Virus record (IMG/VR): IMGVR_UViG_3300006990_000085
Coordinates: 1-35,237 of that record
DNA length: 35,237 nucleotides
From: a virus
Reading direction: 5' to 3' (one strand)
Shown here: one piece after another, positions 1 to 35,237 of the stretch
Layout: the number at the start of each line of letters is the position of its first letter
Numbering within the stretch: position 1 is the stretch's first letter
The notes under the pieces: generated by a model
What the model was told of the DNA's origin: nothing
The model's input: only the letters and a program-made list of their open reading frames with translations
Database searches by the model: none
Program-made: the position numbers and the translations under genes

Positions 1-372
1 CTCATCTACCCCTACTGTGAAGTCTCCTATTAAGCCTGTACCCGATACTCCTGTTAAATCAAAGGCTGCAACAGTGCTAACTGTGCCTATTGCGCCTGTA
101 GCTCCTACCCCTGTAAGAGTAACAAGCCCTGTATAATCTAAAGTTACTGTACCTACCGCGCCTGTAGCTGCAACGCCGGGAGCAACAACTACAAGTCCGT
201 AAGCTGGAGTAACAGAACCGACTTGCCCAGTTCCCACTACTGCAATGCCATTAGCACCCCAGCCTTCCTCGCCCCATCCACGAGCGCCCCATGTTGCACC
301 TAGGTGTAAAACTTTAGAGGCTTCTCCACCCCATCCGTTAAACCCCCAAGGACGTTGACCCCATCCGCTCAT
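1..372 (-). CDS. Glycine-rich repeat virion protein, C-terminus cut by window edge
   Basis: Open minus-strand frame with ATG at 372 running off the left edge (124 codons seen). The N-terminus is rich in Gly and Trp (MSGWGQRPWGFNGWG), and the rest has imperfect repeats of the form GVxATGxxGTVT. Such low-complexity beta-rich repeats are typical of phage tail or capsid-surface proteins. It is the last gene of the visible late operon, 13 bp downstream of the gene at 386-838. The family is not identified; a virion role is inferred from position and composition. Confidence 0.6.
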   Translation of the reverse strand, partial: MSGWGQRPWGFNGWGGEASKVLHLGATWGARGWGEEGWGANGIAVVGTGQVGSVTPAYGLVVVAPGVAATGAVGTVTLDYTGLVTLTGVGATGAIGTVSTVAAFDLTGVSGTGLIGDFTVGVDE

Positions 373-385
373 GGCACTTCCCTAC

Positions 386-838
386 TTAGGCAATACGGAT
401 AATAGCCGTAGCTGCCGCTGCTGACGGGAATTGTATCTGAAAATCACCGGAGCTTACTGTCTGGTCACCACCAAAGCTAAGTACCGCACAAGCAGAGTTA
501 GAATCGCCTGTGTCATAAATCAAAGCACCTGATGTTGTAAAGCTAGAAGAAGTCCACGTTACAGAGCTAAAATTAGTGATTGCTGTTGTACCGTCCGCTG
601 TAGGCGTAACAGAGGTAAGTAACTTGCCCTGCTGTGTGTACCCTGTAGCAGTGGGTAACTCGTCAGCACCCATTTGAGAATAGTTAGTAGTCGCCGCGCC
701 AAATGTACCACTACCTGAAGCAGTAGCTTTGAAAAGCGCCATTTTAAACCGAGTGCTTCCCGCCGTAAAATTGTGTAAACCCTTCATCAACTCAACTTTG
801 AACGATGTGGGCATTGCAGTTGTAATTGTAATTGCCAT
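386..838 (-). CDS. Conserved phage virion protein, function unknown
   Basis: 150 residues, rich in Ser, Thr, Gly and Ala, with almost no charged residues in the C-terminal two thirds; this looks like a beta-sandwich structural protein. The N-terminus (MAITITTAMPTSFKVELMKG) resembles small marine-phage proteins found near tail genes. There is no signal peptide or transmembrane segment. It lies one base after the gene at 840-1127, so the two are translationally coupled. A tail or capsid-decoration role is inferred only from its place among late genes. Confidence 0.7.
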   Translation of the reverse strand: MAITITTAMPTSFKVELMKGLHNFTAGSTRFKMALFKATASGSGTFGAATTNYSQMGADELPTATGYTQQGKLLTSVTPTADGTTAITNFSSVTWTSSSFTTSGALIYDTGDSNSACAVLSFGGDQTVSSGDFQIQFPSAAAATAIIRIA

Positions 839-839
839 G

Positions 840-1127
840 TTAGACCTCTAGTAGTTTCACTAATTCTGGATGCCCCGCATCCCGAAAACGGTTGGTTAAT
901 GTGGTGTTGTGAGAAGCCACTGCCTGACGTAAGTAATTAAGCATTACACCTCTGATGTCATCTCTAAATGCTTCTGCTTGCGCCTGTATGACAGGGTGTG
1001 AGTTATTCCCAATGGAAATAACCTCGTTTATCGCATGTTCGGCCAATTCTTCGGGGGTAAATCCGCGCCCTGAAACTGCTGAAGTTGTTGCTATTCCTAC
1101 TTCTACTCCACCTACTGCACTTAACAT
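840..1127 (-). CDS. Small conserved phage protein, function unknown
   Basis: 95 residues. The first 25 are small and hydrophobic or polar; residues 26-95 are predicted mostly helical, with many Ala, Glu, His and Arg (EELAEHAINEVI, then IQAQAEAFRDDIRGVMLNYL). No catalytic motif is visible. It sits between a tail-adaptor gene and a beta-rich virion gene and was probably made with them. A small virion-assembly protein is possible but not shown by sequence. Confidence 0.65.
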   Translation of the reverse strand: MLSAVGGVEVGIATTSAVSGRGFTPEELAEHAINEVISIGNNSHPVIQAQAEAFRDDIRGVMLNYLRQAVASHNTTLTNRFRDAGHPELVKLLEV

Positions 1128-1135
1128 AAATTATC

Positions 1136-1768
1136 CTATTTAACTGGTACGCGAACAACGCCGTTACGATAAGCGTCAGTTTCTAATTTGCCATCACCTA
1201 AGTTCTTTAATAGTAACATAGCTTGAGCGTAGAGCTTTTCATACAACGCTACCATATCAGCTTCACCTTTTTGAAACCGTATGGCGTTAACCAAAGCCCC
1301 ATTTAGTAGAGCAGAGTCAAACTGATCGCCTAACCACGTAGTTCCAGCAGTAACAATGCTTTCAGGATACTTCCCATAATGCAACTCAGCAACATACGTA
1401 ACATTAGGCGTTGGCCCTACGATAAAACTAGTTTGACTAAAAATGCCATAGTGCTGTGGTCGCCCTTGTGTAGCTGCAACAGGGTAAGCTTCTCGTATAA
1501 AGCTAGGGTCTTTGTTAATTAAATAGTGATACTCCGCACTAGTAGGGTCAATAACCGCTAAAGAATACACATACAACATGCCTGTAGGCATCGTGAGATA
1601 CTGATTACCGCCGGTTATATTACCCGTCTGATTCGCACGTAACGCAGGGAGATCAACAGTAGAGAAAATAATCTGCTCTGCTTGCTTAGTAAACATAGCC
1701 AACTGATCGTCCGTAAACGTCTGTTCGCATACATCCTGTATGTTTGCTTTAAGCTCGGTGTAATTCAC
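1136..1768 (-). CDS. Probable tail adaptor (T7 gp11 / tubular protein A-like)
   Basis: 210 residues. The N-terminal helical part (MNYTELKANIQDVCEQTFTD, then DQLAMFTKQAEQII) is typical of short-tailed phage adaptor proteins that join the portal ring to the tail. The middle is beta-rich (YLTMPTGMLYVYSLAVID) and the C-terminus helical (ALLNGALVNAIRFQKGEADM). It lies two genes downstream of the larger adaptor-like protein at 2282-2986, so this late segment builds the portal-to-tail connection. Assignment rests on general resemblance, not an exact motif. Confidence 0.65.
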   Translation of the reverse strand: MNYTELKANIQDVCEQTFTDDQLAMFTKQAEQIIFSTVDLPALRANQTGNITGGNQYLTMPTGMLYVYSLAVIDPTSAEYHYLINKDPSFIREAYPVAATQGRPQHYGIFSQTSFIVGPTPNVTYVAELHYGKYPESIVTAGTTWLGDQFDSALLNGALVNAIRFQKGEADMVALYEKLYAQAMLLLKNLGDGKLETDAYRNGVVRVPVK

Positions 1769-1778
1769 CTAAAACTCC

Positions 1779-1955
1779 CTACGCCATTGGCCCACGAGCC
1801 ATAGTACCTTTGGTTGCTGCACCTGTACCACGTATCTTTATACCGCTTGTCTTAACAGTACCAGAAGACTGCTCTGGTGAGTTAACAGTAGTGCCGGGGT
1901 CGTACTCTTTAACCCCACCCATCTTGTGTATCTTCATTCCTTTTTCTTTAGCCAT
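1779..1955 (-). CDS. Small basic conserved phage protein
   Basis: 58 residues: ATG at 1955, TAG at 1779. It begins MAKEKGMKIHKMGGVKEYDPG and ends with a Gly/Thr/Ala-rich tail (IRGTGAATKGTMARGPMA). Basic, no Cys, no membrane segment. It fills the gap between the zinc-ribbon gene and the adaptor gene with only 10-12 bp on each side, which supports it as a real gene of the operon. Tails of this style occur in small proteins of other phage late operons. Function unknown. Confidence 0.7.
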   Translation of the reverse strand: MAKEKGMKIHKMGGVKEYDPGTTVNSPEQSSGTVKTSGIKIRGTGAATKGTMARGPMA

Positions 1956-1967
1956 TGTGTTATACCT

Positions 1968-2279
1968 CTATGTTATAACTATTGTTACTAACCCTATTTT
2001 CCCAAACGCAAAGAGTGGGTCTACCGGCTGTAATCTTGCCCGACTTGCAGGATAACCTGTAAAGTCTGGTCTTGGATCTCGTATTGCCTGTGGGTCATTT
2101 ATCGCAAATGTTCCCAATCTTAACTGTGGCTGGTCAGGGTTCCAACACTCTGGACAAGCCTTAATTCCTGTAACCACTGCCTTAATAACCAGAGGTTTTA
2201 ACTGCCGTAGCCTATACTGAAACCCACATACGTCGCACTCTGCTAACGCATTTTGACCTGATGCAAATCTTTCGCTCAT
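1968..2279 (-). CDS. Small zinc-ribbon-like phage protein
   Basis: 103 residues with two Cys pairs: CDVC near residues 15-18 and CPEC near 42-45, spaced as in a zinc ribbon. The C-terminus (about residues 61-103) is rich in Pro, Arg and hydrophobic residues and has no recognised motif. It starts 2 bp after the stop of the adaptor gene at 2282. Similar two-CxxC proteins occur in head-tail clusters of marine phages, but their role is not established; metal-stabilised virion or assembly protein is the likeliest reading. Confidence 0.7.
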   Translation of the reverse strand: MSERFASGQNALAECDVCGFQYRLRQLKPLVIKAVVTGIKACPECWNPDQPQLRLGTFAINDPQAIRDPRPDFTGYPASRARLQPVDPLFAFGKIGLVTIVIT

Positions 2280-2281
2280 GG

Positions 2282-2986
2282 TTACCTAGGTCCATACAAG
2301 CGAGGTATAAGCATTTCAGAAGCCTTTTCTCTATCCTCTCCCGCAGCTAACGTATACTGCTCATCATACTGTGCTTTGAGCATTTCTAGCCGTGCCATAC
2401 CTTCAGGTATTTTAGTAGCTAAATAATACGCTAGTCCTGCTACAAGCGCGGGAAAGAAACGAAAAGGCATATCGGCTGTGTTAACGCCCGTCCCTGCATC
2501 ATCAATACGTTTAAGTCTATAGAACCTAAGCACGTAAAAAGGTTCAAGCGCTGTACCTTGGTTTGGTACAGGCCACACTGTAATCTGCGGATTGTCTGTC
2601 TTGCGATCAACCCACGCTTGTATAGGACGACCTTGAGTTAGCTTATTAGGGATAGAAGAGTAATTATCCACACTGATACGTGTAAGATTCAAGTCAGTCT
2701 GAGTAACTGCATTACCCTCACTGGTGCGGATAAACTGTTCTATCAAATCAATAGTATTGGCGGGTAGGTCATAAGTCGCTGTGCCTTGAACAAGGTTTAC
2801 AAAACCCTCCTCAATCGTCCACATATTAACGCCACGGTTAGCCCACTCAATGGTCAGCAAATTCATAGAACGACGCGCTGTGCGTAGATCGTAGCCAGAG
2901 TGTAGCTCCCTACCAGCACGTTCAAACGCCTCTTCAGCGATCTCTGTGAACTCCATGTTAAATGTAGTGGTGCCCGATACAGCCAT
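2282..2986 (-). CDS. Probable head-tail adaptor / tail accessory protein (P22 gp4-like)
   Basis: 234 residues. A helical N-terminus (IAEEAFERAGRE, then LRTARRSMNLLTIEWANRG) is followed by a beta-rich middle (QITVWPVPN) and a C-terminal helical segment (RFFPALVAGLAYYLATKIPE). This order matches tail accessory factors of short-tailed phages, which bind under the portal after packaging. Its ATG at 2986 overlaps the stop of the preceding gene by one base, so the two are coupled. The P22 gp4-like label is inferred from architecture and operon position. Confidence 0.65.
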   Translation of the reverse strand: MAVSGTTTFNMEFTEIAEEAFERAGRELHSGYDLRTARRSMNLLTIEWANRGVNMWTIEEGFVNLVQGTATYDLPANTIDLIEQFIRTSEGNAVTQTDLNLTRISVDNYSSIPNKLTQGRPIQAWVDRKTDNPQITVWPVPNQGTALEPFYVLRFYRLKRIDDAGTGVNTADMPFRFFPALVAGLAYYLATKIPEGMARLEMLKAQYDEQYTLAAGEDREKASEMLIPRLYGPR

Positions 2987-3264
2987 TACTTTTTCTTCCT
3001 TTTTAACGGAGTGACTCGTTTGGGTTTACCTGCCGGTTGACCTAGGCGTTTCTTCTGCGCTATACGAGACTTTTTTTCTGCCGCTGTCATTTCACCTGAT
3101 GTCTTAGGTGTTTTACTAGAGACCCTTTTTGTGGGCCTACAGTACGGCGTTCCTCGTTTGTCTCCTTTCTTGCGCCCACAGGCTTTACCCGTCTTTACGT
3201 CCTTCCAATCTTCCTTGAACCAACGCTTTAAGGCCGCGCCTTTGGCAGTTTTACGAACGGCCAC
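2986..3264 (-). CDS. Small very basic conserved phage protein (KRWFKEDW family)
   Basis: Lys/Arg-rich protein with KRWFKEDWKDVKTGKACG and RGTPYCRPTKRVSSKTPKTSG, a pattern recurring in phage and large-virus genomes without known function. An ATG at 3306 would give 106 residues, but the first 14 overlap the conserved end of the neighbouring gene out of frame. A GTG at 3264, behind an AGGAAGAAG ribosome-binding stretch, gives 92 residues starting just before the conserved part and is preferred. The two Cys residues could bind metal. Its charge suggests nucleic-acid contact inside the head. Confidence 0.6.
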   Translation of the reverse strand: MAVRKTAKGAALKRWFKEDWKDVKTGKACGRKKGDKRGTPYCRPTKRVSSKTPKTSGEMTAAEKKSRIAQKKRLGQPAGKPKRVTPLKRKKK

Positions 3265-3436
3265 TGGCTTTCTTCTTCCTACACTTAGCAATAGCACCCG
3301 ACGCATATGCAGAAGGGAAGACTTTGTACTGAGCCTTCACCTTCCTATAACAAGCATCCTTAACTGTTCCGCCCTTCTTAAGTGCTGTAGGGCGTTTAGC
3401 TGGGTTTATTGCACCCATGCCTTTACATGCCATCAT
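3251..3436 (-). CDS. Small basic conserved protein with FPSAYASG motif
   Basis: 61 residues, rich in Lys. It contains KVKAQYKVFPSAYASGAIAK followed by CRKKK, a short motif widely shared by small proteins of marine phages and some large DNA viruses; I recall no proven function. Two Cys flank the motif. A second ATG at 3433 is possible. Its 3' end overlaps the next basic gene in another frame. Together with the genes at 2986-3264, 3587-4015 and 4127-4423 it forms a set of Lys/Arg-rich late proteins, perhaps packaged with DNA. Confidence 0.7.
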   Translation of the reverse strand: MMACKGMGAINPAKRPTALKKGGTVKDACYRKVKAQYKVFPSAYASGAIAKCRKKKASGRS

Positions 3437-3442
3437 AGAGAA

Positions 3443-3565
3443 TTACTCCTCTGAGTCGTCTTCTGCTTCTACAACAGGCTCTTCAGCTTTTTTAGGAGCT
3501 TTTTTAGGAGCTTCTTCAACAACTTCATCTTCACCATCTGGCTGTCCAAATAATCCAATTCCCAT
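3443..3565 (-). CDS. 40-residue acidic peptide with KKAPKKA repeat
   Basis: ATG at 3565 behind a near-perfect Shine-Dalgarno (AGGAGGATATT), TAA at 3443. It starts MGIGLFGQPDGEDE, continues with a Pro-Lys-Lys-Ala repeat (EEAPKKAPKKAEE) and ends EAEDDSEE. The strong ribosome-binding site and tight fit between two basic-protein genes support expression. The strongly acidic ends contrast with its basic neighbours, so it might neutralise or chaperone them; that is conjecture. No family recognised. Confidence 0.7.
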   Translation of the reverse strand: MGIGLFGQPDGEDEVVEEAPKKAPKKAEEPVVEAEDDSEE

Positions 3566-3586
3566 AATATCCTCCTAAAATAAAAT

Positions 3587-4015
3587 TTATGTCCTAGTTC
3601 CAGATTGCCTAGGCGCTCTAGTTAGACCTTGCTGAGCTATACCATCACATGATTTTCCAGCCATGCCACCTTTGTTATAGCCTTTAACCTTGCCGCCCAC
3701 CATCATGCCGTTCATTTTATTTTTTTCAAAACGCTTTTCTTTGTTGATCCGCAAACGCTCTTGACGAGCATCTCTACCTTCAGCGCCGCCCATACGTTCT
3801 TTAGGGGCAATCCGATAGATTTCGTCATCTAAGTTACGTAATACTCTTTTATCTCGCTTCATACCCGGCATACCACCCTCCTTAAAGGTTCTTCCTTTAT
3901 CTGCTTTAGCAAACTCTTTACCTACACTTTGTGGAACCCCAGCTTTCTTAGCAAACTTAGGGTTATTAGCTACCGCTGCCATAAACTTGGCTTGCTTTTT
4001 TGTCTTACTCGGCAT
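3587..4015 (-). CDS. Basic conserved phage protein (KKQAKFMAAVANNP family)
   Basis: 142 residues, highly basic. The N-terminus MPSKTKKQAKFMAAVANNPK, followed by FAKKAGVPQSVGKEF, is a conserved block seen in small proteins of many phages; its function is unknown. The rest is rich in Arg, Lys, Gly and Met, with glycine-rich spacers (GGKVKGYNKGGMAGKSCDG). Its ATG overlaps the stop codon of the pqqA-like gene (TAATG at 4013-4017), so translation of the two should be coupled. A DNA-associated virion or morphogenesis protein is plausible by charge and position. Confidence 0.7.
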   Translation of the reverse strand: MPSKTKKQAKFMAAVANNPKFAKKAGVPQSVGKEFAKADKGRTFKEGGMPGMKRDKRVLRNLDDEIYRIAPKERMGGAEGRDARQERLRINKEKRFEKNKMNGMMVGGKVKGYNKGGMAGKSCDGIAQQGLTRAPRQSGTRT

Positions 4016-4086
4016 TAGCGGTTTTTAAAGTACATAGTAATTTCAAAACCCAAGCGAACATTTTCGTATGTTGGTTTAGTCCACAT
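4015..4086 (-). CDS. pqqA: PqqA-like precursor peptide of pyrroloquinoline quinone
   Basis: A 23-codon frame, ATG at 4086 and TAA at 4015, with a clear Shine-Dalgarno (AGGAGATTACT) directly upstream. The peptide starts MWTKP and contains RLGFEITMYF, ending in NR. This is the layout of bacterial PqqA, also about 23 residues. In that family Glu15 and Tyr19 are joined by the radical-SAM enzyme PqqE (with PqqD) and excised to form PQQ; both residues and the ExxxY spacing are present. No pqqB, C, D or E is in the window, so the peptide would depend on host enzymes. Its stop overlaps the start of the next gene. The match is dense enough for a firm call; activity is inferred. Confidence 0.85.
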   Translation of the reverse strand: MWTKPTYENVRLGFEITMYFKNR

Positions 4087-4126
4087 AGTAATCTCCTGTC
4101 ATTTAACTTTATCAGCTCAATAAGCG

Positions 4127-4423
4127 CTAACACTTCCACCGTTTTCTTGCTTGGCGCAGCCTAGAATTAGGGTCTTTAGCTGCTTTTGGAAATTTTTTCA
4201 TCTGACCAGCGGAACGTGCACAGAAAGACTTACGCCGCTTTGCGTCCTTGCTGCCCTTCTTCACTTCACCCGTAACGGCTGTCTTAAGTTTAGAGCCGGG
4301 GTTGTCCCTACGGTATTTAGCCACACCCTTCTTAGTCATACCTGCACCAGACTTAGTTGGACGCTTCTGACCACCTTTAATGGTGTGGCCTTTCATAGTC
4401 CCCTTTTTCTTAGGCGCTGGCAT
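4127..4423 (-). CDS. Small basic conserved protein with RKSFCARS motif
   Basis: 98 residues, about a third Lys/Arg. The conserved core runs from KKGVAKYRRDNPGSKLKTAV to RKSFCARSAGQMKKFPKAA, ending RKRWKC. This arrangement is shared by small proteins of many aquatic phages and some large eukaryotic viruses, usually annotated as a domain of unknown function. The ATG at 4423 lies inside the end of the upstream gene (14-bp overlap), indicating coupling. No enzyme motif. DNA binding inside the capsid is possible by charge. Confidence 0.75.
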   Translation of the reverse strand: MPAPKKKGTMKGHTIKGGQKRPTKSGAGMTKKGVAKYRRDNPGSKLKTAVTGEVKKGSKDAKRRKSFCARSAGQMKKFPKAAKDPNSRLRQARKRWKC

Positions 4424-4829
4424 AAACTTTAGACACCGTAAGAATAAAAGAGTATGAATCTCCCGCTGCTGGACTTATTGTAGTCGCTACAATATCACCC
4501 GTATTACCTGCTGCTCCGAAAGTTCCGGGGTTAGGAATACCAAAGTCAGTAAAGTCATACTGCTCTGTCCAATCCGCTGGAAGTGTAAAAATAGGAACAT
4601 CAGTAGTCGCATCAAATGCTAAGGTGACAGCCACTCCTTTACTTGCATAAGTGACCGCTTGCACAGTAGCTGCTATACAGGCTTGACCCGTTACAGGGTC
4701 ATTTGAAAGGCTAGACACATCAACTAATACAGAAGTAACAACGTCAGTATTACCTACCGCTACGTTACCCCTAATAATAGCTGTGCGACCGCCATCCTGT
4801 ATGATTTGCGTCGTTAGCGTATCAGCCAT
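4410..4829 (-). CDS. Virion protein of unknown function, beta-rich
   Basis: 139 residues, low in charge and rich in Thr, Val, Ala and Gly; no Cys-pair or catalytic motif. It begins MADTLTTQIIQDGGRTAIIRG and alternates short hydrophobic beta segments, as in capsid decoration or tail-collar proteins. It lies in the operon restarted after the major capsid terminator, 22 bp downstream of another beta-rich protein. Overlap with the next gene suggests coupling. The virion role is inferred from composition and context. Confidence 0.7.
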   Translation of the reverse strand: MADTLTTQIIQDGGRTAIIRGNVAVGNTDVVTSVLVDVSSLSNDPVTGQACIAATVQAVTYASKGVAVTLAFDATTDVPIFTLPADWTEQYDFTDFGIPNPGTFGAAGNTGDIVATTISPAAGDSYSFILTVSKVYASA

Positions 4830-4851
4830 GATTTACTCCTTATAGTTTATA

Positions 4852-5454
4852 TTAAGCACTAAATGGAGTAGCACCTGCACCCGCGGCAGCGCCGAAGCAA
4901 ACAGCTTGGACATACCATGTTCCCGCAGAAACGGCTGTGCATGTAATCATGCTATCTATGTCACCACCAGTAGTACCGCCATTCCAAGTGAATGTAGTGT
5001 CGTTAGGTGTAGCTAAGAAAGTCTTAGTCAAACCGTTAGCGTCTACAGACGTTGCATAGCCAGTAAATACATCCGTTCCAGAAGGCTTGATAACTAAGTT
5101 ATTAGCTAAGTCAAATGCACTGATAACCATAATCTGTGCGCCAAGCTGGTTCTGTTGGTCAGGCGACGTAGGGTCAGTTGCAGGAGTAGTGCTTGAAGGT
5201 GCAACAGATAGAATCGCAGGAAGTGTAAGTTGTCCTGCACCTGCGGCATTATTTGAGTTATAAACGTTTACTACACCCGCGTTACCCGGAGTTACTGCTC
5301 CAGTAGGGTTGCCATTAGCATCTACTGTAGGGGTAGGGAATATAGATAAAACCGTTGTTGTATTGTTGGCAGTTATTAAAGAAGCTGCACCGGGTCCAGC
5401 GGAAACAAAACCATTAAGTGATCGTACCGGCCCAGAGAAAGTTGTTCTAGCCAT
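4852..5454 (-). CDS. Virion protein of unknown function, first gene after capsid terminator
   Basis: 200 residues, dominated by Ala, Gly, Thr, Ser and Asn, with very few charged residues. N-terminus MARTTFSGPVRSLNGFVSAG; the C-terminus has a Trp/Tyr patch (GTWYVQAVCFGAAAGAGA). Such proteins are common on phage capsid or tail surfaces. It is the first gene after the terminator and candidate promoter at 5564-5613 and has a 110-nt structured leader, so it may be expressed at a level distinct from the capsid gene. Confidence 0.7.
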   Translation of the reverse strand: MARTTFSGPVRSLNGFVSAGPGAASLITANNTTTVLSIFPTPTVDANGNPTGAVTPGNAGVVNVYNSNNAAGAGQLTLPAILSVAPSSTTPATDPTSPDQQNQLGAQIMVISAFDLANNLVIKPSGTDVFTGYATSVDANGLTKTFLATPNDTTFTWNGGTTGGDIDSMITCTAVSAGTWYVQAVCFGAAAGAGATPFSA

Positions 5455-5563
5455 TTGAAAGTCCTCACATGCGAGTTTAGCGAATCTGTCTGCATGTAGT
5501 CCGTCGGGGACGGTCAGAGTTCGCGGGTTAGCCCCGATTTAAGAGAGTATATAACACTTATTT

Positions 5564-5591
5564 ATAATATGTACAAATAAAACTCAGACAA
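5564..5591 (-). promoter_or_regulatory. Candidate sigma70-type promoter for genes below the capsid gene
   Basis: On the minus strand TTGTCT (-35, at 5586-5591) and TATTAT (-10, at 5564-5569) are separated by 16 bp. It directly follows the terminator after the capsid gene and drives toward 5454. Four of six and five of six consensus matches. Its placement right after a terminator supports it. Confidence 0.45.
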
Positions 5592-5593
5592 AG

Positions 5594-5613
5594 AAAAGGG
5601 AGCCGAAGCTCCC
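5594..5613 (-). terminator. Rho-independent terminator after the major capsid gene
   Basis: On the minus strand GGGAGC, loop TTCG, GCTCCC, then TTTTCTTTG. The six-pair stem with a very stable tetraloop lies about 20 bp after the stop codon of the capsid gene. It should end or attenuate the high-level capsid transcript. Confidence 0.85.
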
Positions 5614-5632
5614 TAATCTAATCACCTGTTGC

Positions 5633-6544
5633 TTATGTAGCACCCGGTGAACCGTAAACGCCCAGTGGGTCAGATACGCCGAAGCTGTATCGCTCACGAG
5701 CCTTATAGCGGCTGTTCCCTGTGTCGAAGTCCGCATCCATAGATGTAGTCATCGGTGTACGGATGAAGTGCTTCAATCCGTTAGGAACGTCAGTCATCAA
5801 GAACCACGCATTACCGTCAGTGAGGTAGTTATTAACTGTATAACCCTCTGGCACTGTACCGTTGTTGCGGATTGCGTTGATGTCGTTGTCAGCAGTGCCG
5901 ACTCTTAGCTCAGTATCCATCAAACGTGTAGCAACGAATTGCAACGCTGGTGGGATAACAAGCTTACGAGGCTTGGCTGCAATCAAAAGACCACGCTCAT
6001 CAGTCCATGCTGCTATTGAAATAACCGCTGCTTCCAAAGAAGTCTCGTTTAAGTCAACGCCAGTCGCTGGAGTGTTTGCGTTAGTTCCACCAGAAACTAG
6101 TGGATGAGCCGTTGAGAACAAAGTCTGGCCGTCACCATAAGTGGGTCCGCCAGCAAAACCAGTGTTGAGAATAGTCGCACCTTTAACTTGCTTGGTGTAA
6201 GCCATTGCTCTAGCTAGTGCCTTTGTATAACGCGCTGAAAGCGAATCGTACAGGTTGTCCTCAATAGCCTCTTCGGTTAGTGAGAAACCCATAGCAATCG
6301 TCTCATTGACGTATCGGGCTGTGTAAGTCTCTTGTGCGTTATCATATGAAATGGCAGCACCTTCAGTTTTAACTGGGGCAGCACCAAAACCTGATAACTT
6401 CACTTCTTCTTCAAAGGAACGGTCAGAAGTCTCTGTTTCAAAGATTTCTTTAGTTTCCTCACCATATCTTGCGTACTCAAGGCCAAACAGGGCATTCAAA
6501 CCCGGTAGTAGTTCCTTGAGGAGTTGCGCTCGTGAAATAGCCAT
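5633..6544 (-). CDS. Major capsid protein (Mu gpT-like, HK97 fold)
   Basis: 303 residues. The N-terminal helix MAISRAQLLKELLPGLNALF and the internal DGQTLFSTAHPLVSGGT segment are typical of Mu gpT-like major head subunits. A conserved region near residues 190-210 (AAKPRKLVIPPALQFVATRL) and the C-terminal RYKARERYSFGVSDP also fit. This protein would form the hexamers and pentamers of the head. It sits after the scaffold and an accessory protein and just before a strong terminator, as expected for the most abundant virion protein. The length is normal for the family. Confidence 0.85.
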   Translation of the reverse strand: MAISRAQLLKELLPGLNALFGLEYARYGEETKEIFETETSDRSFEEEVKLSGFGAAPVKTEGAAISYDNAQETYTARYVNETIAMGFSLTEEAIEDNLYDSLSARYTKALARAMAYTKQVKGATILNTGFAGGPTYGDGQTLFSTAHPLVSGGTNANTPATGVDLNETSLEAAVISIAAWTDERGLLIAAKPRKLVIPPALQFVATRLMDTELRVGTADNDINAIRNNGTVPEGYTVNNYLTDGNAWFLMTDVPNGLKHFIRTPMTTSMDADFDTGNSRYKARERYSFGVSDPLGVYGSPGAT

Positions 6545-6556
6545 TAGTCAGTCTCC

Positions 6557-7162
6557 TTAAGCCGTACCGGTTGGGTTAGTGTATGAATGTGCCACTGGGT
6601 TGAACTTAACGATCACATCCGTAAAAGCATCTCCAACAGAACTGCCCGGAGCGTCAACAAAGTCAACGATACGAAGAGCAATACCACTAGTAGCTGCTGT
6701 TGTAGCGTCTAGCGCAACATTCGAGTTACCAGTAATAGTACTACCAGTATTTGTCGATTGTACGTTAGCCAAAGGTGCATTCTGACCAAGGGCAGTTTGT
6801 GCTACCGCTCCATCAGCTTGCATTTGGAATGCTACGTTAGGGTCGTCTACGATGAATGCTTGTGCGTCAGCAGCGACTGTACTAGCGGGCCACATTTGAC
6901 GGTTAACAAAACCAAGCGTTGCATCTGTGTAAGAGCAGCCCATAAACACACCAACTGTGCCGACAGGGAACTGATCTGCCTGTGAGCCTAAATCAGTCAT
7001 CAGTTGAATAGTACCGTCAGCAGCAATTACGACAATAGAGCCGTAAAAGATGTTAGTACCGTAACCAGATGCTATAGGCAATTTGCGAGTGGCTCCCGCA
7101 TAGGAAGTACCGCTCACCTCGTTTATAGGCCGTAGCCCATAGGGGGTAGCTGTAGTAGCCAT
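6557..7162 (-). CDS. Probable capsid-associated protein next to major capsid protein
   Basis: 201 residues, few charges. It begins MATTATPYGLRPINEVSG, a start seen in phage proteins encoded beside Mu-type or T7-type capsid genes. The rest is beta-rich with Thr/Ala/Asn spacers (about residues 120-155) and a final strand near DAFTDVIVKFNPVAH. It ends 12 bp before the capsid gene, so both come from one transcript. A head decoration or minor head role is inferred from place and composition; no exact family is identified. Confidence 0.7.
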   Translation of the reverse strand: MATTATPYGLRPINEVSGTSYAGATRKLPIASGYGTNIFYGSIVVIAADGTIQLMTDLGSQADQFPVGTVGVFMGCSYTDATLGFVNRQMWPASTVAADAQAFIVDDPNVAFQMQADGAVAQTALGQNAPLANVQSTNTGSTITGNSNVALDATTAATSGIALRIVDFVDAPGSSVGDAFTDVIVKFNPVAHSYTNPTGTA

Positions 7163-7177
7163 TTTAATCTCCTAAGA

Positions 7178-7636
7178 TTATCCTTTACCGAAAGTCACCT
7201 TAGAAGACCTTTCATTAAACATAGGCATTCTAGGGTCTGACTCCCGCATTAAGTTGTTGTCTACGGAACGTATTTGCGCTTCGTTTGTATCTTTATAGAA
7301 GGCGTTACGTTCTTCAACAAGTTCCTTGGGTGCTTTACAAAGCATAAGTCCGCCCATAACGACGTTGTCCTTAAAGCGATCATTCTCAATACTCACCAAC
7401 TGAATCTCAGGGTGGTCTGAGGCTTTGCACGGCTCCCAACCTTCTCGTAACTTCGAGGAAACGTTAGTCGGATCGGCCTGTCCATTAGTACTTACACGAA
7501 CCCAATGAAAAGTGTAACCGTCTTGCGGGGTAGGGTCAGGTAAAAGCTCTGGCCTCTTCCATGCTTGCTTTCGGGTTTTCTTCTCTCTTGTGCCTAGTTC
7601 TCGATCTGTTCGATTATCTAGTTTATTCGTAGCCAT
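7178..7636 (-). CDS. Conserved phage head-region protein, function unknown
   Basis: 152 residues. The N-terminus is basic (NRTDRELGTREKKTRKQAWK). The middle contains GYTFHWVRVSTNGQADPTNV, then an acidic to neutral stretch, and it ends MFNERSSKVTFGKG. The pattern recurs near scaffold genes in marine phages but I recall no function. Its start overlaps the end of the scaffold gene at base 7636, showing tight coupling. It may help head assembly; this is inference. Confidence 0.65.
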   Translation of the reverse strand: MATNKLDNRTDRELGTREKKTRKQAWKRPELLPDPTPQDGYTFHWVRVSTNGQADPTNVSSKLREGWEPCKASDHPEIQLVSIENDRFKDNVVMGGLMLCKAPKELVEERNAFYKDTNEAQIRSVDNNLMRESDPRMPMFNERSSKVTFGKG

Positions 7637-8685
7637 TAGTTTTGTTTCCTCATTAATTCAGCAACCTGTTGGGCGTAATCAGCTAGAGATACTCCTAGTT
7701 TGTTGGCTAAAGCTATTTGTGTTTGCGTTAACCGCACCTTCTTAGGTGCTGTGCTCCGCGTAGCGGGGGCAACCACATTACTTTGCTTCCTCTTTGGTTC
7801 CTCTGGTTCGTCTTCGATACTCTCATCAAACTGGTCAGGAAAGACCTGACGCATACGAGAATTGATCTTCTCGTAGTATTCATCCGATTGAGGGTCAGTC
7901 CCCTCTTTCGTAAGTTTAGTGTGCAATCCCAATGCAAATGCCGTCATTTCGTCATCTGAACCAAACCAAGGGTTATTATCGCGCCATGATTCGGCCTTCT
8001 CGTCACGCGGTACTTGCGGTTGAGGCGCAGTTACTTCGTTTTGTACAGCAGTTTGTTCTGGTTGTAAAGTCTCAGTCTCTTTAGGTTTTAGCGCGTTAAC
8101 ACGTTCCAACTTTATCTGGGCGGCATTAAGCATTGTTTGAGCTTCTAAAACTGCATCAGGCTCCCCGGACTCATACGCTTGCTTATACTGAGCCTTAGCC
8201 ATTGTAAGTTCGCTATCGACTTGTCTTCTAGCTGACTCGATCAACGTATTGTGGTTCTGGTTAGCTGATCCCTTGAGCTTTTGGTTTTCATCAACTAGCT
8301 TTTTAGCATAAGCAATAGCTTCTTCTTTCTCACGTAAAGCTTGTTCTTTTACACGTCGCTCATCGTGATAGCCCTTACTGAAGTGCTGTATGCGCTTCTT
8401 AACTTTTTCGGAGTAGTTCTCCAATTCTTCGTTAGTTACCTCTTCAGGAGGCTCTGAGGGCTTTCTATTGCGATCCGCAGCGGGGGTGTCGTCTACTACT
8501 TCAACTTCTACCTCACCATCTTTTATTACGTTTTGCTTTTGTCCCGGTTTCTGAAGCACTTCGCGGCCTACAGCTCCCTCTACTTCTACATCAGGAGTTG
8601 TTTCCTCTTGAGCTACTTCTACTTCAGCAGCAGCTTCGGTTTTATCCGGGTCTGGAAATTCAAATTCTACTTGTTGCATTGGCAT
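7636..8685 (-). CDS. Probable head scaffolding protein
   Basis: 349 residues. The first 90 are very acidic (EAAAEVEVAQEETTPDVEVE), residues about 95-205 form a charged, heptad-like helical region (SEKVKKRIQHFSKGYHDERR, later NQKLKGSANQNHNTLIESAR), and the C-terminus is helical (QIALANKLGVSLADYAQQVA). Acidic ends with a central coiled coil just upstream of a capsid gene are the hallmark of phage scaffolds, which template procapsid assembly and then leave. The size fits. It follows the GroES-like gene by about 10 bp. Confidence 0.8.
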   Translation of the reverse strand: MPMQQVEFEFPDPDKTEAAAEVEVAQEETTPDVEVEGAVGREVLQKPGQKQNVIKDGEVEVEVVDDTPAADRNRKPSEPPEEVTNEELENYSEKVKKRIQHFSKGYHDERRVKEQALREKEEAIAYAKKLVDENQKLKGSANQNHNTLIESARRQVDSELTMAKAQYKQAYESGEPDAVLEAQTMLNAAQIKLERVNALKPKETETLQPEQTAVQNEVTAPQPQVPRDEKAESWRDNNPWFGSDDEMTAFALGLHTKLTKEGTDPQSDEYYEKINSRMRQVFPDQFDESIEDEPEEPKRKQSNVVAPATRSTAPKKVRLTQTQIALANKLGVSLADYAQQVAELMRKQN

Positions 8686-8695
8686 AATCTATTCC

Positions 8696-9106
8696 TCACG
8701 CACGAGTGATTGCTCTCGGATTGGCGACAACCGCTTCAATAGAGTCGTCATTCATCAGACGATACTCTTGGTTGCCTAGTTTGAACCGTGTTCCGGTGTT
8801 AGCTCGGAACATTACATAGTCCCCAACCTTACACCACGGTCCGTTTACGAATCGTTCTTTGTCGCTGTAAGCCTCGTCGCCCATATCTACTACAGCTCCA
8901 ATAGTAGAAAGGATGTACTCTTCACGCTTTGTTTGGTCTGCTTTAATAAGACCGCTATCTCCAAAGGTTTCCTCCACGTTAGGGAGTGCTATGAGTATTC
9001 TGTAACCCACAGGTTTAGGGATGAACGCATCCATATCTTCGTCGGATATTTTCATCTCATCTATCTTTTCTTGTCGCTTCTTCTCAAGAGCCGTCATTTC
9101 AGTCAT
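8696..9106 (-). CDS. GroES-like co-chaperonin
   Basis: Cpn10-type protein: PKPVGYRILIALPNVEETFG, a mobile-loop-like SGLIKADQTKREEY, then GAVVDMGDEAYSDKERF, GPWCKVGDYVMFRANTG and YRLMNDDSIEAVV follow the order of GroES strands. Co-chaperonins cap GroEL and help fold phage capsid proteins, as T4 gp31 does. Extending to an ATG at 9139 would overlap the upstream gene by 41 bp, so I prefer ATG at 9106 (136 residues; 9097 is also possible). Its place between portal and scaffold genes suits a capsid-folding role. The host GroEL would be the partner. Confidence 0.75.
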   Translation of the reverse strand: MTEMTALEKKRQEKIDEMKISDEDMDAFIPKPVGYRILIALPNVEETFGDSGLIKADQTKREEYILSTIGAVVDMGDEAYSDKERFVNGPWCKVGDYVMFRANTGTRFKLGNQEYRLMNDDSIEAVVANPRAITRA

Positions 9107-9296
9107 CGGTTTCTTCCATATAGTTACGCGAGAGGTCATTTATTTCACGTAATGCGGTGTCCAGACCCCGAAGCACACCACACACTTCTTTGTAGTCGGC
9201 GTAGTCTTTAGCTGCACCGGATCGTACAAATTCTTCGCTAGACCGTTTATGGTCTGTAAGTTTATCTGTTAGCACGTCAAAGACGGTTTTAGCCAT
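9099..9296 (-). CDS. Small conserved phage protein, function unknown
   Basis: 65 residues, highly charged and helical (KTVFDVLTDKLTDHKRSSEE, then KEVCGVLRGLDTALREINDL). Proteins of this size and look occur next to portal genes in many marine podovirus genomes. Its stop overlaps the start of the GroES-like gene (ATGACTGA), so the two are translated together. No catalytic or metal motif apart from a single Cys. It may be a small morphogenesis factor; this is not shown by sequence. Confidence 0.7.
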   Translation of the reverse strand: MAKTVFDVLTDKLTDHKRSSEEFVRSGAAKDYADYKEVCGVLRGLDTALREINDLSRNYMEETDD

Positions 9297-9302
9297 TGTC
9301 TG

Positions 9303-9470
9303 TTACCTCTTAGCTTTCTTTTTTGCCGTAGCAGACAAGTCTTTAAAATGGAACAACTTCACACTACCTTTAGTATGACTTTTCCCACTGTGCAAAGTGC
9401 CATCAGACATCTTGTGTGTATTGCCTTTGAATTCAGTTCCATCTCTTTTGTAATGTTTAACACCTTTCAT
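9303..9470 (-). CDS. Small basic conserved phage protein (MKGVKHY family)
   Basis: 55 residues from the ATG at 9470, only 1 bp past the portal stop codon and with GGAGAGATAAT upstream as ribosome-binding site. A longer frame from 9569 lies inside the portal gene and is less likely. The sequence starts MKGVKHYKRDGTEFKGNTHK, continues SGKSHTKGSVKLFHFKDL and ends in a Lys-rich tail. Similar peptides follow portal genes in other aquatic phages. Many His and Lys suggest nucleic-acid or metal contact, but function is unknown. Confidence 0.7.
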   Translation of the reverse strand: MKGVKHYKRDGTEFKGNTHKMSDGTLHSGKSHTKGSVKLFHFKDLSATAKKKAKR

Positions 9471-9471
9471 A

Positions 9472-11961
9472 TTATCTCTCCTCTCTGTCATCACGTAAGG
9501 CTTCATCTCTATCTCGTTCTGCTTCGGCTCTCGTTCGTTTTTCTTGTCCTGCACTTTTAGCCATGTCAATAATAACCTTGGCTTCAGCTACATCATTCTT
9601 AGCTTCAGACTGTTCATTCTGCGAGGCTATACGGCTAGCTTCCAGCACCGCTGTGGTCTGCGCCTTCTGCTTATCCAGCTCAATTCGCTCTTGATCTATC
9701 GCTAAGTCGCCCGCATCTTTAGCTGCTTTGCGTTGTAGCTCACCTTGCTTAAGCTGTAGCTCTGCTTGCTTCATCTGGAACACAGGGTCTTGTGCCTGTT
9801 GCTGTGCCTGTTGCTCCGCCGCTTGCTGTTGTTTCTGTTGAGTTAACTGTATTGCAGCCTGAGACATAGTTTGTGCTAATAAATTAGCCGCTTCTTCAGG
9901 TAGTTCTTCGCCCGGTGGTGGTAGTGCTACACCCAACTTCTGCTCCATCTGCTGTCTATATAAGAAGGCCATGTGCTCGGCAATGTGCGCTCTAAGGGCA
10001 GCAACAATCTGTTGACCCATAGGGTTTTGTCCAATAAGTGCTGCAATCTGTGGATCAGCAAGGAAGGCTTCGTGTGCAGTAATGTGCGCCTGATGGTCTT
10101 GAAATATAAATGCCTTGATAGGTTTACCTACTAACGCGTCCATATTCTCACTGACTGGATCTATTGGATTAATATCCTCTTCAGTCGGTACTAACTTGTC
10201 TGCGTTCTTGATCCCTAACACTTCGATCATCTGACGGTGCAACTGGGGTAGATCGTAGATTTGTGGGGAAGCCTGTGCCATCTGCAACACGGTTTGGTAT
10301 TGCACAACTCTTTGTGCCATCGTGCTGCTATTGGGGTCGCTGACAGGAATTACTTCCACCGTGGCGTAGTCCGCTTGGCGGGCGCGGGGAGTACCACGAT
10401 CAGGCTCATAACCGTACTCTAATGGCGCATATTCAGCCATAATCGCTCTAAGAAGCTTAAATTCCTGCTTCATCGCGTAATGGACGCGAGATTGTACCGC
10501 TGCCATTGGCTTCAATGTACGCTCAAGTAGAGCTAATGTTGTTCCAACTGGCGCATTTGCGCTCATATCGGAGATGTTCATGTCAGAGATCGCTCCAAGG
10601 CGGCGACCTTCCTCTGTGATCTTGTCTAATAGCGCAAGTAACGTCTGACTTGGCTCTTTATAGGGTAATGGTAGGATATTATCCCGTATTGACCCGCTCG
10701 GTACGTCCACATCCCTGAATTCACCCGGCCCGATGGGGGTATCACCCGTTGTTACGCGCATTCCACGCGATTTTAGGCCACCCGGTAGGTTAGAAAGTGT
10801 ACCAGCGTCAACTAATTGACGGATTAATGACGTTCCAGCTCTTGCATACCCACCAATAATGTGAATTAAACCAAGACCATAGAAGCCAAAGCCCGGAACA
10901 TAGACATAATGAACAAAATGTTGACGCTTGAGCGTCAAAGAATCGTCAGGGTTCCAGTTTCGACGTACCGCAAGTACTGTTCCTGTGCCTTTTTCGATGG
11001 TAACCACGTAAGGTTTGGCTACTTGTAGGTCATCTTCGTCGTCAACAATCTCTCCGTCTGCCTCATCCAACACTAAATCGGCATGAATCTCATATACAGC
11101 GTACCGATCATCCGATGTTACCGACATTCCAGCCTGTTCAGCCTTAGCTTCTTCAATATCTGTAGAGAATGCGACCGGATCGCCTAATGTTACGTTTCTG
11201 TAAAACCCTGCTGCTTGCAGTTTGACCATCTCGTTCTTGGTTTTACGCATCACATGAGTGACACGCTCGGCAGATTCTAGGTTAGACGCACCGTAAGGCA
11301 CGATCATATCTTCTGCGGGAATGTAAATAGCGATCTGACGACCAATGTTAGGATCGTAGTAGACCTTCTTGAATGCTGATCCTGCGAGTCCCAAACTGTA
11401 AAGCATACGTTCGTGTTCAGGGCGATACTCGACCATCACATCTGTAAGCTCGTAATTCATGTCTGTTTTGACGCGTAAGGCCGCATCTTCCTTATCGCGA
11501 GTAATTTCTCCCAAAATCTGAGTCTTCACTGGACCGGCTGCTGGGAACGTCTCGCTCATTGCTTCCGCTTGGAATCGAATCGCTGCTTCTGCTAATACTG
11601 TACTATATACGCCACAGGCGTTTTCCCACGGCTCAGTTCTGTCTTCGTAACTAAACCCTAGGACTTCAAGACCCTTTACAAAAGTCTCAGCCCAATCACG
11701 ACGTGAACCTATGTCATCATCTACCGCAGCAACTAAATCAGCCGACAACTCGGTTAGCTGACCGTCATCCATGTACTCAGCAAGGTTGGCATCGAACGGT
11801 GCGTTAGCAATATCTGTGTCCATCGCGTCGGGGACAATCGTAATCTCCACTGTGCCGTCGTCTAAGGTCACCATCTCTGGGTTGACGATTTCAATCTCCA
11901 ACTCGCTTGTTTCTTCTTCCATGCCCTCTGGCATGGCATACAATCCTTTTTCAATAGCCAT
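9472..11961 (-). CDS. Portal protein, P22-like
   Basis: 829 residues. An acidic N-terminus (GMEEETSELEIEIV) precedes the portal body. It contains RMLYSLGLAGSAFKKVYYDP and IYIPAEDMIVPYGASNLESA, typical of large P22-like portals, the dodecameric ring through which DNA enters and leaves the head. Residues about 700-750 are a Gln-rich helical stretch (QLTQQKQQQAAEQQAQQQAQ), like the barrel of P22 portal. The C-terminal 80 residues are strongly charged. It starts at the last base of the terminase gene (11961), as in the usual terminase-portal order. Confidence 0.88.
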   Translation of the reverse strand: MAIEKGLYAMPEGMEEETSELEIEIVNPEMVTLDDGTVEITIVPDAMDTDIANAPFDANLAEYMDDGQLTELSADLVAAVDDDIGSRRDWAETFVKGLEVLGFSYEDRTEPWENACGVYSTVLAEAAIRFQAEAMSETFPAAGPVKTQILGEITRDKEDAALRVKTDMNYELTDVMVEYRPEHERMLYSLGLAGSAFKKVYYDPNIGRQIAIYIPAEDMIVPYGASNLESAERVTHVMRKTKNEMVKLQAAGFYRNVTLGDPVAFSTDIEEAKAEQAGMSVTSDDRYAVYEIHADLVLDEADGEIVDDEDDLQVAKPYVVTIEKGTGTVLAVRRNWNPDDSLTLKRQHFVHYVYVPGFGFYGLGLIHIIGGYARAGTSLIRQLVDAGTLSNLPGGLKSRGMRVTTGDTPIGPGEFRDVDVPSGSIRDNILPLPYKEPSQTLLALLDKITEEGRRLGAISDMNISDMSANAPVGTTLALLERTLKPMAAVQSRVHYAMKQEFKLLRAIMAEYAPLEYGYEPDRGTPRARQADYATVEVIPVSDPNSSTMAQRVVQYQTVLQMAQASPQIYDLPQLHRQMIEVLGIKNADKLVPTEEDINPIDPVSENMDALVGKPIKAFIFQDHQAHITAHEAFLADPQIAALIGQNPMGQQIVAALRAHIAEHMAFLYRQQMEQKLGVALPPPGEELPEEAANLLAQTMSQAAIQLTQQKQQQAAEQQAQQQAQDPVFQMKQAELQLKQGELQRKAAKDAGDLAIDQERIELDKQKAQTTAVLEASRIASQNEQSEAKNDVAEAKVIIDMAKSAGQEKRTRAEAERDRDEALRDDREER

Positions 11962-13607
11962 TAGTAGTATCCGCCTCTACGTTGCTTGAAGTATTGCTCT
12001 TCTTCTAGTTCATCCGATGGAAGTGTGATGAACCCACCCTGCCTAAAACGCATCAGGGCCATTATCGTCGTATCCACAAGGTCATCGTTAGACATAAAAG
12101 GAAAGCCCGCCACTTCTTCTACTAACTCTTCCGCCCAACGTGTTTGTGGAACCCACACTAATCCTGAGCGTACTATATCAGCAACTGAATTTAAACGCGC
12201 TGTTTTATCACCTGAACCTCTGTGCGGTGTATATTCTTGCACCATCAACCCACCACGACGCATCTCCTGATACAGAGGTGTACCACTACTCTTCTTCTCC
12301 ACAATAAACGCGTCGGGGTTCCACTCTTCATACTCTTCCCACGCAAGTTCTTTTAACTCTGGAAACTCTAGCCTACGTTTGATTGAGTTTAGTAATATAA
12401 TACAGTGGCAATTCTCTTCTTCATGGAAGAACACTCCCCACGTCGTAAGGGCTGTATAGTCCGCTCGGTTGTTCTTTTCTGCCGCTGCGTCAAGCGTCAT
12501 TATGATGTATTCACATTGAGGGGGTTCTTCTTTCTCCCACGTCATCCACCACTCCCGTTTTACTAGGGCTGCTTCTTCTGCGGTGGGGTGCTGCTGATAC
12601 TGCGCGTTCCATTGAAACACCGGCATAGAAGCCTTTGTTCTATACAACGCATCAAGGTTAAAGAACTCAGGCCACAACGGTTTCTCTATTATCTTTTCTG
12701 GGGCTACCTCATCCTTCGTTTCTAGTATCGCGGGGAACTCTACAACTTCATACTTGTCCGCTAATTCATTCTGTGACATGTCCCGCACCACACGTCCTGT
12801 CAAATCATCTAAGTGCCAACGTGTTTGTATAATAGCCACGCGGCCACCGGGCATCAGACGTGTACGTGCCCCGAACGTAAACCACTCGTAAGCTTTGTCG
12901 AAAACATCCAAGTTACCGTTAATGATGTCTTGCTCGTTATGAGGGTCATCAACCAGCAACAGGTGAGCACCACGACCGGCTAACGCTGATCCAACACCAC
13001 ACGCAAAATACTCACCTCCAACGCTGGTGTTCCAACGTCCTGCCGACTTCGAGTCTTGTGCAAGCTGCACATTAGGGAATATAGCCTGATACTCAGGTGT
13101 AGCAATGAGATTACGTACCTTCCGTCCGAAGTCCACCGCAAGGTCTGTGGTGTGCGAGACCATCAAAACTTTCTTGTCAGGGTTACGTCCTAAGAACCAC
13201 GCTGGAAAATAGATAGAGACTAACTGAGACTTACCATGACGCGGAGGCATGTTGACACATATCCGGTCCTTACCCGTTGCTAGTACCTCTTCACCTCGCT
13301 CGTTGTACTCTTTACCGCGCTCGATCTCCATCAGCAGGTCTGCCAATATCCTGTGGTGTTTGCCTACTTTATAGTCACTCTGCATCTGTTTACAGAACTC
13401 TATTAGATCTTTATAGGCAGCCTCTGCACGTTGCTTGACTTCCAACTCTTCTACGATCTTAAGGATCTCCTCCTGTTCTTCTGAGGAGTAGGAGTTTAAG
13501 TTTTGCAATAGGAGGTCGATGTCTTCAGGAGAGAAGATGATTGAAGAGGCCGTAGGGACTACTCCAAGGTTGGTGTTATAAGCTGCTGGGTTATGGAGTT
13601 GATTCAT
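11961..13607 (-). CDS. terL: Terminase large subunit
   Basis: 548 residues. ATPase domain: Walker A MPPRHGKSQLVS at 120-131, Walker B LLLVDDPH at 216-223, and a coupling region near GGRVAIIQTRWHLDDLTGRV. Nuclease domain: IIMTLDAAAEKNNRADYTAL with the first catalytic Asp near residue 370. The enzyme drives DNA into the procapsid and cuts the concatemer. It overlaps the small-subunit gene by 17 bp and the portal gene by one base. Length and motif order are normal. The packaging type (headful or cos) cannot be read from this sequence. Confidence 0.95.
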   Translation of the reverse strand: MNQLHNPAAYNTNLGVVPTASSIIFSPEDIDLLLQNLNSYSSEEQEEILKIVEELEVKQRAEAAYKDLIEFCKQMQSDYKVGKHHRILADLLMEIERGKEYNERGEEVLATGKDRICVNMPPRHGKSQLVSIYFPAWFLGRNPDKKVLMVSHTTDLAVDFGRKVRNLIATPEYQAIFPNVQLAQDSKSAGRWNTSVGGEYFACGVGSALAGRGAHLLLVDDPHNEQDIINGNLDVFDKAYEWFTFGARTRLMPGGRVAIIQTRWHLDDLTGRVVRDMSQNELADKYEVVEFPAILETKDEVAPEKIIEKPLWPEFFNLDALYRTKASMPVFQWNAQYQQHPTAEEAALVKREWWMTWEKEEPPQCEYIIMTLDAAAEKNNRADYTALTTWGVFFHEEENCHCIILLNSIKRRLEFPELKELAWEEYEEWNPDAFIVEKKSSGTPLYQEMRRGGLMVQEYTPHRGSGDKTARLNSVADIVRSGLVWVPQTRWAEELVEEVAGFPFMSNDDLVDTTIMALMRFRQGGFITLPSDELEEEQYFKQRRGGYY

Positions 13608-14205
13608 CTTCTACCACTTCGTACACACCGTCTGCATTCTTCTTCAATACTTCAAGCTTCTCACGTAGTTTTTCACGTAGCTCGTCCGCATTCTGATGAG
13701 TTACTGTAATTTCTTTACGGTCTGTAAACAGCCCTATGTCTGTCATCTTACCCAGAAGCTCTAAAGCTCTAATGCGTATTCTAGGGTCCGTATTTTCTGT
13801 CTCAAGGATTAGTTTATTAACAACCGTATTGCGGATGTCGGCAGCTTGAGCTGCAACAACTTGCCCGAACTCTTTAATGATTTCGTTGGTCTGTATAATA
13901 GAAGCAGGAGTGAGTTCCGCTAGACGAGAGTGGTTTACCGTCTTAGATGTCTTTTCAATATCCGCAGCATAAGACGCTAGAAGAGTAGAAGCCACATCTT
14001 TATCTACGTCATCGGCGGTTGTGTCGAGGCCGTGTTTCTCTAACTCTTTGATGGTATTACAGGCAGCTTCCGCTCTTACACGCAGATCCATGTATGGGAC
14101 ATCATCGGGGATTTCAATACCGAACTCAGGGCTGAGGGCTAGAGCCATCTTCTGTATACCTTTGCAAGCTATTACGCTGTTGGGCGGAGTGTACGGCATT
14201 AGCAT
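13591..14205 (-). CDS. Probable terminase small subunit
   Basis: 204 residues, mainly helical. It ends with DPRIRIRALELLGKMTDIGL and an acidic helical tail (ADELREKLREKLEVLKKNAD), as in many small terminases that recognise DNA and regulate the large subunit. It is directly upstream of, and overlaps, the large terminase gene. It has two possible starts, ATG at 14205 and 14199; neither has a good ribosome-binding site. This is the first gene of the leftward late transcript, which begins in the G-rich control region. Confidence 0.72.
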   Translation of the reverse strand: MLMPYTPPNSVIACKGIQKMALALSPEFGIEIPDDVPYMDLRVRAEAACNTIKELEKHGLDTTADDVDKDVASTLLASYAADIEKTSKTVNHSRLAELTPASIIQTNEIIKEFGQVVAAQAADIRNTVVNKLILETENTDPRIRIRALELLGKMTDIGLFTDRKEITVTHQNADELREKLREKLEVLKKNADGVYEVVEDESTP

Positions 14206-14230
14206 AGCGGACGCAATACCACAAGAAGAA

Positions 14231-14284
14231 TTGAAAGGAGTTGAAAGGAATTGAAAAGGTTGGAGAAGGCTGGAGAAGGCTGGA
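14231..14284. repeat. 10-bp tandem repeat, 5.4 units
   Basis: Five successive 10-mers (TTGAAAGGAG, TTGAAAGGAA, TTGAAAAGGT, TGGAGAAGGC, TGGAGAAGGC) then TGGA. The period equals about one helical turn, so the same face of DNA is presented repeatedly. It lies 26 bp upstream of the small terminase start. Confidence 0.8.
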
Positions 14285-14471
14285 AATTATAATAAGGATT
14301 GAAACAGGGGGTTTGGGTCCCTTTACGGGGGGTGTTCCCTATATAGAGGGGGGTGGGGTCTAGCCAGACACGTTTGTATAAAAGAGGGGTGGGGGTCATT
14401 TTCATAGAAATTACAAATCATTTGTGCAAATTAGTATTACATAGCAGTGTATGGTACCAACTGTTTAGCGC

Positions 14472-14493
14472 GGGGGGTGGGTAGGGGGTGGGG
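14472..14493 (+). other. G-quadruplex motif in the strand-switch region
   Basis: Four G-runs (G6, G3, G5, G4) separated by T, TA and T fit the canonical G3+N1-7 pattern with very short loops, which favours a stable parallel G-quadruplex. It sits about 45 bp from operator copy 1, between the divergent modules. Confidence 0.7.
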
Positions 14494-14536
14494 TATCAGA
14501 AAGCTCGATTCTATAAAACAGACCTATTCAAAAAAG

Positions 14537-14553
14537 TTATCGCAATGCGATAA
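14537..14553. promoter_or_regulatory. Palindromic operator, copy 1 of 3
   Basis: TTATCGCAATGCGATAA, an 8-1-8 perfect palindrome. Flanks TTCAAAAAAG before and TATTTTTAAACAACTA after match copy 3 closely. It lies in front of the lone gene at 14706 and upstream of the leftward late operon, so one bound protein could control both directions. The right arm also contains a GATAAT -10-like hexamer. Confidence 0.8.
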
Positions 14554-14619
14554 TATTTTTAAACAACTACCAATCTTGACAATTAAAACTTTATTTAAAT
14601 CAATAACTTACAAGTCAAG

Positions 14620-14648
14620 TTGACTAGGTAAATATGTTTTGCTAGCTT
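14620..14648 (+). promoter_or_regulatory. Possible promoter for the gene at 14706
   Basis: TTGACT (14620-14625) and TAGCTT (14643-14648) are 17 bp apart. The -35 is good and the -10 is weak, which is common where an activator helps. It lies 58 bp before the start codon. Confidence 0.35.
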
Positions 14649-14705
14649 AGAAACCGTCAACGAAGCGCACAATGCGCGGGAGACATTATTATTTAGGATA
14701 TACAT

Positions 14706-15215
14706 ATGAAAATTTTATCTAAGAGTACTGGCGCACTTGTTACATCATACGCAGATCATACGATCGTAGGCGCAAGCAAAATGACAGCGGTTTGCGATAG
14801 TCTAATAGCCGACGGGCATACAGATCTGAAGGCCTACAAGGTATCTACGTGCGGCGAGGATCGACGGTTAATTGATGATCTACTGTTCTACATAGCAAAA
14901 TCGTTTGCTACCGAAGACAAGGCGATTCTAGCAATGGATACTAAAAGCTTATCCGAGGATCAGAAAGCTAGAAAGTCCGCTCTCACACGTACTAAGGGGC
15001 GCGTCATGGGGGATATACGCAGAGGTATCAAATCCCGCATTACAGAAGATGGTCGGAAAGGGAAAATGCGATCCTTCGAGGAGGTGCGCGTAGCCGAACT
15101 AACAGAGATGATCGAAAAAGTACGGAATGATCTACATCCCTCCTACGATCCAGTGAAGGTTCTTAAAAATCTAAAGGAGGCAGTAAAGAGCTTCGCACCG
15201 AAAGAGACGAAGTGA
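14706..15215 (+). CDS. Lone regulated phage gene, function unknown
   Basis: 169 residues, rich in Lys, Arg, Asp and Glu; about a third Lys/Arg/Glu/Asp in the C-terminal half (LSEDQKARKSALTRTKGRVM, then MIEKVRNDLHPSYDPVKVLK). Probably all-helical; no HTH, zinc or enzyme motif is obvious. ATG at 14706 with AGGA upstream. It forms a single-gene transcription unit: operator copy 1 and a candidate promoter upstream, a strong terminator right after. This isolation resembles early phage genes for host takeover or regulators. No family recognised. Confidence 0.75.
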   Translation: MKILSKSTGALVTSYADHTIVGASKMTAVCDSLIADGHTDLKAYKVSTCGEDRRLIDDLLFYIAKSFATEDKAILAMDTKSLSEDQKARKSALTRTKGRVMGDIRRGIKSRITEDGRKGKMRSFEEVRVAELTEMIEKVRNDLHPSYDPVKVLKNLKEAVKSFAPKETK

Positions 15216-15222
15216 GACAAGG

Positions 15223-15249
15223 GGGGAGCCGAGAGGCTCCCCTTTTTTT
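15223..15249 (+). terminator. Rho-independent terminator after the lone gene
   Basis: GGGGAGCC, loop GAGA, GGCTCCCC, then seven T. The eight-pair GC-rich stem and T-run begin 7 bp after the stop codon at 15215. It isolates this gene from the rightward operon. Confidence 0.95.
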
Positions 15250-15264
15250 GTGCCAAAAAATCTT

Positions 15265-15297
15265 GATACCAGTTTCTTCTCAGCAGTTTGCGAACTG
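15265..15297. repeat. 33-bp direct repeat, copy 1 (with perfect hairpin)
   Basis: Starts GATACCAGTTTCT and includes the perfect palindrome GCAGTTTGCGAACTGC at 15283-15298. Copy 2 at 15377-15410 matches about 80 percent. Each copy lies next to a control element: the terminator here, operator copy 2 there. Confidence 0.65.
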
Positions 15298-15347
15298 CCG
15301 TAAGGTTTGTTTTTGAAACGCACCCTACCCCTAGTTGTTCAAGAAAG

Positions 15348-15364
15348 TTATCGCATTGCGATAA
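15348..15364. promoter_or_regulatory. Palindromic operator, copy 2 of 3
   Basis: TTATCGCATTGCGATAA, identical to the other copies except for the central base. The left flank TTGTTCAAGAAAG is shared with copy 3 (GTTCAAGAAAG). It is placed between repeat copies 1 and 2. Confidence 0.8.
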
Positions 15365-15376
15365 TATTTTGCTACA

Positions 15377-15410
15377 GATACCAGTTTCTACCTAGCAGAT
15401 TGCAAACTAT
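15377..15410. repeat. 33-bp direct repeat, copy 2
   Basis: GATACCAGTTTCT followed by ACCTAGCAGATTGCAAACTA, a diverged copy of 15265-15297 in the same orientation. The internal hairpin of copy 1 is partly lost. It starts 12 bp after operator copy 2. Confidence 0.6.
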
Positions 15411-15424
15411 AGCTAGCTAACACT

Positions 15425-15760
15425 GTAATATTACTAATGATACTTTTGGATACCCAACGAAAAAAGTAACGTTAGTCTGATTTATAATTTCATTTTGATT
15501 TGGTTTGGTTTGGTTTGATTTATTTATTTATATATACTTACTTACTTATCTATATTGTTACTAATATTACTATTATTACTATTACTTTCTTCATTTGTTT
15601 TTTCTTTAAAAATAAAAAGCTATAAGGGTCTGAGACACCCCCTTAGCTATAAACCGAGATAGTGTTTTTGGCGGTAACATTAGTAATTTTAGTTATGATG
15701 CAGTCATGCTGTGGTTCTCAAGCACACACCCCCAAAAAGTAACACTAGTAGCGTTAGTAA
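15425..15760. repeat. Dispersed GTAAC/TTACTAAT motif family in AT-rich DNA
   Basis: Related motifs occur at 15425-15438 (GTAATATTACTAAT), 15466-15476 (GTAACGTTAGT), 15557-15570 (GTTACTAATATTAC), 15674-15687 (GTAACATTAGTAAT) and 15739-15760 (GTAACACTAGTAG then CGTTAGTAA). Both orientations are present. The AT-rich stretch 15481-15620 lies among them. Could be iterons of an origin or sites for a regulator. Confidence 0.5.
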
Positions 15761-15781
15761 AATTCCTTATATATCAAATAC

Positions 15782-15810
15782 TTGACTTACACAAACAAGT
15801 TTGAGATAAT
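15782..15810 (+). promoter_or_regulatory. Sigma70-type promoter for the rightward early operon
   Basis: TTGACT (15782-15787), 17 bp, GATAAT (15805-15810): five of six matches in both boxes. Transcription would begin near 15817, about 95 bp before the first gene and about 50 bp before operator copy 3, where a bound protein could block elongation. Confidence 0.65.
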
Positions 15811-15865
15811 AGGTTTTCTGGTGGGGAGTGTCTTACCAGTTCGGTAATCAAACCGTTCAAGAAAG

Positions 15866-15882
15866 TTATCGCAATGCGATAA
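15866..15882. promoter_or_regulatory. Palindromic operator, copy 3 of 3
   Basis: TTATCGCAATGCGATAA, identical to copy 1, with the same flanks (TTCAAGAAAG before, TATTTTCAAACAACTA after). It is 28 bp before the start codon at 15911 and downstream of the promoter at 15782-15810, a position suited to repression. Confidence 0.8.
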
Positions 15883-15910
15883 TATTTTCAAACAACTAGG
15901 AGCACACAGT

Positions 15911-16141
15911 ATGAAAGCATCAACCGCAACAACAAACGAACCTTGGGACTGCGCGATCTGCGGTAACGAGTTCCCACTCAATCGGTACTTGCTAGGTTAT
16001 CCAACGTGTACCGAATGTGGTGAGGAGGTAGCTAAACAAGTACGTCACACAGTAGTACCGATGCACAAATCAAACTACATGGTAGTTAGCGACCTTACCG
16101 ATCTGCGCGGTATCAACAACAAGGGAGGGTTCTTCCGATGA
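15911..16141 (+). CDS. Small zinc-ribbon protein, first gene of the rightward operon
   Basis: 76 residues with CAIC near 14-17 and CTEC near 34-37, spaced as a zinc ribbon, followed by HTVVPMHKSNYMVV, a segment seen in small proteins of other marine phages. AGGAGCACACAGT precedes the ATG. It is the first gene after operator copy 3 and so is probably expressed very early. Zinc-ribbon proteins at this place often bind DNA, RNA or RNA polymerase; which one is not shown. Confidence 0.75.
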   Translation: MKASTATTNEPWDCAICGNEFPLNRYLLGYPTCTECGEEVAKQVRHTVVPMHKSNYMVVSDLTDLRGINNKGGFFR

Positions 16142-16305
16142 AAGATTTTATGCGTAAGAAGTACAACACGCACGACCCGCATGATATGTACCGATGGGCA
16201 CATACACCTTGGTGGGTGAAGCCACTACTAGCTATTGGTGTAGGTGTTGCCGGTATCGCAGTTGTTGTGTTTGTGTGGTTGTTAACTGTAATTGTATTTC
16301 TATAG
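16138..16305 (+). CDS. Small single-pass membrane protein
   Basis: 55 residues, ATG at 16138 overlapping the stop of the zinc-ribbon gene (ATGA), TAG at 16303. A basic, His-rich N-terminus (MKDFMRKKYNTHDPHDMYRW) precedes one long hydrophobic helix (AIGVGVAGIAVVVFVWLLTV) reaching almost to the C-terminus. The charge pattern predicts the N-terminus in the cytoplasm. It could be a superinfection-exclusion, lysis-timing or membrane-anchoring protein; no family recognised. Confidence 0.7.
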   Translation: MKDFMRKKYNTHDPHDMYRWAHTPWWVKPLLAIGVGVAGIAVVVFVWLLTVIVFL

Positions 16306-16311
16306 GAGACG

Positions 16312-16521
16312 ATGATGAGTGAAGAAATGCGAGTAACTGATGCTTTGACTCAATGGGCTGTTAACAATGATATTGATTCGTTGGTTATTGAAGAGATAGC
16401 AAGGGTAGGTCTGATGGTAGCATTTGATGCAATCGCTGAGGTATTAGATATAAACGAGGACGAGCTACTAATTATAGGTGCGTACTTAGCACATAAATTA
16501 AATCAGGAGAAACACGTATGA
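16312..16521 (+). CDS. Small acidic protein, function unknown
   Basis: 69 residues, acidic and helical (ALTQWAVNNDIDSLVIEEIA, then NEDELLIIGAYLAHKLNQEK). GGAGACG precedes the ATG pair at 16312/16315. Its stop overlaps the start of the next gene (ATGA at 16518), so both are co-translated. No motif recognised. Confidence 0.65.
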   Translation: MMSEEMRVTDALTQWAVNNDIDSLVIEEIARVGLMVAFDAIAEVLDINEDELLIIGAYLAHKLNQEKHV

Positions 16522-16760
16522 GTAACTTTATCGACGATATGGTAGACCTACGCATCAAGCGTAACGACAAGCTAGCGGAGGAGGGTCGATTGCGTAGGAT
16601 CGCAGAAGAGCATGAACGCGCTCACGCTGAAGCAGTAGAAATGACGAGAACGGCAGAAAAACTTAGCGTTGCAAGCCCGTTAGCTAAGCTATTACAACAG
16701 TACGACCTCGAAGATCTTAAGCAATGGCTTGAGATTCAACTAAACGACAAGGAGCAATAA
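16518..16760 (+). CDS. Small charged helical protein, function unknown
   Basis: 80 residues, almost entirely charged alpha helix (DKLAEEGRLRRIAEEHERAH), probably a coiled coil at residues 15-50, ending LEDLKQWLEIQLNDKEQ. Coupled to the preceding gene by overlap and followed 2 bp later by the gene at 16763. May pair with another protein of this cluster. No family recognised. Confidence 0.65.
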   Translation: MSNFIDDMVDLRIKRNDKLAEEGRLRRIAEEHERAHAEAVEMTRTAEKLSVASPLAKLLQQYDLEDLKQWLEIQLNDKEQ

Positions 16761-16762
16761 CG

Positions 16763-17686
16763 ATGGACTATATTAATCAATCAATGGAAGCACCTGTAAC
16801 TCAACCTGAGTTACCCAAAGTAGTTTCACCTACTATCTCAAGCAGTGCAGTGCTCGTAACACTGAGCCGATCCGTACCGGCATTGAAGAAGATAGACAAG
16901 GGAGTGACCGACGAGGTGACTACTGCCAAACGTGCCAGTAAAAACGCAGGTTCTTTTCACAAGAATCTTATCGAATGTAAGTCTCACGCGTATCTATCGA
17001 CGCACAGTAACGAGATCTATCAGTACCACGCTCGTCAAACTATTGTGTGGATGGACAAGGGACCACGCCTGTTACCCAATGAGAAACTCATTGACTACAG
17101 AAACACGATGGACGAGTACATTACCGAGTTCGACCGACTCAAGGAAGCGTTCTTGGCCGAATACCCTAGGGCAGTAGCTAACGCACAGATACATCAAGGT
17201 GATATGTTCAAGGAGGAGGACTATCCATCTGTTGACGAGTTGCGTCGCAAGATAGGCATTCGACTGTCTTACGAGCCGATCCCTGATGCCGGTGACTTTC
17301 GTATCGACATTGGTAACCAAGCCGCCACCGAGATGCAGGATACGTACAACAAGTTGTTGGACGATAGGATGAACAAAGCGATGGGTAGTGTGGTCGAGAG
17401 ACTAATCAAACCTCTGACCAATATGTCCGCAATGCTCGATTATGACGAGGGTGACAAGCCAACAGGATTCAGAGACACGTTGGTGGATAACGTGACCGAC
17501 ATAGTGAGTCTATTGAAGACGTGCAACATAGCGAACGATCCAAAGATTACCGCTATACAAACACAGTTACGCCAGACCCTTAGTGGAGTAACTCCTGACG
17601 GCTTACGTCACAGTCCAAGCCTACGTGCCAAGACACGACAAGAAGTCGATGCCATCATCAACAACCTTCCCTCACTAGGCTTCTAG
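16763..17686 (+). CDS. Conserved phage protein upstream of MoxR/VWA pair (DUF3150-like)
   Basis: 307 residues, mainly helical. Notable segments are VPALKKIDKGVTDEVTTAKR, HARQTIVWMDKGPRLLPNEK and the C-terminal LRAKTRQEVDAIINNLPSLGF. AAGGAG precedes the ATG. It resembles DUF3150-type proteins that in some phages and bacteria sit next to a MoxR-type ATPase and a VWA protein, as here; the family name is tentative. If right, it may be the substrate or cofactor of that chaperone pair. A promoter lies between it and the ATPase gene. Confidence 0.6.
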   Translation: MDYINQSMEAPVTQPELPKVVSPTISSSAVLVTLSRSVPALKKIDKGVTDEVTTAKRASKNAGSFHKNLIECKSHAYLSTHSNEIYQYHARQTIVWMDKGPRLLPNEKLIDYRNTMDEYITEFDRLKEAFLAEYPRAVANAQIHQGDMFKEEDYPSVDELRRKIGIRLSYEPIPDAGDFRIDIGNQAATEMQDTYNKLLDDRMNKAMGSVVERLIKPLTNMSAMLDYDEGDKPTGFRDTLVDNVTDIVSLLKTCNIANDPKITAIQTQLRQTLSGVTPDGLRHSPSLRAKTRQEVDAIINNLPSLGF

Positions 17687-17704
17687 TGGGGTGGGGGTAA
17701 AACG

Positions 17705-17732
17705 TTGACTTAAAGCAACAAAACCTTATAAT
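17705..17732 (+). promoter_or_regulatory. Consensus sigma70 promoter before the MoxR-like gene
   Basis: TTGACT (17705-17710), 16 bp, TATAAT (17727-17732). This is the best host-type promoter in the window. Transcription would start near 17739, giving a short leader before the GTG at 17777. Confidence 0.8.
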
Positions 17733-17776
17733 ACTAACCGTAACACCAATAAACTTAACTTAATGGAGCAACAATC

Positions 17777-18877
17777 GTGACTACAACAAACACAGCACAA
17801 GCAATGTATGCACTCAGTTTTGACCAGACAGCGAACCTTATCAATGCGGTAGGGTCGCGTAACACCGTACTTGCACAAGGTAACATGGGTATTGGTAAAA
17901 CTTCTTTGTTGAAGCTATTGACCAAGATGAACCCTGACCATGTACCAATTTACCTAGACGGCACGACTATTATTGATTCGGCTGATCTATTCATGGTCAA
18001 GTATTCCGAAGATGGTGACACGTTCAAGACAGTACCCCTCGAAGACCTTGGTCTACATCTACCCGATCAACCTGTCATTCTAATGATTGATGAACTGGGT
18101 AAGATGAACAGGTCTGCACAGCTAGCGTGTCTACGTCTGATGTTGGAGCGAACGCACGGTAAGCTACGTATGCACTCCGACAGTATTGTATTCGCTACGA
18201 CCAACAAAGGCACAGAAGCAGTGGGTGACTTACTCCCCGCCCATGCACGTAATCGACTGACCATTGTAGAGATGCGTAAGCCTGACAACATGGAGTGGAT
18301 CGAGTGGGGTATCAACAACGACATCGACGCTACGCTACTAGGTTTCTGTAAAGAGAAGCCAGAGATATTTCATAGCTTCGAGGGGTATGAGAACCCTGAC
18401 GAGAACGAGTACATATTCCACCCACGAAGTGCACGTACAGCCTTCGTTACACCGCGCTCACTTGAGAAGGCAAGTGACATACTCAAACAACGTGCGGTAC
18501 TCGATGACACCTCACTCAGTGCGGCTCTCGTCGGTACGATTGGTGACCGAGCGGCATTGGACTTGGCGGCATTCATCGCACTAGCTGACAAGTTACCTAC
18601 ACTTGACCAGATCAAGGGTGACCCGATGACTGCACCTGTACCCGACAGTCCAGCGGCTATATGTATGGTGGTGTACCGAGCACTGGCAACCATCGAACGT
18701 GAGTGGGTGGACCCTTGGTTGACTTACATGAACAGGTTGCCCAAGGAGGCTCAAGGTTTGTTCGTCAATGGGGTACGTAGACCCAAGTACAGCCGACGTG
18801 ATTATGTAGTGCAGTCTGGTACTAAGTATCAGGACTGGTGCACAGCTAACAACTACATGTTCAGCATTGATAAGTAG
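17777..18877 (+). CDS. MoxR-type AAA+ ATPase
   Basis: 366 residues. Walker A GNMGIGKTSL at 35-44, Walker B ILMIDELGKM at 101-110, sensor-1 region FATTNKGTEAVGDLL near 139-153 and a putative arginine finger in HARNR at 156-160. MoxR-family ATPases act with VWA proteins as chaperones that assemble or activate complexes. The next gene is a VWA protein 10 bp away, the classic pairing. GTG start with GGAG about 10 bp before it. It has its own consensus promoter. The target is unknown; the gene at 16763 is a candidate. Confidence 0.88.
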   Translation: MTTTNTAQAMYALSFDQTANLINAVGSRNTVLAQGNMGIGKTSLLKLLTKMNPDHVPIYLDGTTIIDSADLFMVKYSEDGDTFKTVPLEDLGLHLPDQPVILMIDELGKMNRSAQLACLRLMLERTHGKLRMHSDSIVFATTNKGTEAVGDLLPAHARNRLTIVEMRKPDNMEWIEWGINNDIDATLLGFCKEKPEIFHSFEGYENPDENEYIFHPRSARTAFVTPRSLEKASDILKQRAVLDDTSLSAALVGTIGDRAALDLAAFIALADKLPTLDQIKGDPMTAPVPDSPAAICMVVYRALATIEREWVDPWLTYMNRLPKEAQGLFVNGVRRPKYSRRDYVVQSGTKYQDWCTANNYMFSIDK

Positions 18878-18887
18878 GGGGTGAGAT

Positions 18888-20099
18888 ATGTTAGCAATCA
18901 ACACACAACTATCAGCCGAGCAACGGCTCACTAAAAACATCACAACCATTATGGGTAACCCCAAGTACGTTGCACTAGCAGGTGTACTGATGATCGGTGA
19001 CAAGGGTATCAAGGACGACTGCCCGACTGCCTACACTAATGGACGTGATGACCACTATGGACGTGCGTTTGTTGATGGGTTAAGTGACTCAGAGTTTCGA
19101 TTCTTGATACTCCATGAGACTTACCACAAGCTGTTCAAGCACCTGACCACATGGGAGCACTTGTACAAAGACGATCGCAAACTAGCTAACGAAGCGTGTG
19201 ACTATGTAATCAACTTGATGATTACGGATGAGAACCGTGATGGGTTTGCAACCATGCCCAAAGATGAACGGGGTAATACTATCGGACTACTTGACGAGCG
19301 GTTCCGTGGTATGGACACAGCACAGGTGTACAAGTTACTCAAACAAAATAAGGAGGATAGCCCAGAGCAACAACAGGGTGAAGGCCAAGGTGAAGGTGCA
19401 GGGTTAGATGAACACGATTGGGAAGGTGCCCAAGAGATGACTGCCGAAGAGCAACGTGATCTAACACAAGAGATCGACCAAGCAGTCCGACAAGGTGCAC
19501 TACTTGCCGGTAAGGTAGGCAGTGGGGGCAACCGAGCCATCGACCAACTACTACGATCCGAGGTGGACTGGCGTGAAGCACTGCGTGAGTTCGTTACAGA
19601 AACGTGTCGGGGTAATGATGACAGCACATGGCGTAGACCAAGCCGACGGCATATGGCGATGAACATCTTACGACCCAGTGGTATCACTGAACGAGTGGGT
19701 GAACTAGTCATTGCTATCGACACGTCAGGTAGTATCGGACAACAAGAGCTAACCCGATGCCTCAGTGAGATCAAGGGTGTATGCGATACGGTCAAGCCCG
19801 AATCTGTTCGGGTACTGTATTGGGATACCAAGGTGTGTGGTGACGAGCAGTATGGTGGGACAGGTACACCGCTCGAACAACTTACACAAACAACTAAGCC
19901 CAAGGGTGGTGGTGGCACTGACGTGCAGTGTGTACCTGACTACATACGTGACAAGAACATCAATGCACAAGCAGTGATCGTGTTGACTGATGGATACCTA
20001 CATGATTGGGGTACGTGGAGTATGCCCCTGCTGTGGACGATCCTAGACAACAAACAAGTAACACCCATCAACGGTAAGACAATTCACGTTAACCTTTAA
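18888..20099 (+). CDS. VWA-domain protein with N-terminal HExxH metallopeptidase-like domain
   Basis: 403 residues. The N-terminal domain has HETYHKLFKH with HExxH at 76-80, and NEACDYVIN at 101-109, which may give a third zinc ligand. This is the DUF2201-type layout. Residues about 165-185 are a Gln/Gly/Glu linker. The C-terminal VWA domain has a MIDAS start AIDTSGS near 277 and LTDGY near 365. VWA proteins of this type work with MoxR ATPases, here encoded just upstream. Whether it cuts peptides is not certain; some family members lack activity, but this one keeps the motif. Confidence 0.85.
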   Translation: MLAINTQLSAEQRLTKNITTIMGNPKYVALAGVLMIGDKGIKDDCPTAYTNGRDDHYGRAFVDGLSDSEFRFLILHETYHKLFKHLTTWEHLYKDDRKLANEACDYVINLMITDENRDGFATMPKDERGNTIGLLDERFRGMDTAQVYKLLKQNKEDSPEQQQGEGQGEGAGLDEHDWEGAQEMTAEEQRDLTQEIDQAVRQGALLAGKVGSGGNRAIDQLLRSEVDWREALREFVTETCRGNDDSTWRRPSRRHMAMNILRPSGITERVGELVIAIDTSGSIGQQELTRCLSEIKGVCDTVKPESVRVLYWDTKVCGDEQYGGTGTPLEQLTQTTKPKGGGGTDVQCVPDYIRDKNINAQAVIVLTDGYLHDWGTWSMPLLWTILDNKQVTPINGKTIHVNL

Positions 20100-20110
20100 G
20101 GAGAAACAAT

Positions 20111-21091
20111 ATGAGCAGTAACTATGTAATGGAAATTTTTGGATTTGATAAGGTAGATCATATGCCGTCTGATTCTGAACAGAGTGTGTACCCACTTAGC
20201 CCTGAACTAAAAGATATACAGAAACGTGTTAAGCGTAGACACAAACAAGCGTCTTTTGTTTCTCTTTCGGTCAATGATTTTGGTGTGAGACTAAGCCCAA
20301 AAAGTTTGTGTTATGACGCTAGGGTTATCTATGTCCCAGATGCAGGGTACTTGGTACTTAGTGTCAGTACTTATAGAGAGAAGTCATTACCTTATGAACA
20401 CGACAGACACTTTAACCTATCATGGAACGCAAGAAAGTTTGCGAGTGTTACTGTTAATCCTGCACGAGTGGCTAAGATCATTAATTCAACGGTGAGTGTT
20501 ACTCAAGATACTGTACTCCATAGTACGCTGAACAGGACTTTCAGTAGGTTTGAAGGAGGACTAGTCAACGCACAAGAAAAGATGAAGAAGCTAACCCGAA
20601 GAGTCTTTGGAGGTATGTCCGATAGCGAGAGGGATGGTGCGTTATTGGAGTATTGCCTAGCTAGTATGGATGACAGGGCAGTGGCGAGTAGTGTGGTAGC
20701 AAACGCCAAAGAAAGAGTTACCAAGTACTTAACTACTAAGAAAGACTTGGGGTATTCCATCGAGGTCTGCAATGGACAAGCAGTGTTAGCGTTGTACAAG
20801 TTCAAGGACAGTGACCGCATACACTATGCCTATGAAGACCGTAAACTAGGCTCTGTGTCTGATGTCAACGAGTTACCTAAAGAAGTTCTGAGTAAGCTAG
20901 CTGTACTACAGACAACAGGTACAGCAGGTATGGACGACCTTGAAAGTTACTATGGAACCAAAGTCCTAGATAGTATCGGTTGTATTTACGATACAGACAG
21001 AGATAAAGACGACATGGCCTTTATAGAGGATGCCATGTGCGTGTTCGTATCACCATCAACACTTCAAGAGGTAGCTACCGTTGCCAACTAA
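20111..21091 (+). CDS. Phage protein of unknown function downstream of the MoxR/VWA pair
   Basis: 326 residues, mixed charge, no familiar motif. The N-terminal third is basic (KDIQKRVKRRHKQASFVSLS), the middle is beta-rich (DARVIYVPDAGYLVLSVST), and residues 150-230 look helical. TAAGGAGAAACAAT precedes the ATG. It follows the VWA gene by 11 bp and overlaps the next gene by 11 bp, so it belongs to the same operon and might be a partner of the chaperone pair. Compared with neighbours it is richer in T/A at third positions, which may mean a separate origin. Confidence 0.65.
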   Translation: MSSNYVMEIFGFDKVDHMPSDSEQSVYPLSPELKDIQKRVKRRHKQASFVSLSVNDFGVRLSPKSLCYDARVIYVPDAGYLVLSVSTYREKSLPYEHDRHFNLSWNARKFASVTVNPARVAKIINSTVSVTQDTVLHSTLNRTFSRFEGGLVNAQEKMKKLTRRVFGGMSDSERDGALLEYCLASMDDRAVASSVVANAKERVTKYLTTKKDLGYSIEVCNGQAVLALYKFKDSDRIHYAYEDRKLGSVSDVNELPKEVLSKLAVLQTTGTAGMDDLESYYGTKVLDSIGCIYDTDRDKDDMAFIEDAMCVFVSPSTLQEVATVAN

Positions 21092-21365
21092 CATTCAAGA
21101 CTTGACTACATACAGAGTCGAATTCATTGGGGATACAGCTAAGATAATCTGTTTAGGTATCCCTGTAGCACCCTGTGAGTTTGGCAGTGAGGAAACAAGT
21201 ATACCTATCGTTGATATGCCTGACTGGATGACGCGACGCGTAGCCGTGCTATCTACTATGGCTTACGAGCCACCGACAGAGTTTGTCACTAACATTGGTA
21301 GACGCATAGAGAAGTATGTCTATTGGGTATTTTATGAGGGGGACAATGATGGCGATGACACCTGA
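21081..21365 (+). CDS. Small phage protein with TTG start, function unknown
   Basis: 94 residues from a TTG at 21081, with AAGAGGTAG 8 bp ahead as ribosome-binding site; there is no ATG before residue 46. It contains YRVEFIGDTAKIICLG and ends in an acidic tail (EGDNDGDDT) created where its 3' end overlaps the ribosome-binding site of the nuclease gene. No family recognised. The TTG start is unusual and should be checked against homologues. Confidence 0.55.
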   Translation: MPTNIQDLTTYRVEFIGDTAKIICLGIPVAPCEFGSEETSIPIVDMPDWMTRRVAVLSTMAYEPPTEFVTNIGRRIEKYVYWVFYEGDNDGDDT

Positions 21366-21636
21366 AAAGAAAGTAAAGGATAAGGTAGCTAAGGTACTCA
21401 AACAACTTGGTGCTTACTACTTCTTCCCCGCAACAGGTGGGTATGGACGTAGTGGTGTACCGGATATAGTCGGGTGCTACAACGGTAAGTTCTTCGGTAT
21501 CGAGTGTAAGGCAGGAAAGAATACCACAACAGCCTTACAGGAGCTTGAACTGGAGAAGATACGCAAGGCAGGAGGGATTGCTCTTGTGGTTAATGAAAAC
21601 AATGTGGGAGATGTAGAGGGATTAGTAAGGGGGTAG
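21349..21636 (+). CDS. VRR-NUC domain nuclease
   Basis: 95 residues from ATG at 21349 (21346 and 21355 also possible), with GAGGGGG upstream. It has the core GVPDIVGCYNGKFFGIECKA, the PD-(D/E)xK active site of the VRR-NUC family: Asp in PDIV, Glu and Lys in IECKAG. Compact stand-alone VRR-NUC enzymes are common in phages, where they act on branched or flap DNA. An SNF2-type helicase typical of the same replication systems lies downstream at 27878. The start of an earlier frame (21316) has no ribosome-binding site. Confidence 0.88.
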   Translation: MAMTPEKKVKDKVAKVLKQLGAYYFFPATGGYGRSGVPDIVGCYNGKFFGIECKAGKNTTTALQELELEKIRKAGGIALVVNENNVGDVEGLVRG

Positions 21637-21844
21637 GTTTTCGTTGTTTGTCCTACCCCAGACCCCAGTAGCCGGTGGGTCGGGATCATATGCCCTAAAA
21701 CAGCTACAGCGTACGCTTGGGTAACACTGAGAGAGGGTATCCCTTCCCAGCTCCGCTTAGGTGAGTACGTCGGTTAAGCCACGCTACGGTTAGTCGTGCG
21801 AGTAACGTAAAGTTCTCTGAATAGGTGGAGCTACCTTACGTTAC
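21630..21844 (+). ncRNA. Structured intergenic segment, possible small RNA or leader
   Basis: The gap between the VRR-NUC gene and 21881 has no gene but several inverted repeats: GGGGTAGG/CCTACCCC (21630-21637 and 21652-21659), a GACCC/GGGTC pair, the palindrome AGCGTACGCT (21708-21717), and GTAACGTAA/TTACGTTAC (21802-21810 and 21836-21844). The last arms enclose GGTGGAGCTACC, itself able to fold. No tRNA cloverleaf was found. Its nature as RNA is a proposal. Confidence 0.35.
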
Positions 21845-21880
21845 AGACCACGCACTTTAACTTAACTAAGGAGAACACGT

Positions 21881-22066
21881 ATGCCTAAATACAAAGTAAC
21901 GCGTATATACAGTTATCCCGCGTCGGCAGTAATCACTGCACCTAATTTAGAATCGGCAGAGCGCATGGTTGAGGACATAGATGGCGCAGAGTTTGTGCAA
22001 TATGACGATGCCCTATCCGATTCATGGGTCCATTCAATAACACAACAGGAGGACGATGATGACTAG
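21881..22066 (+). CDS. Small acidic protein, function unknown
   Basis: 61 residues. It begins MPKYKVTRIYSYPASAVITA, a beta-hairpin-like start, then a helical segment (SAERMVEDIDGAEFV), and ends ITQQEDDDD. AAGGAGAACACGT precedes the ATG. The acidic tail is encoded by the ribosome-binding site of the next gene (GGAGGACGATGATG), so its sequence is set by overlap. Related small proteins with a YxVxxxYxxxAxxI pattern occur in phages; role unknown. Confidence 0.65.
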   Translation: MPKYKVTRIYSYPASAVITAPNLESAERMVEDIDGAEFVQYDDALSDSWVHSITQQEDDDD

Positions 22067-22565
22067 GTATGAAAATATTGGGGGCGTAGTAACCGACGCA
22101 CATTACTGGGATTGTGAATGCGATACCGATTACATCCATCATATGAGCGATGTTGAGCCTTGCGAAAAATGCGGTGCTGATCCGGACGAACAGCCTAACT
22201 CAAGACCCGATGAAATAGCTAAAGCTTTTAATGAGTTTGAGAGAGCGGAACACGATGAAATAGCGTCAGAGGTTACAAAACTTCGTCGTTTTAACGTATC
22301 GGTTTGTCTCGATAGGTTTGTCGATGTCGTAGCTGATAGCGAGGTAGAGGCTAAAAGAATAGCTCAATCGAGAATTGACGAACTTGTGAGAGACTTGTTA
22401 GCAACCCGCGTATCCGCTTGGGATATGGCAGTTGGTGACATGTTTTACGAACCGTTAGGGTCAGTCGAAGAAACTGAAGCTGATGACGAAAACGAGGCGT
22501 GGCATTGGGCTTTGCGATCCAAAGATTACCCAAAGAAAGATGACAAGGAGGACGATGATGAGTAA
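22056..22565 (+). CDS. Zinc-binding acidic protein, function unknown
   Basis: 169 residues. A Cys cluster near the N-terminus (DCEC at 19-22 and CEKC at 36-39) suggests a zinc ribbon. The middle resembles the helical part of the upstream 61-residue protein: RFNVSVCLDRFVDVVADSEV then EAKRIAQSRIDE, so the two may be related. The end is strongly acidic (KKDDKEDDDE). AACACAACAGGAGGACGATG precedes the second ATG. It overlaps the IS110-like gene by 8 bp through the same type of coupled ribosome-binding site. Confidence 0.65.
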   Translation: MMTRYENIGGVVTDAHYWDCECDTDYIHHMSDVEPCEKCGADPDEQPNSRPDEIAKAFNEFERAEHDEIASEVTKLRRFNVSVCLDRFVDVVADSEVEAKRIAQSRIDELVRDLLATRVSAWDMAVGDMFYEPLGSVEETEADDENEAWHWALRSKDYPKKDDKEDDDE

Positions 22566-23424
22566 CTTAAAAACAATAGTAAGGGGCGCGTACGATATAC
22601 AGAAGAATAGAATCCAGACAGGTAATCGTTTGGTAGGAAACTTCAAAGCTAAACTTGGGCAAGCACCGAGTGAGAAGGAAGATACAATCGACAAGGATGG
22701 GCAACAGATACTTGTTAACCTACGTAGGGCACACAGACTGCTTACCGAAGGAGTGGCTAGCTTTCCAAGGCAAGCTACGTTCAAGGGTGATGAGGTCATC
22801 AGTGACTACACCGAGTTGTGTCTGGTGGATAACTACCTAGAACTGGAGACGCAAGAAAAGAATCACTTCAGACGTTTAGGTAATATCCTCAAAGGTTACC
22901 CTATCTACTCTCAATTTCTTGAAAATGTAACAGGCGTTGGTCCTGCTATGGCAGGGGTAATACTTAGTGAAATAGATATTAGTAGAGCTGAGTATCCATC
23001 TAGCTTACACAAGTATGCAGGGTTAGATGTTGCAAGTGATGGGCAGGGGCGTAGCCGTAAGAAGGAACACTTAGAGGAGAGTGAATACGTAGACAAAGAC
23101 GGTAACCCTCAAACCAAGAAAGGTATTACTTTTAACCCATTCCTTAAGACCAAGTTAGTAGGTGTATTAGGTAGTAGTTTCATCAAACAATCGCCAGACA
23201 AGTGTAAGTATCGTAAGGTGTATGATGATTACAAGCACCGACTAGAGCATATGGATGCCCATAAAGAGAAGTCCAAGGGACACCGACATAACATGGCAGT
23301 GCGGTATATGATTAAGATTTTCTTAATTGATCTGTACAACGAGTGGCGTAGCATCGAGGGGCTACCCGTTGCTCCAACATACAGCGAAGCTAAACTAGGT
23401 AAAGTACATAAGGTAGCCGCCTAG
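22558..23424 (+). CDS. IS110-like transposase C-domain protein lacking the DEDD domain
   Basis: 288 residues from ATG at 22558 (22555 possible), after AAGGAGGACG. Residues 123-139 (NVTGVGPAMAGVILSEI) are a helix-hairpin-helix and 150-160 (LHKYAGLDVAS) match the conserved core of Transposase_20, the C-terminal domain of IS110/IS116 transposases. Residues 240-265 end as in that domain (KGHRHNMAVRYMIKIFLIDL). The usual N-terminal RuvC-like DEDD domain is absent: residues 1-110 are basic helices without Asp-rich motifs. No terminal repeats of an IS were found. The conserved array at 23428 starts 3 nt after its stop, so protein and array may form one functional unit; that is a hypothesis. Confidence 0.8.
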   Translation: MSNLKTIVRGAYDIQKNRIQTGNRLVGNFKAKLGQAPSEKEDTIDKDGQQILVNLRRAHRLLTEGVASFPRQATFKGDEVISDYTELCLVDNYLELETQEKNHFRRLGNILKGYPIYSQFLENVTGVGPAMAGVILSEIDISRAEYPSSLHKYAGLDVASDGQGRSRKKEHLEESEYVDKDGNPQTKKGITFNPFLKTKLVGVLGSSFIKQSPDKCKYRKVYDDYKHRLEHMDAHKEKSKGHRHNMAVRYMIKIFLIDLYNEWRSIEGLPVAPTYSEAKLGKVHKVAA

Positions 23425-23427
23425 CTA

Positions 23428-23982
23428 AACGAGTCATTGGAATGAAGACAACCACTGCCCAAGAGCGAGTCATGGTGGGCGAGACAACCAGCTATGCCGA
23501 ACGAGTCATACTACCCAAGACAACCATGCGCCAAAAGCGAGTCAATCATGGAAAAAGACAGCCAAAAGAATGTAACGAGTCATACGACGCGAGACAACCA
23601 TGTGCCACAAGCGAGTCATCGAGTAAGAGACAACCAAAGTACATGAACGAGTCACATAAATGAAGACAACCACAGAAAGGAAACGAGTCAATGTTAGTGA
23701 GGCAACCATAGTTATTTAACGAGCCATAAGAAAAAAGACAATCAAACCAGTAGAGCGAGTCAAGGAGCGTCATAGACAACCAAAAAATTTGAACGAGTCA
23801 TTCGCATGGAGAGAACCACAAAACAGGAACGAGTCATTCGTATGGAGACAACCAAATAAATGGAACGAGTGCCACTAACCAGAATACAACCAATAACTCA
23901 GAGCGAGTCACATGAAGATAGGCAACCAGTAGTTCCAAACGAGTCAAATGCAATTAGAAACCCATATAAAGTAAGCGAGTCA
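23428..23982 (+). repeat. Array of alternating 9-nt motifs with 9-nt variable segments (31 motifs)
   Basis: Two motifs alternate strictly: ARCGAGTCA (16 copies, core CGAGTCA exact in 14) and AGACAACCA-like (15 copies, GACAACCA exact in 8). Taken as 9-mers they sit every 18 nt, with 9 variable bases between. A-motif cores start at 23430, 23466, 23502, 23538, 23576, 23612, 23648, 23684, 23720, 23756, 23794, 23830, 23866, 23904, 23940 and 23976. Spacing is 36 nt except three 38-nt steps; the extra 2 nt always fall between A and B, never between B and A. Variable segments show no common sequence, although two neighbours (TTCGCATGG, TTCGTATGG) are near copies. Substitutions in the motifs are concentrated in the second half. 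It starts 3 nt after the IS110-like gene and ends 1 nt before the Shine-Dalgarno (AAGGAGG) of the next gene, so it is probably transcribed with both. Confidence 0.95.
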
Positions 23983-23998
23983 TTAAGGAGGAAGAACT

Positions 23999-24145
23999 AT
24001 GAACCGAGATAGAGACCCAGTAATGGTAGACCTTAATCGTTACCTTATGACACAGGAAGATGATTACGTAGACCCCCTCGAAGCTGAGATACAATACCAA
24101 GAGTATCTTGCAGATCAGGATGAGGGTTGGAGGGACGACGAATGA
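23999..24145 (+). CDS. 48-residue acidic protein after the array
   Basis: ATG at 23999 after a perfect AAGGAGG, TGA at 24143. It begins MNRDRDPVMVDLNRYLMTQE and ends DQDEGWRDDE, with an acidic middle. Its stop overlaps the start of the next gene (ATGA at 24142), so the two are co-translated. No family recognised. The strong ribosome-binding site indicates that the array transcript continues into coding sequence. Confidence 0.65.
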   Translation: MNRDRDPVMVDLNRYLMTQEDDYVDPLEAEIQYQEYLADQDEGWRDDE

Positions 24146-24324
24146 AACGACTAACTAAGGCAAGGCTTAGGAGAGAGCTGTCTATACTTAAACAGGACAT
24201 AAAAGACTTACAGCAAGCTGAGAAGATATGGGAAGGACTTCTTGCTAGTTGGCCTGATACCACCGACTACATCTATGTGGATGAAGAAGGTGCAGTTGAA
24301 GAAACTACTGGAGCATTACACTAA
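24142..24324 (+). CDS. Small coiled-coil protein, function unknown
   Basis: 60 residues from ATG at 24142; an earlier TTG at 24127 is less likely. The N-terminal half is a basic helix of coiled-coil type (KRLTKARLRRELSILKQDIK, then DLQQAEKIWEGLL); the end is acidic (YIYVDEEGAVEETTGALH). It overlaps its neighbours on both sides by 1-4 bp. No family recognised. Confidence 0.65.
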   Translation: MKRLTKARLRRELSILKQDIKDLQQAEKIWEGLLASWPDTTDYIYVDEEGAVEETTGALH

Positions 24325-24557
24325 TGGCACTAATGAAAAACGCTTTAGAGAAACAAACTGGTGGTACTCACTACAAGGATATGGCTATCCAACCGGCAGA
24401 ATACGCCGAGAAGAACGGCTTGTCGTTGCTTGAGGGTAACATCGTTAAGTACATTTCACGTTGGAAAAAGAAAGGTCAACCGCTATCTGATCTCAACAAG
24501 ATCATACACTGCGCGGAACTGATAAAAGAAATCCACAACGTAAGCGAAGACAAATGA
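24324..24557 (+). CDS. DUF3310 protein (T7 gp1.7-like nucleotide kinase family)
   Basis: 77 residues. GGTHYKDMAIQPAEYAEKNG followed by LSLLEGNIVKYISRWKKKGQ is the conserved core of DUF3310, the family linked to T7 gp1.7, reported to act as a nucleotide kinase for dGMP and dTMP. This member is a minimal form containing only the core, so enzyme activity is uncertain. It lies just before the nuclease and DNA polymerase genes, where a nucleotide-supply role would fit. Confidence 0.82.
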   Translation: MALMKNALEKQTGGTHYKDMAIQPAEYAEKNGLSLLEGNIVKYISRWKKKGQPLSDLNKIIHCAELIKEIHNVSEDK

Positions 24558-24685
24558 AATTAACTATAGAGTTAGACGAAGAAGATGTGGAAGAAGTTAT
24601 ACAGCTTATGCACAGAGTTATTGAGGCTGTAGATAAGCTGGAAAACTATCAAGAAACTGGTATCAAGGAGATTGAGGATGAGTGA
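24554..24685 (+). CDS. 43-residue acidic helical peptide
   Basis: ATG at 24554, overlapping the stop of the DUF3310 gene (ATGA), TGA at 24683. It starts MKLTIELDEEDVEEVIQLMH and continues as one long acidic helix. No ribosome-binding site beyond the coupling. Its 3' end encodes the ribosome-binding site of the nuclease gene (AAGGAGATTGAGG) and overlaps that gene by 8 bp. No family recognised. Confidence 0.55.
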   Translation: MKLTIELDEEDVEEVIQLMHRVIEAVDKLENYQETGIKEIEDE

Positions 24686-25097
24686 TCCATATGTGTTTAA
24701 CTGTACGATAGTGCGTGTAATTGATGGAGATACTATAGATGTCGATGTTGATTTGGGCTGGAATGTTGTTATACGCGGTAGTGCTGGTCGCATCCGTTTG
24801 CATGGGGTCGATGCTCCAGAGTCTCGCAATAGAAACGTGGAAGGCAAAGCACATGGCCTCCTTGCCAAAAAATTCGTGCAGGAAAAGCTTAAAGTGGGAG
24901 GAGTATATAAACTCCGAACAAAAGAGAAGGGCAAATTTGGAAGATACTTAGGTGACTTTCAGATAGGTGATAAGTGGCTGTGTGCAGAGCTTGTGGCTAA
25001 CCAACTAGCTGTACCGTACACCGGACAGAATAAAAAAGAAATTGCAAGAGCGCATGAAGCCAATCGCCTGTTGCTAGTCCAGAGGGGCTTACTATAG
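24678..25097 (+). CDS. Staphylococcal nuclease-like (SNase/thermonuclease) protein
   Basis: 139 residues from ATG at 24678. RVIDGDTIDVDVDLG carries the Asp pair of SNase; GRIRLHGVDAPESRN holds the catalytic Arg and the RLxGxDAPE motif; KEKGKFGRYLGDF holds the second Arg. A full single-domain Ca2+-dependent nuclease without a signal peptide, so it acts inside the cell, perhaps on host DNA. It ends in a 1-bp overlap (TAGTG) with the polymerase gene. Confidence 0.88.
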   Translation: MSDPYVFNCTIVRVIDGDTIDVDVDLGWNVVIRGSAGRIRLHGVDAPESRNRNVEGKAHGLLAKKFVQEKLKVGGVYKLRTKEKGKFGRYLGDFQIGDKWLCAELVANQLAVPYTGQNKKEIARAHEANRLLLVQRGLL

Positions 25098-26959
25098 TGA
25101 ACATAATAACCGTAGACTTTGAAACCTATTACGACAAGAAGTTTTCCCTAAGTAAGTTAACGACTGAGCAGTACATACGTAGACCTGACTTTGAAGTAAT
25201 TGGTCTGGGTGTAAAACTAAATAACGAAGAAACAGTTTGGTTAAGTGGAGAACACGATGACATCAAACGGTACTTACACGAGAACTATGATTGGGAAAAC
25301 AGTGCTTTACTGGCTCACAACACCATGTTTGATGGGGCTATTCTTAGTTGGATCTTTGATATTCACCCTAAGTTACTGCTTGATACACTGTGCATGGCGC
25401 GTGGCCTACATGGGGTGGAGGTGGGCGGCTCGTTAAAATATTTGGCTGAAAAGTACGAGATTGGACAGAAGGGCGACGAAGTTGTTAACGCGCTCGGCAT
25501 ACGACGTAAGGACTTTACTGAAGAAGGTTTGTCTAAGTATGGAGATTACTGCATACAAGACGTTGAACTTACCTATAAGTTATTTGGAATCTTTATGAAA
25601 GTGTTTCCAAAGAAAGAACTTAGAGTAATTGATATGACACTACGGATGTTTGTGGAACCTAAACTAAAGTTAAATGTTGCTAAGTTAGAAGACCATTTAG
25701 ATACGCTACAAGAACAGAAAGAGAAGCTGTTAGAGAATTGCGGTATTGAAAAAGCAGAACTTATGTCTAACCCTAAGTTTGCATTAGCACTTGAAGGACT
25801 GGGTGTTAAACCTCCTAAGAAAACTAGTTTACGTACAGAGAAAGAAACGTTTGCCTTTGCTAAGAATGATGAAGCGTTTAAAGCATTGCAAGAACATGAC
25901 GACCCACGAGTGCAAGCTCTAGTAGCCGCACGTATAGGATTGAAGAGTACACTAGAAGAAACGCGTACTGAGAGGTTCATAGACATTGGGTTAGGCGGTA
26001 CATTGCCCGTTCCTATTCGGTACTACGCCGCGCATACAGGACGGTGGGGCGGTTTGGACAAGGTAAACCTACAAAACCTACCATCAAGAGGACCAAATGC
26101 CAAGGTATTGAAATCATGTATTTGCGCTCCTACTGGGTACACGTTGATTGAAGCGGACTCTGCACAAATAGAAGCCCGCGTACTGGCTTGGTTAGCAGAA
26201 CAAAAGGACTTAGTTGAAGCCTTTGAGAAAGGTGAAGATGTCTACAAAAAGATGGCGGCTAGTATATACAACAAGAAAGTAGAGGACGTTGATGCGGCTG
26301 AACGGTTTATCGGCAAGACCACGATCCTAGGCGCAGGGTACGGGATGGGGTCAGTACGGTTCCGAGAACAGCTTTTAGGTATGGGGGTAGAGGTTGAGGC
26401 AAAAGAATGTAGACGGATCATCGACGTGTACAGAAGCACCAACGGTAAGATTACTAGGCTGTGGAGAAATGCTCAAATTGTTTTACAAGGAATGCTACAA
26501 AAAAAGAAATATGCGTTAGGTAAGAAAGATGTGCTTACGGTGTTACCAGAGGTCAAGGGGGTTCGACTGCCATCTAAACTTATCATGCGGTATGAAGACT
26601 TAAAGGTTAAAGAAGGAGAAACAGGCTTAGAGTTTTCTTACAAAACTCGACGAGGCCGAGTCAATATCTATGGTGGTAAGGTAATAGAGAACGTCTGCCA
26701 AGCCATTGCTCGATGTGTCATGTCAGACCAAATGTTAATGATTTCAAAAAGGTATCCTATCTTGCTTACTGTACACGACTCTGTGATATGCTGTGTTCCA
26801 GACGATGAAGTTGACGAGGCGGCGGCTTACGTTGATTCATGTATGCGTCATACACCGGACTGGGCGAAGGGACTTCCAGTGCGTGGCGACGTGGACGTAG
26901 GGAAAAATTACGGAGAGTGTGAAGCATGGGTAAACCCGCATGGTCCTTTAGCAGCATAA
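25097..26959 (+). CDS. DNA polymerase, family A with 3'-5' exonuclease
   Basis: 620 residues, GTG start. Exonuclease domain: ExoI TVDFET (D7, E9), ExoII LLAHNTMFD (D79), ExoIII YGDYCIQD (Y151, D155). Polymerase domain: motif A IEADSAQIEARV (D354), motif B RFIGKTTILGAGYG (K407, Y415) and motif C LLTVHDSV (H560, D561). No 5'-3' exonuclease domain, as in phage replicative enzymes such as T7 gp5. The residue equal to E. coli Phe762 is Leu411. This is the replicative polymerase of the phage, placed between the SNase-like and RecB-like nucleases, with which it overlaps. Confidence 0.95.
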   Translation: MNIITVDFETYYDKKFSLSKLTTEQYIRRPDFEVIGLGVKLNNEETVWLSGEHDDIKRYLHENYDWENSALLAHNTMFDGAILSWIFDIHPKLLLDTLCMARGLHGVEVGGSLKYLAEKYEIGQKGDEVVNALGIRRKDFTEEGLSKYGDYCIQDVELTYKLFGIFMKVFPKKELRVIDMTLRMFVEPKLKLNVAKLEDHLDTLQEQKEKLLENCGIEKAELMSNPKFALALEGLGVKPPKKTSLRTEKETFAFAKNDEAFKALQEHDDPRVQALVAARIGLKSTLEETRTERFIDIGLGGTLPVPIRYYAAHTGRWGGLDKVNLQNLPSRGPNAKVLKSCICAPTGYTLIEADSAQIEARVLAWLAEQKDLVEAFEKGEDVYKKMAASIYNKKVEDVDAAERFIGKTTILGAGYGMGSVRFREQLLGMGVEVEAKECRRIIDVYRSTNGKITRLWRNAQIVLQGMLQKKKYALGKKDVLTVLPEVKGVRLPSKLIMRYEDLKVKEGETGLEFSYKTRRGRVNIYGGKVIENVCQAIARCVMSDQMLMISKRYPILLTVHDSVICCVPDDEVDEAAAYVDSCMRHTPDWAKGLPVRGDVDVGKNYGECEAWVNPHGPLAA

Positions 26960-27603
26960 AAACATTCGATCAATGCCCTAAAAAGTATTACCACACTAAG
27001 GTAGTTAAGGACTACGCAGAAGATTTTAATACCGAAGCAATACTGTACGGCAACGAGTTTCACGAAGCGGCAGAACAGTATGTGCGTGGGGATGTTGAAG
27101 AGCTAGACTCAAGGTTTGCCTATGCAGAACCTACGCTAGACAAGCTTAAAGATATGGAAGGTGAGAAGCTCTGCGAGTACAAGATGGGGCTGACTGAGAA
27201 CCTCGAACCTTGCGGTTTCTTTGACAAAGACGTGTGGTTTAGAGGGGTGTCAGACCTTACTATAATCAATAGAGAAACAGGTGTAGCTAAAGTTATTGAT
27301 TACAAAACAGGTAAGTCAGCTAAGTATGCCGACAAAGGACAACTAGAACTGATGGCGTTAGCTACGTTTAAACACTTTCCAGAAGTAAAAGTAGTGAAAG
27401 GTGGGTTGCTTTTTGTTGTTTGCAACGCATTTATTAAAGACACATATACGATAGAGAATGAACCGAAACTCTGGGAAAAATGGCTTACCGAGTATGGCAA
27501 GCTAGAGAAAGCGTTTGAGGTAGATACTTGGAACGCCCATCCAACAGGGCTTTGCCGCGCATGGTGCGTGGTACTTGAATGCCCACATAACGGAAAGAGG
27601 TAA
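26926..27603 (+). CDS. Cas4/RecB-like PD-(D/E)xK nuclease with Cys cluster
   Basis: 225 residues. WSFSSIKTFDQCPKKYYHTK is the usual start of this family. GNEFHEAAEQYV gives the conserved His, GVSDLTI the catalytic Asp and KVIDYKTGKS the Asp-x-Lys of PD-(D/E)xK. A Cys at residue 17 and three near the end (LCRAWCVVLECPH) follow the one-plus-three layout of the Fe-S cluster in Cas4 and AddB. It should resect DNA ends or process forks. It overlaps the polymerase gene by 34 bp, so expression is coupled. No CRISPR array is near. Confidence 0.88.
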   Translation: MGKPAWSFSSIKTFDQCPKKYYHTKVVKDYAEDFNTEAILYGNEFHEAAEQYVRGDVEELDSRFAYAEPTLDKLKDMEGEKLCEYKMGLTENLEPCGFFDKDVWFRGVSDLTIINRETGVAKVIDYKTGKSAKYADKGQLELMALATFKHFPEVKVVKGGLLFVVCNAFIKDTYTIENEPKLWEKWLTEYGKLEKAFEVDTWNAHPTGLCRAWCVVLECPHNGKR

Positions 27604-27605
27604 CT

Positions 27606-27875
27606 ATGGCGTACAAAAACCCGAAAGATAGAAAGAAACAGGTTAATAAACCTGTAGGTAGTAAGGCGTTTGAAGCGCGGATGGAACGACAACGGGCTAG
27701 AAGAAAGATAGATAAAGAAGGTGTAGACAAGAATAAAAACGGGAAGGCTGATAAACGGGAAGGTAAAGATGTCAGTCACAAGAAAGCTTTAAGCAAAGGC
27801 GGTAGTAATAAAGACGGTATAAAGATAGAAAGCCGTAGTAAAAACCGTTCCAGAAACTATAAGAAAAAGAAGTAG
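27606..27875 (+). CDS. Small basic phage protein with HNH-like segment
   Basis: 89 residues, nearly half Lys/Arg. KDVSHKKALSKGGSNKDGIK resembles the H-x-K-P-L-S-x-G-G turn of HNH nucleases, followed by ESRSKNRSRNYKKKK, but the Cys pairs and second His are absent. This suggests a DNA-binding relic or an inactive relative. AGAGG precedes the ATG. It lies between the RecB-like nuclease and the helicase genes. Confidence 0.7.
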   Translation: MAYKNPKDRKKQVNKPVGSKAFEARMERQRARRKIDKEGVDKNKNGKADKREGKDVSHKKALSKGGSNKDGIKIESRSKNRSRNYKKKK

Positions 27876-27877
27876 AT

Positions 27878-29419
27878 ATGCAAATAGTAGATAACAGAGG
27901 CTTGCTTCTGCGGGTTCGTAATCCCGACAAAATAACAACCGCTATCCCATCCAGTAAACAAGTTAACAACACTGATGTGCTTGTTAAGTGGGGTGTAGAT
28001 GAAGCCAGAGTGTTGAAGAACTTAAATGTAAAAGACGTACCCTCCCCTATTTTGGGGCAGTACAAGTGGTCTGGACGGTACAAACCGTTTGAGCATCAAA
28101 AGACTACAGCTTCTTTTCTTACAATGAATCGTAAGGCGTTTTGTTTTAACGAACAAGGGACCGGCAAGACAGCGAGTGCTATCTGGGCTTCTGATTTCTT
28201 AATACAACAAAAGTTAATCAAACGTGTTTTGATAATATGCCCACTTTCTATTATGGACTCAGCTTGGAGAGCAGACTTATTTAACTTTGCCATGCACCGT
28301 ACGGTGGACATCGCGCATGGGGCTAAGAAGAAACGCCAAGAGATTATCAACGGTGACGCAGAGTATATAATCATTAACTATGATGGGGTGGAGATAGTAA
28401 AGGACGACATAGCTAATGGTGGCTTTGACCTAATCATTGTAGATGAAGCTACCCACTATAAGAATGCACAATCTAAACGGTGGAAAGTACTGGCTAGTAT
28501 TCTAAAGCCTGACACTTGGCTGTGGATGATGACCGGCACACCCGCCGCACAATCTCCTGTTGATGCTTATGGATTAGCTAAACTTGTTAACCCTAAGTCA
28601 GTCCCTAGATTCTTTGGGGCGTTCCGTGAAATGGTAATGCACAAGGTCACTCAATTTAAATGGGTTCCTAAACCACACGCTACAGAAACAGTATTCAATG
28701 CGCTTCAACCTGCAATACGTTTCACCAAAGAGCAATGTCTTGATCTACCTGAAATGACTTATGTTAAACGTGAGGTAGAACTAACCGCCCAACAGAAGAA
28801 ATACTATGACATCTTACGTAAACAAATGATGGCTACTGCGGATGGGGAACAGATCACAGCGGCTAATGCGGCAGTAAACATGAATAAACTCTTACAGATT
28901 TCATGTGGCGCGGTCTATACGGATAGTGGAGAGACTATAGAGTTTGATATAAAGAACCGATACAAGGTACTCAAAGAAGTTATCAATGAGTCTAGTCAAA
29001 AAGTCCTGATCTTTGTCCCGTTTAAACATGTCATTGAACTTCTCAAAGATAAGTTGTCTAAAGATGGGATCACTAACGATGTAATTTCAGGAGGGGTGAG
29101 TGCAAACAAAAGGACGCAGATATTCAAAGCGTTCCAAACGACCGACTCCCCTCGTGTACTTATTATCCAGCCACAAGCGGCGGCACATGGAGTTACACTA
29201 ACGGCGGCTAACACCATTGTCTGGTGGGGACCAACGGCTTCTTTAGAAACCTACGCTCAAGCCAACGCACGAGTCCACCGCTCTGGACAGAAACACCCCT
29301 GTACCGTGGTACAACTTCAAGGCCCACCTGTCGAGAAACGGATATATAAGATGTTAGACGAGCGAATAAACGTACACACGAAAATGATAGATTTATATGA
29401 AGATGTACTTGAATTATAG
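27878..29419 (+). CDS. SNF2-family helicase
   Basis: 513 residues. Motif I NEQGTGKTASA at 91-101, motif II VDEATHY at 188-194, motif III MMTGTPAAQSP near 217-227, motif V-VI TIVWWGPTASLETYAQANAR then VHRSGQKHP near the C-terminus. The N-terminal 60 residues are a small beta domain. Phage SNF2 proteins of this length often pair with VRR-NUC nucleases, as at 21349. They remodel or unwind forks and recombination intermediates. The gene ends 53 bp before the next one, and a promoter overlaps its end. Confidence 0.9.
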   Translation: MQIVDNRGLLLRVRNPDKITTAIPSSKQVNNTDVLVKWGVDEARVLKNLNVKDVPSPILGQYKWSGRYKPFEHQKTTASFLTMNRKAFCFNEQGTGKTASAIWASDFLIQQKLIKRVLIICPLSIMDSAWRADLFNFAMHRTVDIAHGAKKKRQEIINGDAEYIIINYDGVEIVKDDIANGGFDLIIVDEATHYKNAQSKRWKVLASILKPDTWLWMMTGTPAAQSPVDAYGLAKLVNPKSVPRFFGAFREMVMHKVTQFKWVPKPHATETVFNALQPAIRFTKEQCLDLPEMTYVKREVELTAQQKKYYDILRKQMMATADGEQITAANAAVNMNKLLQISCGAVYTDSGETIEFDIKNRYKVLKEVINESSQKVLIFVPFKHVIELLKDKLSKDGITNDVISGGVSANKRTQIFKAFQTTDSPRVLIIQPQAAAHGVTLTAANTIVWWGPTASLETYAQANARVHRSGQKHPCTVVQLQGPPVEKRIYKMLDERINVHTKMIDLYEDVLEL

Positions 29420-29437
29420 ATCAAACTACACTATATT
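29409..29437 (+). promoter_or_regulatory. Candidate promoter before the genes at 29473 onward
   Basis: TTGAAT (29409-29414), 17 bp, TATATT (29432-29437), four and five of six matches. It lies at the end of the helicase gene, 36 bp before the next start, and would drive the SSB and primase genes separately. Confidence 0.55.
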
Positions 29438-29472
29438 ATAAGAAACTTCATAAAAGTAGGGGATACTAAACC

Positions 29473-29877
29473 ATGACAGGCACTGTTGTGAGCACACTTG
29501 ACGACTACGTTACAGCTTATATCAAGCTTCGCGATAAGAAATCTGAATTGGCTGCGGCCTTTGCAGAGAAAGAACAAGAGATAAACCGACGACTCGACAT
29601 CATAAAGGGTCAATTTCTGGAGCATTGTAAAGATAACGGAGTGGAGTCAGTAAAGACTTCTTCTGGGACTTTCTGGCGTTCTCAGAAAACAAGATTTTGG
29701 ACGGGTGATTGGGAAGCGTTTAACGACTTCGTGGTTAAGCATGAAGCAGTGGACTTGTTGGAGAAACGAATACACCAAGGGAACATGAAGCAGTTTCTTG
29801 AAGAAAACCCGGAAGCTTTGCCGCCCGGACTCAACGCAGATAGTGAATACACCATTACAGTACGGAGGAAGAAATGA
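29473..29877 (+). CDS. Conserved phage protein with coiled coil, function unknown
   Basis: 134 residues. Residues 15-45 form a charged coiled coil (LRDKKSELAAAFAEKEQEIN), then a compact C-terminal domain with TSSGTFWRSQKTRFWTGDW and MKQFLEENPEALPPGLNADS. This layout recurs next to replication genes in other phages, some described as similar to host-nuclease inhibitors such as Gam, but that link is weak. AGGGGATACTAAACC precedes the ATG. It overlaps the next gene by 4 bp. Confidence 0.7.
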   Translation: MTGTVVSTLDDYVTAYIKLRDKKSELAAAFAEKEQEINRRLDIIKGQFLEHCKDNGVESVKTSSGTFWRSQKTRFWTGDWEAFNDFVVKHEAVDLLEKRIHQGNMKQFLEENPEALPPGLNADSEYTITVRRKK

Positions 29878-30122
29878 GTGATTTTGATAGTTATGTCCCT
29901 GTTGAAGAGGTTGCAGAACACCTTTCTGTAAAGGTAAGCACCATCCGACAATGGGTTAACAAAGGGTTCATACCTAAAACTACTTACATAAAAGTAGGGT
30001 ACACCTACCGATTTAATGTCCCTGCTGTGGTCGAGGCGCTCAAACAAGACGAGCCAGATATGGAAACCGACCAGATAACGGAACAACTAGAGCTACCGTT
30101 TGATGAGAGTAAGGATGTATGA
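29874..30122 (+). CDS. Excisionase/MerR-like helix-turn-helix protein
   Basis: 82 residues. VPVEEVAEHLSVKVSTIRQW followed by VNKGFIPKTTYIKVGYTYRF is a winged helix-turn-helix of the excisionase/MerR kind: helix, turn, recognition helix with TIRQWV, then the beta wing. The C-terminus is acidic. It overlaps its neighbours on both sides (ATGA). It may regulate the replication block or bind an origin; it is also a candidate for the palindromic operators, though nothing ties it to them. No integrase is seen, so a classic excisionase job is less likely. Confidence 0.82.
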   Translation: MSDFDSYVPVEEVAEHLSVKVSTIRQWVNKGFIPKTTYIKVGYTYRFNVPAVVEALKQDEPDMETDQITEQLELPFDESKDV

Positions 30123-30913
30123 CCGACCCTTTTGACAGTTTGTTGAGCGAACTCCAACCTAAAGTTGTTGCACCTGTGGTAAGTAGCGACCCTGTTGAAG
30201 TAGCAGATACTAGCAATGTAACGCGCCTTAGCATAAATGAGAATGTGTTTCGTCTGTTAGGAGATACGGTAGAAGAGTTAGGCGATGGGCCACTCAAAGT
30301 AGCAATAGTTAAAGCCGCTCCTGTATCTCGTGTTTTCTATTCAGGGGAGTATGTGCACGGAAAAGGTAAACATCCTACATGTTGGGCCGCTGACGCAAAC
30401 GCAGGGATACCCGCTAAAGAAGTACCAACAGCAAATAAACAATCTCCTACTTGTTTTAATTGCCCTCAAAATATCAAGGGTTCGGGGCACGGAGGTGGTA
30501 GGGCGTGTAGGTTTCAGCAACGAATTGCTTTAATGCTAGCAAATGGAGAAGGCGTTTTAGACACCAACATTGCGTATCAATTTGCAATACCCGCTACTAG
30601 CGTGTTCGGTAAAGACAAAAAGAAAATGGGGCTTCAAACTTATGCGCGTTTAATTGACTCTCAAAGTGCATTGCTATCTTCAATTATGACTGAGTTAAGT
30701 TTTGATGAAGAAAGCGATATACCTAAAGTGTGCTTCCGACCATCGCGGGTACTGGAAGAGGCTGAAATGAAGTTAGTTAAACAAATGCAGAGTGACCCCT
30801 ACACTAAAAGTTTAGTAAGTTTTATTCCAAAAGTGTACGAAAACAACGGCCCTAACGTGGACAATGTGTTTGATGTTGTCGAAGGGGAAGGAGTGTATGT
30901 GAAAGATGTGTAG
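30119..30913 (+). CDS. Conserved zinc-binding protein in replication block
   Basis: 264 residues. A Cys cluster lies at about residues 92-130: CWAADANAG, CFNCPQNIKGSGHGGG and CRFQQR, which is likely to bind zinc or an Fe-S cluster. The rest is mixed alpha/beta. The same Cys spacing occurs in proteins beside the SSB gene in many marine phages; I recall no biochemical work. It probably binds DNA or another replication protein. It ends 62 bp before the SSB-like gene, with an inverted repeat in between. Confidence 0.7.
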   Translation: MTDPFDSLLSELQPKVVAPVVSSDPVEVADTSNVTRLSINENVFRLLGDTVEELGDGPLKVAIVKAAPVSRVFYSGEYVHGKGKHPTCWAADANAGIPAKEVPTANKQSPTCFNCPQNIKGSGHGGGRACRFQQRIALMLANGEGVLDTNIAYQFAIPATSVFGKDKKKMGLQTYARLIDSQSALLSSIMTELSFDEESDIPKVCFRPSRVLEEAEMKLVKQMQSDPYTKSLVSFIPKVYENNGPNVDNVFDVVEGEGVYVKDV

Positions 30914-30923
30914 TACCAAAACC

Positions 30924-30939
30924 TTAGCTTTTAAGCTAA
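30924..30939. terminator. Weak stem-loop between the Zn-protein and SSB-like genes
   Basis: The perfect palindrome TTAGCTTTTAAGCTAA is followed by TGCAATTTT. The stem is AT-rich and the T-run is short, so it is at best an attenuator. It could also be a protein-binding site ahead of the SSB-like gene. Confidence 0.35.
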
Positions 30940-30975
30940 TGCAATTTTAATTAACCTTAATGAGAGTGCGATAAA

Positions 30976-31671
30976 ATGAGTAAACCAACCTATAAATTAA
31001 CCAGTGTAGAAGCCCTTTACCCAAAGCTAGACCAGCCTTATCACTTTGATAAGAAAGGAGGGAAGAACGGTAAAGGCGCTAGTGTCCCATGTGATGCTAA
31101 CGCTCAAGGAGCCGACTACAGTACGCAATTTAAAATGACAGGAGCGAAAGCCAAAGAACTTTTTAAGGCAATGGCTGAAGCATATGAAGAGGCCAAGGAA
31201 GACGATTGGCCTGACCTTACTATGCCGTTTACAAAAGACGACAATAAGATGTTCATAGGTAAAGCTAAAATACCTGCTTCTTTTAATAGTCCTCCTAGTC
31301 ACTATGATTCTTTAAACAATCCTTTAGATAGTGGGTTTCAATTAACTACTGGCAGTACTGTAAGTTTGTTTATGGAGTTAGTGCCTTACAACGGACAGAT
31401 GGGTAATGGCGTATCTTTAAGACTACGTGCGGTACAAGTTATCAAGTACAAAGAATACGTAGCCGCGTCTCCCTTTGACGTTGAAGAAGGGTTTACACAA
31501 GAAAGTACTAAACCTAAAGAAGCTGATCTGGACAGTGTGTTTGATGTAGAAGCTGTAGAAGAAAAAGAGGAAGTTGTTGTAGAACCAAAGGTAAAAGTGT
31601 CTAAGAAAAAGAAAGACGCGCCTAAAGACGATGTTGATTTAGCATCATTACTAGATGGATTCGACGACTAA
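30976..31671 (+). CDS. Single-stranded DNA-binding protein (DUF2815 family)
   Basis: 231 residues. It has the DUF2815 features (ALYPKLDQPYHFDKKGG; YSTQFKMTGAKAKELFKAMA; VSLRLRAVQVIKYKEY), a phage ssDNA-binding OB-fold family related in role to T7 gp2.5. The last 60 residues are a highly charged tail ending DLASLLDGFDD; such acidic tips on SSBs recruit polymerase and helicase. It sits before the primase-helicase gene with a hairpin in between, which could make SSB more abundant than the enzymes. Confidence 0.85.
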   Translation: MSKPTYKLTSVEALYPKLDQPYHFDKKGGKNGKGASVPCDANAQGADYSTQFKMTGAKAKELFKAMAEAYEEAKEDDWPDLTMPFTKDDNKMFIGKAKIPASFNSPPSHYDSLNNPLDSGFQLTTGSTVSLFMELVPYNGQMGNGVSLRLRAVQVIKYKEYVAASPFDVEEGFTQESTKPKEADLDSVFDVEAVEEKEEVVVEPKVKVSKKKKDAPKDDVDLASLLDGFDD

Positions 31672-31682
31672 AATAAAAACAA

Positions 31683-31700
31683 GGGCATCTTCGGATGCCC
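31683..31700 (+). terminator. Stable TTCG hairpin between SSB and primase-helicase genes
   Basis: GGGCATC, loop TTCG, GATGCCC: a seven-pair stem with a UUCG-type tetraloop, 12 bp after the SSB-like stop. The sequence after it (AAACCTCTTTC) lacks a true T-run, so it may attenuate transcription or protect the 3' end of a processed SSB mRNA. Confidence 0.6.
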
Positions 31701-31726
31701 AAACCTCTTTCAAGTATGGATAGACT

Positions 31727-34675
31727 ATGGATACCAAACAGTTTCTTAGCACTGTATTGGGTGGTGAAGGATACTATTGTGTAGCAGGGAAGAAGAACGA
31801 AGGGTCAATGAACCAAAAGTTCCACGACTCTTTAGATTCCGCTGCTGAAACCGCAAGAAATTTTGACGAAGAAGGGCACGATGTTTATTTTGGAGTAGCT
31901 TCTTTTGTCGATAAAAACCGCAAAGCTGGCAACGTGCGGGATTTAAAATGTTTATTTCTTGATATTGATTGCGGAACGGACAAACCTTACCAGACTCAAG
32001 CAGAAGCGTTAAAAGCATTAAGGGCGTTTCGTAAGACGTATGTTTTACCTCGTCCCTACATAATAAATTCAGGGCGCGGTCTACACGTATACTGGACGCT
32101 CGATAAGCCCTACTCCCGTGACGAGTGGGAGCCAGTAGCAAGAACACTTAAAGCGACATGCTTGCAAGATGGGTTAGAGATAGACGCTGGCGTAACAGCA
32201 GATGCGGCACGGCTACTTCGTGTACCTGACACACGTAACTTTAAAGGAGAACAGCCGCTACCTGTAGCTGTTGTACTTGAGGGCGAGTCGGGGGTCGATC
32301 TTACTACTTTTATAAGCAAGCTACCTGCTGAATTAATACCTGTCCCTTCTATTAATAGTTCTTCTAAAGAAGACCTTGAAGATATGGAACGGGCTAAAGG
32401 AGTTTCAAAATATAAGTACAGGTTTGAAAACTTAATTGCCAAAACTAAACAGGGGGAAGGGTGCGCTCACATAGCACGAGCTATACTTGAACCCGATGAA
32501 CTGACCTATCCAGAGTGGTTACACACACTATCTATAGCTAAACGGTGTGATACAGATGGGGTGGAGGAAGGCACAACTCCTGCGGTACATTTAATTTCTA
32601 AACGTGCGGCAAACTACGATCCAGAAGAAACTAGAAAGATTTCTGAATCCATCGAGTACCCGCACACATGTGGTAGGTTTGACGAAGACCATCCCGGTTT
32701 ATGCGACAACTGTACCCATAAAGATAAGATTAAAAGCCCTATAACTTTGTGTGGAGAGCGACGTGTTGCTGAACCTAATGAAGAAGGTTTTTATGAAGAG
32801 GTAGAAGCCCCTGAACAAATAGTTGAAGTGTTAGAAGATGGAACGGATAAGCAGGATGAAGATGTCCCTGCCCCACCTCCTGTACCTACTTATCCTAGCA
32901 CTTATATGAGACCAGAAAGTCAAAGGGGCGTTATAAATAGAACGGTTAACCAAGATACTAATCAAGTAGATGATGAACTTATTTATAGACACGATCTATT
33001 TCTTTCAAAAATACTACACGATCCTGCTGTGGGGTTGTCTTATGAAATTACACATATAAACAATTTTAATATTACTAAACGTTTTATGGCATCTCAAAAG
33101 GATTTAACCTCAACAGAAAAATTTAGAGACTTAATGAACGAACAGGGCATCATTCTTTTATCAGGAAAGGGTGCTAAAGGAGCGGGTAAAGTGCAACGTT
33201 ATATAGCGGAATGGATGCAACAACTTCAAGATACAACTCCTCATCCACCAAGCGTAAAGACGCAATTTGGTTGGACAAAAAACTGTAAGTCTTTTGTACT
33301 GGGGGATAAAGAAATATTTAAAGGTTACGAGAAAGAAAACCCTGCGGGGGTGCGAACCGCGCAATACATTCCTATGTTTGCCAAACAAGGTACATTAGAA
33401 AAGTGGAAAGAAGCCGCTAGGTTTTATAATAAAGAGGGGTTTGAACAGCATCAATACATGTTTGGTTTAAGTTTTGGTGCTCCGCTTATGGAGTTTGTAT
33501 CTGGAATAGCCGGTGCAATATACAACCTTAACAGTCCTGAAACGGGGATAGGTAAGACTACAGGTATGTGGGGTGGTGCTTCTGTATGGGGCGACCATAA
33601 AAAGTTAGTACTTATCGGAAAAGATACTCCTAACTCTGCTTGGAATCGAGCTGAGATAATAAAAAATTTACCACTATATATAGATGAAATATCCAATTAC
33701 GAACCTAAAGATGCTAGTGACTTCTGTTTTGGTATAAGTGATGGTGCTCAAAGAAACAGGATGACGAGTGGGGCAGAGAACGCAGAACGTTATAGAGGAG
33801 AGCAATGGGCTTTTAGTTGCGGTACTACAGGCAACAGCAGCATAACAGATACAGCATCAAGATGGAGAAGCTCTCCTAAAGGTGAGTCGGGTAGGGTAGT
33901 AAGTCATCTAGCAACCAAACTTTTATTCGGTGCTGGAGATACTTTAAAGGCAAACGATCTTAACGACACCTTAGCCGAGAACTATGGGTGGGCAGGAGAG
34001 ATTTATATTAAGCACGTTATAAATACTTTAGAAGCTACTAAAAATCTTGTCTTAGATACACGAGCGCGGATTGTAAAAGATATTAATGGTGAGCCTTCAG
34101 ATCGTTTTTGGATTGCTCAAGGGGCGACTACTTATGCGGGATGTTTAATAGCAAAGGAGTTAGGTCTAATAGATTGGGATTTAGATAATTTATACAAATG
34201 GATTATACGAACTATTCTAGCGCAAAAACATGACCTTGAAGAGATGGATATGGATATAGAAGATTTAGTAGGAGAATTTTACATGGATAATACAAGAAAT
34301 ATTCTTCGTATTTTAAGTACTCAAGATAATAGGGGTTCAGACCTTAGCGATACATTACCCCCAGACCAAAAAGATTTACCCTTACTTAAACTTGTTGCTA
34401 GGCATGAGACAGACACTAATCAATTATTTATTCGTCCCCAACCTTTTAGAGAGTGGTGCGCCAAACATAAATACGTGTACAAAGCAGTGATAGACTTAAT
34501 GAGAGTGCATATGCAAGCCAGAACTAATGTAAAAAAGCGCATGGTCAAAGGGACAAGTATGGATTCGGGTTTGGACAAAAAGAAAAAAAGTTTAAGTACT
34601 CATGTAATAAGATGTCAACTAGGTAACGATCCAATGGCACAGGAGGAGGACAACGATGAGGTTGAGTCCGACTGA
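31727..34675 (+). CDS. Primase-helicase fusion: AEP primase with DUF927-type ATPase
   Basis: 982 residues. N-terminal archaeo-eukaryotic primase: CLFLDIDCG (D79, D81), INSGRGLHVYWTL at 113-125 and ARLLRVPDTRNF at 161-172 match the three AEP motifs. A Cys cluster near 315-345 (CGRFDEDHPGLCDNCTH) probably binds zinc. The C-terminal part is a DUF927-type ATPase: Walker A NSPETGIGKTTG near 602 and Walker B LPLYIDEIS near 647. Together they would unwind DNA and lay down primers for the family A polymerase. Only a weak ribosome-binding site precedes the ATG, so translation may depend on coupling or the hairpin. Confidence 0.88.
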   Translation: MDTKQFLSTVLGGEGYYCVAGKKNEGSMNQKFHDSLDSAAETARNFDEEGHDVYFGVASFVDKNRKAGNVRDLKCLFLDIDCGTDKPYQTQAEALKALRAFRKTYVLPRPYIINSGRGLHVYWTLDKPYSRDEWEPVARTLKATCLQDGLEIDAGVTADAARLLRVPDTRNFKGEQPLPVAVVLEGESGVDLTTFISKLPAELIPVPSINSSSKEDLEDMERAKGVSKYKYRFENLIAKTKQGEGCAHIARAILEPDELTYPEWLHTLSIAKRCDTDGVEEGTTPAVHLISKRAANYDPEETRKISESIEYPHTCGRFDEDHPGLCDNCTHKDKIKSPITLCGERRVAEPNEEGFYEEVEAPEQIVEVLEDGTDKQDEDVPAPPPVPTYPSTYMRPESQRGVINRTVNQDTNQVDDELIYRHDLFLSKILHDPAVGLSYEITHINNFNITKRFMASQKDLTSTEKFRDLMNEQGIILLSGKGAKGAGKVQRYIAEWMQQLQDTTPHPPSVKTQFGWTKNCKSFVLGDKEIFKGYEKENPAGVRTAQYIPMFAKQGTLEKWKEAARFYNKEGFEQHQYMFGLSFGAPLMEFVSGIAGAIYNLNSPETGIGKTTGMWGGASVWGDHKKLVLIGKDTPNSAWNRAEIIKNLPLYIDEISNYEPKDASDFCFGISDGAQRNRMTSGAENAERYRGEQWAFSCGTTGNSSITDTASRWRSSPKGESGRVVSHLATKLLFGAGDTLKANDLNDTLAENYGWAGEIYIKHVINTLEATKNLVLDTRARIVKDINGEPSDRFWIAQGATTYAGCLIAKELGLIDWDLDNLYKWIIRTILAQKHDLEEMDMDIEDLVGEFYMDNTRNILRILSTQDNRGSDLSDTLPPDQKDLPLLKLVARHETDTNQLFIRPQPFREWCAKHKYVYKAVIDLMRVHMQARTNVKKRMVKGTSMDSGLDKKKKSLSTHVIRCQLGNDPMAQEEDNDEVESD

Positions 34676-34874
34676 TCTTTCCCCAGACGGGGTTAGGGTA
34701 TGTATAGACTGGGATAAGTTTATTGTTGGTACTTCAATATTTATACCGTGTGTAAACACAAAGATGGCGTTTCGACACGTATTGGACGCGAGTAGTATAG
34801 ACAGAAGTAGTTTAACTAAACGAGTTTGTATAGAGAAAGGAAAGTATGGACTAAGAGTTTGGAGGATTAAATAA
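34656..34874 (+). CDS. Small protein at the end of the rightward operon
   Basis: 72 residues. AGGAGGAGGACAACG precedes the ATG, which lies inside the primase gene (20-bp overlap). It contains DLSPDGVRVCIDWDKFIVGT and ends KGKYGLRVWRIK; a compact alpha/beta fold is likely. The 3' end forms one arm of a 12-bp inverted repeat shared with the convergent gene. Small proteins with an xSFFIPxxN-like centre occur at this place in other phages. Function unknown. Confidence 0.65.
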   Translation: MRLSPTDLSPDGVRVCIDWDKFIVGTSIFIPCVNTKMAFRHVLDASSIDRSSLTKRVCIEKGKYGLRVWRIK

Positions 34875-34885
34875 AACTCTTAGTC
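34849..34885. terminator. Inverted repeat between convergent genes, possible two-way terminator
   Basis: GACTAAGAGTTT at 34849-34860 and AAACTCTTAGTC at 34874-34885 are perfect 12-bp arms around a 13-nt loop. Each arm overlaps the end of a coding sequence. It can form a strong hairpin in RNA from either strand, but T-runs are poor on both sides. Confidence 0.6.
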
Positions 34886-35237
34886 TAAATCTTCTGCACG
34901 TCGTGCAAGTATACGTCGCGCCTGTCTAGCTGAAGTACTTATACCACCTAACTGTCTTGATATTTCATCGGTCGTCCTATGTTGATCCATAGAACGCCTT
35001 AAAGTATCTCCACTAATCGCTACATAAGGATTTCTGCGCGAAAACTCAACCATCTCTTCGGATATATCTCGCATACTGTCTATATCCCCTTCCTTTAACG
35101 CTAAGTAATAATCTCGCATTAGGTCAGTACGTTTGGAGTTTAGCCTTCGTTCCAATCCTTTATCTCTTGCATTTATCTCTAACTGTTTTGTGTAGCCCGC
35201 AGGAGCCAAGCCAAGTGATTGAGCAAAAATATTCCAC
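34880..35237 (-). CDS. C-terminus of a large virion protein, cut by window edge
   Basis: The minus-strand frame is open to the right edge (118 codons seen, TAA at 34880), so the start lies outside. RRLNSKRTDLMRDYYLALKE followed by SMRDISEEMVEFSRRNPYVA and ISGDTLRRSMDQHRTTDEI is the C-terminal block I associate with very large internal virion proteins of aquatic podovirus-like phages, which carry a PLxRFG-type end. If so, the late module continues past this edge and joins the left edge on a circular or circularly permuted map. Confidence 0.65.
   Translation of the reverse strand, partial: WNIFAQSLGLAPAGYTKQLEINARDKGLERRLNSKRTDLMRDYYLALKEGDIDSMRDISEEMVEFSRRNPYVAISGDTLRRSMDQHRTTDEISRQLGGISTSARQARRILARRAEDLD

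Follow-up and report, generated by a model that had tools for sequence, protein, structure and literature searches.

We find that an IMG/VR virus record of 35,237 bases (hereafter the window) carries an orphan pqqA gene of 23 codons, whose product is, judged by its sequence, a genuine PqqA that exceeds the cut-offs of both curated families for this peptide. In the reading we favor, to which we give a probability of roughly 0.78, the gene would be functional and would act as a substrate-only auxiliary metabolic gene (AMG), feeding the PqqBCDE enzymes of the host during infection. Phages probably supply a consumable precursor of PQQ in this way, keeping the energy enzymes of the host working in infected cells.

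The peptide is encoded on the minus strand, reading from position 4086 to 4015; the plus-strand translation of the same interval is unrelated to PqqA. It scores 39.4 bits against Pfam PqqA PF08042 (cut-off 21.1, E 5e-10) and 45.0 bits against the NCBIfam PqqA equivalog TIGR02107 (cut-off 20, E 6e-12), and it is the sole local PqqA profile match among 965 six-frame stop-to-stop frames of at least 20 amino acids, the runner-up being at chance level. Together with the AGGAG site ahead of the ATG, these scores bear out the first-pass annotation, which had called a PqqA-like peptide with a strong Shine-Dalgarno sequence. The MWxKP start and the Glu15 and Tyr19 residues that it named are both present in the minus-strand translation, the latter spaced four residues apart and corresponding to the pair that PqqE cross-links. 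It was also correct that other pqq genes are missing: pqqB–E have no match anywhere in the window, and the adjacency needed for a complete pqqABCDE operon is absent. Searches with the window peptide found no matching family in PHROGs and no sequence match in the PDB.

Table 1 Features of the window around the orphan pqqA gene and in the structural-gene region
Feature	Coordinates	Strand	Basis or remark
Orphan pqqA, 23 codons plus stop, MWTKPTYENVRLGFEITMYFKNR	4015..4086	minus	Translation; Pfam and NCBIfam matches
Shine-Dalgarno AGGAG	4097-4093	minus	6-nt spacer to pqqA ATG
112-bp cassette (ribosome-binding region plus pqqA)	4018..4129	minus	Exactly absent from contig L360, by alignment
TAATG, pqqA stop overlapping the next gene's start by one base	4013..4017	minus	Sequence; L360 alignment
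Gene upstream of cassette, DUF6321 domain	4127..4423	minus	PF19846; syntenic in relatives
Gene downstream of cassette, N-terminus related to a phage virion-protein family	3587..4015	minus	phrog_16759, phrog_22033; syntenic in relatives
Major capsid protein	5633..6544	minus	Pfam and PHROGs matches
Portal protein	9472..11961	minus	PHROGs match
Terminase large subunit	11961..13607	minus	Pfam and PHROGs matches

Terminase, portal, capsid and adaptor genes share the strand of pqqA in the window, and in both the window and the cultured isolates described below a host-type metabolic gene thus resides inside a bona fide phage genome, as expected of an AMG. The earlier placement of pqqA in a 'late operon' is supported as far as the same-strand structural genes go, the late timing itself being deduced from gene content. 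The nearest isolates by terminase large subunit include the pelagiphages HTVC027P/HTVC023P (43–45%), and no informative relative emerged when phage records were searched by megablast with three related contigs and a portion of the window. The one-base TAATG-type overlap, which makes translational coupling of pqqA with the next gene possible, recurs in 27 of 106 contigs with an RLGFE-type pqqA; a promoter and terminator scan of the window found nothing better than in shuffled sequence. Several other window genes deserve mention in their own right. A Cpn10/GroES-like protein (PF00166, 38 bits; 8696-9139, minus strand) adjoins the portal gene and is kept in relatives, and two separate minus-strand proteins (1136-1768 and 2282-2986) match the SU10 adaptor family (PF24175). 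On the plus strand, an AAA ATPase and a DUF2201 metallopeptidase/VWA protein are adjacent (17777-18877 and 18888-20099), resembling a MoxR–VWA pair, and a protein of the early region (22483-23424) has a weak Transposase_20 (IS110-type) match.

Comparison with close relatives shows that the gene is gained or lost. Contig L360 matches the window at 96.4% identity across 4.6 kb upstream of the cassette and at about 92% downstream of it, the two flanks being joined at an identical TAATG. The absence of the cassette from a 96%-identical phage indicates that pqqA comes and goes, by either loss in L360 or recombinational gain in the window. Moreover, a PqqA profile that recovers all positive controls detected pqqA in 0 of the best 80 of at least 600 stretches related to the window by their capsid gene, so pqqA is dispensable for this type of phage, an outcome that the first-pass annotation had not anticipated. 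Dozens of related contigs do carry pqqA at the same locus, downstream of the capsid gene; their capsids are 77–85% identical, and many neighboring genes are only 35–70% identical. The peptide itself differs among phages, with Methylophilaceae-like, alphaproteobacterial-like and the window's own types. At the same locus within the window lineage, the Methylophilaceae-type peptide occurs at a GC content of 0.37–0.44 and the RLGFE..YF type at 0.41–0.50. Host PqqA recurs unchanged in many phage copies; for example, the commonest Methylophilaceae-type phage peptide (23 amino acids) is also the second most frequent one among the bacterial sequences we fetched, and the alpha-type phage peptides include what we take to be near-copies of the Methylobacterium form. 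These patterns suggest that peptide type follows the host. For the host of the RLGFEITMYF type, the best match was 74% in a thin sampling of ~370 Gammaproteobacteria, ~400 Pseudomonadota and three orders.

The cultured phages with pqqA all have Methylophilales hosts. Searching 50,697 phage records by tblastn with two gamma-type queries, the window peptide and a Pseudomonas-type PqqA, returned an identical set of 12 records: nine Methylophilales phages (Venkman, P19250A, MEP301, MEP401, MEP402 and four Melnitz isolates), one uncultured podovirus from Manatee Spring and two contigs labeled 'Acinetobacter phage MD-2021a'. We rejected the last two as pqqA phages; the one we read (CAKLQF020000010.1, L006) is bacterial DNA, with a full pqqABCDE set beside fur and ppk. 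Two alpha-type queries added no further phage to this set beyond a chance match at E=10, and because four single-sequence queries fall short of an exhaustive profile search, the lack of hits in other phages is no more than indicative. Likewise, 9/9 counts the Methylophilales records recovered by tblastn, which we compared with the isolates listed in PMC13037479 and with P19250A; any Methylophilales phage lacking pqqA would escape such a search. All ten phage PqqA variants tested exceed the TIGR02107 cut-off. Glu15 and Tyr19, whose loss in relatives would have spoken against a PqqA function, are retained in the isolates, which were found without forcing these residues. In Venkman and MEP301, pqqA lies among replication and recombination genes in the orientation opposite to its neighbors. 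Just past the Venkman gene (L002, 3077-3094, minus strand) is a perfect GC hairpin, GGGGGCTAATCGCCCCC, followed by a T run and scoring above shuffles; this strong terminator-like element may act as a boundary between pqqA and the genes that face it.

The gene has plausibly been overlooked in phages because it is so short. In the isolates examined, pqqA either falls between two called genes or lies beneath a small antisense hypothetical coding sequence, and is labeled as such in none. Prodigal by default sets a minimum gene length of 90 bp, and the 72-bp pqqA falls below it. GeneMark and Prodigal were the gene callers in one of the papers on these phages (PMC10580990), and phage pqqA is mentioned neither there nor in the others (PMC9004378, PMC8163748 and PMC8024684).

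Environmental records extend this distribution well beyond the isolates. We scanned IMG/VR with degenerate DNA patterns that force some residues, and the counts are thus lower bounds; the P19250A and MEP301 peptides, for example, have T/S in place of K and would be missed. The pattern W-x-K-P...G..E.T..Y matched at least 120 stretches, the window-type pattern 111 and the alphaproteobacterial-type pattern 40, giving at least 260 distinct contigs with pqqA (11 are common to the first two patterns). Each inspected match is an uninterrupted reading frame with a start codon close by, and a Shine-Dalgarno-like motif precedes pqqA at 223 of 224 phage loci. The first-pass annotation had supposed that the gene could be widespread and unnoticed, and so it proves, with nine Methylophilales phage records and at least 260 IMG/VR contigs carrying it and a pqqA annotation in no isolate. 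The 20 proteins sampled from pqqA contigs include several phage hallmarks (terminase, major head, tail fiber, primase) and others that belong to no known family. No pqqB–E was found by tblastn in the fetched flanks of viral pqqA loci, and 26 whole records contain no true pqqE and no PQQ alcohol dehydrogenase, the pqqE profile giving weak, generic radical-SAM matches far under its cut-off. With three shared genes as the threshold, a gene-sharing network of the first 228 records breaks up into 36 components; Venkman, P19250A and MEP301 fall together in one of the larger communities, the window belongs to another and Melnitz to a third. The position of pqqA relative to structural genes varies among these phage groups. 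The gene also occurs on very large viral-classed contigs of 266 kb (L450), 356 kb (L029), 340 kb (L250) and 217 kb (L335).

Phage pqqA is maintained by selection, as expected of an AMG, with a dN/dS of 0.08–0.21 depending on the codons counted. In pairwise comparisons that ignore kinship, dN/dS for the Methylophilaceae type is 0.087 when all codons are counted and 0.105 when those fixed by the search pattern are set aside; for the window type, calculated in the same manner, it is 0.082 over all codons and 0.21 over codons left free by the stricter pattern. Constraint on the window type outside the forced core is thus moderate. In the Methylophilaceae type, Arg11 is invariant through five different codons and Phe14 is also invariant, with the proviso that invariance in pattern-collected sets is partly by construction, several residues being forced. 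The poor synonymous/nonsynonymous constraint that could have undermined the original proposal is not what we see; selection is purifying.

Why would a phage carry this gene alone? PqqE is a radical-SAM enzyme that works with the chaperone PqqD, and cross-linked PqqA is trimmed and oxidized to PQQ. One PqqA is spent per PQQ, whereas PqqB–E are catalytic and reusable. Because the peptide is consumed and the enzymes are not, a phage need bring only the 72-bp substrate gene. We propose that, when a phage shuts down host transcription, the peptide supply would fail first while PqqB–E persist. Phage-encoded PqqA would then keep PQQ, and dehydrogenases for methanol or other alcohols that depend on it, in supply, and the dehydrogenases thus sustained would power phage production. 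This model supposes that host PqqE and PqqD accept the phage peptide, that its type matches the host's, that pqqA would be expressed together with late genes and that the benefit to the phage would be PQQ supply. The cross-link formed by PqqE with PqqD joins the Glu and Tyr of PqqA, and the remaining pathway leads to PQQ (Barr 2016, as summarized in PMC7678222). Genomes of Methylophilaceae contain 3-12 pqqA copies and, in nearly all cases, a single pqqBCDE set (PMC4109929), a ratio expected if peptide supply is limiting. As a separate observation, Methylophilales bacterium LSUCC0135 (G006) has twelve pqqA copies over the Pfam cut-off at many scattered loci in a 2.1 Mb genome.

Other explanations account less well for these observations. 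A chance open reading frame might be suspected from its 23 codons, but E-values this low in two curated families among 965 frames, and positional conservation across dozens of related contigs, leave that idea a negligible probability. That pqqA is a neutral passenger acquired from hosts rich in pqqA copies would fit both the up to 12 copies in such hosts and the near-identical phage that lacks the cassette. We nevertheless consider it improbable, as dN/dS is low, synonymous change is near saturation, the reading frame is intact in all inspected matches and 9/9 retrieved Methylophilales phage records, which span several unrelated phage types, have the gene. The first-pass annotation had also raised re-use as a small virion or signaling peptide, to which one can add a precursor of a different RiPP. 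The window gene does adjoin structural genes, but the replication-region copies of Venkman and MEP301, which oppose their neighbors, do not fit a virion or signaling role, and sequence constraint in the family is that of a PqqE substrate. A different RiPP would call for a dedicated modifying enzyme, and the 26 whole records contain none, weak generic radical-SAM matches aside. With a position that varies by phage group and a PqqA-like constraint, re-use gained nothing from the data, and we regard it as very doubtful.

Two further possibilities concern the effect of the peptide on the host cell. As a decoy or brake, it might bind PqqD or PqqE and lower or redirect PQQ synthesis, halting host respiration or another PQQ-dependent process; competition with host PqqA for the modifying enzymes is conceivable for any peptide that binds them. 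Retention of Glu15, Tyr19 and the core, and the many copies identical to host PqqA, would instead predict ordinary substrates, making a decoy distinctly unlikely. Alternatively, raised PQQ might exclude superinfecting rivals by occupying PqqU, the outer-membrane PQQ importer that serves as receptor for some phages, and PQQ does close PqqU and block a PqqU-dependent phage of E. coli (PMC12124388). There is no sign of PqqU use by phages of the hosts considered here, and we judge exclusion to be quite improbable. A PqqA substrate supplied to host enzymes is, in our view, the best account of the gene.

A broader generalization has, in our estimation, about an even chance of being correct, namely that a host-matched, substrate-only pqqA is a near-universal hallmark of phages of PQQ-dependent methylotrophs and is common in phages of other PQQ-making bacteria, with unrelated phage groups bringing the precursor alone and its type following the host. 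There are several implications. Marine and freshwater methylotrophs oxidize methanol via PQQ enzymes, and if methylophages routinely carry the PQQ precursor, then viral infection lends direct support to a central step in one-carbon cycling. If the hallmark reading is true, pqqA would be a marker from which the hosts of uncultured phages could be predicted. More generally, inventories of phage metabolic genes can systematically miss genes of fewer than 90 bases. Finally, cultured phage–host pairs (Venkman or Melnitz with H5P1, MEP301 with an OM43 strain, MEP401/402 with FZCC0133 and P19250A with IMCC19250) make the role of pqqA immediately testable.

The window peptide resembles PqqA of the PF08042/TIGR02107 families in length, W-x-K-P start and Glu15/Tyr19 core. 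Unlike the usual pqqA, its gene is phage-borne and stands alone, without pqqBCDE. A parallel exists in cyanophage psbA, which encodes a fast-consumed host component whose supply would fail once host transcription stops. The psbA product, however, is an enzyme subunit that is turned over, whereas PqqA is a substrate consumed stoichiometrically. The idea of a phage supplying PqqA is not wholly new. For the Lake Baikal methylotroph phages VP_139/VP_266, phage pqqA was proposed in 2020 to support methanol oxidation, and there a single T4-like genome carries it alongside radical-SAM genes and a phage methanol dehydrogenase (PMC7678222). By contrast, we describe pqqA as a solitary gene, present in cultured methylophages as well as in several unrelated phage groups. 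A 2026 study of reservoir sediments lists viral pqqA, pqqE and pqqD among phosphorus-cycle AMGs, as phosphate-solubilizing genes; the available portion of that report shares with ours the virus-carried pqqA and does not analyze orphan pqqA or isolates (PMC13188868). As far as the open literature searched extends, what is new is an orphan pqqA in all retrieved cultured methylophages, its occurrence in several unrelated phage groups and as several host-like types, and a clean presence/absence cassette.

What the first reader, a model, noticed from the sequence alone, without database searches (positions are those of the whole stretch)
23428..23982. Regular array of two alternating 9-nt motifs with 9-nt variable segments
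31 conserved 9-mers (ARCGAGTCA and AGACAACCA types) alternate strictly at 18-nt spacing, giving a 36-nt unit repeated 15.5 times. The nine bases between motifs differ every time. Of 30 variable segments 27 are exactly 9 nt and three are 11 nt. Both 9-mers fit one degenerate form, ARMSARYCA, so the array may descend from a single 18-nt repeat that split into two types. The pattern is too short for CRISPR and does not fit known iteron, DGR or tRNA arrays that I know. It must be under selection as DNA or RNA, since the spacing and motifs are kept while segments vary. Possible roles: a guide-like RNA array, a binding scaffold or decoy for a protein, or an origin.
Basis: seen in the sequence. Interest (0 to 1): 0.97.

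Follow-up and report, generated by a model that had tools for sequence, protein, structure and literature searches.

The report
Phage TIGR-TasA dual-guide RNA array
A marine phage genome carries a TIGR-Tas system: a guide-RNA-binding protein without a nuclease, followed by an array of 15 small RNAs that each hold two 9-letter guides; the family was described in 2025, and comparing about 850 of these guides shows an unexpected link between the last letters of the two halves.

Summary
It is a TIGR array of the TIGR-Tas RNA-guided systems (Faure et al. 2025, PMC12045711), 3 nt downstream of a TasA gene (22558-23424). The protein passes NCBI's curated TIGR-Tas model (122 bits, cutoff 100). Its only PDB sequence relatives are TasR and TasH, and its predicted fold matches them best, without their nuclease domains. 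The experimentally studied SpTIGR array of Salicola phage CGphi29 has the same loop 9-mer and nearly the same edge repeat. Dual-repeat arrays lie beside the gene in all 36 first-scan loci and 62 of 66 added loci. Covariation across 36-nt units shows that the two ends of each unit, from neighbouring edge repeats, pair with each other, so the product is an RNA cut inside the edge repeats. Natural targets were not found, in the phage itself or in about 2 Mb of relatives. One feature contradicts the original description: the last bases of spacers A and B covary as an A-U pair (z 34, strongest of 990 position pairs). Verdict: new member of a known kind, plus one possibly new guide constraint.

The parts
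22558..23424 (+). tasA: solo Nop-domain Tas protein, 288 aa (start ATG at 22558 by alignment with relatives; the longer ORF from 22483 overlaps the upstream gene)
   Evidence: NCBIfam NF052498 TIGR_Tas_endo 122 bits against cutoff 100; PDB profile hits only TasR 9mty (7e-23) and TasH (2e-15); fold Z 20 to TasH, 19 to TasR, starting after their nuclease domains; start by alignment A1
23428..23982 (+). TIGR array: 16 edge repeats (ARCGAGTCA) and 15 loop repeats (AGACAACCA) with 15 spacers A and 15 spacers B = 15 predicted tigRNAs
   Evidence: same loop 9-mer as the SpTIGR array of Salicola phage CGphi29
23428..23436 (+). first (complete) edge repeat AACGAGTCA, 3 nt after the tasA stop codon
23437..23445 (+). 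spacer A of unit 1 (TTGGAATGA), given as an example
23446..23454 (+). loop repeat of unit 1 (AGACAACCA)
23455..23463 (+). spacer B of unit 1 (CTGCCCAAG)
23536..23573 (+). irregular 38-nt unit 4 (11-nt spacer A ATCATGGAAAA)
   Evidence: the same unit is in relative L002
23754..23791 (+). irregular 38-nt unit 10 (11-nt spacer A AGGAGCGTCAT)
23864..23901 (+). irregular 38-nt unit 13, best read as an 11-nt edge repeat AACGAGTGCCA with 9-nt spacers
23974..23982 (+). last (complete) edge repeat AGCGAGTCA, running straight into the ribosome-binding site of the next gene; no terminator-like site in 21800-25200
23999..24145 (+). downstream 48-aa ORF (unknown function) with AGGAGG before its ATG, co-oriented with tasA and the array
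   Evidence: sequence; orthologue follows the array in L001/L002

Best explanation
It is a TIGR-TasA system carried as accessory cargo in the replication region of a marine tailed phage. Inferred from the family: tasA and the array are transcribed together, and the RNA is cut in the middle of each edge repeat into 15 tigRNAs of about 36 nt (three of 38). Shown by covariation: the two ends of each unit pair (edge position 6 with position 3 of the next edge, and 7 with 2), and positions 2 and 7 pair within the loop repeat, so the functional product is this RNA. Inferred from TasR/TasH: a TasA dimer holds one tigRNA, spacer A pairs with one DNA strand and spacer B with the other strand of an adjacent site of about 17-20 bp, and the DNA is unwound and bent. 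As this TasA has no nuclease, the likely outcome is sequence-specific binding that blocks transcription or replication of foreign DNA (rival phages, other mobile elements or host genes) rather than cutting. Spacers turn over fast and do not match the phage's own genome beyond chance, which favours targets in trans. The confidence given is for TIGR-TasA identity; for the in-trans blocking role it is about 0.6.
For: Protein: NCBIfam TIGR_Tas_endo 122 bits > cutoff 100 while IS110 reaches 26 of 140; PDB sequence hits only TasR and TasH; fold Z 20.4 TasH, 19.0 TasR, 13.6 IS110, 7 Nop5. Array: two alternating 9-nt repeats, 9-nt spacers, next to the gene. Positive control: the published SpTIGR array has loop AAGACAACCA and edge AAGCGAGCCA (host phage named in PMC12045711). 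Conservation: arrays beside Tas in 36/36 first-scan loci and 62/66 added loci, three of the other four with tas at a contig end. RNA: E6-E'3 paired in 99.5% of 978 units (GC 867, AU 99) and E7-E'2 in 97.9%; within arrays the 7-2 link holds across neighbouring edges (OR 10.3) but not inside one repeat (OR 0.84). Cargo: relatives with the same flanking genes lack it, and its neighbours differ between phages. Trans targets: 943 units, none within one mismatch in own contigs. Processing and targeting rules: PMC12045711.
Against: No RNA data; processing, DNA binding and effect are inferred from relatives. No natural target found. The array lacks the terminator and truncated end repeats that the paper calls typical. 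The NCBIfam model is named endonuclease, while this protein has no nuclease domain. Own-genome searches covered the held parts of contigs only, many of them incomplete.
Confidence: 0.95

Rival explanations
1. TIGR-TasA used in cis: the tigRNAs bind the phage's own genome to regulate its genes, replication or integration (the paper's suggestion of aid to integrases).
For: TasA has no nuclease, so self-binding is not lethal; the locus sits in the replication operon.
Against: 943 units against own contigs: 0 matches with up to one mismatch and 1 with two, equal to wrong-order and wrong-strand controls. Spacers differ between phages whose TasA is 98% identical.
Confidence: 0.1
2. A box C/D-like guide acting on RNA (host or phage transcripts) instead of DNA.
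For: Nop-domain fold shared with Nop5/Prp31 (Z about 7) and C/D-like repeats.
Against: The closest solved relatives, TasR and TasH, were solved on DNA targets; TasR had no activity on RNA (PMC12045711).
Confidence: 0.05
3. An IS110-family transposase gene with an unrelated DNA repeat array, such as an origin with iterons.
For: Pfam Transposase_20 at 6e-5 and phrog_4285 'transposase'; lies in a replication region.
Against: IS110 model far below its cutoff (26 of 140 bits); aligned regions and fold match TasR/TasH better and lack the catalytic domain; spacers are variable and edge repeats covary across the unit as RNA pairs; iterons would not show this.
Confidence: 0.02
4. A repetitive protein-coding stretch.
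For: The unit of 36 nt is a multiple of three; ORFs of 73 and 77 aa overlap the array.
Against: Stops in all six frames; units of 37-38 nt break the frame.
Confidence: 0.005

Closest known systems
SpTIGR-TasH, Salicola phage CGphi29 (HQ634153)
   Same: Loop repeat AGACAACCA identical; edge AGCGAGCCA against ARCGAGTCA, the change being a compensated G-C to A-U pair; 36-nt unit; array downstream of the gene; homologous Nop part (tblastn 4e-8)
   Different: TasH carries an N-terminal HNH nuclease, TasA here does not; spacers there are 8 nt with 10-nt repeats; that array ends in a terminator-like hairpin, this one runs into the next gene
FpTIGR-TasA (Flavonifractor plautii), dual-repeat TasA
   Same: Solo Nop-domain effector with dual-repeat array and two 9-nt spacers (PMC12045711)
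   Different: Not aligned here; other host; its repeats were not compared
TaTIGR-TasR (PDB 9mty)
   Same: Best PDB sequence match (7e-23); fold Z 19 over the Nop part
   Different: RuvC nuclease absent here; repeats there begin UG, here AR
IS110 / IS621 bridge-RNA recombinases
   Same: Shared RNA-binding fold (Z about 13.5) and two-part guide idea
   Different: No DEDD catalytic domain, array of many units instead of one bridge RNA, NCBIfam IS110 cutoff not reached
Box C/D snoRNPs (Nop5)
   Same: Nop fold, guide RNA with C/D-like boxes
   Different: Distant (Z about 7); no L7Ae or fibrillarin partners sought here; tigRNA is compact

Membership tests
TIGR-Tas (dual-repeat type) | Tas protein with Nop domain of the Tas family | tested here: met
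   NCBIfam NF052498 122 bits against cutoff 100; PDB hits TasR/TasH only; fold Z 19-20
TIGR-Tas (dual-repeat type) | Adjacent array of two alternating 8-12-nt repeats with 9-nt spacers | tested here: met
   adjacency conserved in relatives
TIGR-Tas (dual-repeat type) | C/D-like boxes that covary between and within edge and loop repeats, including the extra edge base pair | tested here: met
   E6-E'3, E7-E'2 and L2-L7 are three of the four strongest covarying pairs
TIGR-Tas (dual-repeat type) | Transcript processed into 36-nt tigRNAs bound by Tas | not testable with these tools
   Needs small-RNA sequencing; supported indirectly by cross-unit pairing
TIGR-Tas (dual-repeat type) | Tandem-spacer DNA targeting, one spacer per strand | tested here: inconclusive
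   No natural target found in about 2 Mb of phage DNA or by four IMG/VR pattern scans
TIGR-Tas (dual-repeat type) | Truncated end repeats and a terminator after the array (typical in the paper, not a required feature) | tested here: not met
   Complete edge repeats at both ends; no terminator-like site; next gene follows
TasA subtype | Nop domain without N-terminal nuclease | tested here: met
   Model residue 1 aligns to TasH residue 68 and TasR residue 111; 288 aa with no nuclease family hit
IS110 transposase | Curated IS110 model and DEDD catalytic domain | tested here: not met
   26 bits against cutoff 140; only the RNA-binding part aligns
CRISPR array | One repeat type of 25-36 nt with spacers of similar size | tested here: not met
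   Two alternating 9-nt repeats, 9-nt spacers

The most novel reading that the evidence does not exclude
The two spacers of a tigRNA are not independent: the last base of spacer A and the last base of spacer B are coupled as a Watson-Crick A-U pair (A:U and U:A in excess; U:U, U:G, G:U and A:A avoided), in several repeat clades. Either the two half-targets share one central A-T base pair in part of the guides, or position 9 belongs to the RNA scaffold, leaving 8+8 targeting bases as in SpTIGR. Faure et al. reported no obvious covariation between spacers A and B.
Probability: 0.6. Interest if true: 0.6.

Novelty: new member of a known kind. Interest (0 to 1): 0.45.

Why it matters
It adds a cleanly readable TIGR-TasA locus and about 65 distinct related arrays from environmental phages, enough to show by sequence alone which bases of the tigRNA pair, that the array changes fast while the protein does not, and that own-genome targeting is not visible. 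TasA is the most common and least understood Tas effector and its targets are unknown. The coupling of the two spacers' last bases would change how guides are designed and how targets are searched (8+8, 17 or 18 bp).

Tried and rejected
(1) Self or related-phage targets: A + rc(B) with gaps of 0-4 bp against about 2 Mb non-redundant phage DNA. Once the loci fetched with the query patterns themselves are set aside, there is no clear excess over wrong-order, wrong-strand or shuffled pairs. (2) A 17-bp target with a shared central base: 1 exact and 13 one-mismatch matches against 0 and 5-8 in controls, but several are the same site; not significant. (3) Four IMG/VR pattern scans for single units or unit families gave only scattered, chance-like hits. 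A lead from an L005 unit matching a conserved exonuclease site in relatives at 16 of 17 did not hold: the four exact IMG/VR hits lie in other genes. (4) Spacer variants tracking synonymous codon changes: p 0.03-0.1 after removing redundancy, dropped. (5) CRISPR-like polarity of unit turnover: none (mean shift 0.006, p 0.36). (6) Protein-coding reading: stops in all frames. (7) Rfam and tRNA scans: nothing in the window. (8) Whether this contig is already in Table S1 of the paper could not be checked (supplements not available).

Full report
What was checked. A chain search gives a score of 334 in the window against at most 15.5 in 30 dinucleotide shuffles. One of the 11-nt segments is better read as an insertion inside the repeat (AACGAGTGCCA, unit 13). 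The stretch is not coding, contains no Rfam family, and no tRNA lies in the window.

The gene beside it. The ORF that ends 3 nt before the array (22558-23424 by alignment with relatives) hits Pfam Transposase_20, the RNA-binding part of IS110 transposases (6e-5). NCBIfam's TIGR-Tas model scores 122 bits against a cutoff of 100, whereas IS110 reaches 26 of 140. A profile of 19 relatives finds only two proteins in the PDB, TasR (9mty, 7e-23) and TasH (2e-15). An AlphaFold2 model (mean pLDDT 76) matches TasH (Z 20.4) and TasR (Z 19.0), then IS110 recombinases (Z about 13.5), then Nop5 and Prp31 (Z about 7). Its first residue aligns to TasH residue 68 and TasR residue 111, so the nuclease domains are missing. 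This is a TasA.

The paper's definition. Faure et al. (PMC12045711) define TIGR arrays as two alternating 8-12-nt repeats, edge and loop, with mostly 9-nt spacers, next to a Nop-domain Tas protein, processed into 36-nt tigRNAs; spacer A pairs with one DNA strand and spacer B with the other. The window fits. In Salicola phage CGphi29, whose SpTIGR array was shown in that paper to yield 36-nt RNAs, the repeats are AAGCGAGCCA and AAGACAACCA: the same loop 9-mer as here, and an edge repeat that differs by one compensated base pair.

Relatives. Scans of IMG/VR gave 36 loci with the gene, all with a dual-repeat array beside it, and 66 further loci, 62 with an array; in three of the four others the gene lies at a contig end. 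Some of these fetches cover the same contig twice; after removing near-duplicates, 66 distinct arrays remain. Sixteen loci from bacterial and archaeal assemblies also turned up, 15 with arrays. The cassette is accessory: phages with orthologues of its flanking genes and a DNA polymerase about 80% identical lack it, and in other phages it sits elsewhere in the replication region. Arrays of phages whose TasA is 98% identical share only about half of their units.

Evidence that the product is RNA and where it is cut. Over 978 units, position 6 of an edge repeat pairs with position 3 of the next edge repeat in 99.5% (867 G-C, 99 A-U), and position 7 with position 2 in 97.9%. Within arrays the 7-2 link exists across neighbouring edge repeats (odds ratio 10.3, z 6.2) but not inside the same repeat (odds ratio 0.84, z -0.4). 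Where position 6 departs from the array's usual base (33 cases), the next edge repeat still pairs in 29, by a double Watson-Crick change in 27; the same repeat would do so in 16 and 9. The two ends of one 36-nt unit therefore pair with each other, as in the TasR structure described in the paper. The window follows: the edge repeat with C at position 7 (23718) is followed by one with G at position 2.

An unexpected covariation. A search of all 990 position pairs of the unit, corrected for differences between arrays (846 units, 68 arrays), puts three known pairs among the top four (E6-E'3, L2-L7, E7-E'2). The strongest of all is the last base of spacer A with the last base of spacer B (z 34.5). 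A:U (110 observed, 73 expected) and U:A (139, 103) are in excess; U:U (11, 29), G:U (18, 34), U:G (20, 39) and A:A (148, 192) are avoided. It appears separately in several repeat clades (z 6.2, 4.6, 3.2, 2.9), weakly in the independent genome set (z 2.0), and not between neighbouring units. A mixture in which about 21% of units hold an A-U pair describes the table far better than independence, though not perfectly (chi-square 13 on 5 df against 119 on 9). In the window's own array the fraction is at chance. The paper states that spacers A and B show no obvious covariation. Two readings remain: a shared central base pair of the target, or a scaffold pair in the RNA.

Targets. None were found. 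The search covered own contigs, about 2 Mb of relatives and four IMG/VR pattern scans, with wrong-order, wrong-strand and shuffled controls for the local searches. Own-genome matches are at chance level, which speaks against regulation of the phage itself, within the limits of incomplete contigs.

How it most likely works. Shown: the protein family, the array anatomy, and the RNA pairing. Inferred: one transcript, processing to about 36-nt tigRNAs by a host RNase with TasA bound, a TasA dimer on DNA with each spacer on one strand, and silencing or blocking of foreign DNA without cutting. Unlike the typical arrays of the paper, this one ends in a complete edge repeat that runs into the ribosome-binding site of the next gene, with no terminator-like site, so array and operon are probably one transcript.

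Verdict. The coupling of the two spacers is the part that may be new.

Noticed in passing
related loci L001-L355, last base of spacers A and B: The last bases of spacers A and B covary as an A-U pair (z 34.5), which the original TIGR-Tas paper does not report.
   Followed up: yes
window 23974-24000: The array's last repeat runs straight into the ribosome-binding site of a 48-aa ORF, with no terminator, so tigRNA processing may affect expression of that gene.
   Followed up: partly
L073, L075, L088 against window 21316-24145: Relatives carry orthologues of the flanking genes without tasA and the array; elsewhere (L005, L010, L285) the cassette sits between other replication genes: it moves as a unit, by an unknown route.
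   Followed up: partly
window/L001 and L002 arrays: Phages with 98% identical TasA share only about half of their units, in partly changed order; no overall polarity of turnover across 28 pairs of related arrays.
   Followed up: yes
L343 (Micrarchaeum assembly) and L349 (Spirochaetales assembly): Tas homologues with long, low-scoring arrays of divergent repeats (AATGAATTA/AATCACCTA; ATAAATCCA/AGTGAATCA), possibly other TIGR subtypes.
   Followed up: no
L355:3511-3830 (Microcystis phage Mvi-JY20): An isolated cyanophage carries a Tas gene annotated only as hypothetical, with an array (ATGCGAGCC / ACGAAACCC) ending in a terminator-like hairpin: a cultured system for tests.
   Followed up: no
window 18888-20099: A separate gene matching an HNH endonuclease family (phrog_1314, 7e-86) lies upstream on the same strand; no link to TasA was tested.
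   Followed up: no
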